From: Pseudomonadota bacterium
Lineage (GTDB): Bacteria; Pseudomonadota; Alphaproteobacteria; Dongiales; Dongiaceae
Length of the DNA: 64,000 nucleotides
Direction of reading: 5' to 3'
Assembly: GCA_021792365.1 (NCBI GenBank)
Contig: JAJYUT010000001.1
Location: 744,001-808,000 of the forward strand
Shown: one piece after another, positions 1-64,000 of the stretch
Position numbering within the stretch: the stretch's first letter is position 1
Layout: the number at the start of each line of letters is the position of its first letter
The notes under the pieces: model-generated
Databases searched by the model: none
What the model was told of the DNA's origin: nothing
Seen by the model: the letters and a program-made list of their open reading frames with translations, nothing else
Position numbers and translations under genes: made by a program

Positions 1-28
1 TATCCTGGTGCTCTATGCGGGTGTAAGC

Positions 29-439
29 CTATATCTGAGGTAAGCTTGAGGATTCAGCGCTATCAACAGCGGACATGAATGAAATAGGCTTTCCCTGTAT
101 TTGAAAATATTCGATTTCGCGTTTCACGCCGCGACTGTCCTGCCAGCCGTCAATTGCGAGAACGACAATTCGCGAGCAAACCTTCATGAAGGCCTCATCG
201 AAGCGAACCCAATAGTCCGAACCAAGAGTTCCCGCATCTCCGGCCATGACGACATCTATTGGGTGGGTCATTGTTATCGGACTGTATACTATGTGTCCGC
301 GTCGAATCAGAGTGGCAGCCGCATGTGTCGCGAAGTTGAACCGACTCAGACGAGTCGCAGGGTCTGGATGCGTGTACGGACAAGCCAAATAAACCAGTGG
401 CGTAAAACCGTGAGAGACATCCCTTTCAACCATTGGCAT
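29..439 (-). CDS. DUF1937 family protein (nucleoside deoxyribosyltransferase-like fold)
   Basis: The 136-residue product opens with YLACPYTHPDPATR (from about residue 17) and has a later SPITMTHPI segment, both characteristic of the DUF1937 family. That family resembles nucleoside 2-deoxyribosyltransferases and often lies in prophage or mobile regions. The reaction of DUF1937 proteins is not established, so no substrate is proposed. The start ATG has GAGGA about five bases upstream. Local GC is clearly lower than in the rest of the window, and the same holds for the next gene on this strand, so I infer that the two belong to one acquired patch. Confidence 0.8.
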   Translation of the reverse strand: MPMVERDVSHGFTPLVYLACPYTHPDPATRLSRFNFATHAAATLIRRGHIVYSPITMTHPIDVVMAGDAGTLGSDYWVRFDEAFMKVCSRIVVLAIDGWQDSRGVKREIEYFQIQGKPISFMSAVDSAESSSLPQI

Positions 440-480
440 CGAGTCCTCGATAGAATGTCCGTCTGAGCTTGGCTGTCATT

Positions 481-1242
481 CTAAGTTTGCGCCGTTAGAT
501 GAAATTCAATTCCGCGCAAAAGCCTCCGAATAAACCGAGAGACTAGCGCCTCATCCGGAATGAAATACGTTCCTCCACTTTCTCTGTACTCGTAACGCTT
601 GGAGGCATAATCGAGGCTAAGCAACGGTACTGAGGCTACATCCATCGCAGTGTTGCCAACCAAGCTGGACAAACCGCGGGCCTGAGCTTCACGCAGCAGT
701 TTCGTGAGGTTGTGGCCAAATTTTCTCTTCAGCACGCTGGGTGATACGCCCTTCGACATCAAGAAGGCCTTCAGGCCGAGCTCGATCGATCTGCCCCAGA
801 AAAAGCAGATCTGCACTGGATCATGAGACAACGATTCACTGGTTGTCGCGATTTGATAGAGAGATTTGGCATCCTTGAGAAAGCTTTGCGGTGTACATCC
901 CTGATTGGCCATGATGCCGTTCCTCTCTTGAACTCCTTGGCTTGGGCGAACGATGGTCATTTTGAGTCCGAGCGCATCTACCAGCTTGCAGATCGTCTCA
1001 TAGCGCGGCTTGGAGCAAGGAGCGAGGGTCTTGTAGAGACTTTCGCGACCGAGTCCGCTGCGCTCGGCCATAGATGCGATGCCTCGCACCTTGGCAGCTT
1101 CACTCAGAGCCCTGAGGAACACGTCGGGATTCGGATCTTCCATTGCGGCCTTCAAAGACTCCTCGACGGCTATCTCGCTGTCCAAGAAGTCAGAAGCCGT
1201 GAATCGCTCGACCTTGACCTTGTTAGCTTTCGCTTTGGCCAT
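481..1242 (-). CDS. HigA-type antidote protein fused to a HEPN-like domain
   Basis: The 253-residue protein has two parts. Residues 10-98 match the 'probable addiction module antidote' family: FTASDFLDSE, then a helix-turn-helix region containing SGLGRESLYKTL and ending ALGLKM. Residues 111-253 look like a HEPN-type helical domain (SIELGLKAFLMSKGV, GHNLTKLLREAQARGL). I see no Rx4-6H RNase motif. A usual antidote ends near residue 100 and pairs with a RelE/ParE toxin. No toxin gene lies beside it. At the junction, DNA reading AGGAG and GAGAGGA precedes an in-frame ATG (position 912), so a free 143-residue HEPN protein may also be made. A perfect palindrome upstream (1278-1301) suggests autoregulation. 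The HEPN assignment is by eye only. Confidence 0.75.
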   Translation of the reverse strand: MAKAKANKVKVERFTASDFLDSEIAVEESLKAAMEDPNPDVFLRALSEAAKVRGIASMAERSGLGRESLYKTLAPCSKPRYETICKLVDALGLKMTIVRPSQGVQERNGIMANQGCTPQSFLKDAKSLYQIATTSESLSHDPVQICFFWGRSIELGLKAFLMSKGVSPSVLKRKFGHNLTKLLREAQARGLSSLVGNTAMDVASVPLLSLDYASKRYEYRESGGTYFIPDEALVSRFIRRLLRGIEFHLTAQT

Positions 1243-1277
1243 CTAAACATGATCCTCCGCAGCAGCACCGTTCTCGG

Positions 1278-1301
1278 GTTTGTATCTAACTAGATACAAA
1301 C
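1278..1301. promoter_or_regulatory. Perfect inverted repeat, probable operator of the antidote-HEPN gene
   Basis: Arms GTTTGTATCTA and TAGATACAAAC are perfect 11-bp complements around a 2-base centre. The site lies 36 bases upstream of the antidote start codon at 1242. Antidote proteins with an HTH normally bind such palindromes to repress their own promoter, so this is the expected operator. Binding is inferred from position and symmetry only. Confidence 0.7.
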
Positions 1302-1409
1302 AGTCAAGGAGACGACAATGGGGAAGTAACTTCAGCCCGCAACGAACACTCTTGCGGAAATTCACAGAGACCGATTCTATTGATTGAGACCTGTTGCAGC
1401 TGGCGCCGA

Positions 1410-1916
1410 ATGCAAAGAGCCACGCTTATCGCACTGTTGTTTCTTGTAGGTGAGCCGACTCTGGCCCATGCCGAAAACTGGCGCATCACCACCGCCGGCT
1501 ATGGACCGGTGAAGATCGGCATGAGCGTGGCGGACGCGCAGCGGGCGCTCGGGGCGAAGCTGGTCGCCGAGGGGCCGGTAGACGATCCCGAATGCCACTA
1601 CCTGCGACCCGAGCCGACGGTAGAAGGGCTGTGGTTCATGATCTCCAACGATCGCGTGGTGCGGGTCGAGGTCAACGCGCCGGGGATCGTCACCCGGAGC
1701 GGGCTCGGCGTCGGCGACAGCGAGGAGCGCGTGCAGGAGCTGCTGCCTTCGGCCGAGGTGACGCCGCACAAATACGTCGCGCCCGACGGCAACTACCTGA
1801 CGGTATGGACGCGCGACCGCAAGGCGGCGGTCCGCTTCGAGACTTTGCAGGGCAAGGTGACCTCGTTCTACGCTGGCCAGGTCCCGCAGGTGGAATACGT
1901 GGAAGGCTGCTCCTAG
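1410..1916 (+). CDS. Secreted protein of unknown function
   Basis: From the ATG at 1410 the product has 168 residues. It begins with a signal peptide (MQRATLIALLFLVG, likely cut after AHA), followed by a small globular region with no family I recognise. The stretch YGPVKIGMSVADAQRALG is reminiscent of short periplasmic repeats in which a conserved 'iGMs..ea...LG' unit predicts binding or stability functions, but this is only a resemblance. The frame is also open from a TTG at 1380; I prefer the ATG because the hydrophobic segment then starts near the N-terminus. Neither start has a convincing ribosome-binding site. Confidence 0.6.
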   Translation: MQRATLIALLFLVGEPTLAHAENWRITTAGYGPVKIGMSVADAQRALGAKLVAEGPVDDPECHYLRPEPTVEGLWFMISNDRVVRVEVNAPGIVTRSGLGVGDSEERVQELLPSAEVTPHKYVAPDGNYLTVWTRDRKAAVRFETLQGKVTSFYAGQVPQVEYVEGCS

Positions 1917-2010
1917 CCCCCCTCTTCCCAATCCCTAGCTTCTTTGGTTGTATGACCGGACCGGCACGCACCTGGGCGCGTGCTTGGCCGGAAGCCTCGG
2001 GGGAGGAACA

Positions 2011-2811
2011 ATGAGGGCGGTTCTGATTGGGCTCGGGCTGGCGGTTGCGCTGGCAATTCCGGGCGGCGGCAATGCCGTGGAGAAGTATGTCATCACCCAC
2101 GATGTCTGGGGATGGTATCAGCAATATCTGCGCAACATCGACAACGGCACGAAGCCGGGCGCTTTCGCCATCACCAAGGACGGTCTCGGAGCCTTCTACA
2201 GCTGGTGCCAGGACATACGCTGCGTAGCGGGCACGACCTACAGCCACGATGCGGTGACCCATTGCGAGCGCAGCTCCGGAATGGAGTGCGTGGTGTTCGC
2301 CGTGCGCGACAAGATCAAGGTGGACTACCAGATCTACGGCGCCGGCAGCGCCGGCAGTAGCTCCGTGACCCAGGCTGCCGCTACTCCTCCGCCCGCCCCT
2401 GAGCCGGCCCCCGCGCTGGCACCGGAACCGACCCCTGCTCCAGAGGCCACGACAAAGGCCGCGCCTGCTCCCGCCGTCGTCCCTGCTCCTGTGCCAGCGC
2501 AGCCGAAACCCGCGCTCAAGATCTCCATCACGGCCCGGGTGCAGGAGAGGATCGACGTCTATTTGCGCAACGTCCAATCGGCTGGCCGGGTGTGGGCATT
2601 CGCTGTCTCAAAAGACGGTACGGAGAGTGGGACGGCCAACTGCCCGCCGGCCGGCTCTTTCTCCGGCGGCCGGTCCTGCTGGCCCGCGACGGGATCGACG
2701 GAGGACCTGGTCAAGCGGGAAGCGATCGCCAGGTGCGGCGGCCCGAGCGAATGCATCCTGCTCTACGCCGGCGCGCAGAAGCAGGGCAACATCGAGATCG
2801 TCGCGCCCTAG
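2011..2811 (+). CDS. Secreted protein with two related domains and a Pro/Ala linker
   Basis: GGGAGGA four bases before the ATG at 2011 fixes the start (266 residues); the frame is open to 1948. A signal peptide (MRAVLIGLGLAVALAIPGGG) precedes two similar units, each with a 'FA(I/V)(T/S)KDG' strand and later cysteines (AFAITKDGLGAFYSWC, and AFAVSKDGTESGTANC). A linker of about 55 residues rich in proline, alanine and glutamate separates them. Each unit ends in a Cys followed by a hydrophobic strand (CVVFAV, CILLYAG). The layout resembles DUF4189-type periplasmic proteins, but I cannot assign it securely. Function is unknown. Confidence 0.65.
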   Translation: MRAVLIGLGLAVALAIPGGGNAVEKYVITHDVWGWYQQYLRNIDNGTKPGAFAITKDGLGAFYSWCQDIRCVAGTTYSHDAVTHCERSSGMECVVFAVRDKIKVDYQIYGAGSAGSSSVTQAAATPPPAPEPAPALAPEPTPAPEATTKAAPAPAVVPAPVPAQPKPALKISITARVQERIDVYLRNVQSAGRVWAFAVSKDGTESGTANCPPAGSFSGGRSCWPATGSTEDLVKREAIARCGGPSECILLYAGAQKQGNIEIVAP

Positions 2812-2820
2812 CCCGCGCGC

Positions 2821-3282
2821 TCATTCCGGCGCCATGCCCTTTGCCGCGAGCTCCCTCAGCGCGCCTTCGGTCTTCTCGAGGTGCGCAAGGCCCATGCCGC
2901 GCAGGACGTGCGGCGCCTTGGTGAACTGGATGCTGCGATAGCCGATGATCTCGATCCGGTTGCCCCAGGGGTCGAGGAAGTCGAGGAACGGCCCGGGCAG
3001 CGGCTCGATGCCGTTGGCGTGCAGCGCCGCGCGCACAGTCTCCTTGTCATCCACCACCAGGCCGACATGACGGCCGTCATCGGGTGCGCGGAAATCCCGG
3101 CTCGGCGCCTTCTGCAAGGCGAGGAACTGGTCGCCGAGATCAATGAAGGCGGCGTCCGCCTCGCGTTCGCGCAAGGTGAAGTCGAACAGGCGGCCGTAGA
3201 AATCCAGCGCCTCGTCGATGTCGCCGACGATCAGGGCGACGTGGTTGAAACCGATGGCGCGCGCTTTCTTCTGCTCCGGCAC
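2821..3282 (-). CDS. VOC (glyoxalase/bleomycin-resistance fold) family protein
   Basis: At 153 residues this is one paired beta-alpha-beta-beta-beta module set of the vicinal oxygen chelate superfamily. FNHVALIVGDIDEALDFYGRLF at residues 13-34 is the first module with its metal-ligand His. HVGLVVDD opens the second, and FLDPWGNRIEIIGY carries the terminal Glu ligand. The substrate cannot be read from the sequence; family members include dioxygenases, glyoxalases and resistance proteins. It lies directly downstream of the DUF1127 gene on the same strand and is convergent with the secreted-protein gene ending at 2811. Confidence 0.85.
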   Translation of the reverse strand: MPEQKKARAIGFNHVALIVGDIDEALDFYGRLFDFTLREREADAAFIDLGDQFLALQKAPSRDFRAPDDGRHVGLVVDDKETVRAALHANGIEPLPGPFLDFLDPWGNRIEIIGYRSIQFTKAPHVLRGMGLAHLEKTEGALRELAAKGMAPE

Positions 3283-3340
3283 GGCGATGCTCCAACGATG
3301 CGATTCTCTCGCGCCAGTCTATCGCGATCGGGACAGGCGG

Positions 3341-3574
3341 TCACGCCCGCCAGAACGGGCGCGCCGCGATCTCGTCAATGCGCGAACGATCGAGGCCGAT
3401 GTCGCGCAGCATGTGCTCATCCAGCCGCAGCAGGTCGCGGCGGTCGTGCCGCCGGCGCATCCACGCGCGCCATGTCGCCACGGGCGCGTGCAACAGCACA
3501 CCAAGCCCGCCCGACGCGGCGAATCGCGGTTCCCGATAGGCCGCGAGGTCTTCATAGGTCAAACGTACCGTCAT
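3341..3574 (-). CDS. DUF1127 family small basic protein
   Basis: Starting at the ATG at 3574 (GGAG seven bases upstream) the product is 77 residues. The C-terminal half, RRHDRRDLLRLDEHMLRDIGLDRSRIDEI, is the DUF1127 signature. DUF1127 proteins are small and Arg-rich; in some alphaproteobacteria they bind RNA and affect phosphate or stress metabolism, while here the role is open. The frame extends upstream to 3631, but that extension has no ribosome-binding site and overlaps the probable promoter. A perfect TGTGA-N6-TCACA site lies 43 bases upstream of the start. Confidence 0.8.
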   Translation of the reverse strand: MTVRLTYEDLAAYREPRFAASGGLGVLLHAPVATWRAWMRRRHDRRDLLRLDEHMLRDIGLDRSRIDEIAARPFWRA

Positions 3575-3616
3575 CACGCACTCCACGGAAAGGATGAGCG
3601 TGCGCCGCGTTCCCCT

Positions 3617-3632
3617 TGTGACGACCGTCACA
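3617..3632. promoter_or_regulatory. CRP/FNR-family-like binding site upstream of the DUF1127 gene
   Basis: TGTGACGACCGTCACA is a perfect symmetric match to the classic CRP half-site arrangement TGTGA-N6-TCACA. It ends 43 bases before the DUF1127 start codon at 3574. Which CRP/FNR-family regulator would bind, and whether it activates or represses, cannot be told from the sequence. Confidence 0.5.
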
Positions 3633-3782
3633 CGCGGCGCACCGACCGCGGCAGCGGCCGATGAGCGTCATATCGGGTGCAGCAGGTTAAAGCGCAGTGA
3701 TGGGCTTCACAGGATGGTCTTAACGATTTAATGCCGCGCTTCGGAACGTTTATAGTGCTGCAGGAGTGAATGGAGAGGCCGC

Positions 3783-4184
3783 ATGACCACACGCCAAGCC
3801 TGCTGCAGCTGTGGCCAGTTGCGCGTCACCTGCGACGGTGAGCCGGTGCGCATTTCGATGTGCCACTGCCTGGAGTGCCAGAAGCGCACCGGCAGCCCCT
3901 TCGGCGTGCAGGCGCGTTTCCGGCATGCGCAGGTCACGATCGCAGGCCAGGCGCGGGAATTCACGCGAACCGGCGAGCAGGGCAATCAGGTCATATCGCG
4001 CTTCTGCCCGGAATGCGGCTCGACGCTGTATTGGACATTGTCGGGCGACCCCGACCTCATCGCCGTCGCGCTCGGCAACTTCGCCGATCCGACGCTGCCC
4101 GCACCGCGCTTCTCGTTCCACGAGCGACGGCGTCACGCATGGGTGGTCGTGCCCGACCATCCGGACATGAAGCACGAGTTCTAG
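3783..4184 (+). CDS. GFA family zinc-binding protein
   Basis: The 133-residue protein carries the complete cysteine pattern of the GFA / CENP-V fold (PF04828): CSCGQL near residue 8, CHCLECQKRTGSPF near 27 and CPECGSTLYW near 79. Founding members were described as glutathione-dependent formaldehyde-activating enzymes, but most family members have no proven activity, so only zinc binding is a safe prediction. The start follows GGAGAGG by a few bases. A TATAGT hexamer at 3751-3756 could be its -10 element. It stands alone between a divergent DUF1127 gene and the paralogue cluster. Confidence 0.85.
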   Translation: MTTRQACCSCGQLRVTCDGEPVRISMCHCLECQKRTGSPFGVQARFRHAQVTIAGQAREFTRTGEQGNQVISRFCPECGSTLYWTLSGDPDLIAVALGNFADPTLPAPRFSFHERRRHAWVVVPDHPDMKHEF

Positions 4185-4507
4185 CGGTCGACGGGCGGCG
4201 CCGGCGCCGCGCATCGCTCAACGCGCGGTCGCATTCGTCGCACTGCGTCCGTTCATACGCGGCCTGTTGAGACAAATTTTCTGGAATGGCGACACACGCC
4301 CTTGCAAGCTGTCCGCGCAGATCGCATGCAAGGCCGCAAAGGCGTGACCTGACGACCACTTAGCGGCGCCGAATTCACCTTTCATAAACTATCGATTCAC
4401 CATTTCACGGTAAAAAGGGAGCATCGCGCTTTTCAAGCCATGGCTTCGGCGATATGCTCGTAAAGCGTGAGATTCATTGGATTTTTGTCGTGTTTGATCG
4501 ATTGAGG
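4185..4507. other. Non-coding stretch before the three-paralogue cluster
   Basis: About 320 bases without a supported gene. The last third is AT-richer than its surroundings (TTCATAAACTATCGATT around 4382-4398) and holds two TTCACC words about 25 bases apart, so a promoter for the downstream cluster is likely here, though I cannot place -35/-10 boxes with confidence. AAAAGGGAG near 4412-4420 resembles a ribosome-binding site but has no in-frame start at a usual distance. Confidence 0.4.
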
Positions 4508-5437
4508 ATGGCGACTCTGGGCGGTCAAGCGGAAGAGCGGGAGAAGACCGGCGCTGCGGCGGAGCGGCGCGGCATCGGATTCGGCGCGGCCTCGACGCCG
4601 GCTGGCGCGGCCGGCGGCTTCGGCCGGCGCAAGGCGCCGATCCCGGAGAGCACCGACGGCGTGCCGACGCGCGCCGCCGCGAATGATGGCGGTCCGCGCG
4701 CTCGCGGCGATGACCGCGAGGAGGCGCGCGGCGCGTCCTTCAGCCTGCGGGCCGCGCATGATTCGGCGGGCGACCAGCACGCCGTCCCGCTCGCCAGCGC
4801 GGATCTTTCGAGCGGGCTGCTGGCCTGGCTGCGGGGCGAGTTGCGCCGCGGCAGGAACCCGCAGAACGAGACCGTGCTGTGCGCGCTCGGCGCGCTCGCC
4901 GGCTATGCGGCGCAGCAGGCGATCCGCGAGACGCTGGTGAAGCCGGGCAAGCTCACGCTCGACCAGGCGTTCGTGGTGATCGAGACGCGCTCGGGCGAAG
5001 TGTTCTTCTTCGGCGACCTGCTCAACGAGATCATCGCCGACCGCCACGGCCTGCGCGGCGAAGGCAACGCCTCGATCTGGAAGATCGTCTCCGATGCCGG
5101 CCACGAAGCCGGGGCGATCAATCTGCTCGACGTCACCGATATCATCAAGCATTGCGCGGCGACCGCGGGGCATGAGGATTTCGGCATCCCACGGGTGGCC
5201 GAGGCGCACATGCCGGAGCTGCTGCCGCACGAGACGCTGGGCCGCTTCTGGCACGGCGCGCGGCGCAGGCTGGCGGGAACCGATCCGATGAGCTGGCCGG
5301 TGCATCTGGCGCGCGCCGCGCGCACGCTGATCGTGGAGCTCAGGGATACCGTCAGGCCCGACATCGCGGTCCAGATCGTCATGGAAGCTGCCGTGTCGAT
5401 GTCGAAGGTCGATCCTGTCACCCTTCCGAAAGAGTAG
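4508..5437 (+). CDS. Paralogue 1 of 3: unknown protein with shared C-terminal domain
   Basis: The protein (309 residues from the ATG at 4508; the frame is open from 4454) has a disordered Ala/Gly/Arg-rich N-terminal half that contains FGRRKAPIP. Its C-terminal domain of about 195 residues is also found in the next two genes. Shared blocks are GALAGYAAQQA, ASIWKIV, HCAATAG followed by FGIPR, and a final IVMEAAVSMSKVDP. I do not recognise the domain. It has no signal peptide or membrane segment and no obvious catalytic motif. The stop codon lies four bases before the next start, so the three genes are almost surely one operon. The start is uncertain: neither ATG has a well-spaced ribosome-binding site. 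Confidence 0.7.
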   Translation: MATLGGQAEEREKTGAAAERRGIGFGAASTPAGAAGGFGRRKAPIPESTDGVPTRAAANDGGPRARGDDREEARGASFSLRAAHDSAGDQHAVPLASADLSSGLLAWLRGELRRGRNPQNETVLCALGALAGYAAQQAIRETLVKPGKLTLDQAFVVIETRSGEVFFFGDLLNEIIADRHGLRGEGNASIWKIVSDAGHEAGAINLLDVTDIIKHCAATAGHEDFGIPRVAEAHMPELLPHETLGRFWHGARRRLAGTDPMSWPVHLARAARTLIVELRDTVRPDIAVQIVMEAAVSMSKVDPVTLPKE

Positions 5438-5440
5438 CCC

Positions 5441-6373
5441 ATGCTTGACCGCCTGAAGGCCGCCCGCCCTGCCGAGACCGAAGGTTCCGACCGGACGAGG
5501 CCAGAGACCAAGGCAGAAACCAGGGCAGAGACCGTGGCGGAGACCAAGTTCGGCGACGGCCTGCCGCGCTTCCAGCCGCAGCCCGGCGGCTTCGGCCGGC
5601 GCACGACACCCGTCGGCTCCAATGCCGGAAGCGCCGCGCCGGTTGCGGCGCAGCCGAAAGAGATCCCGGCGGAGCGGGTCAGCAGCCCGCAGCCGCGGTT
5701 CCACCAGCCGGAACCTCCCGCAGCCGCGATCGGCGAGCCGGCCCTGGGCGACATCCCGACCCGCATCGCCGACTGGCTGATGCGCGAGCTCAAGGACGAG
5801 CGCGGCATCCATTGCGAGACCATCCTGACCGCGATCGGCGCGCTCGCCGGCTACGCCGCCCAGCAGGCGCTGTGGGAAGGCATGGTGAAGCCGGGCAAGC
5901 TCGCCATCCGCGAGGCCTTCACGGTGGTCGAGACCAGTTCGGGCGCGACCTATTTCTTCGGCGACGCCCTCGACGCGCTCATCGTCTCGATGGAGCCGAA
6001 GCACCTCTCGATCTGGAAGATCGTCGCCGGCGGCGCGCTCGCCGGCGGCGGCGATCATCTGCCGGAGATGGGCAACCTGCTGCGCCATTGCGCCGCGACC
6101 GTGGGCACGCCGGGCTTCGGCCTGCCGCGCCTGCCCGATGATCACCTGCCCAGCATCATGCCGCGCGCCGCGCTCGACCGGTTCTGGCCGGGCGCGCGCC
6201 TGTTCCTGACGCTGGCGGAACCGCTGCATTGGCCGATCCACATGGCCCATGCCGCGCAGAAGCTGATGCAGATGATGAAGGGCTCGATCGCGCCGGACCT
6301 CGCCGTGCGGATCATCATGGAAGCCGCGGTGCCGATGTCCCGGGTGGATCCAGCAACGGTGCCGAATAACTAG
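5441..6373 (+). CDS. Paralogue 2 of 3: unknown protein with shared C-terminal domain
   Basis: The 310-residue product has the same layout as the gene before it. A disordered N-terminal half contains FGRRTTPVGSNAG (about residues 49-61), and the conserved domain begins near residue 105. The blocks GALAGYAAQQALWEG, LSIWKIV, HCAATVGTPGFGLPRLP and IIMEAAVPMSRVDPATVP align without gaps to genes 1 and 3. Residues 14-36 contain short ETKAETRAETVAE repeats, a small echo of the long charged repeat in gene 3. Start: ATG at 5441, with GAAAGAG nine bases upstream. Function is unknown; co-transcription with both neighbours is inferred from 3- and 5-base gaps. Confidence 0.8.
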   Translation: MLDRLKAARPAETEGSDRTRPETKAETRAETVAETKFGDGLPRFQPQPGGFGRRTTPVGSNAGSAAPVAAQPKEIPAERVSSPQPRFHQPEPPAAAIGEPALGDIPTRIADWLMRELKDERGIHCETILTAIGALAGYAAQQALWEGMVKPGKLAIREAFTVVETSSGATYFFGDALDALIVSMEPKHLSIWKIVAGGALAGGGDHLPEMGNLLRHCAATVGTPGFGLPRLPDDHLPSIMPRAALDRFWPGARLFLTLAEPLHWPIHMAHAAQKLMQMMKGSIAPDLAVRIIMEAAVPMSRVDPATVPNN

Positions 6374-6378
6374 CGCGT

Positions 6379-9300
6379 ATGAAGGGCCAGTCTCCGATGG
6401 CGAAGTCTGACCGCGATGGCCCGACGTTTGGCCGGCGCGAGACGCCGGTCGGCGCCCAGGACGCGGCCTTCGAGGCAGCGCCGCCGCCCAAGAAGCGCAA
6501 GAAGAAAGCCACCGAGGACGACTTCACCAGCCAGCCGATCGAGGAAACGCCCGCCACCAACTGGCGCAAGGCGGCGCCGATCGCGCCCGGCGAAGAGGTG
6601 AGGCTGGTCAAGGTCTACAAGCGCACGACCGATGTCAACGAGCCCAGCACGCGCAAGCAGCCGCCGATCGAAACGCCGCCGGACGAATCCAAGCTGACCT
6701 TCAAGCGCGAGAAGCGCTTCTATTTCGCCGGCGACGACGAGGAGCTGAAGGCCAAGGCGGCAAAGGCCAAGGCGGAGGCCGAGGCCGCAGCGCAGATCGC
6801 GCAGCAGACCGAGGCGCTGCTCGAGGCGGACAACGTCACGCCGTTGTCGCGCAACCAGCCGCACGCGGACGCCGACATGGCGAAGCTGGAAGCGGCGCGG
6901 GCGGAGGCGACGCGGCGCGAGGCGGCGCGTGTCGAGGCGGAGCGGCTGGAGGCGGCCAACCGCGAAGCAGCGGCGCGCGAGGCGGTGAGGCTCGAAGCGG
7001 CCAAGGCGGAAGCGGCCAAGGCGGCGGCGCTGCGGCTGGAAGCCGAGCGCCTGGAGGCGGCCAACCGCGAGCAGGAGCAGCGCGAGCAGGAGCGCCTGGA
7101 CGCGGCGCGCGCGGCCGCGGCCAGGCGAGAGGCCACGCGGCGGGAAGCGGAGAAGCTGGAGATCGCCGCGCGCGAGGCGGCGGCCCGCGAGGCGAAGATC
7201 CTGGAAGCCGCGAAGCGCGAGGCGGAACGGGTCGAAGCGGCGCGGCGCGAGGCCGCCGAGATCGAGCAGAAGCGGCTGGAAGCGGCACGCGCGCTCGCGG
7301 CCGAACGCGAAGCGGCGCGGCTGGAAGCCGAACGACTGGAGGCGGCGGCCCGCGAGGCGGCGCGCATCGAGACGGAGAAGCTGGCGGCCGCCAAGCAGGA
7401 GGCGGCGCGCATCGAGGCGGCGCGGCTGGAGGCGGAGCAGCTGGCGGAAGCCGCGCGCGAGGCGGCGCGCATCGAGACGGAGAAGCTGGCGGCCGCGAAG
7501 CAGGAAACCGCACGCCTGGAAGCCGCCCGCAAGGAAGCGGAGAAGATCGAGGCAGCCGCCCGCGAGGCGGCGCGCCGGGAAGCCGCGAAGCTGGAGGCCG
7601 CGCGCCAGGAGGCCGCGCGCATCGAAGCGGCCCGCCTGGAAGCGGCGCGCCTCGAAGCGCAGAAGCTGGAGGCCGCGAAGGCCGAGGCCGCCAAGCGCGA
7701 AGCCGCGCGGCGCGAGGTCGAGAAGCTGGAAGCCGCCGCGCGGGAAGCGGCCCGGCTGGAGGCCGAGAAGCTCGAGGCGATGAAGCGCGAGGCCGCGCGC
7801 CTGGAGGCGGCGCGGCAGGAGTCCGCCAGGCTCGAAGCCGCGAAGCTGGAGGCGGCCAAGGCCGAGGCGGCAAAGCGCGAAGCCGCGCGGCTGGAAGCCG
7901 AGCAGCTCGAAGCCGCGGCCCGCGAAGCTGCCCGCATCGAGGCGGAGAAGCTGGAATCCGCCCGCCAGGAAGCGGCGCGCCTGGAAGCCGCGCGTCTCGA
8001 GGCGGAGCGGCTGGAAGCCGCGAAGATCAAGGCGGCCCGGGCCCAGGCGGCGAGAAGCGAGGCGGCGCGGCTGGAGGCGGAGCGGCTGGAACACGCCACC
8101 CGCGAAGCCGCGGAACGCGAGTCCGCGCGCCTGGAGGCTGCCAAGGCGGAGGCCGCGAAGCTCGAAGCGCTGAAGGCCGAGGCCGTCAAGCTGGAATCGG
8201 CGCAGCGCGAGGAAGTCAAGCGCGAGGCGGCGCGCCTCGAAGCGGCCATGCAGGAAGCCCAGCGCCAGGAAGCCGAGCACCGCGAGGCCACGAAACGCGA
8301 GGCGGCAAAGCTCGAGGCCGCGCGGGCGGAAGCTGCCCGGCAGAACGAAGCGGCGCGCCAGGAAGCGGAACGGCTGGAAGCCCTCAACCGCGAGAGCGCC
8401 CGGCGCGAGGCGGCGCGCATCGAGGCGGCGAAACGCGAAGCCGTGCGCCTGGAGGCGGAACGGGCCGAAGCCGAACGGCTGGAAGCGGCGCAGGCAGACG
8501 CGGCGCAGCTCGAAGCGGAGCAGCGCGCGGCGGCGCGCCTGGAAGTCGAAAGGCTGCAAACGGAAAGGGAGGAAGCGGAACGGCAGGAGGCGGCAAGGGG
8601 CGAAGCCGACAGGCGCGACTCTGCCAAACTCGGTTCCGCGAAACCCGATTCCGCCACGACCGAGGCGGCCGCGCCCGAATCCATCGAGCCCGAATCCATC
8701 GAGCCCCAATCCATCAAGCCCGCTGCCACGCCGGACACGCCGAGCAAGCCATCCTCGCCGCGCCGGGCGGCGGGCTTCCTGTCGGGCATCGTCAAGACCA
8801 CCGAAGGCGCGCCGCCAGGCGGGCCGCAGATCGGGCCGGACGCTCCGGCCACGCGGCCGGCTGCCGCCAGCGCCGTCGAAAGCCAGCTCAAGAGCAAGTT
8901 CGCGGAGGTGGTGGCGCGCAAGGAGACGCCGAAGCAGCCGGTCGACACGCGCGACCGCATCGCGGCGATCTTCCGCAAGGTGCAGGGCGAAACGACCAAA
9001 CGCGCGGCGCCGGAGCCGCGCGCGCAATCCAGCGCCGAGGCGACCGACCGCATCGCCAGCATCATGCGCAAGGGGCTGCATGGCGGCCCGTCCAAACCCG
9101 CCGCGCACCCGGACGCCAAGGCTGCCGCCAAGCCGACGGAGCCCGTGCTCTCGCCCGCGGCTTCGGCCCCGCAGAGCGTCGCCAGCCTGTTCGAGGCCGC
9201 GCCCGCCGCGCCGGCCCAGACCTACAGCAAGGTGGCGGCGCAGCTCATCGCGTGGCTGAAGGCGGAACTGGCCGACGAGCCGGAGATGAGCCACGTCACG

Positions 9301-9849
9301 GTGCTGACCATCGTCGGCGCCCTGGCAGGCTATGCCGCCCAGCGCGCGATCTGGGAGGGCGTGGTGCAGACCGGCGGGCTCAGCCCGACCGATGTGTTCG
9401 AGGTGCGCACGCCTGAGTCCGGCGAGAAGTTCTATTTCTCCGCGGAGACCGACAAGCTGATCGGCTCGCTCGATCCGCGTTATCTCTCGATCTGGAAGAT
9501 CATCAACAACACCGCCAAGAGCACGACCAGCGAGCACCCGGACGTGACGGAGATGCTGCAGCATTGCGCCGCCAGCATCGGGACGCCGGAATTCGGCGTG
9601 CCCCGCCTGCCGGAGGGGTGCAGGCCCAACATCCTGCCGCGCGACGCCGTCAACCGCATGTGGGCCAAGGCGCGCCAGCATCTCGCCAAGACCGAGCCGA
9701 CGCTCTGGCCGATGAACATCGCCGTCGCCGCGCGCTCGCTCATCCTCTCCGCCCAGCGCGCCATCCCGGCCAACATCGCCGTGAAGATCGTGATGGAAGC
9801 CGCCGTCCCCATGTCCCGCATCGACCCCGCCACGGTGCCGCGGAAATAG
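6379..9849 (+). CDS. Paralogue 3 of 3: giant pentad-repeat helical protein with shared C-terminal domain
   Basis: The frame encodes 1156 residues; the second ATG (6397, after GAAGGG) may be the real start. Order: N-terminal FGRRETPVG motif, a basic patch KKRKKK, an uninterrupted charged helix at about residues 167-747 built from five-residue units (EAARL, EAERL, EAAAR), a disordered Pro/Ala region with two copies of a DRIAxIxRK motif (about residues 859 and 890), then the shared domain (about 948-1156: GALAGYAAQRA, LSIWKI, HCAASIG, FGVPRLP, IVMEAAVPMSRIDP). The five-residue period is unlike a heptad coiled coil and fits an ER/K-type single alpha-helix, roughly 85 nm if fully helical (inference). 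No transmembrane segment or signal peptide is visible. A spacer, tether or cell-pole scaffold is conceivable but unproven. Confidence 0.8.
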   Translation: MKGQSPMAKSDRDGPTFGRRETPVGAQDAAFEAAPPPKKRKKKATEDDFTSQPIEETPATNWRKAAPIAPGEEVRLVKVYKRTTDVNEPSTRKQPPIETPPDESKLTFKREKRFYFAGDDEELKAKAAKAKAEAEAAAQIAQQTEALLEADNVTPLSRNQPHADADMAKLEAARAEATRREAARVEAERLEAANREAAAREAVRLEAAKAEAAKAAALRLEAERLEAANREQEQREQERLDAARAAAARREATRREAEKLEIAAREAAAREAKILEAAKREAERVEAARREAAEIEQKRLEAARALAAEREAARLEAERLEAAAREAARIETEKLAAAKQEAARIEAARLEAEQLAEAAREAARIETEKLAAAKQETARLEAARKEAEKIEAAAREAARREAAKLEAARQEAARIEAARLEAARLEAQKLEAAKAEAAKREAARREVEKLEAAAREAARLEAEKLEAMKREAARLEAARQESARLEAAKLEAAKAEAAKREAARLEAEQLEAAAREAARIEAEKLESARQEAARLEAARLEAERLEAAKIKAARAQAARSEAARLEAERLEHATREAAERESARLEAAKAEAAKLEALKAEAVKLESAQREEVKREAARLEAAMQEAQRQEAEHREATKREAAKLEAARAEAARQNEAARQEAERLEALNRESARREAARIEAAKREAVRLEAERAEAERLEAAQADAAQLEAEQRAAARLEVERLQTEREEAERQEAARGEADRRDSAKLGSAKPDSATTEAAAPESIEPESIEPQSIKPAATPDTPSKPSSPRRAAGFLSGIVKTTEGAPPGGPQIGPDAPATRPAAASAVESQLKSKFAEVVARKETPKQPVDTRDRIAAIFRKVQGETTKRAAPEPRAQSSAEATDRIASIMRKGLHGGPSKPAAHPDAKAAAKPTEPVLSPAASAPQSVASLFEAAPAAPAQTYSKVAAQLIAWLKAELADEPEMSHVTVLTIVGALAGYAAQRAIWEGVVQTGGLSPTDVFEVRTPESGEKFYFSAETDKLIGSLDPRYLSIWKIINNTAKSTTSEHPDVTEMLQHCAASIGTPEFGVPRLPEGCRPNILPRDAVNRMWAKARQHLAKTEPTLWPMNIAVAARSLILSAQRAIPANIAVKIVMEAAVPMSRIDPATVPRK
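6877..8620 (+). repeat. Degenerate 15-bp coding repeats (EAxxL pentads)
   Basis: Within the third paralogue about 116 consecutive codon quintets follow the pattern Glu-Ala-x-Arg/Lys-Leu/Arg/Ile. At DNA level this is a long run of variants of a 15-base unit such as GAGGCGGCGCGGCTG. Codon choice varies between units, which indicates an old array kept by selection on the protein and not a fresh DNA expansion. Larger blocks recur too: IETEKLAAAKQE occurs twice about 35 residues apart. Confidence 0.85.
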
Positions 9850-9875
9850 CGCGCGCAGGCGTCGCAAGACGAGCC

Positions 9876-9925
9876 CCTTCCCCCCTGGTGGGGGGAAGGT
9901 TGGGATGGGGGTGACGCCGCACAAT
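9876..9925. repeat. Dispersed palindromic repeat, family C, copy 1
   Basis: A perfect 10-bp hairpin (CCTTCCCCCC / GGGGGGAAGG, loop TGGT) is followed by ATGGGGGTGACGCCGCAC. An inverted copy of the same composite is at 11288-11376. The hairpin lies just behind the third paralogue and could end its transcript, but there is no T-tract on that strand. Confidence 0.7.
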
Positions 9926-9963
9926 GCCTGACAAGAGCGATGAACCGCATCGCAACCGCCAGT

Positions 9964-10041
9964 GACTCTGATCCCTATTTTCTTTTACTCGCTTCCCGTC
10001 CAACGCCCGTGCAGCGTTTTCCCGCATATAGGGTCAGAGTC
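9964..10041. repeat. REP-like inverted repeat and left copy of a direct repeat
   Basis: GACTCTGATCCCTAT (9964-9978) pairs, with one extra base, with ATAGGGTCAGAGTC (10028-10041). Between them, 9978-10016 (beginning TTTTCTTTTACTCGCTTCCC) recurs in the same orientation at 11258-11295. Words of the type GGGTCAGAGT next to AT-rich ends are common around REP-associated tyrosine transposase genes. No such transposase is present here. Confidence 0.6.
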
Positions 10042-10092
10042 GATTTCGGCGGCTCCCAGGCTCTCAACTCTCGGAAAATCCTGTGCCACGGT

Positions 10093-10356
10093 TCATTCAA
10101 TCTCCTCGATCACCTCTGGCACTTCTTGCGCCCGAAGCATGTCTCTTACTCTGTTCGAATAGAGGACTCCGAGCGCGCGCTCAGCGTCATCCGGTAGGAT
10201 GGAAACGTCTGCGTTCGATCCCGTCGAGACTTTTTCGACAATTTGCGAAGCGGCGCTCACTATGTCTGGCGTAGGGTACAAGCCAAGCAGGAACAGTGCT
10301 TTTTCTGCCGTACATTGAAGTCGAGTTGCTCCCACAGGCTCAATATTGATTATCAT
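10093..10356 (-). CDS. Small hypothetical protein downstream of a lipoprotein
   Basis: From the ATG at 10356 the product has 87 residues (MIINIEPVGATRLQC...). A longer reading from 10413 would overlap the lipoprotein gene by 52 bases. I recognise no family. The sequence is soluble and mixed alpha/beta in character, ending with the acidic VPEVIEEIE. The start lies six bases beyond the stop of the lipoprotein gene, so the pair is probably one transcript. GC is lower than the chromosomal average, in keeping with an inserted segment between repeats. Confidence 0.5.
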   Translation of the reverse strand: MIINIEPVGATRLQCTAEKALFLLGLYPTPDIVSAASQIVEKVSTGSNADVSILPDDAERALGVLYSNRVRDMLRAQEVPEVIEEIE

Positions 10357-10361
10357 CCCGT

Positions 10362-10907
10362 TCAGAAGCTGCTTTTCGGAGAAGGGGCACCGTAGGCAAA
10401 GCCTCCAACGCATGTATTTCCTAGATGGCGACGAAATATTGGTTCACTCTCACGAAAAGGATCGCTGCCAAGATGTAGCTTGCCTGCCCTAAACGCGAGC
10501 TCGTTTGCTAGTTCATTGAGCGCACCATTCACATCATCCTGAAGGGAAAGCGCAACCGTCTGCTCCGCCGGGGAGCAGGTTGCAGTCCCCGTCGAACAAT
10601 CAACAATGCCGATGTCCACAAACGAGAATACCACTTTGACGATCCGCACGTGCTGCTCATGGTCAGTCGACATGAACCGCGGCAGCGTCCTGACAAAGAC
10701 GCTGCCGGATGCAAATCGATCCACCTCACTCCGAGCTAGGCGATTTGTATCGCCGGCTTTCGCACCAAAGAGATATTGATAGACAGCTCTCTCGAGTGCT
10801 TGTCGTTGCTCCGCAGTGCCAGTCTTTTGCTCTGAGCAAGCCGACAGAAGAAGTATTGACGCTCCGAGGACCAAAGATGCGGATCTCAATACGCGTAGAG
10901 CACCCAT
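10362..10907 (-). CDS. Predicted lipoprotein of unknown function
   Basis: The frame is open from 11207, but the ATG at 10907 gives a proper lipoprotein signal: basic MGALRVLRS, hydrophobic ASLVLGASILL and lipobox LLSAC (181 residues). The mature part contains QRQALERAVYQYLFGAKAGD and no domain I know. Asp is absent after the lipobox Cys (the residue is Ser), so outer-membrane sorting by Lol is the default expectation. It lies with the next small gene inside a low-GC segment bracketed by repeats. Confidence 0.6.
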   Translation of the reverse strand: MGALRVLRSASLVLGASILLLSACSEQKTGTAEQRQALERAVYQYLFGAKAGDTNRLARSEVDRFASGSVFVRTLPRFMSTDHEQHVRIVKVVFSFVDIGIVDCSTGTATCSPAEQTVALSLQDDVNGALNELANELAFRAGKLHLGSDPFRESEPIFRRHLGNTCVGGFAYGAPSPKSSF

Positions 10908-11221
10908 ACGGCGAAAGCTTGGTGACCTTTTCGCAGCGCCAGCGGGCTTAGATCCACGTATCACCTTTCCCTCCCCGCCTCGTTCGTCGCCTGCATCACG
11001 GGGGCTCAGCACATACTCCATCATCGTCCTGCTTCGCGTCCTGATCTCCACGCTCGTCATGCCGGGCGACAGTGGCAATATCTTGTCTTCCGTCTGAAGC
11101 TCCCCGGTCGGCGCGGCGATGCGGGCGGTGAAGACGGGCCTGGCAAATGTTTCTCGCGCGACGGTTGCGGTGCGCCACAGGCTAGCGCGCGCAGTTGCGG
11201 GCGGCAACCCGCCTATCAGGC

Positions 11222-11295
11222 CAATTCATCCCAATTTTCCCTGACCCCAATTTTCCCTTTTCTTTTACTCGCTTCCCGTCAACGCCCGTGCGGCG
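11222..11295. repeat. REP-like sequence and right copy of the direct repeat
   Basis: Position 11230-11256 holds CCCAATTTTCCCTGACCCC followed by AATTTTCCC, a form typical of REP sequences linked to RAYT transposases. Directly after it, 11258-11295 repeats the 38-bp sequence found at 9978-10016 with two differences. The two copies frame the low-GC lipoprotein segment. The surrounding non-coding stretch 10908-11467 holds nothing else I can support apart from the family C repeat. Confidence 0.6.
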
Positions 11296-11376
11296 TCACC
11301 CCCATCCAGCTCCGACTAGGCTCGCTGCCGCTCGCCAAGTCTCCACATCCTTCCCCACAAGGGGGGAAGAGGCCGG
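11288..11376. repeat. Dispersed palindromic repeat, family C, copy 2 (inverted)
   Basis: GTGCGGCGTCACCCCCATCC at 11288-11307 is the reverse complement of the end of copy 1 (9905-9925). About 40 bases further on, CTTCCCC and GGGGGAAG form the matching hairpin. The two copies therefore point toward each other across the intervening segment. Confidence 0.65.
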
Positions 11377-11467
11377 GGAGTCACAGGGCGATAACCCCGC
11401 CGGCTTTGTCGTGTACGATGCAGAAAAGGCATTACACAGCGCCGCGATGGGCCGGCAGACTTGCCCC

Positions 11468-12022
11468 ATGCGGATGGAGATCAAAGGCCAGGCGATGGAT
11501 GTCGCGTTCGAGGCGCTGGATGCGCGGTTCGGCCGGATGCGCGACTATCTTGCGCGGCTGCAGGGGGCGCGGCGGATGCCGCGCCGCGCCGACCTCGATC
11601 CGATGGCGTTTGCGGACCTGCTGCCGTTCGTCAACCTGATCGACGTGGTAGTGGAGGACGACGCGGTGCGTTTCCGCTTCCGGCTGGTCGGCACGGTGCA
11701 GAGCGAGGCGGCCGAACTCGATTACGCCGGCCGCTTCGTCGATGACGTGGTCGATCCCGTCTCGCGACCGCGCGTGCTGGAGGATCTGACGCGGGTGGCG
11801 GCGACCTGCAGGCCGCGCTACGGCCGCTATGGCATGCCGTTCCCCGGCCGCGGCTTCATCGATTCGGAGCGCGTGTTCTATCCGCTCTCCGCCGATGACC
11901 GCATGGTGGATGGCATCCTGGCGCTGCACCATTATCCGGATCGCGCGCTGGCGCCGCGCATCACTCCCCAGGGCTGGCATCTCAACGCCTGGCGGCAGGC
12001 CCTCGGGCGGTTTCCGCTCTGA
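11468..12022 (+). CDS. PAS_5 domain protein
   Basis: From the ATG at 11468 the protein has 184 residues and is nearly all one PAS_5 domain (PF07310), a family largely confined to alphaproteobacteria. Landmarks are RMPRRADLDPMAFADLLPFVNLIDVV, FRFRLVGTVQSEAAELDYAGRFVDDV and SERVFYPLSADDRMVDGIL. PAS_5 proteins are stand-alone and their ligands are unknown. The open frame reaches back to 11195, through the repeat region, so the start was chosen where similarity to the family begins; ATGs at 11447 and 11474 are alternatives. Confidence 0.8.
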   Translation: MRMEIKGQAMDVAFEALDARFGRMRDYLARLQGARRMPRRADLDPMAFADLLPFVNLIDVVVEDDAVRFRFRLVGTVQSEAAELDYAGRFVDDVVDPVSRPRVLEDLTRVAATCRPRYGRYGMPFPGRGFIDSERVFYPLSADDRMVDGILALHHYPDRALAPRITPQGWHLNAWRQALGRFPL

Positions 12023-12094
12023 ATCGAGGCTGGACCATCGCGCGTGCTCCCGCCTAACATCCCGCCGCCCATGAAGGGCGGGGGGAATGATCGC

Positions 12095-13624
12095 ATGCCA
12101 GCTCTCACGAAACGCGCCGCGCGCCGGGCCATCGCGCTCGGCGAGCGTCCGGTCACAATCGACGACGTGGTTGCGATCGGCCGCAACGGCGCGCGCGTGA
12201 CGCTCGCCGCCGCGGCGAAGCGGCGCATGAAGGCGGCCCGCGCGGTGGTGGAGCGGCTGGCGGCGGGCGACAGGCCGGTCTATGGCCTCAACACCGGGCT
12301 CGGCGCGGGCGTCGATACGCGGCTGTCGCCGGCGGAGATGAGCGCGTTCCAGGCCCGGGTGCCGGTGGCGCGCGCGGTCGGGATCGGACCGCGGCTGGCG
12401 ACGGAGGAGGTGCGCGCGCTGATGACGGCGCGGCTGGTCGGCCTCGCGCAGGGGGGTGCCGGCATCTCGCCCGCGCTGGCCGAGCGGATCGCGGCGATGC
12501 TGAACCAGGGCGTGCATCCGGTTGTGCCTTCGATCGCCTCGGTCGGCGAGAGCGACCTTGCGCCGTGTTCCCATGCCATGCTGCCGCTGATCGGCGCGGG
12601 CGAAGCGGAACTCGGCGGCAAGGTGATGGGCGGCGCGGAGGCGATGCGCCGCGCCGGCATCAGGCCAGTGCCGCTGGGCCCGAAGGACGGCATCGCTTTG
12701 GTCAGCGCCAATGCCGCCTCGCTCGGGCTGGGCGCCTTCGCGTTGCATGACGCGGCGATCGTGCTGCGGGCGCAGCGCGCCGCGATGGCACTCAGCCTGG
12801 AAGGGTTTCGCGGCAATCTCGATCCGTTCGATCCGCGGCTCGCGCGCCTGCGTGCGGCGCCGGGCCAGGCGGAGGCTGCGGCCGCAGTGATGGCGCTGCT
12901 GAAGGGCGGCGCGCTGCTGAAGCCCGGCGCGGCGCGGCGGGTGCAGGATCCCTTGAGCTTCCGCTGCTTCCCCAGCGTCCATGGCGCGGCGCTGGCGGCG
13001 CTGGCCAGCGCGCGCGCCGTGCTGGAGCGGGAGCTGAACAGCAGCGGCGACAACCCGGCCGTGCTGGCGGATGACGGCGACATGGTCATGACCGGCAATT
13101 TCGACATCACGGCCCTGGTGCTGGAGTTCGAGCGGCTCGGCCAGGCGCTGGCGCAGAATGCCATCCTGGCCGCGCAGCGCGTGGCCAAGATGCAATCGAC
13201 GCATTTGAGCGATCTGCCGCGCTTCCTGTCCCCGCGCGGCGCGATGCATGCCGGCCTTGCCGGGCTCATGAAAGTGTCGGCGGCCCTGGAATCCGACATC
13301 CGGCACCTGGCGCAGCCCTGCTCGCTGCTGGTGATGGCGACGGCGGACGGCGTCGAGGATTACGCCACCATGGCCCCGCGCGTGGTGGCCAAGACGCGCG
13401 GCATCGTGGAGAAGCTCGCGGTGATCGCCGGCATCGAGCTGATGGTCGCCGCGCAGGCGGTCGATCTGCGCAAGGTGACGAAGCTCGGCACCGGCACGAA
13501 CCGCGCCTATGAGTGGGTGCGCGGCCGCTCGAAGATGGTGGACGAGGACCGCTCCCTGGGCGCTGAGATGGAAAAGGTGGGCGCGGCGGTTCTGAAGGGC
13601 GAACTGCGGGAAGCACTCAAGTAG
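12095..13624 (+). CDS. Aromatic amino acid lyase (HAL/PAL) family protein with altered MIO motif
   Basis: The 509-residue protein follows the histidine/phenylalanine ammonia-lyase fold throughout: VYGLNTGLGAG, QDPLSFRCFPSVHG, LNSSGDNPAV, MTGNFD and AAQAVDLRK are all in place. The cofactor site is not. The family forms MIO from Ala-Ser-Gly within GSVGASGDLAP; here the DNA reads ASVGESDLAP, so Ala is replaced by Glu and one residue of the triad is missing. A standard MIO could not form from this, so lyase activity is doubtful. Start: ATG at 12095 behind a G-rich Shine-Dalgarno; the frame is open to 12044. It is convergent with the cyclodeaminase gene. Confidence 0.8.
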   Translation: MPALTKRAARRAIALGERPVTIDDVVAIGRNGARVTLAAAAKRRMKAARAVVERLAAGDRPVYGLNTGLGAGVDTRLSPAEMSAFQARVPVARAVGIGPRLATEEVRALMTARLVGLAQGGAGISPALAERIAAMLNQGVHPVVPSIASVGESDLAPCSHAMLPLIGAGEAELGGKVMGGAEAMRRAGIRPVPLGPKDGIALVSANAASLGLGAFALHDAAIVLRAQRAAMALSLEGFRGNLDPFDPRLARLRAAPGQAEAAAAVMALLKGGALLKPGAARRVQDPLSFRCFPSVHGAALAALASARAVLERELNSSGDNPAVLADDGDMVMTGNFDITALVLEFERLGQALAQNAILAAQRVAKMQSTHLSDLPRFLSPRGAMHAGLAGLMKVSAALESDIRHLAQPCSLLVMATADGVEDYATMAPRVVAKTRGIVEKLAVIAGIELMVAAQAVDLRKVTKLGTGTNRAYEWVRGRSKMVDEDRSLGAEMEKVGAAVLKGELREALK

Positions 13625-13636
13625 GCAGCGCTCACC

Positions 13637-13746
13637 TGTCATCCCGGCCGAGCGCAGAGAGAGCCGGACCCATAGCAACGTTCAGCGGCGCTTCTGGATC
13701 GCATGGGTCCCGGGTCGCGCAGCTCCGCTGCCCGCCCGGGATGACA
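13637..13746. repeat. Dispersed palindromic repeat, family A, copy 1
   Basis: A 110-bp intergenic element with ends TGTCATCCCGG and CCGGGATGACA, hairpins at both ends (CCGGC...GCCGG; CCCGGGTCG...CGCCCGGG) and a CATGGGTCCCGGG core. Three more copies lie at 41178, 44920 and 46585. It sits between two convergent genes and could serve as a terminator. Confidence 0.8.
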
Positions 13747-13789
13747 TTCATCGGGATGGCAATAGAGGGTGCGCCCGCGCCAGCGCGGC

Positions 13790-14797
13790 TCACGCGAACC
13801 TGAGCTTCTGCCCGATGCCCGTGCGCGCGCTCTTCTCCAGCAGCGCATGCCCCAACGCGATGTCGCTCAGGCTGAGGCCGCGGTGCCAGAACAGGATGGT
13901 CTCGTCGGCGCGCTCGCGGCCGGGCTTCAGCCCGGCGACGATCTGGCCGAGCTCGGCGTGCAGCGTGGCCTCGCTCAGCTTGCCGGCTTCGACATGGGCG
14001 CGCAGCGCGCCGAACTGGCCGGCCCTGCACTGGCCCCAATCATCAACCACCAGCTTGGACATGATGTCGGTGAGGGACAGTTCCACCGCGCTCATGGTGC
14101 CATAGGGCACGACGAAGGCGCCGGGCTTGATCCACGCGGTCTTGAGCAGCGGCTCCGGCCTGGCGAGGCGCGAGGCCTCGACCACGATGTCGGCGCCCTT
14201 GACCGTGTCCTCCCAATTGTCGAGGGCGCGCACCTCCTTGCCGAGGTCGCGGGCGAGGGTCGCGGCGAAGGCGTCGCGGCTCTCCTTGCGGCGCGAATGC
14301 ACGCGGATCTCGTCGAAATCGAACAGCGTGTCCAGCAGCCGCACGTTCCAATACGCCGTGCCGCGCGCGCCGATATGGCCCAGCACCTTGCTGTTCTTGC
14401 GGGCCAGATACTTGGCGCCGAGGGCAGTGACCGCGCCGGTGCGCATCTCGGTGATGCTGGTGGCGTCCAGGATCGCCCTGGGCATGCCGGTCGCGGGATC
14501 GAACAGCGTGAGGATCGCCATCTCAGACGGCAGGCCCTGCTTGTAGTTGTCGACATAATCGCCGACGATCTTCACCCCGGCGAGATCGATGGGCGCGCCG
14601 ATCGCTCCGCGCAGCACGTTGAAATGGCCGTGCACATTGGCATCCGGAATGAGGTGCATGCGCGGCTCGATCACCGTGCGGCCCTGTCCCTGCGCCGCCA
14701 GGCTCGGTTCAATCGCGGCGAGGATCTCCTCGTCGGTCAGCTTCAGCTCCGCGACATCGAGGCCATTGAGATAAGTGATGTAGATCGGCGGGTGCAT
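13790..14797 (-). CDS. Ornithine cyclodeaminase / mu-crystallin family protein
   Basis: From the ATG at 14797 the product has 335 residues. Family landmarks are the N-terminal LKLTDEEILAAIEPSL, the substrate-binding region GHFNVLRGA and KIVGDYVDNYKQGLPS, the stretch ILDATSITEMRTGAVTALGAKYLA and a Rossmann segment VLGHIGARGTAYWNVRLL. The family includes ornithine cyclodeaminase, alanine dehydrogenase and ketimine reductases, so the exact substrate is open. The frame is open upstream to 15025 but that part overlaps the oxidase gene. It starts nine bases after the oxidase stop, so the two form an operon, probably for amine or amino-acid catabolism. Confidence 0.85.
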   Translation of the reverse strand: MHPPIYITYLNGLDVAELKLTDEEILAAIEPSLAAQGQGRTVIEPRMHLIPDANVHGHFNVLRGAIGAPIDLAGVKIVGDYVDNYKQGLPSEMAILTLFDPATGMPRAILDATSITEMRTGAVTALGAKYLARKNSKVLGHIGARGTAYWNVRLLDTLFDFDEIRVHSRRKESRDAFAATLARDLGKEVRALDNWEDTVKGADIVVEASRLARPEPLLKTAWIKPGAFVVPYGTMSAVELSLTDIMSKLVVDDWGQCRAGQFGALRAHVEAGKLSEATLHAELGQIVAGLKPGRERADETILFWHRGLSLSDIALGHALLEKSARTGIGQKLRFA

Positions 14798-14805
14798 CTT
14801 TGGCT

Positions 14806-16119
14806 TCAGGCTCCTCTGCGGGCGGAACGTGCATCCTTCCAGTCGAACCATCGCATGGCGAGCGGCACGAACCAGGGATTGCCGCCATAGAACGGCAAGG
14901 TGGGGAAAGGCGTGGTGCCGAAGATGCTGGCGCCTTCGGCCTTGCCCAGCATCTGCTGCGCGAGCTTGAGGCCGAGATACGACCCCATCGGGACGCCGGC
15001 GAAATTGTAGCCGAGGGCATACCACAGACCGTCATGCCGTCCGACATGGGGCATGAAGTCGAAGGTGCCGGCGCATTGCCCCTTCCACACGCGGCTGAGG
15101 CGGACATTGGCAAGATCGGGCAAAAGCCGCGCCGCCATGGCGTGCAGGCGCGCGCCCATCTCGCGCAGATCCCGCGGCCGGCTGCCGGTCAGCCCGCCGA
15201 ACAGGATCTTGCGCCGGTCCGGCGCGGGGCGGAAGAAGTTGATATTGACGTTGCTGTCGATCACCGTGCGGCCGTTGGGGATGAGCTTCGCCATCAGTTC
15301 CGGCGGCAGCTCCTCCGTTGCCGCCATGAAACCCTCGAACGGCACGACCCGCCGGGCCAGCCAGGAGACATGCCGCGGCGTGTAGCCGTTGGTGGCGACG
15401 ATGGCCTCGCGGGCCGCGACAGCGCCGCGCGGCGTCGCGACCCGCACCACCTTGCCGTCGCGCGCGATGCGCGTCACCGGCGTGCGGGTGAAGACGCGCA
15501 CGCCGGCCGCGCGCGCGGCCTTGAGCAGGCCTTGGTGATAGAGCGCGGGGTGAATTGAGCCGAGATCCGGAATGACCGCGCCGCCTTTATAGGCATCGCT
15601 CGCCAGCTCGCGCCGCACATCGGCGGGCGCGATCATCTCATAGGGAAAGCCAAGGCGGCGGCGCATGACCTCCAGCTCCCGCGCCAGATCCTTGTAATGC
15701 GCCTCGGAGGTGGCGGCGATGAAGCGGCCGGGTGAGGCGATGTGGCAGTCCATGCCGAGTTCCGCGACGAGCGCGAACGCCCATTGCCGCGCGGCATCCA
15801 GCTCGCGATAGACGGAGGTCGCGAACTCCGCGCCGTGATGCGCCTCCAGCCAGGTGAAGGAGCGTTTCAGCGTGCGGCCGAGATAGCCGGCGTTGCGGCG
15901 CGCGGCGCCGTGCCCAGCCTGCTCGGCTTCCAGCACCAGCACCGATCGCCCCGCGCGCGCGAGGTGCAAGGCCGCCACCAATGACGTGTAGCCGGAGCCG
16001 ACGATCGCCACATCCGCAGTGGCGGGAAGGTCGTCCTGCTCGCCATCCTCCGGTGGCGCGGCGTCCCACCGATGGGGGCGCTCGGCGAAATCGTCGGTGA
16101 AAAGCCGGGCTTCCGTCAT
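14806..16119 (-). CDS. FAD-dependent oxidoreductase (DAO family, PuuB-like)
   Basis: The 437-residue protein has an FAD dinucleotide fold at residues 36-66 (VAIVGSGYTSLVAALHLARAG, then acidic LEAE), the GHGAARRNAGYLG segment seen in gamma-glutamylputrescine oxidase-like enzymes, and a C-terminal GYNFAGVPMGSYLG closing the FAD site. A substrate cannot be named; D-amino acids, glycine derivatives and gamma-glutamyl amines are all possible. It is followed in the same operon by a cyclodeaminase-family gene, which could use the imine or keto product of the oxidase (inference). It lies 12 bases downstream of the regulator gene on the same strand. Confidence 0.85.
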   Translation of the reverse strand: MTEARLFTDDFAERPHRWDAAPPEDGEQDDLPATADVAIVGSGYTSLVAALHLARAGRSVLVLEAEQAGHGAARRNAGYLGRTLKRSFTWLEAHHGAEFATSVYRELDAARQWAFALVAELGMDCHIASPGRFIAATSEAHYKDLARELEVMRRRLGFPYEMIAPADVRRELASDAYKGGAVIPDLGSIHPALYHQGLLKAARAAGVRVFTRTPVTRIARDGKVVRVATPRGAVAAREAIVATNGYTPRHVSWLARRVVPFEGFMAATEELPPELMAKLIPNGRTVIDSNVNINFFRPAPDRRKILFGGLTGSRPRDLREMGARLHAMAARLLPDLANVRLSRVWKGQCAGTFDFMPHVGRHDGLWYALGYNFAGVPMGSYLGLKLAQQMLGKAEGASIFGTTPFPTLPFYGGNPWFVPLAMRWFDWKDARSARRGA

Positions 16120-16131
16120 GACTCCGCGCGA

Positions 16132-19035
16132 TCAGGTTCCGGTGCGCGCGAAGGAGTCCCGCGTGTCGAGATCGCGCACCAGCGCCACATAGCGCGGATG
16201 GTTTCTGACCGGGTCAAGTGAAATATCGTTGCGAATCCATTTGAGATGGAGTTGCCGCGTCTCGGCCGACATCGCGGCCATCCTTTCAAGCCGCGTGAGG
16301 CCGGCCTCGCAATTGCCGAGCGCGATCCAGGCGCAGGCGAGATTATAGCTGGTGATGAGGTCAGTGGGGTCGAGCCGCTCGGCCCGCTCCGCCCAGTCCT
16401 GTGCGCGTTCCCGCGCGCCCAGATCGACCAGGATGGCGGCGCCGAAAGCGAGCGCCTTGGCATCGTCCGCGTGGATCGCCAGCTCGGCCTCGACCCGCTC
16501 CAGGCAGCGGCGCGCGGCGCTGAGCGCCTGCTCCTCCCGCCCCAGCGCCCGATAGGCCTGAGAGGCGAGGCCGAGGGCGCGGAAATCGTCCGGCTGCAAC
16601 TCGGCCGCACGCTCGAACAGGTCCGCGGCGCGCGCGAACTGCCCTTGCGCCCACGCGCAGCGGCCGGCGAAGAAATGCGCCTCGAACGAATCCGGCGCCA
16701 AGGCCATCGCGCGCGCAAACGACGCAGTTGCTTCCTCGCCTCGGCCAGCGGTGAACTGGGCCAGGCCCTGCGCCGCGTGGGCCTCGGCCAAGTCCGGTTC
16801 CAGCTCCAGCGCCAGCGTGCAATGGGCAAGGATGCTTTCGAACCGCGCTGTGTCGTCGCCCATGCACAAAAGGTAGGAATCGCAATTGGCGATCGCCGCA
16901 TAGGCTCGGGCATAGCCGGGGTCGATCGCGACGGCCTTCCCGAACATCCCGCGGGCGACATGCATGGCGCGCTGGCCCCAGCCGGTGCGCAGGAAGAACG
17001 ACCGGCCGAGCAGGTAGTATTGGTACGCCTCCGGGTTGGCGGTCGGGCGCTGCGCGATCGACGCCGATTCCTCGGGCAACAGGCGCACCTTCAGGGCGGC
17101 AGCGACGTTGCGCGCGATCTCCTCCTGCAGCGCGAAGATGTCGGTGAGGTCGCGGTCGTAGCGTTCCGCCCAGAGCGGCCCTTCCGTCCGGCCCTCGATC
17201 AGCGTCGCATTGATGCGCACGCGGCGGCCGGCGCAGCGCACGCTTCCCTCCAGCACGTAGCAGACGCCCAGCTCCATCGCGGCCTGCTGCGCGCGCACCG
17301 CCCGCCCGCGATAGGCGAAGACCGCGTTGCGCGCGACGACGAACAGGCCCGAGACCTTCGACAGGTCGGTGATGATGTCCTCGGTCAGGCCGTCGGCCAG
17401 GCTGCCTTCGTCATCCTGGCCGCCCACGGTGGCGAAGGGCAGCACGGCGATCGACGGCCGCAGCGCCCGCTCCCCCGCCGCCGATCCCTGGTCCAGGCCG
17501 GCGCGGCGCAGCCCTTCGGCGAAGGCTGCGCGGAACGCCTCGGATTCGAACGGCATGACGGAGAGCACGCTCGCCACCGTCGCGCCGGGCGAGTAGTGCC
17601 GGATCTTCTCGACGGCCGCCGCTCCCAGCGCGCGGTCGCCCAGAAGGCCATGGGCGGCGGCGAGCACCTGATGGCCCCAGGGCAGATGGGGCCGCTCCGA
17701 CAACGCCTTGGCGGCCCAGTCCGCCGATTGCGCGTATTGCCCGGTGGCGAAATGCGCCAGCGCGACGCCGACATAGCGGTTGAAGTTCAAGGGATCGAAG
17801 GGGCTCAGCTTCTCCGCGCGCTCGAAGCATTGCAGCGCGAGTTCGATGCTGCCGCGATAGAGGTGGCAATAGCCGCTGCGGATCCATGCCCAGGCGGAGT
17901 TGGGGTCGATCGCCAGCGCCTTGTCGGTCAGCGCGGCGGCGCAGTCGAGGTTGCGGCCCAGCACCGCCTCCACCGCCCCGCCGATGGCGAGGACGTCCGG
18001 ATCGTCGCTGTCGAGCTGCAGCGCGGTGCGCGCGAGGCGCAGGCCCTCGGCCCGCGCCACCTCGAGATCGGCGGGCCAGGCGTTCACGAAATGCCAGAAA
18101 TGGCACCAGGCCGCGACGGCGTGCGCCCGTGCATAGCCTGGATCGAGCTCCATCGCGCGCCGGGCAAAGCGCAAGGCCTCCTCGCTCGCCTCGCGCGTCA
18201 GGGCCCAGACCTGGGGCAGCGCGCGCATGACATAGTCATAGGCCTCCAGGCTGTCCGGCCGCTTGCGCCGCGCGCGCTCGATCTCGACGCTGCGGATGGT
18301 GGGCGTGATCGCCGCGATCACCTGGGCGGTGATGCGGTCCTCGAGCTGGAACACGTCCTCCGGCTTGCCGTCGTAGTGGCTGGCCCAGATCTGCGCGCCG
18401 GTGGCGACCTCCACCAGCTCGGTGGCTATGCGCGCCATCCCGCCCGCGCGCCGCACGCTGCCCAGCACCAGGTAGCGTACGCCCAGCTCCTGGCCCGCGC
18501 GCACCAGATCGACGGGCCGGCCGCGATAGCGCTGGGTGGAGCTGCGCGCGATCACGATCAGCGAGCGCATGCGGGACAAGGCGGCGGTGATTTCCTCGGC
18601 CACGCCGTCGGCGAAGAACGCGCCGTCGGCTTCGCCGCCCAGGTCGTGGAACGGCAGGACCGCGATTGCCGGCCGGCCCGACGTCTCCGGCACCTCGACG
18701 GGTTCCGCTGGCGCTGCGTCGTCGACCGCGACCGTGGCGAGGAAGCGGATGCCGCGCCCATGCACAGTGCGGATCCACTGCTGCCGCTCGCCATCATCGC
18801 CGATCGCGCGCCGAGCCGATCTGACGCGGCTGGCCAAAGTGGCGTCGGACACGATGCGGCCGTTCCATACCGTCTCGATCAGCTCGTCCTTGGTGATCAG
18901 CCGCTCGGGATTGCGCGCGAGATAGGAGAGCAGTTCGAACACCTGCGGCTCCACCGCCTGCGCGGCGCCCGCCCGCCGCAGTTCATAGGCGGCGAGATCA
19001 AGCTCCACATCCCCAAAACGCAGACGGGACGGCAT
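16132..19035 (-). CDS. Winged-helix regulator with two FlgO-like/TPR modules
   Basis: The 967-residue protein starts with an OmpR-type winged helix (residues 5-97: VFELLSYLARNPERLITKDELIETVWNGR) without a receiver domain. Then come two copies of one module: a FlgO/TolB-like domain (RPAIAVLPFHDLGGEADGAFF near 118; RPSIAVLPFATVGGQDDEG near 513) followed by tetratricopeptide repeats (about 245-470 and 645-905). The usual relatives have a single module. No transmembrane helix links the DNA-binding domain to the rest, so it is expected to be cytoplasmic, unlike CadC. Such proteins are often labelled 'adenylate cyclase', but no cyclase domain exists here. The oxidase/cyclodeaminase operon starts directly downstream and may be its target or partner. 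Confidence 0.85.
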   Translation of the reverse strand: MPSRLRFGDVELDLAAYELRRAGAAQAVEPQVFELLSYLARNPERLITKDELIETVWNGRIVSDATLASRVRSARRAIGDDGERQQWIRTVHGRGIRFLATVAVDDAAPAEPVEVPETSGRPAIAVLPFHDLGGEADGAFFADGVAEEITAALSRMRSLIVIARSSTQRYRGRPVDLVRAGQELGVRYLVLGSVRRAGGMARIATELVEVATGAQIWASHYDGKPEDVFQLEDRITAQVIAAITPTIRSVEIERARRKRPDSLEAYDYVMRALPQVWALTREASEEALRFARRAMELDPGYARAHAVAAWCHFWHFVNAWPADLEVARAEGLRLARTALQLDSDDPDVLAIGGAVEAVLGRNLDCAAALTDKALAIDPNSAWAWIRSGYCHLYRGSIELALQCFERAEKLSPFDPLNFNRYVGVALAHFATGQYAQSADWAAKALSERPHLPWGHQVLAAAHGLLGDRALGAAAVEKIRHYSPGATVASVLSVMPFESEAFRAAFAEGLRRAGLDQGSAAGERALRPSIAVLPFATVGGQDDEGSLADGLTEDIITDLSKVSGLFVVARNAVFAYRGRAVRAQQAAMELGVCYVLEGSVRCAGRRVRINATLIEGRTEGPLWAERYDRDLTDIFALQEEIARNVAAALKVRLLPEESASIAQRPTANPEAYQYYLLGRSFFLRTGWGQRAMHVARGMFGKAVAIDPGYARAYAAIANCDSYLLCMGDDTARFESILAHCTLALELEPDLAEAHAAQGLAQFTAGRGEEATASFARAMALAPDSFEAHFFAGRCAWAQGQFARAADLFERAAELQPDDFRALGLASQAYRALGREEQALSAARRCLERVEAELAIHADDAKALAFGAAILVDLGARERAQDWAERAERLDPTDLITSYNLACAWIALGNCEAGLTRLERMAAMSAETRQLHLKWIRNDISLDPVRNHPRYVALVRDLDTRDSFARTGT

Positions 19036-19292
19036 GCCGATTGCCCATGCCTCGTTTGTCGGGGCCTGACTTCGTCGGGCGGGCGCCTGTTCATGTGCCG
19101 CTCCGCCGCGGCCCCAGGCGTCAGTTTGTGCGCCCGATCACGCTTTTTTGCAACCGGCACGCAAATCCCGGTCTTCTGCACAATCCCTGCAAGATGCCTG
19201 CAAGCGACGAAGGGGCGCTGCGCATAGGTTTCGCCCACCCGCGCCGGAAGGTGGCACGCCGCCGCAAGCGCATTGCAGGAGTGAGGGCGAGG

Positions 19293-19535
19293 ATGCCGTC
19301 GATTCCCCATCGATCCCACCTTGGCCGGAGGACCCTGCAATCCGTCTTGTCGGACCTTGCCAGGCTGCCGGCGCGGGCCATGCGCAAGGCGGCGCTCTGG
19401 TTCGAGGTCCGACGACAAATGCGGCAGCTCGCCGATCTTGACCAGCACCTGCTGCGCGACATCGGCCTGAGCGAGGCCGACCGGCGCGCCGCGATCATCG
19501 CCCCCAACCGCAAACAGGCCGCGAAGGAGCATTGA
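19293..19535 (+). CDS. DUF1127 family small basic protein
   Basis: From the ATG at 19293, with AGGAG about eleven bases upstream, the product has 80 residues. The C-terminal RRQMRQLADLDQHLLRDIGLSEADRRAAI is the DUF1127 signature. The frame is open to 19041, but that extension has no sensible start and overlaps the divergent regulator's promoter region. The gene ends three bases before the first of three DsrE-type genes, a physical link that suggests joint expression. Molecular function is unproven; the family is small, basic and sometimes RNA-associated. Confidence 0.75.
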   Translation: MPSIPHRSHLGRRTLQSVLSDLARLPARAMRKAALWFEVRRQMRQLADLDQHLLRDIGLSEADRRAAIIAPNRKQAAKEH

Positions 19536-19538
19536 GAC

Positions 19539-19889
19539 ATGGCCGACTACATCCTGATCGAATCCCGCGACCCCTTCGAATCGGCCGAGGTCGGCCGGTT
19601 CCTCGAGCTGGCCGAGGGGCTGGCCAAGGAGGGCAGCGAAGTCGCGCTGTTCCTGGTGCAGAACGCCGTGCTGGCGGCGCGCCACGGCGCGCGCACCAAT
19701 CTACCGAACAGCGGGCGCACAGCGTCTCTGGCGGCGCTCGCCGCCAACGGCGTCAAGGTGCTTGCCGACTCGTTTTCGCTGCAGGAGCGCGGCATATCGC
19801 CCAACCGGCTGCTGCCCGGCGTCACCGTGGCGCCGCTCTCGGCGGTGATCGATCACCTGGCTTCCGGGCGCAGGGCGCTCTGGCACTGA
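19539..19889 (+). CDS. DsrE-like family protein (first of three)
   Basis: The 116-residue protein has a DsrE-type alpha/beta layout: YILIESRDPFESAEVGRFLELAEGLAKEGSEVALFLVQNAVLAAR, then GVKVLADSFSLQERGI. DsrE-like proteins form oligomers that carry sulfur on a conserved Cys near the middle. I see no Cys in this subunit at all, so it cannot itself be a sulfur carrier and may be a structural or regulatory partner. The stop overlaps the leader of the next DsrE-like gene, and the three lie within 1.2 kb in one direction. Confidence 0.7.
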   Translation: MADYILIESRDPFESAEVGRFLELAEGLAKEGSEVALFLVQNAVLAARHGARTNLPNSGRTASLAALAANGVKVLADSFSLQERGISPNRLLPGVTVAPLSAVIDHLASGRRALWH

Positions 19890-19900
19890 TGGAGGCTCCC

Positions 19901-20314
19901 ATGCTCGGAAAAAAGACGCTCACCTTCATGCTGATGGATGCGCCGTTCGAGAACGCGCGTACCACCACGGCGCTGCGCCTCATCGATATCGCGGCGCGGC
20001 GCGGCTACGACGTCAACGTGTTCGCCTATGAGGGCGCGGTCTATCTGCCGCTCGCCGCGCAGGCCAAGCACGCCAACGCCGTGCACGGCACCGACGCCGC
20101 GGAGGAGGACCACCCACTGCCGCGCGAATGGGTGGCCGCGGTGATGGAGGAGGCGGCGCGCAACGGCGGCAAGCTCGACTGGGTCAATTGCGGCTTGTGC
20201 GTTGACGAGCGCGGCGCAAGCGAGTCCATCCCTGGCGTGCGCCGCGGCTCGCCCGCCGATTTCTGGAAGATGGCGAGCGCGTCGGACAACGTCCTCGTCA
20301 TCCCCACGAAGTAG
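19901..20314 (+). CDS. DsrE/DsrF-like family protein with conserved cysteines (second of three)
   Basis: GGAGG five bases upstream marks the ATG at 19901 (137 residues). The sequence LTFMLMDAPFENARTTTALRLIDIAARRGYDVNVFAYEGAVYLP begins a DsrE-type fold, and WVNCGLCVDERGA (about residue 90) supplies two cysteines at the position where DsrE/TusD-type proteins hold persulfide. It is therefore the probable sulfur-relay member of the trio. A bound substrate or acceptor cannot be named, and no dsrAB, sox or tus genes are in this window. The gene is preceded by a Cys-less paralogue and followed by another. Confidence 0.75.
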   Translation: MLGKKTLTFMLMDAPFENARTTTALRLIDIAARRGYDVNVFAYEGAVYLPLAAQAKHANAVHGTDAAEEDHPLPREWVAAVMEEAARNGGKLDWVNCGLCVDERGASESIPGVRRGSPADFWKMASASDNVLVIPTK

Positions 20315-20324
20315 GGAGAAAGCC

Positions 20325-20705
20325 ATGAAGGTGCTCAACGTCATCGAGACCGCCTATCGCGCCACGCTGGAGGAGCAGGACGACCCGGTGATCTGGATCA
20401 TGCACGCGATGAAGGGTGCGGGCGCGGACCACACGGTCCTGCTATCGGGCAACGCCGTGAACTACGCGGTGATGGCGCAAGGTGTCCCGCCGCTCCGGTT
20501 CGGCAACCAGGTGCAGCGTCATGCGCCGCGGATCGCCGAGCAGGTTGCCGGTTTGATGGCCAAGGGCGTCCAGGTGATGGTGGTGCGCGAATCCTTAAGC
20601 GAGCGCGGCATCGACAAGGAGGAGCTGATGGACGGCCTGACCCTCGTTCATCAGGCGGCGGTGCCCAGGATGATGAGCCGCTTCGACCAGGTCTGGCATT
20701 GGTGA
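20325..20705 (+). CDS. DsrE-like family protein (third of three)
   Basis: Start ATG at 20325 with GGGAGAA directly upstream; 126 residues. The N-terminus VLNVIETAYRATLEEQDDPVIWIMHAMKGAGADHTVLLSGNAVNYAV and the later GVQVMVVRESLSERGI fit the DsrE fold, and the phrase 'SLSERGI' parallels 'SLQERGI' in the first protein of the set. No cysteine is visible. Together with its neighbours it makes a three-subunit set, similar in number to DsrEFH/TusBCD, although sequence similarity to those is weak by eye. Confidence 0.7.
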   Translation: MKVLNVIETAYRATLEEQDDPVIWIMHAMKGAGADHTVLLSGNAVNYAVMAQGVPPLRFGNQVQRHAPRIAEQVAGLMAKGVQVMVVRESLSERGIDKEELMDGLTLVHQAAVPRMMSRFDQVWHW

Positions 20706-20710
20706 GCGCT

Positions 20711-21014
20711 GTGAAGCGTGCATCCTTGCAGGCCAGGTACTCGCTCGCGCGCGGGCTCGCCCTTCTTTCGCTGCTGGCCGGGTTTCGGCGGCTGCGCTCC
20801 CACAAGCGAGCTTGGCGAATTGGTCGACGACGATCCGCCGGCACCGTTCTGCGGCATCTGGATCGCATGCGGCAGCCATAGCGATGGCAATGCCGGCGGA
20901 AACAACACGCGGCAGGCGCAGACCGATCCACCGCAGAACAATCCACCGCAGGGCGACCCGCCGCAGGACAATCCCCCCGACACGTCCAGCCCCGATGGTT
21001 CTCCGCCGGAGTGA
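20711..21014 (+). pseudogene. Possible frameshifted small Cys/Pro-rich secreted protein
   Basis: A GTG at 20711 begins a signal-like segment (RYSLARGLALLSLLAG). Just after it, the run GGG at 20780-20782 shifts the frame; without one G the reading continues as AGFGGCAPTSELGELVDDDP and reaches a Pro-rich tail ending at 21014. The tail contains four tandem 15-bp units (PPQNN, PPQGD, PPQDN, PPDTS; 20928-20987). Either the gene is broken, or the base call is wrong, or the tail is read from another start. No family is recognised. Confidence 0.35.
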
Positions 21015-21030
21015 CGGCGGTGTCCGAGGC

Positions 21031-21450
21031 TTAGCCGGTCCGCTTCTCCGCCAGTTTCGCGAGAAAGCGGCCCTGGTCGATGACGACGCGCTCGTGGAAG
21101 CCGGCGCCGATCTCGTCCCGCTCGTCGCGGCAGGCGACCTGGAAGCGCAGCCTGCGGCCTTTGACTTCGATCAGCTCGACGGCGGCGGTCGCCTTCATGC
21201 CCGTCGGCGTGGCAGCGACATGGCTGAGGTCGACGTGGGTGCCGAGGCTTGCCTCGCCCTCCAGCAGGTGGTTGGCTAGCGCGCGCACGCAGGTCCATTC
21301 CATGAACGCCACCAGGTAGGCTGTCGCCAGGACCGGCGGCATTGGCCCGAAATCAGGAAAGCGATCCGCCATCTCCGGCACGACTAGGCGGTCGGTGATG
21401 AGGATGGTCTCGGTGTGCTGGAGGCCGGGGCGGAGCGTTGGCTTGGGCAT
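21031..21450 (-). CDS. Hotdog-fold thioesterase family protein (FlK-like)
   Basis: The 139-residue protein has the layout of the fluoroacetyl-CoA thioesterase-like hotdog family: PGLQHTETILITDRLVVPEM at the start, the helix segment VLATAYLVAFMEWTCVRALANHLLEGE, then THVDLSHVAATPTGMKATAAVELIEVKGRRLRF. Such enzymes hydrolyse small acyl-CoA esters; the specific acyl group cannot be predicted. It is convergent with the DsrE cluster and divergent from the next gene, and so probably has its own promoter in 21451-21671, where I see no clear boxes. Confidence 0.8.
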   Translation of the reverse strand: MPKPTLRPGLQHTETILITDRLVVPEMADRFPDFGPMPPVLATAYLVAFMEWTCVRALANHLLEGEASLGTHVDLSHVAATPTGMKATAAVELIEVKGRRLRFQVACRDERDEIGAGFHERVVIDQGRFLAKLAEKRTG

Positions 21451-21671
21451 GATGGTCGGGAGCCGAGGCGAGACGTCAGGCCGAGCATTGTACCCGGTCT
21501 CCCGGCTTCTGTCCTCCGGCTTGAGCTGCGCATCAAAGGCGGATCACGAGGCGATCAATTCGGCAGCCTTTGCCGCTCGCGGGCCGCCGCGTGCGCAGCG
21601 GCGCTTGACTCCGGTGCGCGGCGGCTCTAGCGGCTTCGTGGCGTTGGGCTGCAGGCAAAGGGGGGGGCCGG

Positions 21672-22265
21672 ATGTTCCTTGAAACCGTGGCGGAAGAGGA
21701 CGCAACCGGCGCGATCGCCGAGGTCTACCGCAAGGAGAAGGCCCATGCCGGCTTCGTGCCGGATTCGGCGCGCTGCATGACCACGCGGCCGGATTTGCTG
21801 CCCTTGTTCGACGCGTTCTTCGATGGGGTGCGCGGCGGCTTCTCGCTCGGCGCGCGGGAATGGTGCCTCGTCACCTTCATCGCGGCCAAGCACATCCGTT
21901 CCACCTATTGCGCGACGGTGTATAGCCAGCGGCTGACGACGCTGTTGGGATCGAAGGAGGCGGTGCTGGCCATTCACCGCGACTACCGGAACGCCGGGCT
22001 GCCGGACAAGGATGTCGCGATGCTGGCCTATGCGGAGAAGGTCGCGACCGAGGCGCACGCCATCAGGGAAGCGGACATCGACCGGCTGCGCGCCGTGGGC
22101 TTCACCGACCGACAGATCTGCGACATCGCGCTCTGCGTGTCGTTCCGCTGCTTCATCAGCAAGTTCGTGGACGCCGTGGGCGCGGTTCCCGAGCCGGCAT
22201 TCGTGGATGCGGATGCGACGTTCCGCGAAGCGATGACGGTGGGGCGGTCGCTCAAGCGCGGCTAG
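21672..22265 (+). CDS. AhpD/carboxymuconolactone decarboxylase-like protein with degenerate redox motif
   Basis: The 197-residue protein has the 'peroxidase-related' AhpD-like fold: REWCLVTFIAAKHIRSTYCATVYSQRL corresponds to the catalytic helix, and DVAMLAYAEKVATEAHAI to the second helix pair. In active AhpD-like enzymes the motif is CxxC followed by His. Here it reads S-T-Y-C-A-T-V-Y, so the first Cys is Ser and the His is Tyr; only one Cys remains. A classic disulfide reductase role is therefore unlikely. G-rich Shine-Dalgarno upstream of the ATG. The stop codon overlaps, tail to tail (CTAG), with that of the ArsR-type gene. Confidence 0.75.
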   Translation: MFLETVAEEDATGAIAEVYRKEKAHAGFVPDSARCMTTRPDLLPLFDAFFDGVRGGFSLGAREWCLVTFIAAKHIRSTYCATVYSQRLTTLLGSKEAVLAIHRDYRNAGLPDKDVAMLAYAEKVATEAHAIREADIDRLRAVGFTDRQICDIALCVSFRCFISKFVDAVGAVPEPAFVDADATFREAMTVGRSLKRG

Positions 22266-22573
22266 AGCGCGGCAAGGGCTTTCTTCACCTCCTTCAGCCG
22301 CGCCTCGTCGCGGCGGTAGAAGGTCCATTGCTTGATGCGCTTGGGGCGGATGAGGCCGGCCTGCACCAGGATACGCAGATGCTCGCTGGCGGTGGGCTGG
22401 CTTACCTTCAGCTTGCGCGCGATCAGGAGGCCGCAAACGCCGTCCTCGACCAGATCGCCGTCAGCCTGCCTCGGGAAATGCGCGCGCGGGTCCTTCAGCC
22501 AGTCGAGAATCTTGACCCGCCGCTCGTTGGCGAGGGCGCGCAAGGCCGGGTGGATTTCATCGTCGATAGGCAC
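22262..22573 (-). CDS. ArsR/SmtB family winged-helix regulator
   Basis: The 103-residue protein reads IHPALRALANERRVKILDWLKDP at the start, a recognition segment ARKLKVSQPTASEHLRILVQAGLIRPKRIKQWTFYRRD and ends shortly after, as is typical of ArsR-type repressors. There is one Cys in GVCGLLIARK but no clear metal-binding CxC motif. The start codon is GTG. The gene is divergent from a PLP-dependent dehydratase with only 58 bases between starts. The AT-rich sequence there (TTGCTAATAATCGATCTAATG) is the natural operator, and a TTGACA on the minus strand at 22602-22607 could be this gene's -35 box. Confidence 0.85.
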   Translation of the reverse strand: MPIDDEIHPALRALANERRVKILDWLKDPRAHFPRQADGDLVEDGVCGLLIARKLKVSQPTASEHLRILVQAGLIRPKRIKQWTFYRRDEARLKEVKKALAAL

Positions 22574-22631
22574 ATTGCCAATTTGCTAATAATCGATCTA
22601 ATGTCAAGCTGGATCGGAACAGAGGTGAACC

Positions 22632-23582
22632 ATGGCCGAGGCAGCGGAGATCACGAGAGCGGCGATCGACGCGATTCATTTGGTGATCACGCCCTATCTG
22701 CGCGAGACGCCGGTGGTGATGGCGGAGGCGCGGGATTTCGGGCTCTCGGGCGGACCCATCGCGTTCAAGCTGGAGCTGCTGCAGCACGCCGGCTCCTTCA
22801 AGCCGCGCGGGGCGTTCGCCAACCTGCTGACACGCGCGGTGCCCAAGGTTGGCGTGGTGGCGGCCTCAGGCGGCAATCACGGTGCGGCGGTCGCCTTCGC
22901 GGCGCAGCGGCTTGGCATCCCCGCGCGCATCTTCATCCCCGAAGTCGCCTCGCCGGCAAAGATCGCGCAGATCAGGTCCTATGGCGCGGAGCTGGTGGTG
23001 GAGGGCGCGCGCTACGCGGACGCCCTGGCGCTGAGCGAGAGCTGGGCCGCGCGTTCCGGCGCCCTGCAGATCCATGCCTATGACCAGCCGGAGACGCTGC
23101 TGGGGCAAGGCACCGTGGCGCGCGAACTCGCCGTCCAGGCGCCGCGGGCGGAGACCTGGCTGGTGGCGGTGGGCGGCGGCGGGCTGATCGGCGGCATGGC
23201 GGCGTGGAGCGCCGGCCGATACAAGATCGTCGCGGTCGAGCCGGAGAGCGCCCCCACGCTGCACATGGCGCGCGCCGCCGGCCGACCGGTGGAGGCGCCC
23301 GCCGGCGGGATCGCCGCCGATTCGCTCGCGCCGAAACAGGTCGGCGCCCTCATGTTCCCGCTCGCGCAGCGCTACGTGGCGGACTCGGTGCTGGTGCCGG
23401 ACGCGGCGATCCGCGAGGCGCAGCGCGCGCTCTGGCGCGTGCTGCGCGTGGTGGCGGAGCCGGGCGGCGCGGCTGCCTTCGCAGCCCTGCTCAGCGGCGC
23501 CTACCAGCCCGCGCCGGAGGAACGCGTCGGCGTGCTGGTCTGCGGCGGCAACACCGTCGCGGTGGATTTCGAGCGGACCTAG
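22632..23582 (+). CDS. PLP-dependent threonine/serine dehydratase family protein
   Basis: The 316-residue protein belongs to fold-type II PLP enzymes. The Schiff-base lysine is in GSFKPRGAFAN, the phosphate-binding loop is VGGGGLIGGM, and the Asn-loop is ASGGNHGAAVA. The length matches catabolic threonine dehydratases and serine racemases without a regulatory ACT domain. Threonine or serine to keto acid plus ammonia is the likely chemistry, but hydroxyectoine-pathway EutB and others share this fold. The divergent ArsR-type gene is the likely regulator. Confidence 0.85.
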   Translation: MAEAAEITRAAIDAIHLVITPYLRETPVVMAEARDFGLSGGPIAFKLELLQHAGSFKPRGAFANLLTRAVPKVGVVAASGGNHGAAVAFAAQRLGIPARIFIPEVASPAKIAQIRSYGAELVVEGARYADALALSESWAARSGALQIHAYDQPETLLGQGTVARELAVQAPRAETWLVAVGGGGLIGGMAAWSAGRYKIVAVEPESAPTLHMARAAGRPVEAPAGGIAADSLAPKQVGALMFPLAQRYVADSVLVPDAAIREAQRALWRVLRVVAEPGGAAAFAALLSGAYQPAPEERVGVLVCGGNTVAVDFERT

Positions 23583-23702
23583 CCCGCCGCCAGCCCGGGA
23601 CGGCGTGTCCGATCCCGGGAGCCGTGCCTGGCAATTGCACCGTGACCGTCCGATCCGCGATAGTGTGGGCCGAACGCTGGCCTTCACACACCACGGAGCG
23701 CG

Positions 23703-25508
23703 ATGGGAAGCATCGAATTCACCAACACGCTGCTGTTTCTCGGCGCCGTGCTGGCAATGGCGGGCATCTTCTCGAGCCTGATCGCGGAGCGCTTTGGCGC
23801 GCCCTTGCTGCTGGTCTTCCTGGTCATCGGGATGCTGGCGGGGGAGGACGGGCCCGGCGGCCTGATGTTCAACGACTACCAGCTCACCTATCTCATCGGC
23901 TCACTGGCCCTGGCCGTCATCCTGTTCGATGGCGGATTGCGCACGCGCCTCTCCGCCTTCCGCGGCACGCTCCTGCCGTCCACCATCCTGGCCACGGTCG
24001 GGGTGGTCCTGACGGCCGTGATCACCGGCGCGGTTGCGGCGCTTGTGCTGGGCATGTCCTATGCCGAGGGCCTGCTGGTGGGCGCCATGGTCGCCTCGAC
24101 CGATGCGGCGGCGGTGTTCTTCCTGCTGCATTCCGGCGGGCTGGAGCTGAAGCGGCGCGTCGGCACGGTGCTCGAAATCGAATCCGCCACCAATGATCCG
24201 ATCGCGGTGCTCCTGACTGTTGTCCTGGTGCAGATGCTGCTCGCGGGCGCCGCCGCCAGCGGCTGGCAGATCGCCCGCGACGTCGCCGAACAGGCGCTGG
24301 TGGGTGGGGCGATGGGGCTCGCCGGCGGCTTCGCCATCTCGTGGCTGCTCAACAAGACGCCGCTGCCGGGCGGCCTGCATCCCGTGTTCGTGCTGGCGGG
24401 GGCGGTGCTGATCTATGCCGCCACGTCGCTGCTCCAGGGCAGCGGTCTGTTCGCCGTCTTTCTGGCCGGGCTGGTGGTGGGCAACCGGCCGATGCGCGCC
24501 TATGCCAACGTCACCAATTTCCAGGAGGCGACGACCTGGCTGTGCCAGATCGTGATGTTCACCGTTCTCGGCCTGCTGGTGACGCCCTCGCGCCTGGTCG
24601 ATTATGCCCTGCCGGCGCTGGCGATTGCCGCCTGGCTGATGGTGGTGGCGCGCCCGCTCGCGATCTGGCTCTGCCTGCGACCCTTCCGTTTCCGCTGGCA
24701 GGAGACGGCCTTCATCTCGTGGGTGGGGCTGCGGGGGGCGGTCAGCATCTTCCTGGCGGCGATCCCGACCCTGTCCGGCGTGCCGCGCGCGGACGTCTAT
24801 TTCAACATCGCCTTCGTGGTGGTGCTGGTCTCGCTGCTGGTGCAGGGCTGGAGCATCGCTCCGGCGGCGCGCTGGCTCGGCCTCGCGCTGCCGCGCAGCC
24901 GCCCGGCCGTGCGGCGCGTGGAGCTCGACCTTCCCGGGCAGCTGGAATACGAGCTGGTCGGATACCCGATCGACGAAGACAGCGCGGTGCTGCAGCCCGG
25001 CGCCCTGCCGCCTTGGGCGCGGCTGGCGCTGGTGGTACGCGGCGACGCCATCCTGATGCCGGCGGAGGCCAGGCCGCTCAAGCCCGGTGACCATGCCTAT
25101 TTCCTGGCGCCGCCGCATCGCGCCCGCCGGCTGGACCGCCTGTTCGCGGCGCGCACCGCCGAGGAGGTGGAGCACGAGACCGGCGGCGAGTTCGTGTTCA
25201 ACGGCGAAACGCGGATGGACGTGGTCGGCAAGCTCTACGGGCTCTCGATCGCGCCGGAGCAGGGCGCCATGACCGTCGCGGACCTGTTCGCCGACCGCTT
25301 CGAGGGCAAGCCGGAACTCGGCGATCACATCGAGCTCGGCGGCGTGTGGCTGGTCGCGCGCGACCTGGTGGAGGACCGCGTCATCAAGGCCGGCCTGCAG
25401 ATCGAAGGGGAGCCCGGCTCCCTGGTCGGCACGCTGCTGGGGCGCCCTTCGACGCGGCTCAGCCGGCTGATGCAGAAGCTGCGCGCCCGCGCCGCGCGCG
25501 CCAAGTAG
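23703..25508 (+). CDS. cvrA: Potassium/proton antiporter, CvrA (NhaP2) type
   Basis: The 601-residue protein has about 12 transmembrane segments in residues 1-390 (LLFLGAVLAMAGIFSSLIAERFGAP; IVMFTVLGLLVT). It carries the CPA1 transport core STDAAAVFF and ESATNDPIAVLL with the paired Asp residues used in cation exchange. Residues 400-480 form a RCK_C-like cytoplasmic domain (LEYELVGYPIDEDSAV...PGDHAYFLAPP), and 490-580 a CorC_HlyC-type domain (VADLFADRFEGKPELGDHIELGGVWLVARD). This order is that of K+/H+ antiporter CvrA/NhaP2. It exports K+ or Na+ across the inner membrane. The promoter should lie in 23583-23702. Confidence 0.88.
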   Translation: MGSIEFTNTLLFLGAVLAMAGIFSSLIAERFGAPLLLVFLVIGMLAGEDGPGGLMFNDYQLTYLIGSLALAVILFDGGLRTRLSAFRGTLLPSTILATVGVVLTAVITGAVAALVLGMSYAEGLLVGAMVASTDAAAVFFLLHSGGLELKRRVGTVLEIESATNDPIAVLLTVVLVQMLLAGAAASGWQIARDVAEQALVGGAMGLAGGFAISWLLNKTPLPGGLHPVFVLAGAVLIYAATSLLQGSGLFAVFLAGLVVGNRPMRAYANVTNFQEATTWLCQIVMFTVLGLLVTPSRLVDYALPALAIAAWLMVVARPLAIWLCLRPFRFRWQETAFISWVGLRGAVSIFLAAIPTLSGVPRADVYFNIAFVVVLVSLLVQGWSIAPAARWLGLALPRSRPAVRRVELDLPGQLEYELVGYPIDEDSAVLQPGALPPWARLALVVRGDAILMPAEARPLKPGDHAYFLAPPHRARRLDRLFAARTAEEVEHETGGEFVFNGETRMDVVGKLYGLSIAPEQGAMTVADLFADRFEGKPELGDHIELGGVWLVARDLVEDRVIKAGLQIEGEPGSLVGTLLGRPSTRLSRLMQKLRARAARAK

Positions 25509-25524
25509 CGCCACGCACGAGGAA

Positions 25525-26310
25525 TCAGGCGATATCCAGAACGACCGCGACGTGGTCGGAGGGCTGCTTCCAGCTCCGCATGTCGCGGCGGATGCGGGCG
25601 GCCTTGAGGTCCTTCTGCAAATCCGGCGTGACCCAGATGTGGTCGAGGCGCCGGCCGCGGTCGTTCCTCGTCCAGTCGGGAGAACGATAGCTCCACCAGG
25701 AGAACAGCTTTTCGCTCTCCGGCACGAAATGGCGCACCGCGTCGACCCATAGGCCGGCGGCCTTGATGGCGGTCAGCTTCTCCACCTCGATGGGCGTGTG
25801 GCTGACCACGTCCAGCAATTGCTTGTGCGACCAGACATCGTGCTCCAGCGGCGCAATGTTGAGGTCGCCCACCATGATGCCCTTCTTGCCGGGCCGCGCC
25901 TTGCGGAAATGGGCGTGCACCTCGTCCAGGAACTGGAGCTTGTGGGCGAATTTCACGTTCTTCGCCGGGTCCGGGATGTCGCCGCCAGCGGGTATGTAGA
26001 AGTTCTGCAGGTCGAGATCGCCGCCCAGCACCACGCAGCCGTGGCGCGAATCGCTCTTGTCGCACCAGTTCTGCGGATCATTGGCCAGGAACGGCAGGCG
26101 CGAAAGGATGGCGATGCCGTTGTAGCCCTTCATCCCGTGGCGCAGGACATGGGGATAACCCATGCCCTTGACCTCCTCCTCCGGGAACTCGCTGTCCTGC
26201 ACCTTGATCTCCTGCAGGCAGATGACGTCCGGCTGCTCCTCCTGGATGAGGCGGCGCAACAGGTCGAGACGCAGGCGGAGGGAGTTGATGTTCCAGGTGA
26301 CGAGGCGCAT
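25525..26310 (-). CDS. xth: Exodeoxyribonuclease III
   Basis: The 261-residue product is a full-length ExoIII/APE1-type nuclease. MRLVTWNINSLRLRL has the active-site Asn; ICLQEIKV contains the metal-binding Glu; VMVGDLNIAPLEHDV holds the catalytic Asp-x-Asn, and LDHIWVT with PSDHVAVVLDI provides the terminal Asp-His. It cuts at abasic sites and degrades 3' ends during base-excision repair. The gene is convergent with cvrA and divergent from the methyltransferase at 26440. Confidence 0.92.
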   Translation of the reverse strand: MRLVTWNINSLRLRLDLLRRLIQEEQPDVICLQEIKVQDSEFPEEEVKGMGYPHVLRHGMKGYNGIAILSRLPFLANDPQNWCDKSDSRHGCVVLGGDLDLQNFYIPAGGDIPDPAKNVKFAHKLQFLDEVHAHFRKARPGKKGIMVGDLNIAPLEHDVWSHKQLLDVVSHTPIEVEKLTAIKAAGLWVDAVRHFVPESEKLFSWWSYRSPDWTRNDRGRRLDHIWVTPDLQKDLKAARIRRDMRSWKQPSDHVAVVLDIA

Positions 26311-26372
26311 GTGAGGTCAAATCTGCGGCACGTTGTGTGTGGCGCCTACTCAAGAGCGTTTCCGCCTGGACT

Positions 26373-26401
26373 TTGTCAAGCCTCGCCGGCCCTGCTATAA
26401 A
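26373..26401 (+). promoter_or_regulatory. Sigma-70-type promoter for the methyltransferase gene
   Basis: TTGTCA (26373-26378) and TATAAA (26396-26401) are separated by exactly 17 bases, close to the housekeeping consensus, and lie 39 bases upstream of the TTG start codon at 26440. It is unusually consensus-like for this GC-rich window. Confidence 0.6.
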
Positions 26402-26439
26402 CCTGCCGAGCATCAATTCGGCCGCCGGAGGGCAACGTC

Positions 26440-27129
26440 TTGCCGGTGGCGAACGACCCTCCCGTTGCAGCGCTCGGATTGGAGACGACGAGGATGCTAT
26501 CTCGCGTGAGTGAGAGATTCCCGCATTTGAAATACATGAGGCCCAGTCAGGCTGAATTCATCCGCTCTCTCGTGAACAAGCATGGATTGAAGTCTCTGTT
26601 GGAGCTAGGGACCTTCCAGGGCAAGGGCACGGCATACCTGGCCTCGATCCTTGAGGAGCGAGGGGAAGGAATGGTCACAACGCTCGACCGCGAGCAATGC
26701 CTCGAGCACAAGCCGAATGTCAGGGATGTCCTCGCTGAGTTGGGATTGTCGCACCGAGTGGACATCCGGCTACACAAGCGTTCATTCACGATGACTCTCA
26801 TGAAGATGCTGGAAGAAGCTCCGCGGCCCATGTTCGACTTTTGCTACTTCGATGGTGCTCACACATGGGACGGAACAGGGTTTTGCTTTCTGTTGACGGA
26901 CAAGCTTTTGAAGCCCGGTGCGTGGATCATTTTCGATGACCTGGACTGGACTCTGGCGAAATCGGCGCAGATCAACCCTGGTCGGGCCAAGAACTATACC
27001 CAATACACGGATGAAGAAGTGAACATGGCCCAGGTCCGGAAGGTCTGGGAGATCCTGGTTAAAGACACGGGGTATATCAACATGTCGGAGTCCCGACGTG
27101 GATGGGGTGTGGCACAAAAGCCATTCTAA
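26440..27129 (+). CDS. Class I SAM-dependent methyltransferase
   Basis: The 229-residue protein has the SAM-binding motif LLELGTFQGKGTAYLASI (about residue 52), followed by the acidic strand TTLDRE and DFCYFDGAHTWDGTGFCFLL, as in Methyltransf_24-type enzymes encoded in surface-glycan and cephalosporin-hydroxylase-like loci. The acceptor is unknown. The start is a TTG with GGAGG eight bases before it. GC is well below the neighbouring housekeeping genes. It opens a group with sulfotransferase and glycosyltransferase genes, so methylation of a glycan is a reasonable inference. Confidence 0.8.
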   Translation: MPVANDPPVAALGLETTRMLSRVSERFPHLKYMRPSQAEFIRSLVNKHGLKSLLELGTFQGKGTAYLASILEERGEGMVTTLDREQCLEHKPNVRDVLAELGLSHRVDIRLHKRSFTMTLMKMLEEAPRPMFDFCYFDGAHTWDGTGFCFLLTDKLLKPGAWIIFDDLDWTLAKSAQINPGRAKNYTQYTDEEVNMAQVRKVWEILVKDTGYINMSESRRGWGVAQKPF

Positions 27130-27313
27130 CGCTGTCAGCGACGCGTCATCGACTTCCGAAGCGCTGAGTCCGACCCCGAACCTGGCCGAGCGGCGCGCAT
27201 CTTCCGCAAGCGGACCAATGCGAGACCGCCATCGAGATCTTCGACTGCAACGGCTTCCACCGGACATCGGAACTGTTCGAGCGGGCCCAGTCCGACGCGG
27301 CTGTGCGGCAGGG

Positions 27314-27909
27314 CTAGGAGGGCCTGGCGCAGATCACGACCTCCGTGAATTCGCCGATGATCCCATGCGTCTGGTCCCAGAAGCGCGATATGCGCATGTC
27401 GAACGGCGCCTAGGCCGCGATCTGGCGGTCCACCTCGTAGCCATAATCGTAGGTCACGAGCGAGCCCTTGGCGTCAATCGGGTTGCCGTGATATTGCGGC
27501 GGCTCGACCACGTGACGCACCGTCCCGTCCGCCTCCAGGCTGGCGCGCTGTCGCAAGGGCGCCACCATCTGTTTGGAGATCGGAAAGGTATGAAGATTGA
27601 GACCGCCCGGCCTGAGCGTCCGGTAGATCTCCGAATAGACCAGGTCGGGGCGAAAGACATGCTCCATCACGTCCAGCGCGAGGCGCAGAGCGGGCAGCGC
27701 AGATGATCGTGGAATCAGGCGCGCGCGGCGGTAGACCGGACGGCACACTCGCAGATCGGGCAGACGCCATCATGGCTGTACGCAATGGAGTCGGACGCAA
27801 TGGAGCCGGCTTGCTGGACCTTGCGCCTCGACATAAGACCTCTGGCACGTTGTCTGGCATTCTCCAGTGTGGCGGATATCTTATCTACTATTGGACGAAC
27901 AGGATGCAT
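27314..27909 (-). pseudogene. Broken methyltransferase gene (deletion plus in-frame amber stop)
   Basis: Read leftward from the ATG at 27909 there is an N-terminal piece with a CPICE zinc-like motif that stops at 27715. In another frame, LDVMEHVFRPDLVYSEIYRTLRPGG and HTFPISK (27690-27410) are clearly the second half of a class I methyltransferase. That frame meets a TAG at 27410-27412 but continues as APFDMRISRFWDQTHGIIGE to a TAG at 27314, as an intact gene would. The SAM-binding core is missing. A short plus-strand remnant (IEIFDCNGFHRTSELFERAQ, ending 27317) abuts it, so the interval 27130-27960 looks like a graveyard between active glycan genes. Confidence 0.65.
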
Positions 27910-27961
27910 CGAAAGGAACCATCCTCTTGAGCCCGCACCGGGAGCACCGGAGACGTCAAGG

Positions 27962-29053
27962 ATGAAACTTATCCTGCATATCGGCGCGGGCAAGACAGGA
28001 AGTTCCGCGATTCAGGCCTGTCTGCGGGACAATGCGGCCGAGCTCAGGTCGATGGGAGTGCTCGTTCCGGACAACGAACTCGGTATGGGCGGGCGGGTCA
28101 CGGGCCAGCAGACACGGTTCTTTACGCGGCGCATCAACGATCCCGATGCTGCCCGCGTGATCGGTGAGCGCTTGCGATCCTTGCGCGCGCATATGGAGCA
28201 GTACGGATTGCAGACTCTCGCGGTCAGCGCGGAGAGCCTCATAACCCCGGTCCTGGCCCGGCCTGTGGGCGCCGCCGTGGGCGACCTGTTCGATGTTCAG
28301 ATCGTCGCCTATGTCCGGCGCCAGGACGATTTCATCCTGTCCAGTTGGTACCAGTGGTGGCTGAAGACGCACGATAGTTTTGAAAGCTATCTTGCCGAAT
28401 GCGTCGGCAAACACGGCGATTGGGCCAAACGCATGTCGGCTTGGGAGGAAGCGTTCGGGCGCGCACGGATCGTTGTGCGGCGCTTCCAGAGATCGGCCCT
28501 GGTCGACGGCGACGTCGCGGCGGATTTCCTCTCGGTCACCGGCCTGCCATCTCGCGGCCTTCGTCTTCGGCAGTCTCTCGCCAACCCAAGCGTGAGCGAG
28601 CATCTCGGCGCGCTGGCTCACCGGTCGCGGGACCTGTTCACGTCGCCGCATGACCGGGGCCCCTACGGCGATATAGACTTTGCGGCTGGGCAGGGCGCGG
28701 CCAAGACGTATCGCGGTTCAATCCTGCTGTCCCTTGAGGCTCGGCAGGCAATCCTCGCGGCCTATGAGGAGAGCAACCGGCTGCTGCGCGAACGGTATTT
28801 CCCGAATCTGCCGGCGGGAGAGCCGCTGTTCGAGCCGCCCACGGCCGAGGACGTGGTAACGCTCGGCGACACGGAGCGGCTTCAGTGCCAGCAGGACATC
28901 CTGTTTCGGTCCGTCGTCGGCCTCTCCCGTCATGTCCGCAGGCTCGAAGGGGAGTTGCAGACGCTCGCGAAGCAGCGGCGGCAAAAGAAGCGCCGCAGGA
29001 AGCGGCCAATCCTGCGCAGGTTGCTCACGAAGCTTTGGGGAAACCATCGATAA
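27962..29053 (+). CDS. Sulfotransferase-like protein (first of a tandem pair)
   Basis: From the ATG at 27962 (GGAG nine bases upstream) the product has 363 residues. MKLILHIGAGKTGSSAIQACL is a P-loop of the PAPS-binding kind seen in bacterial sulfotransferases, and VAYVRRQDDFILSSWYQWW corresponds to the 3'-phosphate-binding region. The C-terminus is very basic (KQRRQKKRRRKR). It would transfer sulfate from PAPS to a carbohydrate or similar acceptor; the acceptor is unknown. The next gene is a close paralogue 13 bases downstream. The frame is open from 27785, but that part overlaps the degenerate methyltransferase. Confidence 0.75.
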   Translation: MKLILHIGAGKTGSSAIQACLRDNAAELRSMGVLVPDNELGMGGRVTGQQTRFFTRRINDPDAARVIGERLRSLRAHMEQYGLQTLAVSAESLITPVLARPVGAAVGDLFDVQIVAYVRRQDDFILSSWYQWWLKTHDSFESYLAECVGKHGDWAKRMSAWEEAFGRARIVVRRFQRSALVDGDVAADFLSVTGLPSRGLRLRQSLANPSVSEHLGALAHRSRDLFTSPHDRGPYGDIDFAAGQGAAKTYRGSILLSLEARQAILAAYEESNRLLRERYFPNLPAGEPLFEPPTAEDVVTLGDTERLQCQQDILFRSVVGLSRHVRRLEGELQTLAKQRRQKKRRRKRPILRRLLTKLWGNHR

Positions 29054-29066
29054 CGGGGGCTCCTGG

Positions 29067-30155
29067 ATGAAACTTATCCTGCATGTCGGCGCAGGCAAGA
29101 CCGGCAGCACCGCAATTCAGGACTTCCTGCGGGACAATGCGGCCAAACTGAGATCGGCGGGAGTGCTGGTTCCGGATATGGAGCTTGGCCTGGATGGGCG
29201 GGTCGTCGGTGCGCAGATCGCCTTTTTCAACACCCTTGCGAAGGGCCCCGATTCCGGCCGTGTGGTGAGCGACAGTCTTCGGTCCTTGCGCGCTTACATG
29301 AAGCAGCACGGATTGCAGACACTCGTGATCAGCGCGGAAAACCTCATGTACGCCTCGGTGGCTCCATCCGTGTGGTCCGTCGCGCTCGACCTGTTCGATG
29401 TCCAGGTAGTCGCCTATGTCCGGCGCCAGGACGATTTCATTCTATCAAGCTGGCATCAATGGGGCTTGAAGGCCCACGAGAGTTTCGATCGCTACCTCGC
29501 CGAATGTGTCGGGCGATATGGCGATTGGTTCCGCTATCTGGCGCCCTGGGAGGAGGCGGTCGGGCGCGAGCGGATTTTCGTCCGGCGTTTCCAGAAATCG
29601 GCCCTGGTCGACGGCGATGTCGTGGCGGATTTCCTCTCCGTCACCGGCCTGCAAATCCACGGGCTCCAACCCCGGCGTTCCCTCGCCAATCAGAGCGTGG
29701 ACGAGCATCTCGGGGCGATGGCCCACCGCGCGCGAGACCTGTTCCCCTCGCCGCACAATCCGGGTCCCTACAATGACATCGAATTCGCGATGGGGCGGAA
29801 GCCCGTCAAGGCGTACCGGGGCTCGATCCTGCTCTCCTTCGAGGCCCGGCAGTCCATTCTCGCCGCCTATGACGAGAGTAACCGGCTGCTGCGCGAACGG
29901 TATTTCCCTGACCTGCCGCCAGCAGAGCCGCTGTTCGAGCCGCTGCGGATCGAAGAGGTCGTGACCGTCACCGATGCGGAGCGGCTGCAGTGCCAGCAGG
30001 ACATTCTCTTTCGATCCATCGTCGGACTCTCGCGACGTGTCCGCAGCCTTGAAGGCAGGCTTCAAAGGCTCTCAAGAGGCCGCAAAGCAAAGCCCCGCAA
30101 AAGGCCGCCGTTTCTTCGCGGGCTGATCGCAAGGATCTGGGGTAGCCGGCGGTAA
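29067..30155 (+). CDS. Sulfotransferase-like protein (second of a tandem pair)
   Basis: This 362-residue protein aligns over its full length with the gene before it: GAGKTGSTAIQDFLRDNAA, YVRRQDDFILSSWHQWGLK, RRFQKSALVDGD, AYRGSILLSFEARQSIL and SNRLLRERYFPDLP are near-identical blocks, while loops such as residues 45-75 and the region after FLSVTGL differ. The pair is a recent tandem duplication with some divergence, perhaps to recognise different acceptors. The C-terminus is again strongly basic. The gene is convergent with the giant transferase gene, which ends 15 bases away. Confidence 0.75.
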   Translation: MKLILHVGAGKTGSTAIQDFLRDNAAKLRSAGVLVPDMELGLDGRVVGAQIAFFNTLAKGPDSGRVVSDSLRSLRAYMKQHGLQTLVISAENLMYASVAPSVWSVALDLFDVQVVAYVRRQDDFILSSWHQWGLKAHESFDRYLAECVGRYGDWFRYLAPWEEAVGRERIFVRRFQKSALVDGDVVADFLSVTGLQIHGLQPRRSLANQSVDEHLGAMAHRARDLFPSPHNPGPYNDIEFAMGRKPVKAYRGSILLSFEARQSILAAYDESNRLLRERYFPDLPPAEPLFEPLRIEEVVTVTDAERLQCQQDILFRSIVGLSRRVRSLEGRLQRLSRGRKAKPRKRPPFLRGLIARIWGSRR

Positions 30156-30169
30156 GCGAAATCGCTGTC

Positions 30170-33100
30170 TCACTTCGCTGCTCCATCGCCCGCCGGCGTC
30201 GCGCGGAGCTGGGCGCTCTCCGTGGCCGCGTCCGGCAGGCCGAAGAACCGATGCAGGCGGGCAAGATGATCCCGCGCCTTGTCGCGGATCTCCCCGTCCA
30301 GCTCCACCTCCCGTGCAACCACGGCCTGAAGCCGCCGAACCTCGTCTACGTTCTGTTGCTTGTCCAGCGACATGGTCACGGCCTGCGCATGCCGGCGGTG
30401 GCCATTCAAGGCCTTCGACAGATAAACGAGCTTCTGTCCGGACGCGCAGGCCGCGACGTAGAGACGCCAGTCGCACGTCAACGCGAAACTCTCCATCTCC
30501 TGCGCGGCGGCCAGGATTGCCTGCTCCAGGGACGTGCGGCGCCAGAGCACGCCGCTCATGTTCACGATGACATTCTTGATGCTGAGATAGCGGCGCAGGA
30601 ACTCCCTCCCGTCCATCTCGAAATCGCGATCGAAGGCGCCGCGCTCGATCCTGTCGCCGTAGAGCGCAAAGCTGTCCTTGGTCCGCTTGCCGTCCCCGTC
30701 GATCTGCCAGGAATCCGTGAAGCAGAAATCCGCGCCGGTGCGCTCGAGCGCCTGGACGCAGGCGTCGACAAAGGCCGGATCGGCGACGTCATCCGATTCG
30801 GCGATCCACACGAATTCGCCGGTGCATCGGGCAACGCCCTTGCGCCATTGCCGGGCCGGGCTGCCGCTGTTCGTCTCGTTGGCGATCAGCGTGAGGTCGC
30901 GGCGATGCTCGGCCGCGATGCGCCGGATGGAGGAAACGCTGCCGTCGGTCGAGGCATCGTCGAGAACGATGACCTGATAGATCGGGCAGGATTGATGGAA
31001 GATGCTCTCGAGCCGCGCCGCGATATAGCGCTCGTGGTTATAGTTCGGCACCACGACGGAGACCTGCGGGAGGTCGGGGTCGAGCTGCAGCAGGAGCCAG
31101 AAGCAGTACTCGTCGAACGCGTAGTTGGCCCGGATCTCCGCGACCCGCGCCTCGGCGCCGAGACGCGCCTGATCGGCGGGCAGGTCGAGGAAGGCCTCGA
31201 TCGCCGCGACCGCCGCCTCGATGTCCTCGAATGGGACCGCCGCGCCGTGGGACTTGATCAAGTCCTCGCATCCCGTCGCGCCGGCAAAGCCCACCACCGG
31301 AAGGCCGGCTGCCATCGCTTCCAGAACCACCGAAGGGTAGGGATCCTCGCGCGATGACAGGAAGAACGCATCGGCGGCCGCGTAATAGCGGCCGATGTTC
31401 TCTTGGGGACCGACCGCGATCACTGCGCCATTGGCCTCTCGTCTGCTGCCAGGGCCAACACCGTCGGGTTCCTTGCCGGGCGCGTTCCCGACCCAGACGA
31501 AATAGACGTCTCGCCGGCGCTTGGCAGTCGCCCTGGCGGCGCGCGTGAACAGGTCGAAGCCCTTGCGCAGGTCGCCGTGCCCGACATTCAGCACCAGCTT
31601 GGCGTCACGCGGCACGCCGAGCGCATCGCGCAATGCCGCCGCCCCCTGCGGAGCGGGGGCGATCTCCGTGCGGTAGAGGCCCTGCGGCTTGACGGCGACG
31701 CGGCCGGCGATCTCGCCACAGATGCGCCGGAAGCGGTCATGAACCGGCGACCCGGCGAACACCACCGCATCGCTGCCGCGTCCGATGGCGGCCGCTTGCT
31801 CTTCCCAGGCATTGGCCTGGATGATGCCCGGCATCTCGTGGACCAGGGACACGATGCGGAAGCCCGCGGCCTTCATCTGCGGGATGAGGCCGCCGGTCGC
31901 CGTGGTGTTGGCGATCGCGCGCGTGAAACCCTGGCGCGCCAGGCTCGCGAACACCTCGCTTGCGGTCGAGGGAGCGTCATCCGGCAAAACGGTGCATGGC
32001 GCGACCTCCTCATAGCGCGCGAGCAGCGGTCCGCCCTTCAGCAGGACAAACCGCACGCGCGTGCCGAAGCGTCGCGCCAGAACGCTCCCGATATTCACCA
32101 GAAGCCTCTGCGCCCCGTGATCGCGCGCGTCATGGCCGACCAGCACGAGGGAATGGACGATCCGGGGCTTGGTGACCGCGCTCGGCAGAAGGGCCCGGGC
32201 GGTTGCGTTCAGGTAGGCGGCGCCGTAATGCAGGTCGGGCTCGAGATAGGCGCCCTCCGCCCATTCGTTCCAGGCATTGATCGCGACGATCCGCTTGCCG
32301 AACACGGGCTTCTCCTTGGCGCGCGCGATGATCGCGGACAGCCAGCGCTCGTATTTGTCCGGTGTCGAGCCTTCCATCGATGTTCCGCGCATCGGCCGCC
32401 GGGCGTCATTGTCCCAGCCGGGAACGACGGTCCGGATGAGCGGATAGGGCGGGTCGGGCTCGGCCAGCGAGATCGCCGACACGTCGTCATAGCTGATGAC
32501 TCTGCCGCCGAACGTCGGCTCGAACGCATCGGGCATGCTCCGTCCGCGCAGCTTGCTCGCCAGCTTGTGCGGCGGGAACTCGATCGCGCCGTCTAGCCCG
32601 AACGGGCGCGGATCCACCACGCCAAAGGTCTGTGCCATGAACATGATCGGCTCGAGGCCGAACGCGGCCTTCCAGTGCGCGCGCCAACGGGCGAATGTCT
32701 GTTCCGGATCGGGCACGTGCCTCGGCTGATAGATCACGAAGAACGGCCTGCCGCCGAAGCGGACGTATCGCGGATCCTTGAAGTGCCGCGCCAGATCGGC
32801 CAGCAGCGCTTTCTCGTGTCGCGGGTCATAGTTCTGATGGAGCAGGACGTCTCCGCTTAATCCGTCCCAGGTGCGGGTCCAGTTCTCGTTCGCCCAGACC
32901 ACCATGAACGGCATGTCCATGTCGGGCGAAGCCAGGAAGGCCTCGAGCGGCCGCTCGAGCACGCGATGTGAATCGAACCAGTAGTAATAGAAGCCGAAGC
33001 CGTGGATGCCGGCGGCCTTCGCCATGGCGATCTGCCGCCGCATGACCTCGGAGTCGGTCAGGTCGTAGAAGCCCAGGTCGCGCGGGACCCGTGGCTGGTA

Positions 33101-34786
33101 GTGGCCCGGAAAGCGGGGAAGCCCCCGGACGATCTGGCGCCATTCGGTGAAACCCTTCCCCCAGTTCTGGTCGTTCTCCGGAATGGCATGGAACTGCGGC
33201 AGATAGAATGCCAGCAGCTTCACGTCCGAGACCGCGCCGGCCAGGATCGCCGGGTCGAACTCCTCGAATGCGGGGCCGCGGCGCGTGAATTTCAGATGCT
33301 CCGCCGTGAGGCTTCCGTCGGCGGATGTCCGCTCCGCGGACGCGGCTGCCTGGGCGGGCGCGCCTGTGCCCGCCGCCGGCTCGATCATGCGCCCTTCGTT
33401 GATGCCGTAATCGAGGAAGTGGACCAGCGGGTTCAGCTTGGCCGAGGCCACGTCCAGGTGGCGCCGCAGATAGGCGCCGGTCGAGAAGCGGGGAGAGGGG
33501 TCGCGGCGCGCCGCCGCGCCATGGCGCAGATAGTGCAGCACCGGATCCAGCGCGGCGGCCTTCACGTCGGGGTAGCGCGCGCAATACCACTCCGCGTCGA
33601 ACAATCCCGACGCGCGGATGAGGTCGGCGTCGCGGGCCTCGCGCTTGGGTCCTTGCGCGGCGCTCTTGGTCGCGCGCATCCGCCGCGACAGCGGGCCGAA
33701 GCGCCTGCTTTCCTTTGCCCGCTCGTTGTGGAGCGCGATCCTGGCCTGGATCAGTTCGCGCCAGAGCGCTTGCGCCTCGCTCGCGTGCGACTCCGCCGCG
33801 GCACGCGTGCGCTCGATCTCCTGTCTCTGGGTCGAGGCATGCGCCTGCAACTCGGCCAAGCGGTTGCGAGCATCGGATTCCCGCCCGCGCGCTTTGTCGA
33901 CTGCCGCTCGGAAGACCGTCGCCCCCGCATCGAAGTGCCGGCGGATCTCGTCCAGGGACGCGCACTGCTCCGCGTCCAGCTCCCCGCCGCGCGCAAGGCC
34001 GGTCAGGATGTCATACACCCTGGGCAACCAGGAAAAGCCCGGCTCCAGGGTGTCGAGCGTCTCCCGCGGCATGCGGTGCTGGCGCTGGTCTGCCGAAAGA
34101 AACGCCCGGATCGCTTCCGTGGCCTCCGCCGGAGTGTTCGGCCAGGCAATCTCCAGTGATGCCGCCAGCCGGTCGGCGACCGGCCGCCAGTCCTGCAGCA
34201 GGTCGTCGAAGGCAACGAAACAGCGGCGGCAGCGGCGACTTGCCGCCTCCGCGTCCAGGACATGCCGCAGCCACAGCAGCAAGGCCTCCTCGCGCGGCAG
34301 GCCGTCGCGCGCGCCGAGCGACGCCGCGCATTCAAGAGGGTTGCGGACCGGGATGACGATCTTGGGCGCGATGCCCAGGCGCGCAAGGGCGCGCAGCGCA
34401 ACAGGCGCGGTTCGGCAGAAGCGGGGATCCTTGAGGACGAACAGCCCCGACTGACCAAACTCCGCCCGGATCAGATCGGCGAGCGTGGATGCCCACGGCT
34501 CCAGGACGTCCTCGCCGCCCAAATCCACCGGGCCCCAGTCGTTCCACGCGCTGCCGCGCGCCTCCAGCAGCCGGTCATTGAGCCGCGCGACGGCGGCGCT
34601 TTCCCAATATCCTTTGGAGCCGGAGCTGGCAGGATTCTCCAGATGAGCGGGCCCGGCTGCGCCGAGCAGATGCATCAGGCCGCTGAGGGCGGAGGCGCCT
34701 GACCGATGCGTGCCGAGAACAACAACAGCGGATCCCCGATCGACGCTGTCCATCTGCTGGCTCGCAGCCCGCGGCAATTCGTTCAC
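30170..34786 (-). CDS. Giant fused sulfotransferase / WbsX / GT4 / GT2 protein
   Basis: From a GTG at 34786 (AAAGGGA seven bases before it; frame open to a TTG at 34855) the protein has 1538 residues. Order: sulfotransferase-like domain with P-loop VLGTHRSGASALSGL (about 22-265); a coiled-coil stretch (about 285-370); two copies of the 'DAEWYCARYPDV...HYLRHG' repeat (about 395-465); a WbsX-type GH99-like domain beginning LLAFYLPQFHAIPENDQNWG (about 523-860); a GT4 glycosyltransferase (about 875-1225, SSREDPYPSVVLEAMAAGLPV); and a GT2 domain (about 1240-1465, VSVVVPNYNHERYIA and AESDD). Four catalytic modules in one chain suggest assembly of a sulfated surface polysaccharide at the cytoplasmic membrane. 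No signal peptide or membrane helix is seen. Confidence 0.85.
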   Translation of the reverse strand: MNELPRAASQQMDSVDRGSAVVVLGTHRSGASALSGLMHLLGAAGPAHLENPASSGSKGYWESAAVARLNDRLLEARGSAWNDWGPVDLGGEDVLEPWASTLADLIRAEFGQSGLFVLKDPRFCRTAPVALRALARLGIAPKIVIPVRNPLECAASLGARDGLPREEALLLWLRHVLDAEAASRRCRRCFVAFDDLLQDWRPVADRLAASLEIAWPNTPAEATEAIRAFLSADQRQHRMPRETLDTLEPGFSWLPRVYDILTGLARGGELDAEQCASLDEIRRHFDAGATVFRAAVDKARGRESDARNRLAELQAHASTQRQEIERTRAAAESHASEAQALWRELIQARIALHNERAKESRRFGPLSRRMRATKSAAQGPKREARDADLIRASGLFDAEWYCARYPDVKAAALDPVLHYLRHGAAARRDPSPRFSTGAYLRRHLDVASAKLNPLVHFLDYGINEGRMIEPAAGTGAPAQAAASAERTSADGSLTAEHLKFTRRGPAFEEFDPAILAGAVSDVKLLAFYLPQFHAIPENDQNWGKGFTEWRQIVRGLPRFPGHYQPRVPRDLGFYDLTDSEVMRRQIAMAKAAGIHGFGFYYYWFDSHRVLERPLEAFLASPDMDMPFMVVWANENWTRTWDGLSGDVLLHQNYDPRHEKALLADLARHFKDPRYVRFGGRPFFVIYQPRHVPDPEQTFARWRAHWKAAFGLEPIMFMAQTFGVVDPRPFGLDGAIEFPPHKLASKLRGRSMPDAFEPTFGGRVISYDDVSAISLAEPDPPYPLIRTVVPGWDNDARRPMRGTSMEGSTPDKYERWLSAIIARAKEKPVFGKRIVAINAWNEWAEGAYLEPDLHYGAAYLNATARALLPSAVTKPRIVHSLVLVGHDARDHGAQRLLVNIGSVLARRFGTRVRFVLLKGGPLLARYEEVAPCTVLPDDAPSTASEVFASLARQGFTRAIANTTATGGLIPQMKAAGFRIVSLVHEMPGIIQANAWEEQAAAIGRGSDAVVFAGSPVHDRFRRICGEIAGRVAVKPQGLYRTEIAPAPQGAAALRDALGVPRDAKLVLNVGHGDLRKGFDLFTRAARATAKRRRDVYFVWVGNAPGKEPDGVGPGSRREANGAVIAVGPQENIGRYYAAADAFFLSSREDPYPSVVLEAMAAGLPVVGFAGATGCEDLIKSHGAAVPFEDIEAAVAAIEAFLDLPADQARLGAEARVAEIRANYAFDEYCFWLLLQLDPDLPQVSVVVPNYNHERYIAARLESIFHQSCPIYQVIVLDDASTDGSVSSIRRIAAEHRRDLTLIANETNSGSPARQWRKGVARCTGEFVWIAESDDVADPAFVDACVQALERTGADFCFTDSWQIDGDGKRTKDSFALYGDRIERGAFDRDFEMDGREFLRRYLSIKNVIVNMSGVLWRRTSLEQAILAAAQEMESFALTCDWRLYVAACASGQKLVYLSKALNGHRRHAQAVTMSLDKQQNVDEVRRLQAVVAREVELDGEIRDKARDHLARLHRFFGLPDAATESAQLRATPAGDGAAK

Positions 34787-34940
34787 AAGTCGGTCCCTTT
34801 GCGGCGCGCGTACGCCCCTCCGCCGGCAGAGTATGCACTTTGCTTTTGGTTGCAAGTATTTGTTCCCGGGCTATTTGTTTGGACAGGCGGCCGTGGCTGG
34901 CGGCCTCTGGCGCGCGGGATTCGGCATGCTCCACAAAATC

Positions 34941-34976
34941 GAACGCCCGGCCAGGGGAGGACCGGGCGTTCTTTTC
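34941..34976. terminator. Rho-independent terminator, probably bidirectional
   Basis: GAACGCCCGG (34941-34950) and CCGGGCGTTC (34962-34971) form a perfect 10-bp stem followed by TTTT on the plus strand; on the minus strand the same stem is followed by GATTTTG. It lies in the 367-base gap between the giant transferase gene and the amidotransferase gene, which is transcribed toward it. The rest of this gap (34987-35080) holds several shorter GC-rich stems such as GCGGT/ACCGC, so a small RNA ending at this terminator is possible but not shown. Confidence 0.75.
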
Positions 34977-35153
34977 TCCGTTGTCGGAGCCCGAGGGCGG
35001 TGGGGGAGACCGCTTCCCGGGAAAACCGCAGCCATTGCGGCTACGGCTATCTGCTCTGTAAGACTATTTTGGGACTGCCTTCCAAAGTTTCAACACCGAC
35101 CGCGAAGAATCCGCTCACAAAATCGCGACACCGCAGACACTGCAGCCACGCCC

Positions 35154-35963
35154 TCAGGCCGCTGCGCCCGCCTTCTGCGCGGCCGGTTTCGCGCTGCTTC
35201 CGAGCCTTTGTTGACGCCGTGCGCGAGCAGCCGCGCCGAACGCTTTGAAAAGGGCCATGGAATCGGCGTTCTCCGTGACGCGGAATTCCGGGTGCCATTG
35301 CACGCCGAGGCAGAAGCCGGCGTAATCCTTGAGGCTCACCGCCTCGATAACCCCATCCTCGGCGCGGCCTTCCACCTCGATCCGGCCGGCCGGCTTGGCG
35401 ATGCCCTGCCAATGCAGCGAATTCACCATTGTCTCGGTCTTGCCGAGGATGCGCGCGAACTGCCCGCCGGGCGTAAAGGCGACCCTATGGCGCGGCCCGT
35501 ACATCTGCTCAAACGGCACACCCTCCGGCCCGCGGTGATCCATGCGATCGTCGGCGAGATGGATCTGCGGGTCGAGCGTGCCGCCGAGCGCGACGTTCAA
35601 TTCCTGGAAGCCGCGGCAGATGCACAAGATCGGGACAGAGCGCGCGATCGCGGCGCGAATCAGCGGCAGCGTCACCGCGTCACGCCCGGGATCCTGGGGC
35701 GAATCCGGCCGGTCGGCCGCGCCTTCGTAATGATGTACCGCGACATTGGACGGACTGCCCGTGAACAGCACGCCGTCCACCTGGTCCAGCAGCGCCGCCG
35801 GGTCCAGCACCGGCCCGAGCGCCGGAAAGGACAGCGGATAAGCTCCGGCGCCTTGGATGACGCCGGTCAGATACTTTTCGCCCACCGTGTGGAAGTCCTG
35901 CCCGTCGATATGCTTCACGCACATCGGGACAGCGACGATCGGCGCGTCATTCGCAAGCTTCAT
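35154..35963 (-). CDS. Class I glutamine amidotransferase, gamma-glutamyl-GABA hydrolase family
   Basis: The product (269 residues from the ATG at 35963, GGAG just upstream) is a PuuD-type Peptidase_C26 enzyme. The nucleophile is in ILCICRGFQELNVALGG, oxyanion residues are in GVLFTGSPSNV, and the catalytic His-x-Glu is in GVQWHPEF. PuuD frees GABA from gamma-glutamyl-GABA in putrescine breakdown. A PuuB-like oxidase is 19 kb away, too far to call a shared operon. The seven-residue longer start at 35984 is less well supported. The C-terminus ends in an Ala/Lys-rich tail. Confidence 0.87.
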   Translation of the reverse strand: MKLANDAPIVAVPMCVKHIDGQDFHTVGEKYLTGVIQGAGAYPLSFPALGPVLDPAALLDQVDGVLFTGSPSNVAVHHYEGAADRPDSPQDPGRDAVTLPLIRAAIARSVPILCICRGFQELNVALGGTLDPQIHLADDRMDHRGPEGVPFEQMYGPRHRVAFTPGGQFARILGKTETMVNSLHWQGIAKPAGRIEVEGRAEDGVIEAVSLKDYAGFCLGVQWHPEFRVTENADSMALFKAFGAAARARRQQRLGSSAKPAAQKAGAAA

Positions 35964-36140
35964 CTCGGCTCCGGTGCCACCCACGCACGAAAATCCTTCC
36001 GAATGTAGGACTGGCCCGCCCAGGCGACAAACGCAGCAGGCGCATATCAGGTATCGGGATCGGTATCCGGATCAGATGGCTTCTGGCCGCTAAGTGCCGT
36101 TCCTGATTACTGTTTCCTGATTCCTGGCTACTATTCCGCC

Positions 36141-36980
36141 ATGGAAGCATTCAGCGATCCGCTGCTCCGGGACCTGCTCGCGGCCAAGGGGCTCATCGTG
36201 GGGGGCTGGATCGTGCTGGCGCTGGCGATCGAGCAATGGCGCCCTGCCGCGCCGGCGCCGCTCGGCCTTGCCGGCTATGGCGTGGCCTGGTTTGCGCGCT
36301 GGGGGCGCAATCTCGGCTTCTTCGCCCTGAACGGCGCCTTGTCGGCGCTGTTCGTCCTGCCGGTCACGGTCGCCGCCGCGCTGGCGGCGCCGTGGAGCCG
36401 GGCCGATCTCCTCGGCGCAGCGTTTCCGGCCGGCACAGTGCCGAACTGGGCCTGGCTGCCGCTCGATATCGTGCTGCTGGATTTCTGGATCTACTGGTGG
36501 CACCGCGCCAATCACGAATGGCGCTTCCTGTGGCGCTTCCACGAGGTGCATCACCGCGACCGGCATCTCGACGTGACCACGGCCCTGCGGTTCCATTTCG
36601 GCGAGGTGGCGCTGGCGGCATGCGCGCGGGCGGTCGTCATCATGGCCTTCGCGATCCCGCTCACCTCGGTGATCGCATTCGAGATTCTGGTGATCGTGGC
36701 GACGGTGTTCCACCACGCCAATTGGCGCATCCCGCCGGCGCTGGAGGCGGCGCTCGCGCGGCTCATCATCACGCCGTCGCGCCATTGGGTGCATCACCAC
36801 AAGGTGCAGGCCGATACCGATTCGACCTATGGCACGATCTTCAGTATCTGGGATCGCTTGCTCGGCACCACCACGCCGACGCGGCGCGCGCCGCTGATGC
36901 CGCTCGGCGTCGAAGGCAAGGCGGAGCTGCCGCTGATCGCGCTGCTCGCCGCGCCGGCACGGCGGCCGGAAGCCGGCTGA
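36141..36980 (+). CDS. Sterol desaturase / fatty acid hydroxylase family protein
   Basis: The 279-residue integral membrane protein has four to five hydrophobic segments and the histidine boxes of the di-iron FA_hydroxylase superfamily: WWHRANHEW (about 116), HEVHHRDRH (about 131) and SRHWVHHHKV (about 214). Members hydroxylate or desaturate lipids such as sterols, hopanoid-type or carotenoid substrates; the substrate here is unknown. It ends four bases before the convergent lolA stop. The upstream gap 35964-36140 contains AT-rich TCCTGATTACTG and TCCTGATTCCTG words, a probable promoter area. Confidence 0.87.
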   Translation: MEAFSDPLLRDLLAAKGLIVGGWIVLALAIEQWRPAAPAPLGLAGYGVAWFARWGRNLGFFALNGALSALFVLPVTVAAALAAPWSRADLLGAAFPAGTVPNWAWLPLDIVLLDFWIYWWHRANHEWRFLWRFHEVHHRDRHLDVTTALRFHFGEVALAACARAVVIMAFAIPLTSVIAFEILVIVATVFHHANWRIPPALEAALARLIITPSRHWVHHHKVQADTDSTYGTIFSIWDRLLGTTTPTRRAPLMPLGVEGKAELPLIALLAAPARRPEAG

Positions 36981-36983
36981 CCG

Positions 36984-37688
36984 CTATCGGTCCTGCCGCT
37001 TCTTCCGCGGGGTGGCGAACAAAGCGGCGCTCAAGGGAATGCCGAACTCGGTGTCGTAGAGGCCGACCCGCACCTCGGTGCCGGCGGAATCGGTGATCGT
37101 CCATTGCCGCAGCTCCAGCGGCCGGTCGCCGAACTCGAGCACGACCGAGCCCGCTTCCGGCTCGTCCGACTGGACCAGCCCGATCAGGATCGCATTGGCG
37201 GATTTCTGGAACGAGGTGACGGTGACGTCGCCGCCCAGCTCCACGTCATCGCGCAACAGGAACCACATGGGCGAGAGCCGCAGCGGCGCCTGCTCCAGGT
37301 GGTTGAGCTCCGCATCGTAGTAGGAGATGAGCGTGCCGTCGGCGACCAGCAGGATCTCGGAGGGCGGATCGTATTCGACGCGCAGCCGCCCCGGCCGGCG
37401 CAGATAGATGCGCCCGAAGGCCAGGCCCTCGCTGTTGGTGAACTGCTGGAAGCTTGCCTGCATCGAGGTGATGCCGTTGAGGTAATCCTCGACGCGCTTG
37501 ATGTCCGCCCGGTCGGCATTGGTGAGCTGCGCGGCCTGGGTGCCCTGCTGCGTGCCCTGCTGCGTGCCCTGGGCCAGGGCTCCGCGCGGCAGGAGGCTGC
37601 CGAGCGCGGCGGCGCCCAGCAGGCCGGCGCCGGCGCGCAGCAGCGTGCGGCGGGGCAGGTGAACGGGCTTCGGCGTAACGGTTTTCAT
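36984..37688 (-). CDS. lolA: Outer-membrane lipoprotein carrier protein LolA
   Basis: From the ATG at 37688 the product has 234 residues; the frame is open to 37805. A signal peptide with a twin-arginine look (PRRTLLRAGAGLLGAAALG) precedes the LolA domain: VEDYLNGITSMQASFQQFT, GRIYLRRPGRLRVEYDPP and SYYDAELNHLEQAPL. LolA shuttles lipoproteins through the periplasm from LolCDE to LolB. Just after the signal, the mature N-terminus has a GTQQ triplicate, probably disordered. ftsK lies close by on the same strand, a neighbourhood seen in other alphaproteobacteria. Confidence 0.88.
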   Translation of the reverse strand: MKTVTPKPVHLPRRTLLRAGAGLLGAAALGSLLPRGALAQGTQQGTQQGTQAAQLTNADRADIKRVEDYLNGITSMQASFQQFTNSEGLAFGRIYLRRPGRLRVEYDPPSEILLVADGTLISYYDAELNHLEQAPLRLSPMWFLLRDDVELGGDVTVTSFQKSANAILIGLVQSDEPEAGSVVLEFGDRPLELRQWTITDSAGTEVRVGLYDTEFGIPLSAALFATPRKKRQDR

Positions 37689-37868
37689 GCGCTGCAAAAC
37701 TCGCGTTTCGGTCTCATGAGCAACGGTGAAGCAATGGCAAGACATATAGTTCCTTGCTGCCGGCATTGCCACGGCCGGCGCCATCACGAACGCGCAATCG
37801 GGCAAGCCTCGGAAATCGTTTCATTTTGAGGGCGTCGGCGCACCGGAGCTGGCGCTGCCGGAAGACAA

Positions 37869-37900
37869 TTGACACCTGGCAGTACATTGGTATCAATGTA
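37869..37900 (+). promoter_or_regulatory. Promoter with overlapping operator palindrome; transcript probably leaderless
   Basis: TTGACA (37869-37874), 16 bases, then TATCAA (37891-37896). The palindrome TACATTG-GTAT-CAATGTA (37883-37900) covers the -10 box. The ATG at 37903 lies seven bases after the -10 box, where transcription should start, so the mRNA would have no leader. The downstream protein looks like a ribbon-helix-helix type regulator and could repress itself here (inference). Confidence 0.6.
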
Positions 37901-37902
37901 TC

Positions 37903-38169
37903 ATGGTCAGAGACGAAACCCCGAGCGCGATCGAGCGCGTTCAAACCGGCATCCGGCTGGAAAAGCGCCTCCTGAAGGTGCTGAAGGCGCTCGCGGAATA
38001 TCGCGACATGACCCTGGGAGACTTGGTGGAGGGGATCGTGCTGCACAGCTTCGAAGGCAAGACGCCGTTCGAGAGGACGACGCTGAAGCACATCGAGGAT
38101 CTGAAGCGGATCTATGGCCTGACGCTGAGCGCGAACGATAGCCACCGGCTGAAGGAGAAACGCGGATGA
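37903..38169 (+). CDS. Small ribbon-helix-helix-like protein
   Basis: The 88-residue protein reads ERVQTGIRLEKRLLKVLKALAEYRDMTLGDLVEGIVLHSFEG, a strand followed by two helices as in ribbon-helix-helix DNA-binding proteins, then HIEDLKRIYGL. Similar short proteins are conserved hypotheticals; DNA binding is inferred from the pattern. The start has no Shine-Dalgarno but lies at the predicted transcription start. The stop overlaps the next start (ATGA), so translation of the two is coupled. Confidence 0.7.
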   Translation: MVRDETPSAIERVQTGIRLEKRLLKVLKALAEYRDMTLGDLVEGIVLHSFEGKTPFERTTLKHIEDLKRIYGLTLSANDSHRLKEKRG

Positions 38170-38585
38170 ATTGCGATGAGCTGATCCAGGCGCTCGAGGA
38201 ATGCGCGCTGGCACCGGCCGCATTCGACCACCGCGCCCATGTGCAGGCGGGATTCGCTTATCTGCAGCGCGACGGCTATGCCGGCGCGTTGAGCGCGATG
38301 GGGAGCGCGCTGCGACGCTTTGCCACCCATCACGGCAAGCCGGGGCTCTATCACGAGACCGTCACGGCTGCCTTCCTGGCGCTGATCCATCAGCGCATGG
38401 CGGAGGACCTGATCGAACACCGCACGCCTGTTGGTCTGGATGGTGCAAGGCGGCTCGACTGGACAAGCTTCGCGCAGCGCCATCCGGACCTGTTCGCGCC
38501 GGACCTTCTGGCGCGCTACTACCCGCAAGAGACCTTGCGGTCCGAGCTCGCACGCCACTGCTTCGTGCTGCCGCAGGCGTCTTGA
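38166..38585 (+). CDS. Conserved hypothetical protein, translationally coupled
   Basis: The 139-residue soluble protein has a His-rich motif FDHRAHVQAGFAYLQRDGY (about 20-38) and THHGKPGLYHETVTAAFLALIHQRM (about 59-83). The spacing of the histidines (HRAH, HH, H) resembles a family of small alpha-helical proteins of unknown function; metal binding is conceivable. It overlaps the preceding RHH-like gene by four bases. It is convergent with ftsK, with 44 bases between the stops. Confidence 0.65.
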   Translation: MNCDELIQALEECALAPAAFDHRAHVQAGFAYLQRDGYAGALSAMGSALRRFATHHGKPGLYHETVTAAFLALIHQRMAEDLIEHRTPVGLDGARRLDWTSFAQRHPDLFAPDLLARYYPQETLRSELARHCFVLPQAS

Positions 38586-38629
38586 GCGCCGCCGCGCAGT
38601 CTGCGGCGTGTCGCCGGTAAGAGCGCGGT

Positions 38630-41152
38630 CTACCGGCCGCCGCCTTCCGGCGCCAGCACCTCGCGCTTGCCGACATGGTTGGCCTGGCTCACGACGCCTT
38701 CCTTCTCCATGCGCTCGACGATGCGGGCGGCGCGGTTGTAGCCGATCTGCAGGTAGCGCTGGATGAAGCTGGTGGAGCATTTGCGCTCGCGCGCCACGAG
38801 GGCGACCGCCTGGTCGTAGAGATCATCGCCCGATGAGGAATTGCCGCCGCCGAAGCCGCCCTCCTCGCCGAGCGGCCCGTCCTCGTCGCTCTCCGTCACT
38901 TCCTGCAGATACGCGGGCTCGCCCTGGCTCTTCAGGAACTTGACGATGCTCTCCACCTCGCGGTCGGAGATGAAGGGGCCGTGGATGCGCGTGATGCGCC
39001 CGCCATTGGCCATGTAGAGCATGTCGCCCTGGCCGAGCAATTGCTCCGCCCCGGTCTCGCCCAGGATGGTGCGGCTGTCGATCTTGGTGGTGACGTGGAA
39101 GGAGACGCGGGTCGGGAAGTTCGCCTTGATGGTGCCGGTGATAACGTCAACCGACGGGCGCTGCGTCGCCATGATGATGTGGATGCCGGCGGCGCGCGCC
39201 ATCTGCGCCAGGCGCTGGATCGCGGCTTCGATGTCCTTGCCGGCGACCAGCATGAGGTCGGCCATCTCGTCGACCACCACGACGATGAAAGGCAGGGGAT
39301 TGAGATCGAACGGCTCCTCCTCGTAGATCGGTTTGCCGGTCTCGGGATCGAAGCCGGTCTGCACCCGGCGCGTGAGCTGTTCGCCGGCGTTGCGCGCCTG
39401 CTCGAGGCGCTGGTTGTAGCCCTCGATGTTGCGCACGCCGAGCTTGGACATGGCGCGGTAGCGGTTCTCCATCTCGCGCACCACCCATTTCAGCGCGACG
39501 ATGGCCTTCTTCGGCTCGGTGACGACGGGTGCCAGCAGATGCGGGATGTCGTCATAGACCGACAGCTCCAGCATCTTGGGATCGATCATGATGAACTTGC
39601 ACTGGTCAGGTGTCAGCCGGTAGAGCAGCGACATGATCATGGTGTTGATCGCGACCGACTTGCCCGAGCCGGTGGTGCCGGCGATCAGCAGATGCGGCAT
39701 GCGCGCAAGGTCGACAACGATCGGCTGGCCGCCGATATCCTTGCCCAGCACCAGCGCCAGCTTGGCCTGCGAGGAGTGGTAGGCGTCATCCTCCAGCAGC
39801 TCGCGCAGCGCCACGGTCTCGCGCTCGCGGTTGGGCAGCTCGATGCCGATGACCGAGCGGCCGGGCACCACGGCGATGCGCACGCTGACCGCGCTCATGG
39901 AGCGCGCGACATCATCGGCCAGGGACACGACGCGCGACGTCTTGGTGCCGGGCGCGGGCTCCAACTCGTACAGTGTGACCACCGGACCGGGGCGGATGCG
40001 CACGATCTGGCCCTTGACGCCGAAATCGTCGAGCACGGTTTCCAGCAGCCGCGCATTCTTCTCCAGGCTCTCCTCGTTGATGCGCTGCACGGTGGTGTTG
40101 GTCGCGGGCCGCGACAGCAGATCGACCGAGGGCAGCTCGAACTCGCCCTCGAAGTCGAGCTTCACCTGCTTGGCGCTCTCCTTCTTCGCCGGCTTGGCCT
40201 TCGGCTTCTTCTCGCGCTGGAACACCGTGACAAGCCCGCTCTTCGGCTCTGGCCTGACCGACGGCGCGGGCGGCAGGTCAATCTCCTCCGGCTCGCGCGC
40301 ACTGCCGCCGAGGCTCGGCTCGATGCGCGCGCGGGATACGCCGATCTGCCGCGGCGGGCGTTGGAACAGGCGCTTGAGGAAGCCGAGGCGCGGCGCGCGG
40401 GGGCTATCCTCCTCGTCCTCGTCCACGGACTCGTCGATGGTCACACGGCGGCGGGCCAGCGACTGGCGGCTGCGGTCCAGTGTCTGGCCCAGCTTGTGCC
40501 CGGCGGTCGCGACCTGCCGGCCCGCGCGGACATAGCCGCCGATGCTGATGCCGAGGGTGAAGAACAAGGCGACAGCGGCCGCGATGGCAAGGAACAGGGT
40601 CGGCAGCAGCAGCGGCAGTTGCAGGATCGGCGACAGCGCAAAGTATTCCAGCAGCGCCTTCAGCCCCTGCGTACCATCCGCGCCGATCAGCAGCAGCCGC
40701 CCGCTGAATCCGCCCATGCCTGCAATCCACGGCCATTGCCCGCTGGACGGGATCGCGGCGCAGGCGCCGGCGGCGAGCAAGGCGGCGAACGGCAGCAGCG
40801 TGATCTTCAGCCACCAGCGGTCGAGCCGCCGGTCGCGGATCAGCTTCCAGCCCCAGGCCGCCGGCGCGAGCACGAAGACGATGGCGGCGAGGCCCAGGCC
40901 CTGCAGCGCGAAATCGCCGACAAAGGCGCCGATCGGCCCCATGAGGTTGCGCGTCGGCCCGTCGATCGCGCGGCTGAAGCTGGGGTCGCTCTCATACACG
41001 GTGAGCACGCTCAGCAGATAGGCGAGCGCGAACAGCAGAAGCGCGCCGCCCGCGATCTCCGCCAGCCGCCGGCGCACGAACGCGCCCCACCCGCCGCCAC
41101 TCATCCGCGGGAACGATGGCCGCCCGTAGATATGATCGCCTGTCATCGCCAT
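38630..41152 (-). CDS. ftsK: DNA translocase FtsK
   Basis: The 840-residue protein has four transmembrane helices near the N-terminus (residues 34-56, 85-103, 120-140 and 180-200), a charged Pro/Lys-rich linker (about 240-335), then the motor. The Walker A is AGTTGSGKSVAINTM (about 491), Walker B is IVVVVDEMADLM (about 612), and ATQRPSVDVITG follows. The C-terminal winged helix (IQRYLQIGYNRAARIVERMEKEG) is the gamma domain that reads KOPS and activates XerCD. It pumps DNA at the septum and joins division to chromosome segregation. Start: ATG at 41152 with AGGA upstream. Confidence 0.95.
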   Translation of the reverse strand: MAMTGDHIYGRPSFPRMSGGGWGAFVRRRLAEIAGGALLLFALAYLLSVLTVYESDPSFSRAIDGPTRNLMGPIGAFVGDFALQGLGLAAIVFVLAPAAWGWKLIRDRRLDRWWLKITLLPFAALLAAGACAAIPSSGQWPWIAGMGGFSGRLLLIGADGTQGLKALLEYFALSPILQLPLLLPTLFLAIAAAVALFFTLGISIGGYVRAGRQVATAGHKLGQTLDRSRQSLARRRVTIDESVDEDEEDSPRAPRLGFLKRLFQRPPRQIGVSRARIEPSLGGSAREPEEIDLPPAPSVRPEPKSGLVTVFQREKKPKAKPAKKESAKQVKLDFEGEFELPSVDLLSRPATNTTVQRINEESLEKNARLLETVLDDFGVKGQIVRIRPGPVVTLYELEPAPGTKTSRVVSLADDVARSMSAVSVRIAVVPGRSVIGIELPNRERETVALRELLEDDAYHSSQAKLALVLGKDIGGQPIVVDLARMPHLLIAGTTGSGKSVAINTMIMSLLYRLTPDQCKFIMIDPKMLELSVYDDIPHLLAPVVTEPKKAIVALKWVVREMENRYRAMSKLGVRNIEGYNQRLEQARNAGEQLTRRVQTGFDPETGKPIYEEEPFDLNPLPFIVVVVDEMADLMLVAGKDIEAAIQRLAQMARAAGIHIIMATQRPSVDVITGTIKANFPTRVSFHVTTKIDSRTILGETGAEQLLGQGDMLYMANGGRITRIHGPFISDREVESIVKFLKSQGEPAYLQEVTESDEDGPLGEEGGFGGGNSSSGDDLYDQAVALVARERKCSTSFIQRYLQIGYNRAARIVERMEKEGVVSQANHVGKREVLAPEGGGR

Positions 41153-41177
41153 GAAGTATTCCTGCGCTTCTCTTTTC

Positions 41178-41282
41178 TGTCATCCCGGCCGAGCACAGCG
41201 AGAGCCGGGACCCATGCGGCATCACCGTGGCGCCGGCAGAGCGTATGGATCCAGGGTCGCGCTGCGCGCGCCCGGGATGACA
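41178..41282. repeat. Dispersed palindromic repeat, family A, copy 2
   Basis: A 105-bp element with ends TGTCATCCCGGCC and CCCGGGATGACA and an internal CCGGGACCCATGCGG. It lies between ftsK and the aminotransferase gene, both on the minus strand, so it would be part of the transcript leading into ftsK or separate the two. Confidence 0.8.
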
Positions 41283-41321
41283 GTGAGTGGGTGTGAAGGA
41301 GTGGAGTGAACATCGCGCGCA

Positions 41322-42569
41322 TCATACCATTTTCCCGCGCTCTTGTGCGGCGCGATGCTTTTCCACCACGCGCGCAAGGACGGGCGCCATGCGCTTCAGC
41401 GCGGCCGCCATCTCGGGCGGCTCTAGAACCAGCGCGACGCGGATGTAGCGCCGGCCCGGATTGAAGCCGCTCGCATCGTCTCGCGCCATGTAGCCGCCGG
41501 GCAGCACCTTGATCGCGGCTTCCTGCCACAGCGCCTTGGCCGCCGCTTCGCCGTCGCCGACATCGAGCCACAGGAAGAAGCCGCCTTCCGCGCGCACCTC
41601 GCCGAAGGTGCCTTCCAGCGCATCCTGCGCCGCGTCGAAGTTCTCGACGTATTTGGCCCGGTAGCCCTGGACGTGCGCCTCGTCCTGCCACAATTCGGTG
41701 GCGGCGGCGAGGATCGGGAAGGGCGTGGCGACGCCGCCGAAATTGATGAGCTGCGCCTGGCGCTGGATCAGGCGCGCCTCGCCCGCGACGAAGCCCGAGC
41801 GGAGCCCTGCGCCGCTCGACCGCTTGGAGAGCGAATGGAAGACGATGAGGTTGTCGAGCGCGCCACCCAGATCGCGCGCGGCTTCGAGCGCGCCGTGCGG
41901 CGGCGTGCCGCGATAGATCTCGGAATAGCACTCATCGCTCGCCAGCACGAAGTTGTGCCGCCGCGCCAGCTTGAGCCAGTCGCAGAGATAGGAGAGCGGC
42001 GCCACGGCGCCTTGAGGGTTCGAGGGTGAGCAGATGTAGGCGAGCGCCGTGCGCTTCAGCACCGCCTTTGGGATCGCCGCGACCTCCGGCATGAAGCCGT
42101 TCTCTTCCGTCGCGTTGAGGAAGAAGGGTTCCGCCCCCGCCGCGGCCGCCGCGCCGGCATAGACGTGGTAGAACGGGTTCGGCATCAGCACGATCGGCTT
42201 GTCGTCGCCCGGCCCCGCCTCCGGCACGGCGGAGAGCGCGATGTGGAACAGCGCCTCGCGCGTGCCGGTGACCGGCATCACGTGGCGGGCCGGGTCCACC
42301 ATGCCCTCGGGCAGGCGGAAGCGGCGGGTCAGCCACCCGGCCGCCGCCTGGCGGAACGGCTCGGTGCCCAGGGCCTGAGGATACTTGCCCCACAGCCCGG
42401 CCTGCTCGTGGATGAGGCCGGCGACGACGGGCGGCGGGCTGAATTGCGGCTCCCCCACCGACAACGCGAGCGGCGTATTCCCGCCGCCGGCTTGTACGCT
42501 TTCCAGCAATTTGTTGAGGCGCGTGAAGGGGTGGAACCGCATCAGCGACTCGAGTCGGTCTGTCGTCAT
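41322..42569 (-). CDS. Class I/II aminotransferase, DapC-like
   Basis: From the ATG at 42569 the protein has 415 residues. It is a fold-type I PLP enzyme: MRFHPFTRLNKLL at the start, LALSVGEPQFSPPP, YICSPSNPQGAV, SDECYSEIY and the Schiff-base lysine in FHSLSKRSSGAGLRSGFVAG. The combination fits N-succinyl-diaminopimelate aminotransferase-like proteins of the lysine and cell-wall pathway, but other acceptors are possible. The frame is open to 42656 without a better start. It lies upstream of ftsK on the same strand, separated by a palindromic repeat. Confidence 0.82.
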   Translation of the reverse strand: MTTDRLESLMRFHPFTRLNKLLESVQAGGGNTPLALSVGEPQFSPPPVVAGLIHEQAGLWGKYPQALGTEPFRQAAAGWLTRRFRLPEGMVDPARHVMPVTGTREALFHIALSAVPEAGPGDDKPIVLMPNPFYHVYAGAAAAAGAEPFFLNATEENGFMPEVAAIPKAVLKRTALAYICSPSNPQGAVAPLSYLCDWLKLARRHNFVLASDECYSEIYRGTPPHGALEAARDLGGALDNLIVFHSLSKRSSGAGLRSGFVAGEARLIQRQAQLINFGGVATPFPILAAATELWQDEAHVQGYRAKYVENFDAAQDALEGTFGEVRAEGGFFLWLDVGDGEAAAKALWQEAAIKVLPGGYMARDDASGFNPGRRYIRVALVLEPPEMAAALKRMAPVLARVVEKHRAAQERGKMV

Positions 42570-42934
42570 TCGCGCCTGCTGCCCGCCGGAATCCGAATCT
42601 GCCAGCCGCTTCAATGCGCGACTCGGGCGCGACTCGGCGCGGCCAAACCGGCACAAAGCGGAAACATCGAAACTACTTTAAGAACGCCACCGCAAGCCAT
42701 TGTATTGGCTCGCTAAGACTCGCACAACCGCGTTCTCCTCCGGAATCTCGAATCGTTCCGATTCGGTTCCACGGCGAGTTAGTGCGTTAGACTTACGTAA
42801 AAGGCGTTAGGGGTGAGAGTCTTGCTGCCTTCGATCATGGCGGGAACAAGGCTTTCCTGGCTGCCGTGAAGCACAGGGCAATGGTACCGTGACCACGCGG
42901 CCAGCGGCTTCGTCAGCCGCAATCGGGGGAAACA
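42570..42934. other. Non-coding promoter region with inverted repeat
   Basis: This 365-base gap has no supported gene. CGAATCG-TTC-CGATTCG at 42749-42765 is a perfect 7-bp inverted repeat, and GCGTTAG/GGCGTTAG occur as a direct repeat around 42783-42811 beside AT-rich CTTACGTAAAA. These could be operator and promoter parts for the divergent genes on both sides. GGGGGAAA just before 42935 is the ribosome-binding site of the next gene. Confidence 0.45.
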
Positions 42935-43639
42935 ATGAAAGCACTCTTATCAGCGCTGATCGCAATCTATCTAACAACTGCTGCTGTTGTTCCAGCCTGT
43001 GCGCTAGAGACGCTTCCATATCCGGTGACTTTGTTGGACCAGCCCATATCGATGTCATACCGCGACCTCGACGCTGTGAACCTGCATGGCACCGTGACAT
43101 TCAGTTTGTTCAAACAGGAGCAGAAAACGCAGACCCAGTCCCTGGCCTTTGAGGGCACAATGTCTTCGCGCACCGCCGGCAATGATCTTGAACTGTCTTT
43201 CCAAGGGAGGCTGGGTACAACGCAGACGCAACATGTCCTATGTCTGATGCGCCGAACAGGTGAGGTTCTCAAGTGCACCCCTGAAGCCAGATTCAGATTT
43301 CCGTTCTATGATCGCGAGAGCTACAAATCGGGCGACACGCTGACGATGCCGTTTGGCACGATCGACGGTGTGGGCCGTCTATTGAATGGTAAAGTGCGAG
43401 GCACGTCGGTCATCGACCAGAGGCAGGTGCTGGCGATTGATTTCGCCGAACACCGCGTGGAAAAGATCGGCACGAGCGATATTGTCTTGGATGTGACTGG
43501 CTATGCTTACATGGACATAGCAACTGGATATCCGGTGGAGATGGACGCGTCAGCAGAGGTCATTGGACCTCTTTCCCCAAACATCGATCGCATCGTGATG
43601 CGCATGAAGCAGGGATATACGTTTCCTGCAGCTCAGTAA
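42935..43639 (+). CDS. Secreted protein of unknown function, atypical base composition
   Basis: The 234-residue product has a signal peptide (MKALLSALIAIYLTTAAVVPACA) and a beta-rich mature part without a domain I know (GTVTFSLFKQEQKTQTQSLAFEG; DLELSFQGRLGTTQTQHVLCLM; VTGYAYMDIATGYPVEMDAS). The pattern of long alternating strands would suit a periplasmic or lipid-binding beta-sandwich. GC is close to 50 %, far below its neighbours, which points to recent acquisition. A strong Shine-Dalgarno (GGGGGAAA) precedes the ATG. Confidence 0.7.
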   Translation: MKALLSALIAIYLTTAAVVPACALETLPYPVTLLDQPISMSYRDLDAVNLHGTVTFSLFKQEQKTQTQSLAFEGTMSSRTAGNDLELSFQGRLGTTQTQHVLCLMRRTGEVLKCTPEARFRFPFYDRESYKSGDTLTMPFGTIDGVGRLLNGKVRGTSVIDQRQVLAIDFAEHRVEKIGTSDIVLDVTGYAYMDIATGYPVEMDASAEVIGPLSPNIDRIVMRMKQGYTFPAAQ

Positions 43640-43693
43640 ACGCCTCGCAGCAGCGGCATGCTCGCAAGAAGGCGAGGAGCGCGCCGCGGTGCA

Positions 43694-44833
43694 CTACATC
43701 GACTCCTTTAGCATCCGCTCATAATCCGCCGCGCTCGCCTCGCGCGGGTTGGTTTTGTGGCAATGGTCGGCGAGGGCGCCTTGGATGATCCTGGGGAACA
43801 GGTCTTCCGTCACGCCCATCGCGCGCAATCCGCTGGGGAGGCCGAGCTTGACGTTCATTGTCTTGATAGCGGCGGCGACGTCGTCGGCGCCGCCGAGGGT
43901 CATGGCTTCGGCGAGGCGCGCGATCTTGCGGTCGCGCTGCACGCTCTCGGCCTCGGCGTTGAAGCGGATCACGGCGGGCAGGAACACGGCGTTCAGGGTG
44001 CCGTGATGCAGCTTGGGGTTGGCGCCGCCAAGCGAATGGCTGAGCGAATGCACGCAGCCCAATCCCTTCTGGAAGGCGAGCGCTCCCTGCATGGAGGCGC
44101 TCATCATGTTGAGGCGCGCTTCGGCGTCATGGCCGTTGCTCGTGGCGCGCTCGATATGCGTCCAGGCGCGGCGCAGGCCATCGAGCGCGATGCCCTCCGC
44201 CGGCGGGTTGAAGGCGGGAGCGAGGAAGGTCTCGATGCAATGCGCGATCGCGTCCATGCCGGTCGCGGCGGTCAGCAATGGCGGAAGGCCGTAGGTCAGC
44301 TCGGGATCCAAGATCGCCACTTTCGGGATGGTGTGCGGCGAGATGATGCCGACCTTCCGCCCGTCCTCCAGGATGATGATGGCGCCGCGCCCCACCTCGC
44401 TGCCCGTGCCCGCGGTGGTGGGGATCGCGATGACAGGCGCCATCGCGGCGGTGATCTTCGGCATGCCGCCTTCGATCGCGGCATAGGTCTTGAGCGGCCC
44501 CTCATGGGTCGTGGCGAGCGCGACGCCCTTCGCCAGATCGAGCGAGGAGCCGCCGCCCAGCGCGATCACCCCGTCGCATCCGTGCTGCCGGTAGATCGCG
44601 ACGGCTTCGCGCACCGCCGCCTCGGTCGGGTTGGAAGGGGTGCCGTCATAGACCGGCGTCGCCGCGCCGTCCTTGAGATGCGCCGTCACGCGCTCCAGCA
44701 GGCCGGCGGCACGCACGCCTTTGTCCGTGACGACCAGCGGCCGCGCGATGTTGAGCCGCGCGCATTCCTGCCCGACGAGGCGCACCGCGCCGGGCTCGAA
44801 CTGGATCTGGGTGAGGTAGTTGATCAGGGCCAT
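43694..44833 (-). CDS. Iron-containing alcohol dehydrogenase family protein
   Basis: The 379-residue protein is a group III (iron-dependent) dehydrogenase. The nucleotide-binding loop is GVIALGGGSSLDLAKG (about 86), followed by AIPTTAGTGSEVG. Metal ligands are spread over DAIAHCIETF, VHSLSHSLGG and LHHGTLNAVFLP. It should oxidise or reduce a small alcohol/aldehyde pair with NAD(P)H; the substrate is not predictable. It appears to be a single transcription unit, with a family A palindromic repeat upstream. Confidence 0.9.
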   Translation of the reverse strand: MALINYLTQIQFEPGAVRLVGQECARLNIARPLVVTDKGVRAAGLLERVTAHLKDGAATPVYDGTPSNPTEAAVREAVAIYRQHGCDGVIALGGGSSLDLAKGVALATTHEGPLKTYAAIEGGMPKITAAMAPVIAIPTTAGTGSEVGRGAIIILEDGRKVGIISPHTIPKVAILDPELTYGLPPLLTAATGMDAIAHCIETFLAPAFNPPAEGIALDGLRRAWTHIERATSNGHDAEARLNMMSASMQGALAFQKGLGCVHSLSHSLGGANPKLHHGTLNAVFLPAVIRFNAEAESVQRDRKIARLAEAMTLGGADDVAAAIKTMNVKLGLPSGLRAMGVTEDLFPRIIQGALADHCHKTNPREASAADYERMLKESM

Positions 44834-44919
44834 CGCCTCCTCCGCGCGTTACTGGCCGTCATGTGACACCAAGTGCGGCCGTCGTGGTAGAGGTTTGCGC
44901 CGGTCGCGCCTACTACTTC

Positions 44920-45016
44920 TGTCACCCCGGCCGAAGAGCCGGGGCCCATGCGGTATCGTCGCGACGCTGACAGGATACATGGGTCCCGGGTCGCGCTTCG
45001 CTTGCCCGGGATGACA
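44920..45016. repeat. Dispersed palindromic repeat, family A, copy 3
   Basis: A 97-bp element, ends TGTCACCCCGGCC and CCCGGGATGACA, with the CATGGGTCCCGGGTCGCGC core shared with the other copies. It lies between two minus-strand genes. Confidence 0.8.
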
Positions 45017-45044
45017 TGTTTTGAGGAGCGTGGAACGCGACGCG

Positions 45045-45818
45045 CTATTTGTGGTGCGCGGTGGTGAGGAACTGCTTCAGGCGGTCCGACTTGGGGTTGG
45101 CGAACACTTCCTTCGGGTTGCCCTGCTCCTCGATGCGGCCCTGGTGGAGGAAGATGCACTTGTTGGCGACCTCGCGCGCGAAGCCGATCTCATGGGTCAC
45201 CACCAGCATGGTGCGGCCCTCCTCGGCAAGCTGGCGCATGACGCGCAGCACCTCGCCGACCAGCTCGGGGTCGAGCGCGGAGGTCGGCTCGTCGAACAGC
45301 ATCACCTTCGGCTCCATGGCGAGGGCGCGGGCGATCGCCGCGCGCTGCTGCTGGCCGCCGGAGAGGTGACTGGGGTAGTGGTTGCGCTTGTCGGCGATGC
45401 CGACCTTGGCGAGCAGCTTCTCCGCGCGCTCGATCGCTTCCTTCTTCGGCACCTTCAGCACATGGACTGGCGCCTCGATCACGTTCTCGATCACCGTCAT
45501 GTGGGACCACAGGTTGAAGCTCTGGAACACCATGCCGAGGCTGGCGCGGATGCGGTCGACCTGCTTCCAGTCCTCCGGGACAGCGTGGCCGTCCTTGGTG
45601 GGGCGCATGCGGATCAGCTCGCCGCTGACATAGACATGGCCGGAATCCGGCGTTTCCAGGAGGTTGATGCAGCGAAGCAGCGTGCTCTTGCCCGAGCCGG
45701 AAGAGCCGATCATGGCGACCACGTCGCCGACATTGGCGTCGACCGAGACCCCCTTCAACACTTCGAGATCGCCGAACCTCTTGTGCAGATCCTCGACGAC
45801 CAGCGCTTTCTCCGCCAT
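45045..45818 (-). CDS. Amino-acid ABC transporter ATP-binding protein (HisP/GlnQ type)
   Basis: The product (257 residues from the ATG at 45818, G-rich Shine-Dalgarno) is a typical polar amino-acid uptake ATPase: Walker [15 protein letters not shown]-loop [13 protein letters not shown], signature [15 protein letters not shown], Walker [15 protein letters not shown] and switch VVTHEIGFA. Residues between the beta-1 region and the Q-loop ([14 protein letters not shown]) match the HisP/ArtP subgroup. No permease or binding-protein gene is adjacent, so its partners must be encoded elsewhere. Confidence 0.9.
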
Positions 45819-46007
45819 CCAAGCCCCCTGTATACCCGGCGCCATTCGAGCGGCGCAGCGGGCTTTACCGCCCGCATTAACGCGAGATTAGGCCCGGCCT
45901 GCTAGGGAAGCAAGCAGCCTCCGCCTTCCGGCTGACTTGCCGAGCCGGCTGGGCTGCGGCAAGAGTTGGGACCATGACCGGGCCTGTTTCGGAGGGGGAC
46001 TGATTTC

Positions 46008-46559
46008 ATGAAATCCTGGATGCCGCTCCTTGCGGCCGCGGCGCTGACGAGCGCGCTGGCGATAGCGCCAGCGGCCGCGGACGAGGACGCCGCGGTCGAT
46101 TGCGGCAGCACGCCCTTCAGCTTTTCCGGCGAGGGCTATTACGTCGATTGCCTGCGCTACGAGGCCGCGCCCCGCAAGGACGGCGCCAGCGGCCAGAGCC
46201 AGTCGGACATCATCAACGTCACCTCCGACGAGCGCTCCATGTTCCTCACCCTGGTCAGCATCCGCCTCACCTCCACCGGGCTGCACATGCGCTACCAGGA
46301 CCTGCTTCAGAACACGCGCGACTTCTTCAGCGGCGTCGAGCTGAGCGACTGGACCGGCATCGGCTACCAGAGCGGCTACGACACCGCCGAATTCACCGCC
46401 GACATCAGCGGCACCCCCTCCCATTGCATCGCGGTGCAGCGTTACCTCAACCCGGCCTATGGCGGGTTCAAGCGCCACATCATCGGGATGGGCTGCGCCG
46501 CCGGCGGCCTGGACCCGGTCTACGCCGCCCTCCAGAAGATGCGCGCGCCGGGGGACTGA
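46008..46559 (+). CDS. Secreted protein of unknown function
   Basis: The 183-residue product has a clear signal peptide (MKSWMPLLAAAALTSALAIAPAAA, cut before DEDAA) and a mature part with four cysteines (DCGSTPF, VDCLRYE, HCIAVQR, GMGCAAG), probably two periplasmic disulfides. I recognise no domain. Start: ATG at 46008 after GGAGGGGGAC. It is divergent from the ABC ATPase gene and followed by a family A repeat, which may end its transcript. Confidence 0.65.
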   Translation: MKSWMPLLAAAALTSALAIAPAAADEDAAVDCGSTPFSFSGEGYYVDCLRYEAAPRKDGASGQSQSDIINVTSDERSMFLTLVSIRLTSTGLHMRYQDLLQNTRDFFSGVELSDWTGIGYQSGYDTAEFTADISGTPSHCIAVQRYLNPAYGGFKRHIIGMGCAAGGLDPVYAALQKMRAPGD

Positions 46560-46584
46560 AGTTCCGCTACCGGGGTCCCTCTCC

Positions 46585-46686
46585 TGTCACCCCGGCCTTG
46601 AGCCGGGGCCTATGCGATGCGGCCTTGCCGCCGATGGACGGCATGGGTCCCGGGTCGCGCCACTGTGTGGCTTGCCCGGGATGACA
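46585..46686. repeat. Dispersed palindromic repeat, family A, copy 4
   Basis: A 102-bp element with ends TGTCACCCCGGCC and CCCGGGATGACA and the CATGGGTCCCGGGTCGCGC core. It lies between the secreted-protein gene and glnD. Confidence 0.8.
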
Positions 46687-46749
46687 GAGTTGCAAATTGG
46701 CCAGGAGCTTCACTTTCCCTGAAGGGCTCCAAGCCTTATCTTTCCCCCC

Positions 46750-49539
46750 ATGAACATCCAGACTCGCCCCGAGATCGAGAGGCAGCGGGAGATACTGGAC
46801 CGGCGGGCGCTGGCCCAGGCGCTGACCGACGCCGTCGCCGGCTCGCGCGACCCCCATGCCGACACGGCGGCGGTGGGCGCGATTTTGCGCGAGCGGCTGG
46901 CCCTCGGGCGGGCGGAGATCAGGCGGCGATTCGAGGCCGACCCGCGGGCGGCGGAAAGCGGCCGGCGTCTCGCGCGCGAGACCAGCTTCATGATCGACCA
47001 GCTCATCCGCGCGATCTACGACTTCACGACGACGCAACTCTACCCCCTCGCCAATCCGTCGGAGGCGGAGAAGATCGCGCTGGTCGCGGTCGGCGGCTAC
47101 GGGCGCGCGGAGCTCGCGCCCTTTTCGGACGTCGACGTGCTGTTCCTGCTGCCCTACAAGCTGACGCCGCATTGCGAGCAGGTCGTCGAATACATCCTCT
47201 ACCGCCTGTGGGACCTGGGGTTGAAGGTCGGGCAATCGGCGCGCTCGATCGACGAGTGCATCGCGCGTGCCAAGGGGGACCTCACCATCCTCACCAGCCT
47301 GCTGGAGGCGCGCTATCTGTGGGGCGAAAAGGAGCTGTTCGACAAGTTCCGCAAGCGCTTCCACAAGGAATGCGTCGCGGGGCACGGCGAAGCCTTCTAT
47401 CGGGCCAAGCTCAACGAGCGGCGGGTGCGGCATGAGCGGTTCGGACCGTCGCGCTATGCGCTGGAGCCCAACATCAAGGAGGGCAAGGGCGGCCTGCGCG
47501 ACCTGCAGACCCTGCGCTGGATCGGCCGCTTCCTGTACGGCGCGGACACGACCGACAGGCTGGCGGGCGAAGGCGTGCTGACGCGCGATGCGGCGCACCG
47601 CTTCGACAAGGCGGAGGCGTATCTGTGGCTGCTGCGCTGCCACCTGCATTTCCTGTGCGGGCGCGCGGAGGATAAGCTGACCTTCGACATCCAGCTCGAG
47701 ATCGCGCGGCGGTTGGGCTACCGCGACCATGCCGGCAACAACGCGGTCGAGCGGCTGATGAAGCATTATTTCCTCACCGCCAAGTCGGTGGGCGAGCTGA
47801 CACGCTTCTTCTGCACGGCCGTCGAGGCGCAGCATGTGAAGCGCTCCTTCATCCGCCTGCCATCGATCGGCCTGCGCAAGCGCGAGCTGGAAGGTTTCGG
47901 GCTCGACGGCGGGCGGCTCTCTGTCCCCAACGCCAAGCATTTCGACAAGCATCCGCTGGACCTGCTGCGCATCTTCCGCGTCGCGCAGAAGCACGATCTC
48001 GACATCCAGCCCATGACCTTCACCTGGATCGCGGAAAAGGCGCGGCTGATCGACAAGGCCTATCGCGAGAACCCGGAGGCCAACACGATCTTCATGAAGA
48101 TCCTCACCTCCCGCTCCAAGGGGCCGGAGGTGGCGGTGCGGCGCATGAACGAAGCGGGCGTGTTCGGCCGCTTCGTGCCGGATTTCGGGCGCGTGGTGGC
48201 GCAGATGCAGTTCGACATGTACCACCACTTCACGGTCGACGAGCACACGATCTACGCCCTCGGCATGCTGCACAAGATCGAGACCGGAGAGCTGGCGGAG
48301 GAGACGCCGATCGCGACCCGCGTGGTGCATGAGATCCAGTCGCGGCGCGTGCTCTATGTCGCGGTGCTGCTGCACGACATCGCCAAGGGGCGCAAGGGCG
48401 ACCACTCGATCCTGGGCGCGGAGCTGGCGGAGCAGCTCTGCCCGCGCCTCGGCTTCACCGAAGACCAGACGGAGACAGTGGCCTGGCTGGTGCGCAACCA
48501 CCTGCTGATGTCCAACACCGCGTTCAAGCGTGACCTCGACGACCCCGCCACCATCGAAACCTTCGCCGAGCAGGTGCAGTCGGTCGAGCGGCTGCGGCAA
48601 TTGCTGGTGCTGACGGTCGCCGATATCCGCGCCGTCGGGCCCAAGACCTGGAACGGCTGGAAGGCGCAATTGCTGCGCGACCTCTACAACCGGACGGAGG
48701 AGCACCTTTCCGGCGGCCTCATCTTCGCGGGGCGGGAGCGCGAGGTGGACAAGGTGCTAGCCGAGCTCAAGCAGAAGCTCGCCGACTGGCCGGCGGAGGA
48801 TATCGAGGCGCATCTGGAGCGCGGCCATCCGGGCTACTGGCTCTCCTTCCCGGGGCCGATCCTGGAGCGCCACGCGCGACTGGTGCGCGAGGCGGAGCTG
48901 GAGGGGCGCGCCCTCTCGATCGATTTCCGAATCGACACCTGGGAGTCGATGACCGAGGTCACGATCTACGTGCCCGACCGGGTCGGCCTGGTCTCGCAAA
49001 TTGCCGGCGCCTTCGCGCTGACCGGCGCCAGCATCGTCGAGGCGCGCATCTTCACCCTGAAGAACGGCAAGGCGCTGGACGTGTTCGCGATCCAGGATTC
49101 CGAAGGCGGCCCGTTCGACCAGCCGACGCGGCTCGCGCGCCTCACCGCCACCATCGAGCGCGTGCTGGGCACGCCGGAGCAGGCTTTGGCGGCGCTCAAG
49201 ACCCTGCCGCCGCACGTCAACCCGAAGACCAGCGCCTTCCCGGTGGCGCCGCGCGTCCTCATCGACAACAAGGCGAGCGCCGCCTACACCCTCATCGAGA
49301 TCACCGGCCGCGACCGGCGCGGCCTGGTCCATGCCGTGACGGCGGTTCTGACCGAGCAGGACCTGCGCATCGCGAACGCCAAGATTTCGACCTTCGGCCA
49401 CCGCGCGGTCGACACATTCTACGTCAAGGATCGCTTCGGCCTGAAGACGGAGGCCGAGCCGAAGCTGAAGGCGATCAAGGCCGCGCTGCTCGAGGTGCTG
49501 CGCGAAGGCGAGCCGGCGGCGGCCACGGCGGCGCAATAG
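46750..49539 (+). CDS. glnD: Bifunctional uridylyltransferase/uridylyl-removing enzyme GlnD
   Basis: At 929 residues this is a full-length GlnD. The nucleotidyltransferase motif GGYGRAELAPFSDVDVLFL is near residue 115, the central HD domain has VLLHDIAKGRKGDHSILG (about 538), and two ACT domains end the protein (about 735-815 and 845-920: TEVTIYVPDRVGLVSQIAGAF; LIEITGRDRRGLVHAVTAVL). It adds UMP to PII proteins under nitrogen limitation and removes it when glutamine is high. It is followed by a secreted-protein gene and murJ, the usual alphaproteobacterial order being glnD-murJ. Confidence 0.95.
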   Translation: MNIQTRPEIERQREILDRRALAQALTDAVAGSRDPHADTAAVGAILRERLALGRAEIRRRFEADPRAAESGRRLARETSFMIDQLIRAIYDFTTTQLYPLANPSEAEKIALVAVGGYGRAELAPFSDVDVLFLLPYKLTPHCEQVVEYILYRLWDLGLKVGQSARSIDECIARAKGDLTILTSLLEARYLWGEKELFDKFRKRFHKECVAGHGEAFYRAKLNERRVRHERFGPSRYALEPNIKEGKGGLRDLQTLRWIGRFLYGADTTDRLAGEGVLTRDAAHRFDKAEAYLWLLRCHLHFLCGRAEDKLTFDIQLEIARRLGYRDHAGNNAVERLMKHYFLTAKSVGELTRFFCTAVEAQHVKRSFIRLPSIGLRKRELEGFGLDGGRLSVPNAKHFDKHPLDLLRIFRVAQKHDLDIQPMTFTWIAEKARLIDKAYRENPEANTIFMKILTSRSKGPEVAVRRMNEAGVFGRFVPDFGRVVAQMQFDMYHHFTVDEHTIYALGMLHKIETGELAEETPIATRVVHEIQSRRVLYVAVLLHDIAKGRKGDHSILGAELAEQLCPRLGFTEDQTETVAWLVRNHLLMSNTAFKRDLDDPATIETFAEQVQSVERLRQLLVLTVADIRAVGPKTWNGWKAQLLRDLYNRTEEHLSGGLIFAGREREVDKVLAELKQKLADWPAEDIEAHLERGHPGYWLSFPGPILERHARLVREAELEGRALSIDFRIDTWESMTEVTIYVPDRVGLVSQIAGAFALTGASIVEARIFTLKNGKALDVFAIQDSEGGPFDQPTRLARLTATIERVLGTPEQALAALKTLPPHVNPKTSAFPVAPRVLIDNKASAAYTLIEITGRDRRGLVHAVTAVLTEQDLRIANAKISTFGHRAVDTFYVKDRFGLKTEAEPKLKAIKAALLEVLREGEPAAATAAQ

Positions 49540-49600
49540 AGAGCCGACACCCCGCCGAAGGGCAGGGGCCGGTGCGTCACGCGGGCGTGCGAGGGGCACG

Positions 49601-50107
49601 ATGGCGGAACGTGGGCTGCGTCTTTGGGGATCGCTCCTGCTGGCCTTGGCGGCAGGCGGATGGCTTGCGGCGCCGGCGCAGGCGGATGGCTATGTACCGC
49701 TGGTGCGCGTGACCTGCGCGCCGCCGGCGCGCTATGCCGCGATCGAGACGCTGGGGCTCCCGGACGCCGATCCCGCCGCGCGCGCCGCGCTGGCCGCGCA
49801 GGGGTTCCGGGGCCTGGGTGAGATCGCGCGGGAGCGCCTAAGCTGCGCGCTCCCGCAGGGCACACTCCTCATCGCGGTCACGATCCGCGGCCGGCCGCCG
49901 GCGCCGGGCTGCGCGGCGACCGAGGATGGGCGGCTCGAGGTCTCGCTGTCCGGCCGCACCATCGTGTCCGCGGACAGCCTGCATGGCGGCTGCGCGGACC
50001 TCATGCAGCACAGCATCCGGGTTGCCGGGACCGGCGTCCGGCACTGCGTCATCAGCTTCCATGGCGGCGCGAGCGCCGTGAACTGCAGCAGCGTGGGGTC
50101 GTATTGA
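49601..50107 (+). CDS. Secreted Cys-containing protein of unknown function
   Basis: The 168-residue product starts with a signal peptide (GSLLLALAAGGWLAAPAQA). The mature part contains six or so cysteines (VTCAPP, LSCALP, GCAAT, GCADLM, HCVISF, NCSS), which suggests periplasmic disulfide bonds. No domain is recognised. It sits between glnD and murJ on the same strand, with 61 and 81 bases of spacing, and may be co-transcribed with them. Confidence 0.65.
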   Translation: MAERGLRLWGSLLLALAAGGWLAAPAQADGYVPLVRVTCAPPARYAAIETLGLPDADPAARAALAAQGFRGLGEIARERLSCALPQGTLLIAVTIRGRPPAPGCAATEDGRLEVSLSGRTIVSADSLHGGCADLMQHSIRVAGTGVRHCVISFHGGASAVNCSSVGSY

Positions 50108-50188
50108 CGCCCCGCGTGCCGGCAGGCGGCTATCTCGAATCGCCAAAAGCCGCTATCCCTCTCATCTCTGACATCTGACCTCCGGTTC

Positions 50189-51745
50189 ATGTTCTCGATC
50201 CGCTCCATCCTCCAGGTCGGCACCTTCACCCTGGCCTCGCGCGTCCTGGGCTTCGTGCGCGACGTGCTGATCGCCGCCCTGATCGGCACCGGGCCGATCG
50301 CGGATGCCTGGTTCGTGGCGCAGCGCCTGCCCAACCTGTTCCGCCGCCTGTTCGCGGAGGGCGCGTTCAACGCCGCCTTCGTGCCGATGTTCGCCGCGCG
50401 CCTGGAGCAGGGCGGGCAGCCGGTCGCGCGCGGCTTCGCGGAGCGTGTGCTGGCCAGCATGCTGGCCTTCATGCTGCTGCTGACGATCGTGGCGGAGATC
50501 GCAATGCCGCTGCTGATCATGATCTTCGCGCCCGGCTTCTTCGACGATCCGGGCAAGTTCGGCCTCACGGTGCTGCTGACCGCGATCGCCTTCCCCTATC
50601 TGCTGTTCATGTTCCTGGCCGCCTTGCTTGGCGGCATCCTCAATTCGCTGCATCGTTTCAGCCATGCGGCGGCGGCGCCGATCCTGCTCAACGTGGTGCT
50701 CACCCTCGGCCTGCTGTTCGTCGCGCCGCATGTGGAGCAGCCGGGCCTGGTCCTCGCCTGGGGCACCACGCTGGCGGGATTGCTGCAGTTCCTGTGGCTG
50801 TACCTTGTGGCGGCGCGGCTGGGCTATGGCCTGCGGCTGCCGCAACCGCGCTTCGACGGGGAGATCCGGCAGGTGGCGAAGCTGATGGTGCCGGGCCTGC
50901 TGAGCGGCGGCCTCGCGCAGATCAGCATCCTGATCGCCACCATCCTTGCCTCCCTGCAGGACCAGGCGGTGTCGTATCTCGCCTATGCCGACCGGCTGTA
51001 CCAGTTGCCGCTGGCGCTGATCGGCGCGGCGATCGGCGTCGTGCTGCTGCCGACCCTGTCGCGCTCCATCCGCGGCGGCCGCGATGCCGAGGCGATGGCG
51101 GCGTTCAATCGCTCGCTGGAATTCGCGGCCCTGCTCATCCTGCCTTCGACCATCGGGCTGATCGTGGCGGCGGAGCCGATCGTGCGCGTGCTCTATGAGC
51201 GCGGCGCCTTCTCGGCCGAGGCGACGCGCAACACCGCGCTGGCGCTGATGGCGATCTCCATCGGCCTGCCGGCCTTCGTGCTCAACAAGACGCTGCAGCC
51301 CGGCTTCTTCGCGCGCGCGGACACGGTGACGCCGTTCAAGTTCTCGGTCGTCACCGTGATCGCGGACATCATCATCTGCCTCGCCCTGTTCTGGTGGCTG
51401 CGGCGCTGGGGCATCGGATTCGTCGGGATCGCACTTGGCACCGGGCTGGCGGCCTGGATCAACAGCGCGCTGCTCTATCGCACGCTGCGCAAGCGCGGGT
51501 TCCTGGTGCTGGATCAGCGCCTGAAGCGCAACCTGCCGCGCCTCGCCGCGGCGAATGCGGCGATGGCGCTGGTCCTGATCGGCGGCCAGCGCGTGCTGGA
51601 CCGGTGGCTGATTGGCTCTTTCTACGAACGCATCGGTTCGCTGGCGCTGCTGGTCGGCGCGGCGGCCCTCGTCTACTTCCTGGTCGTCATCGCACTCGGG
51701 GCCTACACGCTCACCGACTTCAAGCGCCATGCGCTGCGGCGCTGA
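50189..51745 (+). CDS. murJ: Lipid II flippase MurJ
   Basis: The 518-residue protein belongs to the MOP exporter superfamily with about 14 transmembrane helices. MurJ-specific stretches are VLGFVRDVLIAALIGTGPIADAWFVAQRLPNLFRRLFAEGAFNAAFVP at the start, followed by a long run of helices, and RVLYERGAFSAEATRNTALAL near residue 333. The Arg residues in helix 1 and the following loop that line the MurJ cavity (R18, R24 in this numbering, by eye) are kept. It flips lipid II across the inner membrane for peptidoglycan synthesis and is therefore probably essential. Confidence 0.95.
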   Translation: MFSIRSILQVGTFTLASRVLGFVRDVLIAALIGTGPIADAWFVAQRLPNLFRRLFAEGAFNAAFVPMFAARLEQGGQPVARGFAERVLASMLAFMLLLTIVAEIAMPLLIMIFAPGFFDDPGKFGLTVLLTAIAFPYLLFMFLAALLGGILNSLHRFSHAAAAPILLNVVLTLGLLFVAPHVEQPGLVLAWGTTLAGLLQFLWLYLVAARLGYGLRLPQPRFDGEIRQVAKLMVPGLLSGGLAQISILIATILASLQDQAVSYLAYADRLYQLPLALIGAAIGVVLLPTLSRSIRGGRDAEAMAAFNRSLEFAALLILPSTIGLIVAAEPIVRVLYERGAFSAEATRNTALALMAISIGLPAFVLNKTLQPGFFARADTVTPFKFSVVTVIADIIICLALFWWLRRWGIGFVGIALGTGLAAWINSALLYRTLRKRGFLVLDQRLKRNLPRLAAANAAMALVLIGGQRVLDRWLIGSFYERIGSLALLVGAAALVYFLVVIALGAYTLTDFKRHALRR

Positions 51746-51748
51746 CGG

Positions 51749-54289
51749 CTATTCGTTGCGCAGGAACGGCGCGGCCTTGGCGCCGAGCGCGCGCCAGGAG
51801 CCCCAGAAGCCGAGCACCAGCGCGAGGGCGAGGGCAATGGCCAGCACGCCCGCCAGCACCGTCGGCGCGAGGACGAGCTCCGTCTCGAGGTTGAGCGTCA
51901 GGAACAGCCAGGCGCCGAAACTGCCGATGACGATGGCGAGCGCCGCGCTCACCAGCGCGAGCAGCGCGAATTCCCACAGATAGCCGAGCGCGATGTCGCG
52001 CCGCCGCCCGCCCAGCATCTTCAGCAGCACCGCCTCGTAGATCCGCTTCTCGCGCCCGGCAGCCACCGCGCCGGCCAGCACCAGGATGCCGGCGCCGAGC
52101 GTCGCCAGGGCTGTGCCGCGGATCGCGCCGCCGACCTGGGTCAGCAGATCGAGCGCGGTCGCCAGCGCGTCCTTCACGCGGATGGCGGAGATGTTCGGGT
52201 ATTGCGCGGCGACGCGGTTCATCAGCGCGCCTTCCTCGTCCTCCGGCACGCGCACGGTGGCGATGCTGGTCTGCGGCGCGGATTCCATCAGGCCCGGCGA
52301 GAACACCATCACGAAATTGATGGAGAAGGTCGACCAGTCGACCGCGCGCAGATTGGCGATCGTGCCCGTCACCTCGCGGCCCAGCAGGTTGACGGCGATG
52401 GTGTCGCCGATCTTGAGGCCGAAAGCCTCGGCAGTGCCGCTGTCGAGCGAGATCAGCGGATCGCCTTTGTAGTCTGCCGGCCACCAATCGCCGGCGACGA
52501 CATTGGCATTGGGCGGCGGCGCCGCCGACCAGGTGAGGCCACGGTCGCCGCGCAGGATCCATTCATGGTCCTTGGGCGGCGTGATGCGTTCCACCGGCAC
52601 GTCGTTCATGCGCACGATGCGGCCGCGCAGCATCGGCACGCGCTGGAAATCGTCAGCCCCGGGGGTCGCCATCACGGTCGATTGCAGGCCTGCCACCTGG
52701 TTCGGCTGAATGTCGATGAAATAGAAGCTCGGCGCGCGCGCCGGCATGGAACGCGCGAAGTCGTTGAGGATGCTGTGCTGGATCAGCGCCACCACGATCA
52801 TCACCGTGAGGCCGAGTCCGATGGAGAGCACGATGCTGGCGACCGGCGCGGAGCGGCGGCCGAGCGTGGCAAGGGCGAAGCGCAGGGCGCGCGCGCCCCG
52901 GCCGGGCTTCAGGCGGCGTTGCCCGGCATGGGCGGCCGCCTGGATCAGCGCGGCCAGACCGCGGAACGCCGCCAGGGTCGCGATCGCGGCGAGCGCGAAA
53001 GCGCCGGCCAGCAGCTTGTTCTCCGCCGCCGCGATCACCACCACCGCCAAGGCGAGCCCGGCCGCGCCGACCGCGATGACGTCCTTGCGGTTGACGGTGC
53101 CAAGCTCGACCGCGGCGGCGCGGAACAACTGCGCCGGCTTGGTGCGGCGCGCGCGCAGCAGCGAGGGCAGCGAGAAGGCGAAGGCGGTGAGCGCGCCGAA
53201 GGCCGCGGCCTGCAGCAGCGGCTGCCAGTAGATGCCGGTCGCGAGGTCGACGTCCATCTGCGCCAGCGAGGCCTTGAAGACGAAGGGCGCGGCGCCGCCG
53301 ATCGCCAGCGCGATGATGATGGCGATGGCCGCCATCACGCCGATGGTGATGAGGTTGACGGAGGCGATCTGGCCGGAGGTCGCGCCGACGCATTTCAGCA
53401 TGGCGATTGTGCGCGCCTTGCCCTCCAGATGCGCGCGCACGGCGTTGGCGATGCCCAGGCCGCCGATCAGGAGCGCGCTGAGACCGATGAGATCGAGATA
53501 GGCGCGGGTGTTCTCGAGGAAATTGCGCGTGCGCGCGCCGGCATCCTCGAGCTGGCGGATGCGCCAGCCGGCATTGGGGAACGCGGCGTTGAGCGCGGTC
53601 GCCGCGGCGGCGCGATCGGCCTGCGGCGGCATCTTGATGCGATAGGAGTGATAGACCAGGCTGCCGGGCTGGACGAGGCCGGTGGCGTCCAGCGCTTCCT
53701 GCGAGATCAGGAGGCGCGGGCCGAAGGCGAAGACCTGGGTGGTGGAATCGGGCTCGCGCTCGATCGCGGCGGTGATGAGGAATTCCGTATTGCCGACACC
53801 AACGCGGTCGCCGACCTTCAGCCCCGCGCGCTGCAGCAGCACGCGATGCGCCAGCGCGCCGTAGGTGCCATCCGGCTGGCGCGCGAGGAGCTCGGCGAGC
53901 GGCTTCCGGTCGGTCAGGGTCAGCGCGCCGTAGAGCGGGTAGACGTCGTCGGCGCCTTTCAGCTCCACCAGCACCGGCAGCGCGCCGTCGCTGGTCGGCT
54001 TGGCCATCGCGCGCATCTCGATGACATGCGAGATCTGGCCCAGGCGCTGGATCGCCGCCAGCTCGTCGGGCGTGGCCGCGCGGTGCGTGAGGCGCACCTC
54101 CATGTCGCCGCCCAGGATCGCCTTCGCGTTGGCCGCGATGCCGTTGATCGCCGCCGCGCTGATGGAGCCGATGCCGGCAATGGCGGCGACCCCGAGGACG
54201 AGGCACGCGATGAACAGCCGGAAACCGTGCGTGCCGGCGCGCAATTCGCGCGCTGCGAGACGGAACGGGAGGAGGACGGAGCGGGTCAT
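51749..54289 (-). CDS. FtsX-type ABC transporter permease, YbbP-like
   Basis: The 846-residue protein has an N-terminal helix (FRLFIACLVLGVAAIAGIGSI), a large periplasmic MacB-like domain, FtsX-type helical blocks at about 262-385 and 720-840 (LIGLSALLIGGLGIANAVRAHLEGKARTIAMLK; ALATLGAGILVLAGAVAAGREKRIYEAVLLKMLG) and two further helices in between. This is the YbbP arrangement with ten helices. The ATPase partner is encoded upstream at 54462-55184, interrupted only by a 102-bp palindromic element. YbbAP-type transporters are thought to move hydrophobic or lipid-linked compounds, acting with the TesA-type esterase encoded next door. Confidence 0.87.
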   Translation of the reverse strand: MTRSVLLPFRLAARELRAGTHGFRLFIACLVLGVAAIAGIGSISAAAINGIAANAKAILGGDMEVRLTHRAATPDELAAIQRLGQISHVIEMRAMAKPTSDGALPVLVELKGADDVYPLYGALTLTDRKPLAELLARQPDGTYGALAHRVLLQRAGLKVGDRVGVGNTEFLITAAIEREPDSTTQVFAFGPRLLISQEALDATGLVQPGSLVYHSYRIKMPPQADRAAAATALNAAFPNAGWRIRQLEDAGARTRNFLENTRAYLDLIGLSALLIGGLGIANAVRAHLEGKARTIAMLKCVGATSGQIASVNLITIGVMAAIAIIIALAIGGAAPFVFKASLAQMDVDLATGIYWQPLLQAAAFGALTAFAFSLPSLLRARRTKPAQLFRAAAVELGTVNRKDVIAVGAAGLALAVVVIAAAENKLLAGAFALAAIATLAAFRGLAALIQAAAHAGQRRLKPGRGARALRFALATLGRRSAPVASIVLSIGLGLTVMIVVALIQHSILNDFARSMPARAPSFYFIDIQPNQVAGLQSTVMATPGADDFQRVPMLRGRIVRMNDVPVERITPPKDHEWILRGDRGLTWSAAPPPNANVVAGDWWPADYKGDPLISLDSGTAEAFGLKIGDTIAVNLLGREVTGTIANLRAVDWSTFSINFVMVFSPGLMESAPQTSIATVRVPEDEEGALMNRVAAQYPNISAIRVKDALATALDLLTQVGGAIRGTALATLGAGILVLAGAVAAGREKRIYEAVLLKMLGGRRRDIALGYLWEFALLALVSAALAIVIGSFGAWLFLTLNLETELVLAPTVLAGVLAIALALALVLGFWGSWRALGAKAAPFLRNE

Positions 54290-54320
54290 GATTGTGCCTA
54301 TAAGAGCCCGCTCCCGATGC

Positions 54321-54422
54321 CGTCATGGCAAGGCTTGGCCTTGCCATCCACGAGTTTCGCTCGGCCGTGCCGCGTTGGTGCAGGAAGACTCGCAAATCCC
54401 AAGGCCAAGCCTTGGGATGACG
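54321..54422. repeat. Dispersed palindromic repeat, family B, gene-less copy
   Basis: 102 bp with ends CGTCAT and ATGACG. The left end folds as GGCAAGGC-TTG-GCCTTGCC and the right as CCCAAGGC-CAA-GCCTTGGG, so both ends are hairpins. The segment CATCCACGAG ... CGGCCGTG after the left hairpin matches the sequence that leads into the GTG start codon of the GIY-YIG gene in the longer element at 57071-57460. It lies between ybbP- and ybbA-like genes of one operon. Confidence 0.8.
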
Positions 54423-54461
54423 GAGTATGTTGCAGAATTGGTGCGTTCGACTGAGGCTGCA

Positions 54462-55184
54462 TCACGCCGCCACCCGTGCGCTGTCGCGGACGATGTGGCC
54501 GTCGGCCATGTGGAGCTGGCGGCGGCAGCGGGCGGCGAGGGAAGGATCGTGCGTGATGAGCAGGAGGGTCGCGCCGATCGCGTGCGCGCGCTCGAACATG
54601 AGGTCGATGATCCTGGCGCCGGTGTCGAGGTCGAGGTTGCCGGTCGGCTCGTCCGCCAGCAGGATCTTCGGGCGCGGCGCCAGGGCGCGCGCCAGCGCCA
54701 CGCGCTGCTGCTCGCCGCCGGACAATTGCGAGGGATAATGGCTCAGGCGATGCGCGAGGCCGACGGCGGAGAGGGCGGCCTCCGCGCGCGCGAACGCATC
54801 CGGCGCGCCGGAGAGCTCGAGCGGCACCGCGACATTCTCCAGCGCGCTCATGGTGGGGATGAGGTGAAAGCTCTGGAACACGATGCCGACCTGCTCGCGC
54901 CGCAACAAGGCGAGATCATCCTCCGACATCCTGGTGATCTCGCGGCCGGAGAGCGCGATGCGCCCGCCGGTCGGCTGCTCCAGCCCGGCGATCAGCAGCA
55001 ACAGCGAGGTCTTGCCGGAACCGGAGGGGCCCACGAGACTTACCGTTTCACCCCCGTCAATGTGAAGATGGATGTCCTGCAGGATGTTGACGCGACCGGC
55101 CTCGCTCGCCAGTGTCAGGGATACGTTCTCAAGATGGATCGCCGGGATGGCCGGGCTTATGCATTCAATGCTGCCTTCGTTCAC
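54462..55184 (-). CDS. ABC transporter ATP-binding protein, YbbA-like
   Basis: From the GTG at 55184 (AAAGGTGAG upstream) the protein has 240 residues; the frame is open to 55292. Motifs: Walker A GPSGSGKTSLLLLIAG, Q-loop VFQSFHLIPTMSALENV, signature LSGGEQQRVALARAL, Walker B ILLADEPTGNLD. This is the LolD/MacB/YbbA subgroup that pairs with FtsX-type permeases, here the gene at 51749-54289. Its start region overlaps by about 17 bases with the start of the divergent tesA-like gene, the same divergent pairing as ybbA-tesA in enterobacteria. Confidence 0.88.
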   Translation of the reverse strand: MNEGSIECISPAIPAIHLENVSLTLASEAGRVNILQDIHLHIDGGETVSLVGPSGSGKTSLLLLIAGLEQPTGGRIALSGREITRMSEDDLALLRREQVGIVFQSFHLIPTMSALENVAVPLELSGAPDAFARAEAALSAVGLAHRLSHYPSQLSGGEQQRVALARALAPRPKILLADEPTGNLDLDTGARIIDLMFERAHAIGATLLLITHDPSLAARCRRQLHMADGHIVRDSARVAA

Positions 55185-55821
55185 GCGTCTCACCTTTCGA
55201 ATCGCCGCTGCATATCTTGTGGTCCTCGCCCTGGTCTCACCGGCGCGCGCCGCTGATCCCATCCGCATCCTGGCCTTCGGCGATTCCCTCACGGCGGGCT
55301 ACGGGCTGCCCGAGGCGGAGACGCTGACCGCCCGGCTCGCGGACGCCCTCAACAAGATGGGTCGGCCAGCGGCTGTGATCAATGGTGGTGTTTCCGGCGA
55401 CACGACGGCGGACGGCCTCACCCGAATCGACTGGGCGCTCGCCGACAAGCCCCAGATCATGATCCTGGCGCTGGGCGCCAACGATATGTTGCGGGGCATC
55501 GATCCGGCCTCCACGCGCGCCAACCTGGAAGGAATTATCGAAAAGGCCAGGGGTGCCGGCGTGGAGGTGGTGCTCGCGGGCATGCTGGCCCCGCCCAATC
55601 TCGGCACCGAGTACAAGAGCGCGTTCGATGCCATCTATCCAGGGCTGGCGAAGGCGCATAATCTCCTGCTCATGCCATTCCTGCTACAGGACGTGGCGCA
55701 GATTTCCGACCTCAATCAGGGGGATGGGATTCATCCCAACGGCAATGGCATCGAGGTGATGGTGCGCAATCTCCTGCCCTATGTGACGCAGGCGATGGAC
55801 AGAGTGGAGTCATCATCGTGA
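55168..55821 (+). CDS. tesA: SGNH/GDSL arylesterase, TesA-like
   Basis: From the ATG at 55168 the product has 217 residues: a signal peptide (FRIAAAYLVVLALVSPARA) then the SGNH hydrolase blocks FGDSLTAGYG (nucleophile Ser), VSGDTT, LALGANDMLRG and the Asp-x-x-His of GDGIHPNGNG. It is a periplasmic thioesterase/lysophospholipase/arylesterase of the TesA type. The frame is open to 55072; 55159 is another possible ATG. It is divergent from ybbA, with overlapping starts, and its stop overlaps the GTG start of the FIST gene, so those two are translationally coupled. Confidence 0.9.
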   Translation: MLPSFTRLTFRIAAAYLVVLALVSPARAADPIRILAFGDSLTAGYGLPEAETLTARLADALNKMGRPAAVINGGVSGDTTADGLTRIDWALADKPQIMILALGANDMLRGIDPASTRANLEGIIEKARGAGVEVVLAGMLAPPNLGTEYKSAFDAIYPGLAKAHNLLLMPFLLQDVAQISDLNQGDGIHPNGNGIEVMVRNLLPYVTQAMDRVESSS

Positions 55822-57017
55822 CGCGCTTCCGCGCCGGACATGCGGCCGGCGCCGATTGGCGCGAAGCGGTCGATGCCTGCCTCAAGGAGCTGATGCAGGC
55901 GCCACGCGCCGCCGCACGAGCGAATCAGCCCAGGACGAAATCCCCGGGATCGAATCCGTCGCGGACAAGTCCGCCAGGGACGAATCACTTGGGCTTCCTC
56001 TATGTCACCGACGTGATCGCCGAGCAGGCGGGGGAGATCCTGGACCGCCTGCGCCGCGAGACCGGCGTCGAGCATTGGATCGGCGCGACCGGCATTGGCA
56101 TCCTCGGCGCCTCGGCCCAGGGCAGCGGCGAGTATTACGACCAGCCGGCGGTCAGCGCGCTGATCGCCGACCTGCCGGACGATTCCTTCCGCGTATTTCC
56201 GGGCCGCGGCGACGACGCGGCCGGCGCGGGCAGCGATTGGTTCGAGACGCAGCGTCCCAACGTGGCGATCGTGCACGCCGATCCGCGCGCCCAGCGCCTG
56301 CCGGTGATGCTGGACCGGCTGGCGGAGGCCAGCGGGGCCTTCCTGGTCGGCGGCCTCGCCTCCTCGCGCGGGCCGATGGTGCAGATCGCGGGCGAGGTCA
56401 GTGAAGGCGGCGCCTCCGGCGCCTGGATCGGCTCCTCGATCGAGCTGGTGGCCGGCCTCAGCCAGGGCTGCGCGCCGATCGGCCCCGCGCATATCGCCAC
56501 CACGGCGCAGAAGAACGTGGTGATGGAGATCGACGGACGGCCCGCCCTCGACGTCTTCAAGGAGGAGATCGGCGACGTGCTGGCGCGCAACCTGGAGCGC
56601 TGCGCCAACTTCATCTATGCCGCGCTGCCGGTCGGCGGCTCGGACACCGGCGACTACCTGGTGCGCAACCTGATGGGCATCGATCCCAACAAGGGCTGGA
56701 TCGCGATCGGCGACCACATCGAATCAGGGGACGGGATCATGTTCACCAAGCGCGACCGCCCCAGCGCCAACGCCGATCTGGTGAAAATGCTCGACCGCCT
56801 GAAGAAGCGCATCACGCGGCCGATCCAGGGCGGGCTCTATTTCTCCTGCCTGTCGCGCGGGCACAACCTGTTCGGCGATGCGGGGACGGAGATGGCGATC
56901 CTGCGCGAGCAACTGGGCGATATCCCGCTCGCCGGCTTCTTCGCCAATGGCGAGATCAGCCACCGCCGCCTCTACGGCCACACCGGCGTCCTCGCCCTGT
57001 TCGTGGAACCGGAATAA
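55818..57017 (+). CDS. FIST-domain signal transduction protein
   Basis: The 399-residue protein has FIST_N (about 60-225: GFLYVTDVIAEQAGEILDRLRRETGVEHWIGATGIGILG) and FIST_C (about 235-385: GRPALDVFKEEIG; CLSRGHNLFGDAGTEMAILREQLGDIPLAGFFANGEI). FIST modules are small-molecule sensors often found with histidine kinases or diguanylate cyclases, but this one stands alone. The region at residues 36-58 is a Pro/Ser/Arg-rich insertion not expected in the fold. Start GTG at 55818 with GGAG upstream, overlapping the tesA stop. Confidence 0.85.
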   Translation: MTRFRAGHAAGADWREAVDACLKELMQAPRAAARANQPRTKSPGSNPSRTSPPGTNHLGFLYVTDVIAEQAGEILDRLRRETGVEHWIGATGIGILGASAQGSGEYYDQPAVSALIADLPDDSFRVFPGRGDDAAGAGSDWFETQRPNVAIVHADPRAQRLPVMLDRLAEASGAFLVGGLASSRGPMVQIAGEVSEGGASGAWIGSSIELVAGLSQGCAPIGPAHIATTAQKNVVMEIDGRPALDVFKEEIGDVLARNLERCANFIYAALPVGGSDTGDYLVRNLMGIDPNKGWIAIGDHIESGDGIMFTKRDRPSANADLVKMLDRLKKRITRPIQGGLYFSCLSRGHNLFGDAGTEMAILREQLGDIPLAGFFANGEISHRRLYGHTGVLALFVEPE

Positions 57018-57019
57018 GG

Positions 57020-57043
57020 GCCCATTGGGCTAGCCCAATGGGC
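57020..57043. repeat. Perfect 24-bp palindrome after the FIST gene
   Basis: GCCCATTGGGCT is followed directly by its exact complement AGCCCAATGGGC, starting three bases after the stop codon. It would form a hairpin in RNA and may end or stabilise the tesA-FIST transcript, although no T-tract follows. It lies 28 bases before the left end of the GIY-YIG element. Confidence 0.65.
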
Positions 57044-57070
57044 TCTGGCCCGGCCGACCTCCGCTCCTCC

Positions 57071-57460
57071 CGTCATGGCCAAGCTTGGCTTGGCCATCCA
57101 CGAGTTCGGCCGTGACCAAGCAACGCCAGGCTTGGCTCTACATCATGGCGAACAAGCCAAATGGAACGATTTACGTAGGTGTTACAAACGATCTTGCCCG
57201 GCGTGCATGGGAACATAGAACAGGTGCCGTCCCGGGCTTCACCAAACGCTATGGGCTGAAGCGGCTGGTCTACGCCGAGCCGCACGAGACGATGCCTCAG
57301 GCCATCACGCGGGAGAAGAACGTCAAGAGCTGGCCTCGCGCTTGGCGTATTCGGTTGATCACCGCCGCCAATCCTGGTTGGGAGGATCTATACGAGGCGC
57401 TTTTGCAATGAGCCGCGATGCGTCACACGCGTGGATGCCAAGCCAAGCTTGGCCATGACG
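57071..57460. mobile_element. GIY-YIG element bounded by 31/32-bp inverted repeats (family B)
   Basis: The left end (57071-57102, starting CGTCATGGCCAAGCTTGGCT) and the right end (57430-57460, ending AGCTTGGCCATGACG) are inverted copies that differ by a single missing base. Each contains the self-complementary word GCCAAGCTTGGC. Between them lies only a gene for a small GIY-YIG nuclease whose GTG start codon is ten bases inside the left repeat boundary. No target duplication is visible. A 102-bp relative without the gene is at 54321-54422. I read this as a small mobile or mobilisable unit; movement is inferred from architecture. Confidence 0.7.
57112..57411 (+). CDS. Small GIY-YIG nuclease domain protein
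   Basis: From the GTG at 57112 the product has 99 residues; the frame is open from a TTG at 57085 inside the left repeat. The single domain is complete: LYIMANKPNGTIYVGVTNDLARRAWEHR carries the 'LYI...IYVG' pair that stands for GIY-YIG and the catalytic Arg, and REKNVKSWPRAWRIRLI supplies the Glu and a basic helix. Such stand-alone nucleases (related to UPF0213/YhbQ) occur in many copies in some alphaproteobacteria. The gene fills the space between long inverted repeats. I infer that the enzyme cuts at, or was mobilised with, those hairpins. Confidence 0.85.
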   Translation: MTKQRQAWLYIMANKPNGTIYVGVTNDLARRAWEHRTGAVPGFTKRYGLKRLVYAEPHETMPQAITREKNVKSWPRAWRIRLITAANPGWEDLYEALLQ

Positions 57461-57522
57461 GGGGTATAAGCGAGTCCAGCCGCGGACACCGATCGCTCGA
57501 ATTTTACGAAAAATGTGCGCTG

Positions 57523-57663
57523 TTACTGCGGCGTGTATCCGGTGGAGCCGCCGAGCGTGAAGCGGTCCTGCTGCGCGCGATGCTCCATGCGCTCGATCAC
57601 GGCAAAGCCCATGGTCAGGACCGCTACGAACAGGATCGACAGAACGGTGATTGGCCTTCGCAT
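57523..57663 (-). CDS. 46-residue single-pass membrane protein, ERxExRAxQDR tail
   Basis: From the ATG at 57663 the product is MRRPITVLSILFVAVLTMG plus a short tail that begins FAVIERMEHRAQQDRFTLGG and ends TPQ. One hydrophobic helix follows a basic N-terminus, with a charged tail after it. The gene at 57892-58068 encodes a second protein of the same design with the matching tail ERLEQRATQDRLTIGD. Conservation of the tail between the two argues for a real gene although the ribosome-binding site is poor. The topology suggests N-in or a cleaved signal. Function unknown. Confidence 0.55.
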   Translation of the reverse strand: MRRPITVLSILFVAVLTMGFAVIERMEHRAQQDRFTLGGSTGYTPQ

Positions 57664-57859
57664 ATTTTTTAACCGCGCGTGTTGCGCCGCGGTTCCCTCT
57701 CCGACCGTCATCATGCGGCAGCTTGTTTGAGTACTCGTTAATGCGGCGCGTCCCGCGTGCAGAAATGCGCGCCAAGTGCGGCGAGTCACGTCTGCATGTG
57801 TCTTAAGACGAACGATGTGATGCTCACCGACGCGGTGCTCGCCCGACAACGCCGCGAGG

Positions 57860-57879
57860 ATCGCGAAAATTTTCGCGAT
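57860..57879. promoter_or_regulatory. Perfect 20-bp palindrome ATCGCGAAAATTTTCGCGAT
   Basis: It lies 12 bases behind the stop of the 58-residue membrane protein gene and about 200 bases before the 46-residue one. A perfect palindrome with an AT centre may bind a dimeric regulator or form a terminator hairpin; no T-tract follows. Confidence 0.5.
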
Positions 57880-57891
57880 GTTGTGCCGGGC

Positions 57892-58068
57892 CTAATGCTG
57901 CGCCGTGACATCGCCGATGGTGAGGCGGTCCTGCGTGGCGCGCTGCTCGAGGCGCTCGGCGAGCGCGCCGCCGATGGACAGCGCGAGCATGACAAGCAAT
58001 GCGGCGAGCGCCAACGGGCGCGCCAGCGGGCGGGAAAACGACTGAAGGTTGGAAATGGTCTTGGTCAT
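57892..58068 (-). CDS. 58-residue single-pass membrane protein, ERxExRAxQDR tail
   Basis: The frame runs from the ATG at 58068 to a TAG at 57892. The product has a basic start (MTKTISNLQSFSRPLARP), one hydrophobic segment (LALAALLVMLALSIGGALA) and the tail ERLEQRATQDRLTIGDVTAQH. The tail matches that of the neighbouring 46-residue protein at the positions E-R-x-E-x-R-A-x-Q-D-R-x-T-x-G. AGGGG lies about nine bases before the start. The hydrophobic part ending in ALA could equally be a cleaved signal peptide, which would release a peptide of about 21 residues. Confidence 0.55.
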   Translation of the reverse strand: MTKTISNLQSFSRPLARPLALAALLVMLALSIGGALAERLEQRATQDRLTIGDVTAQH

Positions 58069-58151
58069 CTGAATGATCCCCTGATCCTCATCGGACCAGC
58101 TTCGAGGCCCCTTTCGGCTTTTTGATGTGCTAAAAATGGCGATCCTTGGGC

Positions 58152-58171
58152 ATCGGGGCTGTGACCCCGAT
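58152..58171. other. Hairpin upstream of the aldo/keto reductase gene
   Basis: ATCGGGG-CTGTGA-CCCCGAT, a perfect 7-bp stem with a six-base loop, lies 48 bases before the start codon at 58219. It could be an operator or a leader hairpin; nothing further can be said. Confidence 0.4.
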
Positions 58172-58218
58172 CACCGGCCCGCCCAAAATCACGAACCTCT
58201 CGCTCATCAGGAAAACCG

Positions 58219-59259
58219 ATGGAATACCGACGGTTAGGACGAACCGACCTGAAGGTCAGTGCAATCTGCCTGGGCACTATGACTTGGGGGCAACAGAATT
58301 CAGAGGCCGACGGCCACGCCCAGATGGATTGCGCGCTGGAACAGGGCGTGAACTTCTGGGACACGGCGGAAATGTACCCGGTGCCGCCGGCCGAGGAGCG
58401 CTTCGGCAACACCGAGCGGATCATCGGAACCTGGTTCGCCAGCCGCCGGAAGCGCGAGCAAGTGATACTCGCCACCAAGATCATCGGGCCGGACCAGCGG
58501 TTCAAGACCATCCGCGGCGGCGACAACCGGTTCGACCGGCGCAACATCCTGGCGGCGATCGATGCCAGCCTGGCGCGGCTCAGGACGGATTACATCGACC
58601 TCTACCAGCTTCATTGGCCGGAGCGCACGGTCAACGCGTTCGGCCGGCTGACGTACCAGCATCACCCGGAGCAGACATTCACGCCGTTCGAGGAGGTGCT
58701 GAGCGTTTTGGGCGAGGCGGTGCAAGCGGGCAAGATCCGCCATGTCGGCCTCAGCAACGAGACGCCCTGGGGCACGATGCGCTGGCTGGAGGCGGCGGAG
58801 CGCGGCGCCGGGCCGCGCATGGCCTCGGTCCAGAACTGCTATCACCTCATGAACCGGATGTTCGAAGTGGGCATGGCGGAGGTCGCGATCCGCGAGCAAT
58901 GCGGGCTGCTGGCCTTCTCGCCGCTGGCAATGGGCACCCTTTCCGGCAAGTATCTGGGCGGCGCCCGGCCCGACGGCGCGCGCATGACGGTATTTCCCAA
59001 CTTCCCGCGCTACATGGCCCCGCGCGCCCAGGAGGCGGCCGCCGCCTATGTCGCCCTCGCCCGCAAGCACGGGCTCGATCCGGCGCAAATGGCGCTCGCC
59101 TGGGTCAGCGGGCGGGATTTCACCACCTCGACCATCATCGGCGCGACCACCCTCGAGCAGCTCAAGAGCAACATCGCGAGCATCGAGCTCAAGCTTTCGC
59201 CCGCGCTGGTGAAGGAGATCGAGGACCTGCACAAGGTGTGGACGATTCCGGTGCCGTGA
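58219..59259 (+). CDS. Aldo/keto reductase, Tas-like
   Basis: The 346-residue protein is an NADPH-dependent aldo/keto reductase of the Tas subgroup. It has MEYRRLGRTDLKVSAICLGTMTWG, catalytic Asp and Tyr in FWDTAEMYPVPP, Lys in ILATKIIG, His in DLYQLHWPERTVN, and coenzyme residues in SPLAMGTLSGKYL and IIGATTLEQLKSNI. The insert between the Lys and His blocks and the 'HWPER' motif are typical of Tas. It reduces carbonyl compounds; the physiological substrate is unknown. AGGAAAA seven bases before the ATG is its ribosome-binding site. Confidence 0.88.
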   Translation: MEYRRLGRTDLKVSAICLGTMTWGQQNSEADGHAQMDCALEQGVNFWDTAEMYPVPPAEERFGNTERIIGTWFASRRKREQVILATKIIGPDQRFKTIRGGDNRFDRRNILAAIDASLARLRTDYIDLYQLHWPERTVNAFGRLTYQHHPEQTFTPFEEVLSVLGEAVQAGKIRHVGLSNETPWGTMRWLEAAERGAGPRMASVQNCYHLMNRMFEVGMAEVAIREQCGLLAFSPLAMGTLSGKYLGGARPDGARMTVFPNFPRYMAPRAQEAAAAYVALARKHGLDPAQMALAWVSGRDFTTSTIIGATTLEQLKSNIASIELKLSPALVKEIEDLHKVWTIPVP

Positions 59260-59301
59260 AACCGGCGGCCGGAAGCCGGAAGGCATCCGGTGTATGTGAC
59301 T

Positions 59302-59850
59302 TCAGGCTTCCAAGTCCATTCGGCCGGTCGGATCGAACGCCAGATGCTCCGCGTTCTGGAGCGAGCGGCCGGTGAGGCGCAGCAGGAAGCCCCAATGGCT
59401 GACCACCGCCACCTGGCGCCAATCGGCCCAGGCGGCGGCGCGCTGCCGGAAGGTGCGGGCGCGCAGCCGCACATCCTCGTCGGTCTCATCCAAAGCCGGC
59501 CACCAGGTCTCCTCGAGATGCTCGAAATTGAGGGCCGGCCAAGCCTGGCATAGCGCGGAGCGGCAGGTGCCGACATCGCACTGGTACAGGGCATGCTCGC
59601 GCACCATGGGCTCGATATCGACCGGCACCTTGAGCACGCCGGCCAGGATCTCCGCGGTCTGCAGCGCGCGGGTGTAGGGGCTGCTGAGCAGGCGCGCGAC
59701 CGGGCGGCCGGAACGCTGGATCGCCTCGGCGGTGGCCCGCACCTGGGCGCGGCCGGCCTCGGTCAGATGCGGGTCGGTGATGCCGGGGTCGAGGCCGGTG
59801 CGGCTGAAATGGACGTTGAACTCGGATTGGCCGTGGCGGATGAGGATCAT
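59302..59850 (-). CDS. Histidine phosphatase family protein
   Basis: The 182-residue protein begins MILIRHGQSEFN, the RHG catalytic motif of the phosphoglycerate mutase-like superfamily. LLSSPYTRALQTAEIL follows, then a Glu-containing REHALYQCD and the second catalytic His in VAVVSHWGFLLRLTG. The substrate is not predictable: relatives act on sugar phosphates, phosphoproteins or small metabolites. It is convergent with the aldo/keto reductase gene and nine bases downstream of fxsA on the same strand, so the two are probably co-transcribed. Confidence 0.88.
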   Translation of the reverse strand: MILIRHGQSEFNVHFSRTGLDPGITDPHLTEAGRAQVRATAEAIQRSGRPVARLLSSPYTRALQTAEILAGVLKVPVDIEPMVREHALYQCDVGTCRSALCQAWPALNFEHLEETWWPALDETDEDVRLRARTFRQRAAAWADWRQVAVVSHWGFLLRLTGRSLQNAEHLAFDPTGRMDLEA

Positions 59851-59859
59851 GGCAGCAGT

Positions 59860-60345
59860 CTAGTCGACATCGATGATCTTGCGGTCATGCGTGACGCGCG
59901 GCGGCTTGTCATCCTCATCGCGGGCTTGCGTGTCGGCATCCTTCACCACCGTGAACTCGCCGTGGATCGTGCCGGTGTTCTGATAGACCCGGGTCTCGAA
60001 ATGCGCGGCGGTCCGTCGCAGCAGCCAATTCCGCGTGACCGGCAGCAGCAGGATTGCGGCCAGGGCATCGGAGACGAAGCCCGGGATGATGAGCAGGATG
60101 GCGGCGGCGGCGAAGCACGCCGCGTCGATGATGGAATGGCCGGGCTCGCGTCCCTCAGCCAAGGCGGCGCGCAGGCGCCCGACCGCCTGCAGCCCGGTAT
60201 GGCGCAGCAGCAGCAGACCGGCCGCGATCGCCGCGATCACCCAGAGCAGGGTGAGGGCCACGCCGAGCTTGGATCCGAGCCATACGAACCCCGCGATTTC
60301 GAGGAATGGCAGGGCAATGGCGGTCAAGGCGATCAATCGCAGCAT
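59860..60345 (-). CDS. fxsA: FxsA family membrane protein
   Basis: The 161-residue protein has the FxsA core: MLRLIALTAIALPFLEIAGFVWLGSKLGVALTLLWVIAAIAAGLLLLR (two helices) and IIDAACFAAAAILLIIPGFVSDALAAILLLPVTR (third helix plus the conserved PGFVSD turn). The tail is acidic and disordered. FxsA suppresses F-exclusion of phage T7 in E. coli, but its normal role is unknown. Divergent from the Tim44-like gene at 60519, an arrangement typical of alphaproteobacteria. Confidence 0.9.
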   Translation of the reverse strand: MLRLIALTAIALPFLEIAGFVWLGSKLGVALTLLWVIAAIAAGLLLLRHTGLQAVGRLRAALAEGREPGHSIIDAACFAAAAILLIIPGFVSDALAAILLLPVTRNWLLRRTAAHFETRVYQNTGTIHGEFTVVKDADTQARDEDDKPPRVTHDRKIIDVD

Positions 60346-60518
60346 CTTTACCTGTTCTCTAGGCAGCCTGGCCCGGGGTAAGCTTGCTCTCGACCGGGCA
60401 ATTGCCTATCTAAGAGGGACGGGTCGCCATCGCAACGGCGATCGGTCCAAAGCCGATGGCGCAATTGCTCCAGATCTTGGGCCAGGTTCCGTCAGAGGAA
60501 TGACACAGGTCGCATAAC

Positions 60519-61217
60519 GTGCTGGAAATCCTGTTCTTCGCCATCGTCGCCGCATTCCTGGGCTGGCGGTTGTATAGCGTGCTGGGGCGGCGCACCGGCC
60601 ATGAAAAGCCGTTCGACCCGTTCCGCACCAAGGAGACCCAAGCGCCAGCCACGGTATCGGAGCGCGAAGGCAATGTCCGCCGCCTGCCGGAGCCGGCGGC
60701 GCGGCCGGATCGCACGGATCGCGAGCGCCGCAAGCTGGAAGCGGCTATTGGTGCTGTGGCGGGCGACGTGCGGCGCGGACTGGACGCGATTCGCAGCGCC
60801 GATCCCAAGTTCGATCCGGTCGACTTCGTTGTCGGCGCGCGCGTGGCGTTCGACATGATCGTGGGCGCCTTCGCCCAGGGCGACGCCAAGGCCCTGCGGC
60901 CGCTGCTCGCCGACCAGGTCTTCGGCAACTTCAATGCCGCGATCGAGGAGCGCACCCGCAACAATCAGCGCCACGAGACGACCCTGGTCGGCATCCTCAG
61001 CGCCGATATCGTCGGGGCCGAGCTCAAGGGCGACGAGGCGCAGGTGGCGGTGAAGTTCGTCTCGCAGCAGATCAACGTCACCAAGGACCAGGAAGGCCGC
61101 ATCGTGGACGGCGATCCCTCCGAGGTCGCCAACATCACCGACATCTGGACCTTCGCGCGGCCGGTGAAGTCGCGCGACCCCAATTGGGTCCTTGTCGCCA
61201 CCGAAAGCCCGCAATAA
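60519..61217 (+). CDS. Tim44-like domain protein
   Basis: The 232-residue protein has one N-terminal helix (MLEILFFAIVAAFLGWRLYSVLG), a charged linker and a Tim44-like domain (about 95-230: FDPVDFVVGARVAFDMIVGAFAQGDAKALRPLLADQVFGNFNAAIEER; ITDIWTFARPVKSRDPNWVLVATE). It is the bacterial relative of the mitochondrial import factor Tim44 (TimA); an inner-membrane chaperone or scaffold role is supposed. Start GTG at 60519. It is followed by mltA, the standard pairing in alphaproteobacteria. Confidence 0.88.
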   Translation: MLEILFFAIVAAFLGWRLYSVLGRRTGHEKPFDPFRTKETQAPATVSEREGNVRRLPEPAARPDRTDRERRKLEAAIGAVAGDVRRGLDAIRSADPKFDPVDFVVGARVAFDMIVGAFAQGDAKALRPLLADQVFGNFNAAIEERTRNNQRHETTLVGILSADIVGAELKGDEAQVAVKFVSQQINVTKDQEGRIVDGDPSEVANITDIWTFARPVKSRDPNWVLVATESPQ

Positions 61218-61266
61218 GCGCGTTAGAGTGTTGGCAACCGCCGCGCACTCATGGCATGGGTGGCGG

Positions 61267-62439
61267 ATGGTGCTTGACGGCTTCGAATCGATCCGCACGC
61301 AATGCAGCAGCGCAGCGCTCCGCACCCCTTCCTTGCGGGGAGGGAAGGGGCTCTCGTTGTTGGCTGCGCTCGCGGTTGCTCTCTCCGCCTGCGCGCAGCC
61401 GGCCGAGCCGCCGTCGCCGCACCTGAAGGAGCTGTCGCAGCTTCCCGGCTGGGAGGAGGATGCGAGCTTCCAGGCTTATCCCGCCTTGCTGGCAAGCTGC
61501 GGCGTGATCGCGACCCTGTCTTCCGACAAGGCGCTCGGCATCGGCGGGTCGCCGGTGGAATGGCGCGAGCCATGCGCGGCGCTCAATGAACTGAAGGCCG
61601 CCTTCGTCGCCGACACCGACGCGGCGTTGCGCCGGACGCTGGAGACGCATTTCGTCGCCATCGATCCCGGCACGGGCACCTCGGCGCTGGTCACCGGCTA
61701 TTACGAGCCGGAACTGAAGGGCAGCCGCGTGCGGGACGCGGCGCATCCCTATCCGCTCTACCGGCTGCCGCCCGACCCGACGCGATTCGATCGCGCGGCG
61801 ATCGACGGCGGCGCGCTCGCGGGCCGGGGGCTGGAACTGCTCTGGGTCGACGACAAGGTCGAAGCCTTCTTCCTGCATGTGCAGGGGTCCGGGCGCGTGC
61901 GGCTCGCGGACGGCCAGGTGGTGCGCGTCGGCTTCGCCGGCAGCAACGAGCGCGAATACGTCTCGATCGGCAGGGCGCTGGTCGATGCCGGCATCATGAC
62001 CAAGGAAGAAGCCTCCCTCCAAAGCATCCGCGCCTATCTGAACGCTCACCCCGAGCAGATCGACAGCTGGCTGCACCGGAACCCGCGCTACGTCTTCTTC
62101 CGCGAGGCCGCGGCGTCGGAGAACGAGGGGCCGCGCGGCGCCCTCAACGTGCCGCTGACGGCGGGACGCTCCATCGCGGTCGATCCGGCTTTCGTGGCGC
62201 TGGGCCTGCCGGTGTGGCTGCGCACCACAGTGCCGGTGACAAATGCGCCCTTGCGGCGGCTGGTCGTGGCGCAGGATAAAGGCGGCGCGATCAAGGGCCC
62301 CGGGCGGATCGACCTGTTCTGGGGCGCCGGGGAAGAGGCGGAGGCGATGGCCGGTCCGATGAGGCAGCAGGGCACGTATTGGGTGATCGTGCCGCGAAGC
62401 GCCGCCGCGCGCTGGCTGGCACAGCAGGCGGGCTCATGA
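61267..62439 (+). CDS. mltA: Membrane-bound lytic murein transglycosylase A
   Basis: The MltA domain is evident: ALVTGYYEPELKGSRVR, PYPLYRLPPDP, DDKVEAFFLHVQGSGRVRLADG, and a C-terminal 3D domain VVAQDKGGAIKGPGRIDLFWGAGEEAE with the catalytic Asp in IDLFWG. The lipobox ALSAC gives outer-membrane anchoring. It cleaves peptidoglycan with 1,6-anhydro bond formation. The start is uncertain: the frame opens at 61192, I use the ATG at 61267, and the segment before the signal contains a palindromic hairpin (61325-61350) like the family C repeat. The stop overlaps the lutA start (ATGA). Confidence 0.88.
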   Translation: MVLDGFESIRTQCSSAALRTPSLRGGKGLSLLAALAVALSACAQPAEPPSPHLKELSQLPGWEEDASFQAYPALLASCGVIATLSSDKALGIGGSPVEWREPCAALNELKAAFVADTDAALRRTLETHFVAIDPGTGTSALVTGYYEPELKGSRVRDAAHPYPLYRLPPDPTRFDRAAIDGGALAGRGLELLWVDDKVEAFFLHVQGSGRVRLADGQVVRVGFAGSNEREYVSIGRALVDAGIMTKEEASLQSIRAYLNAHPEQIDSWLHRNPRYVFFREAAASENEGPRGALNVPLTAGRSIAVDPAFVALGLPVWLRTTVPVTNAPLRRLVVAQDKGGAIKGPGRIDLFWGAGEEAEAMAGPMRQQGTYWVIVPRSAAARWLAQQAGS

Positions 62440-63206
62440 ACGGGGCGGCGCGCAAGCAGGTCGGCCTGTTCGTCACCTGCCTGGTCGATCTCTACCGGCC
62501 GGTGGTCGGCTTCGCCGCGATTGCGCTGATCGAGCGCAGCGGGCCCTTCACCGTCGTGGTGCCGGAGGCGCAGACCTGCTGCGGCCAGCCTGGCTACAAT
62601 TCCGGCGACCGGGAGAGCGCGCTTGCCATCGCGCGCCAGGTGGTGCGGGCCTTCGAAAGCTTCGACTACGTGGTGGCGCCGTCCGGCTCCTGCGCCGGCA
62701 TGATCAAGACGCATTATCCGGAGCTGCTGGCGGGCGATCAGATTTTCGCGGCGCGCGCGAAGGCGCTAGCGGACAAGACCTACGAGCTGACGCAGTTCCT
62801 GCGCGACGTGGCCGGGTGGGACGGCCTCCATCCCGAATTCGCGAAGACCGTCACCTATCATGATTCCTGCTCGGCCCTGCGCGAACTCAAGGTGAAGCGG
62901 CAGCCGCGCGAGTTGCTGGCGAAGGTCGGCGGCCTCAAGTTCAAGGAGCTGCCGGATGGCGAGCCGTGCTGCGGCTTCGGCGGCACGTTCTGCGTCAAGT
63001 TCCCCGACATCTCCAACCGCATGGTGGATGACAAGGTCGTCAATATCGAGGCGACCGGCGCGGAGGTGGTGCTGGCGGCCGACATGGGCTGCCTGCTCAA
63101 CATCGCTGGCAAGCTGAAGCGCAAGGGCAGCAGGGTCGAGGCGCGCCACGTCGCCGAGGTGCTGGCCGGCATGGCGCAGGATGCGGCGATCGGCGAAGGG
63201 CAATAG
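62436..63206 (+). CDS. lutA: (Fe-S)-binding protein LutA-like
   Basis: The 256-residue protein has two cysteine-rich CCG domains: QTCCGQPGYNSG with PSGSCAGMIK, and YHDSCSALRELKVKRQPRELL with EPCCGFGGTFCVKFPDIS. This is the LutA/YkgE subunit of the L-lactate utilisation complex LutABC (oxidation of L-lactate to pyruvate). Its ATG overlaps the mltA stop and lutB follows three bases after its stop, so mltA-lutA-lutB may be read through on one mRNA. Confidence 0.88.
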   Translation: MNGAARKQVGLFVTCLVDLYRPVVGFAAIALIERSGPFTVVVPEAQTCCGQPGYNSGDRESALAIARQVVRAFESFDYVVAPSGSCAGMIKTHYPELLAGDQIFAARAKALADKTYELTQFLRDVAGWDGLHPEFAKTVTYHDSCSALRELKVKRQPRELLAKVGGLKFKELPDGEPCCGFGGTFCVKFPDISNRMVDDKVVNIEATGAEVVLAADMGCLLNIAGKLKRKGSRVEARHVAEVLAGMAQDAAIGEGQ

Positions 63207-63209
63207 CCG

Positions 63210-64000
63210 ATGCGATCGACCGCGCACCTCTTCAAGGACAACGCCGCCCGGGCGCTCACCGACCCGAACCTGCAGCAGGCGCTCACCCATGTGCGCACCA
63301 AGTTCATCGACAAGCGCCTCGACGCGGTCAAGGGCCTGCCGGAGTTCGATGCGCTGCGCGACGCGGCGCGCGATCTCAAGGATCATGTGCTGAGCCGGCT
63401 CGACGAGTATCTGGTCGAGTTCGAAGCCAACGTGGTGAAGAACGGCGGCCACGTGCATTGGTGCGCGACCCCGGCGGAGGCGCGCAAGACCATCCTCGAG
63501 ATCTGCCGGGGCGCAGACGCGAAGACGGTCACCAAGGGCAAGACCATGGTGGGGGAGGAGATCGGCATCAACGATCACCTCGCCGCCAACGGCATCGAGC
63601 CGATCGAGACCGATCTCGGCGAATACATCATCCAACTCCGCAACGAGCCGCCCAGCCACATCATCGCGCCCGCCGTGCACGTCACGAAGGATCAGGTCGA
63701 GGAGACCTTCCGCAGGATCCACAGCGATCTCGATCCCGCGCGCAACCTGACGGAGCCGGCGACCCTGCTGCACGAGGCACGGGTCAAATTGCGCGGGCGC
63801 TTCATTGCGGCGGATGTAGGGATCACCGGCGCCAATTTTCTGATCGCGAATACCGGCTCGACCACGATCGTCACCAACGAGGGCAATGGCGACCTCACCC
63901 AGACCTTGCCGCGCATCCACATCGTGCTGGCGGGAATCGAGAAGGTGGTGCCGAGCCTGGAGGACGCTTCTGTCCTGCTGCGCGTGCTGGCGCGCTCGGC
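63210..64000 (+). CDS. lutB: Lactate utilisation iron-sulfur protein LutB-like (cut by window end)
   Basis: The frame is open from the ATG at 63210 to the end of the window, giving the first 263 residues. FKDNAARALTDPNLQQAL and FIDKRLDAVKGLPEFDALRDAARDLKDHVL begin the LutB/LldF family. The LUD domain is seen in HVHWCATPAEARKTILEICR and TKGKTMVGEEIGIN, then ETDLGEYIIQL and GITGANFLIANTGSTTIVTNEGN. The C-terminal ferredoxin-type [4Fe-4S] part must lie beyond the window. It partners with LutA in L-lactate oxidation; lutC is expected next. Confidence 0.88.
   Translation, partial: MRSTAHLFKDNAARALTDPNLQQALTHVRTKFIDKRLDAVKGLPEFDALRDAARDLKDHVLSRLDEYLVEFEANVVKNGGHVHWCATPAEARKTILEICRGADAKTVTKGKTMVGEEIGINDHLAANGIEPIETDLGEYIIQLRNEPPSHIIAPAVHVTKDQVEETFRRIHSDLDPARNLTEPATLLHEARVKLRGRFIAADVGITGANFLIANTGSTTIVTNEGNGDLTQTLPRIHIVLAGIEKVVPSLEDASVLLRVLARS

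Follow-up and report, generated by a model that had tools for sequence, protein, structure and literature searches.

In RAYT systems, one gene lineage accompanies each palindrome type, the gene is bracketed by palindromes, and gene-less palindrome pairs also occur. The Ssn family, site-specific single-stranded nucleases with a GIY-YIG domain and cognate repeats (the NTS of Neisseria), was reportedly described by Chenal et al. in Nature Communications in 2025, and its role is said to be the cleavage of ssDNA and the tuning of transformation. We know of no claim in the Ssn work of an element that changes position, or of an identity between its repeats and the CGTC super-family of repetitive extragenic palindromes (REPs).

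The CGTC REPs consist of a CGTC or TGTC tag, a stem of 8–9 bp that begins with A, a loop of 4–5 nt and a CCA tail (Di Nocera et al., 2013; PMC3733652). They occur mainly in alphaproteobacteria, as head-to-head pairs in which heterodimers are common, and the dRS3 repeats of Neisseria form their family CGTC-1 (PMC3733652). Di Nocera et al. stated that the super-family REPs 'apparently lack a dedicated transposase'; their paper also contains part of the RAYT features given above, and its main text reports no gene associated with the CGTC REPs and has no occurrence of GIY. Our literature search returned no paper joining GIY-YIG with 'repetitive extragenic palindromic' or with dRS3, a wider search gave no title making a GIY-YIG/REP link among the matches listed, and the accessible text of PMC12306157 and of PMC6006769 has no occurrence of GIY-YIG or GIY.

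Here, we analyze a locus where, in contrast to that report, a GIY-YIG gene is bracketed by CGTC-tagged palindromes. The initial annotation of this DNA knew of no described system of this kind. That statement needs correction, because the palindromes fit the CGTC REPs, and in view of the Ssn family reportedly described in 2025.

Results

A GIY-YIG gene enclosed by inverted palindromes

The window, by which we mean the whole 64-kb stretch of DNA that was analyzed, belongs to a host genome of 5.43 Mb and contains a GIY-YIG gene enclosed by inverted palindromes (Table 1). The arms of the 390-bp element cover 57069–57094 and 57437–57462 (26 nt, 100% complementarity); arms and tails together make up repeats of 32 and 31 bp, and alignment confirms the earlier claim that these differ by one base, a C that is missing on the right. 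When folded as single-stranded DNA, the two palindromes reach z values of −5.1 and −2.8. The left REP lies directly 5′ of the nuclease start codon and the right REP directly 3′ of the stop, and the ORF matches Pfam PF01541 at 6.3e-12, which bears out the original description of a single-domain GIY-YIG gene starting immediately after the left repeat. A separate perfect palindrome, GCCCATTGGGCTAGCCCAATGGGC, is located at 57020–57043, 3′ of the upstream FIST-like gene; it lies outside the 390-bp element and is probably the terminator of that gene.

Table 1. Coordinates of the REPs and of the nuclease gene within the window
Feature	Position	Strand	Remarks
Possible further long-loop CGTC REP	41246..41281	-	loose finder; sequence resembles L002-type REP; two congeners have REPs of other types in this gap
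Left REP (GTCACCCCGG type) of site A pair	46585..46610	+	read by eye and from congener site comparison
Right REP (long-loop GTCATCCCGGGC type) of site A pair	46645..46686	-	read by eye
Gene-less REP pair, REPIN-like, 102 bp (site C)	54321..54422	.	stems GGCAAGG and CCCAAGG
Left REP of gene-less pair	54321..54350	+	
Right REP of gene-less pair	54396..54422	-	tail degenerate
Left CGTC REP of gene-carrying element	57071..57100	+	tag CGTC, stem ATGGCCAAG/CTTGGCCAT, tail CCA
GIY-YIG (Ssn-like) nuclease gene	57112..57411	+	GTG start, 99 aa
Right CGTC REP of gene-carrying element	57430..57460	-	inverted copy, one base deleted

The repeats have the tag, the stem length, the initial A, the loop length and the CCA tail of the CGTC REPs, and the palindromes around GIY-YIG genes fit that super-family. 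Our strict finder searches for GTC, a stem of at least 7 pairs beginning with A, a loop of at most 8 and TCCA; since the finder itself demands GTC, A-T and CCA, the free observations are the base before GTC, the stem letters and the loops. Near GIY-YIG genes, the base preceding GTC is C in 178 and T in 34 REPs (n = 220), and the REP forms are 26–29 nt long. The finder produced 257 matches in 1.32 Mb (the 80 genome_contigs loci) and none in shuffled or reversed sequence.

Three related GIY-YIG genes are present in the host genome, each flanked by palindromes of a different REP type: CGTCATGGCCAAG..CTTGGCCATCCACGAG around the window gene, GTCACCCCGGCCTTGAGCCGGGGTCCA around a second gene (L003) and a long-loop GTCATCCCGGGC..GACCCGGGACC around a third (L002). 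The locus of a fourth, distant GIY-YIG gene (L004) contains no strict REP. A Y1/RAYT transposase (PF01797) has no match in the host genome, while the same control search was positive in 5 of 14 genomes; we therefore rejected a RAYT as the mover of these REPs.

The nuclease

The residues G18, Y21, G23, R31, E68 and N87 are unchanged across 57 aligned GIY-YIG sequences, and Tyr, Arg, Glu and Asn are the catalytic residues of GIY-YIG enzymes. The window protein is a single-domain GIY-YIG protein with these conserved core residues and with the length of about 90–100 aa expected for Ssn. Its homologue in N. gonorrhoeae, which we take to be the described Neisseria Ssn nuclease, is 46.7% identical to it and is located amid dRS3-like repeats. 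The likeness to the Ssn family comprises the single-domain GIY-YIG protein, the cognate multi-copy repeats and homology to the Neisseria member.

An AlphaFold model of the window protein (pLDDT 91) has UPF0213 (1zg2), Slx1, UvrC and I-TevI as its nearest folds; the best Z of 6.9 is middling and may reflect merely a shared arrangement. The GIY-YIG domains of Slx1, UPF0213 and UvrC have the predicted fold in common with it, and we met no tie to repeats for them here. Homing endonucleases of the I-TevI type resemble it in the catalytic domain and in the notion of being copied when a cut is repaired, but the window protein has neither an intron match nor a separate DNA-binding domain. A group I intron homing endonuclease was rejected (TIGR01453 at 21 bits against a cut-off of 56, and no Rfam intron match at 54000–57800), as was a structured RNA, for which Rfam had no match over the same interval. 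A phage origin was rejected on the absence of a match at 1e-5 in 50,697 phage records; a PHROGs search gave weak homing-endonuclease matches only. PADLOC had no defense-system match, and a defense system was likewise rejected.

The GIY-YIG genes are mostly under purifying selection. In 9 of 13 hand-picked pairs, dN/dS is between 0.01 and 0.08, one of the nine including a gene with an in-frame stop (L065). Two pairs with L038 have values of 0.25 and 0.35, perhaps an artifact of an ungapped comparison with a shorter row; the L087/L107 pair has 0.21, and the L060/L069 pair has a dN of 0.024 with a dS of 0. In-frame stops occur in 6 of the 103 GIY-YIG loci described below.

Gene-less REP pairs

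The 102-bp element at 54321–54422 has the CGTCAT/ATGACG ends and the compensated stems first noted for it. The earlier reading, in which it retains the sequence around the nuclease start codon as an internal-deletion derivative of the gene-carrying element, is not supported. The shared start-codon sequence is a coincidence: CATCCACGAG is merely the REP tail, and CGGCCGTG is found in one of the 11 distinct gene-less REP places checked in the host genome (12 loci, L009 and L185 overlapping), namely the one at 54321. An origin by deletion is rejected because the repeat joins two different stems at a near-constant spacing with a variable spacer, like many gene-less pairs, whereas pairs that bracket a gene in the same list consist of equal stems.

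Among window-type REPs, found in the host's own genus and in one further genome (G005), there are 28 head-to-head gene-less pairs, and 21 of them measure exactly 68 bp start to start. For GTCACCCCGG-type REPs, 14 of 17 gene-less pairs have a spacing of 56 bp. These counts cover pairs with both halves matching the REP patterns; the right half of the 54321–54422 pair was missed by the pattern on account of its degenerate tail. The spacer sequences vary among the gene-less copies of the host genome. All 45 gene-less pairs (28/28 and 17/17) join two different stems, as in the heterodimers of the CGTC REPs, and all four gene-bracketing pairs of the same own-genus and G005 list have equal stems. Beyond this group the equal-stem rule fails, with identical halves in 23 of 66 gene-bracketing pairs. 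Judged by its sequence, the 54321–54422 repeat is one of many REPIN-like gene-less REP pairs.

Association of the gene with REPs

We assembled 80 loci, kept out of 302 from genome_contigs, and 26 of 30 loci from the host's own order (16 genomes), leaving 103 after removal of three duplicates (L019 = L062, L021 = L102, L044 = L048); the weak order loci L029, L030, L041 and L042 were excluded from the REP counts. L029 and L041, which are pieces of one place in G014, contain REP-like inverted repeats. Among the duplicates, L044 = L048 corresponds to Dongia deserti, of the host's own genus, and L021 = L102 to Dongia mobilis, of its family, and the host is accordingly taken to be a Dongia-like alphaproteobacterium. 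A strict CGTC REP lies within 250 bp of the gene in 94 of the 103 loci, REPs are present on both sides in 66, and they are inverted with their tags outward in 58. Leaving out the 16 Bradyrhizobium loci at a common site brings these counts to 78, 51 and 43 of 87. In a set from which 15 of those loci and a further 7 same-site partners were taken out, and in which some same-site pairs are still present, they are 72, 47 and 39 of 81. Among 139 control genes whose gaps on either side measure 100 bp or more, 14 have a REP nearby, and none has REPs on both sides or with tags outward; 804 other genes in the same loci have a REP on the left only in 28 cases, on the right only in 31 and on both sides in none. 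The repeats accompany other GIY-YIG copies as well as that of the window. No strict REP is near the gene in 9 of the 103 loci, and the distant GIY-YIG loci L004, L030, L042 and L166–L171 have no strict REP.

When flanking inverted repeats were scored without reference to hairpins, 67 of 79 loci scored above the 99th percentile obtained for 468 random positions. The median score was 27.5 for the observed flanks, 14.5 for mismatched flanks of different loci and 9 for random positions; mismatched flanks score fairly high because REPs are alike across loci. A plasmid collection contained 37 records with a GIY-YIG match, and we examined the flanks of 14 hand-chosen ones. Flanking inverted repeats scored above 14.7 in 10 of these 14 loci, where the threshold had been set on 200-bp flanks and the plasmid loci were scored with 250-bp flanks. 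The ten, among them N. gonorrhoeae, Aeromonas, Sphingobium, Rhizobium and Shinella, have CGTC-like repeats in seven cases and other sequences in three (Planktothrix, Spirosoma and S. meliloti). The four loci below the threshold were Photobacterium, where REPs lie on a single side, Subdoligranulum and two Rhizobium tumor-plasmid loci.

Several records in the plasmid collection are worth describing individually. In Rhizobium sp. CIAT894 (L139), REPs beside the GIY-YIG gene follow one another every 271 bp with their orientation alternating, which may represent a tandemly amplified REP unit. On Planktothrix plasmid p1 (L136), a GIY-YIG gene with its own repeats is located between an MmeI-type restriction gene and the DISARM gene drmA. 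The records NZ_CP119142.1 (2.2 Mb), NZ_AP026896.1 (4.9 Mb) and CP090106.1 (3.7 Mb) resemble, in their length, chromosomes labeled as plasmids.

Gene and REP also co-occur across 144 genomes of the class, in which GIY-YIG was detected at E ≤ 1e-10 in 53 and REPs of one common pattern in 17. The gene is present in 15 of 17 REP-positive and 38 of 127 REP-negative genomes at this cut-off (p = 5e-6), and in 14 of 17 and 32 of 127, respectively, at E ≤ 1e-25 (p = 8e-6). A single REP pattern was used, which is perhaps part of the reason why 32 of the 127 REP-negative genomes hold a strong GIY-YIG match. One genome scored as positive for both (G087, 4 REPs) has a distant GIY-YIG gene only. In G081 (16 REPs) and G093 (31 REPs), no close GIY-YIG gene was found; a lost partner, an assembly gap or another enzyme are possible readings.

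Matching of REP type to gene lineage

Within an element, the left REP and the right REP have a similarity of 0.929, compared with 0.792 across elements (66 loci; 0 of 5000 permutations), and the similarity of the proteins correlates with that of their REPs (Mantel r = 0.49, n = 94; 0 of 2000). Placed on a protein tree of 112 rows, 98 of them labeled, the REP loop class requires 25 changes, compared with 48 on average after shuffling (0 of 1000), and the distinction between 4- and 5-nt loops requires 3 changes against 9.7 (0 of 1000). The relatedness of the organisms inflates these statistics, and the case within a family is therefore the better one: across the 22 rows of the host's own family, the loop class requires 7 changes against a shuffled mean of 10.9 (0 of 1000). 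CCAAGG-type REPs are present in 5 of the 17 family genomes, four of the host's own genus and G005. Two GIY-YIG genes of G005 lie exactly between CCAAGG-type REPs and belong to the same clade as the window protein (95/90); the other two G005 genes of this clade have REPs with the same CTTGG loop and different stems. One mismatch was found in G011, which has 7 GTCACCCCGG-type REPs, yet its GIY-YIG gene bears another REP type.

The loop type of the REPs tracks the protein phylogeny, and gene and palindrome are co-specific. The original proposal of a partnership between this nuclease family and the palindromes, comparable to that of RAYTs with REPs, is supported.

Occupied and empty sites among congeners

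Both occupied and empty sites are present among the congeners, and the content differs among them at five sites (A, B, X, Y and C), in place of a constant position without empty sites. At site B, the gap of the 390-bp element, the gene-carrying element is present in the host genome, and absent from G009 and G016, and G010 has another REP pair at the same point. At site A (gap 46556–46722, about 10 kb from site B in synteny), G009 and G010 hold a window-type gene element and the host only a mixed REP pair. The host gene at site B branches outside a group of the site-A genes of G009 and G010 and the four G005 genes (98/61), and sites A and B may therefore hold paralogues rather than one moved copy.

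The L003 lineage (100/99) provides the firmer case of one gene lineage at different sites in different species. It occupies site X in the host and site Y in G009; G010 has it at site Y as well, in reversed orientation. The host genome and, within reach of its contig, G016 have an empty site Y. In G009, site X holds a different gene lineage with a different REP, between flanks that are 79–85% identical. A reading of the G009 gene L032 as an orthologue of the host L002 gene was rejected, because L032 is the sister of the L003 lineage in the tree (90/94). The site of the L002 gene itself (C17) was left out of the site count, since its relatives are rearranged or have a REP-like pair.

Site C holds three different REP pairs in the host, G009 and G010. 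The gaps at 46.6 and 54.3 kb both contain REPs or a GIY-YIG gene in all three genomes, with differing types, and the 41.2-kb gap is probably re-used by REPs in the same three; the loose finder behind its host entry in Table 1 gave 3 matches in the window against 0–3 in shuffles, that is, near chance. The re-use of gaps may represent exchange of REP into REP, or merely sites that are permissive.

A comparable situation is found on Sphingobium plasmids, where fnrL and a gene for a response regulator enclose a gap. The gap contains a GIY-YIG element in seven records, one of them frame-shifted (TomTYG73), and is without one in five (TomTYG64, 65, 72, 74 and S. herbicidovorans), three partial matches (H90–H92) being excluded from these counts. 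In TomTYG64 (L161), a single palindrome tagged at both ends corresponds to the joined outer halves of both REPs, and TomTYG74 (L162) has a mutated version of it; the double-tagged palindrome is possibly an excision scar. A near search of the Rhizobium CIAT894 plasmids yielded partial matches, and none of the matches listed provided an empty site that could be used.

The gene can also be stable. In Bradyrhizobium, 16 of 17 loci occupy one site and one (L076) lies elsewhere, which counts against mobility. In Bradyrhizobium niftali (L121, 8624–11462), the gene presumably lies between dnaN and recF, next to dnaA, in the replication gene cluster; its flanks are shared by 15 further loci of Bradyrhizobium or Bradyrhizobiaceae. 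The comparisons among congeners caught no transposition event, and their flanks are too diverged for exact junctions and a target duplication to be defined at the empty sites.

Discussion

GIY-YIG genes are bracketed by CGTC REPs, gene and REP type are co-specific, gene-less pairs have a near-constant length, and positions change among congeners. We have high confidence that an Ssn-like nuclease recognizing the hairpin of its own REP explains the bracketing and the co-specificity. Going further, we consider it reasonably, though not strongly, probable that the 390-bp unit constitutes a small autonomous element, whose Ssn-type nuclease would recognize the hairpin of its own REP and spread both gene-carrying and gene-less copies. 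The REP would turn into a hairpin when single-stranded, at a replication fork, during repair or in incoming DNA. The nuclease would identify its own REP type by tag, loop and tail, and would cut in or beside the hairpin. The cut could then be repaired by re-joining or by copying from another REP-bracketed unit, and a unit would occasionally be moved or copied. Gene-less pairs such as 54321–54422 would be non-autonomous passengers, served in trans. Most likely, it is the cut that would drive the movement of gene-carrying and gene-less units.

The same nuclease might recognize and cut its cognate REP without mobilizing it. The repeats would then be address labels, for example for the cutting of incoming or exposed single strands or for the tuning of transformation or recombination, and their spread and site changes would be left to ordinary recombination and slippage. 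We doubt this explanation but regard it as a serious possibility. It agrees with the role reported for Neisseria Ssn/NTS, with the gonococcal homologue amid dRS3-like repeats and with the stable inheritance at a single site of 16 Bradyrhizobium loci, and a deletion by slippage could have left the double-tagged palindrome of Sphingobium TYG64 and TYG74. On the other hand, the near-constant gene-less pairs (68 bp in 21/28, 56 bp in 14/17), together with a REP type that tracks the gene lineage, suggest propagation as units, and the L003 lineage is at different sites in congeners.

Two further readings are far less probable. One makes the GIY-YIG gene an ordinary passenger: REP pairs would gather at permissive intergenic sites, bracketing would arise by chance, and a RAYT or another transposase would move the REPs. 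Re-used REP sites with differing types (46.6, 54.3 and probably 41.2 kb in the host, G009 and G010) speak for it, but it is already disfavored, and very improbable in our estimate, given that none of the 139 gap-flanked control genes has REPs on both sides, that the host genome is without Y1_Tnp and that the bracketing REPs match the gene lineage. Slightly less credible still is that the palindromes are not mobile ends but regulate the gene, as a terminator or an attenuator or through autoregulatory cleavage of the mRNA; the placement of the left REP directly upstream of the start and of the right REP directly downstream of the stop would suit such a role, yet the same REPs occur at many gene-less places across the genome and stand inverted, with tags outward, on both sides of the gene in 58 of 103 loci.

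Returning to the autonomous element, its resemblance to RAYT/REP/REPIN systems lies in one gene lineage per palindrome type, inverted palindromes around the gene and gene-less pairs with a variable spacer, and it differs from them in an unrelated enzyme (GIY-YIG here, HuH Y1 there) and in the tag (CGTC here, GTAG there). Relative to the Ssn work, the mobility and the connection to the CGTC REPs may be new. More tentatively, as a generalization that is quite possible, the GIY-YIG proteins could be the dedicated mobilizers of the CGTC REP super-family. They would carry out a transposase-free, replication- or repair-dependent homing of hairpin pairs of about 100 bp, with an origin apart from RAYT/REPIN and repeated overwriting between REP types at the same intergenic sites.

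The question of an enzyme for the CGTC REPs has been open since 2013, and a type-matched gene that these REPs bracket now makes it accessible to a direct binding or cleavage test. Such REPs are widespread in alphaproteobacteria and include the dRS3 of Neisseria. If their movement depends on the nuclease, palindromic repeats would have acquired an enzyme partner at least two times, from unrelated nuclease folds.
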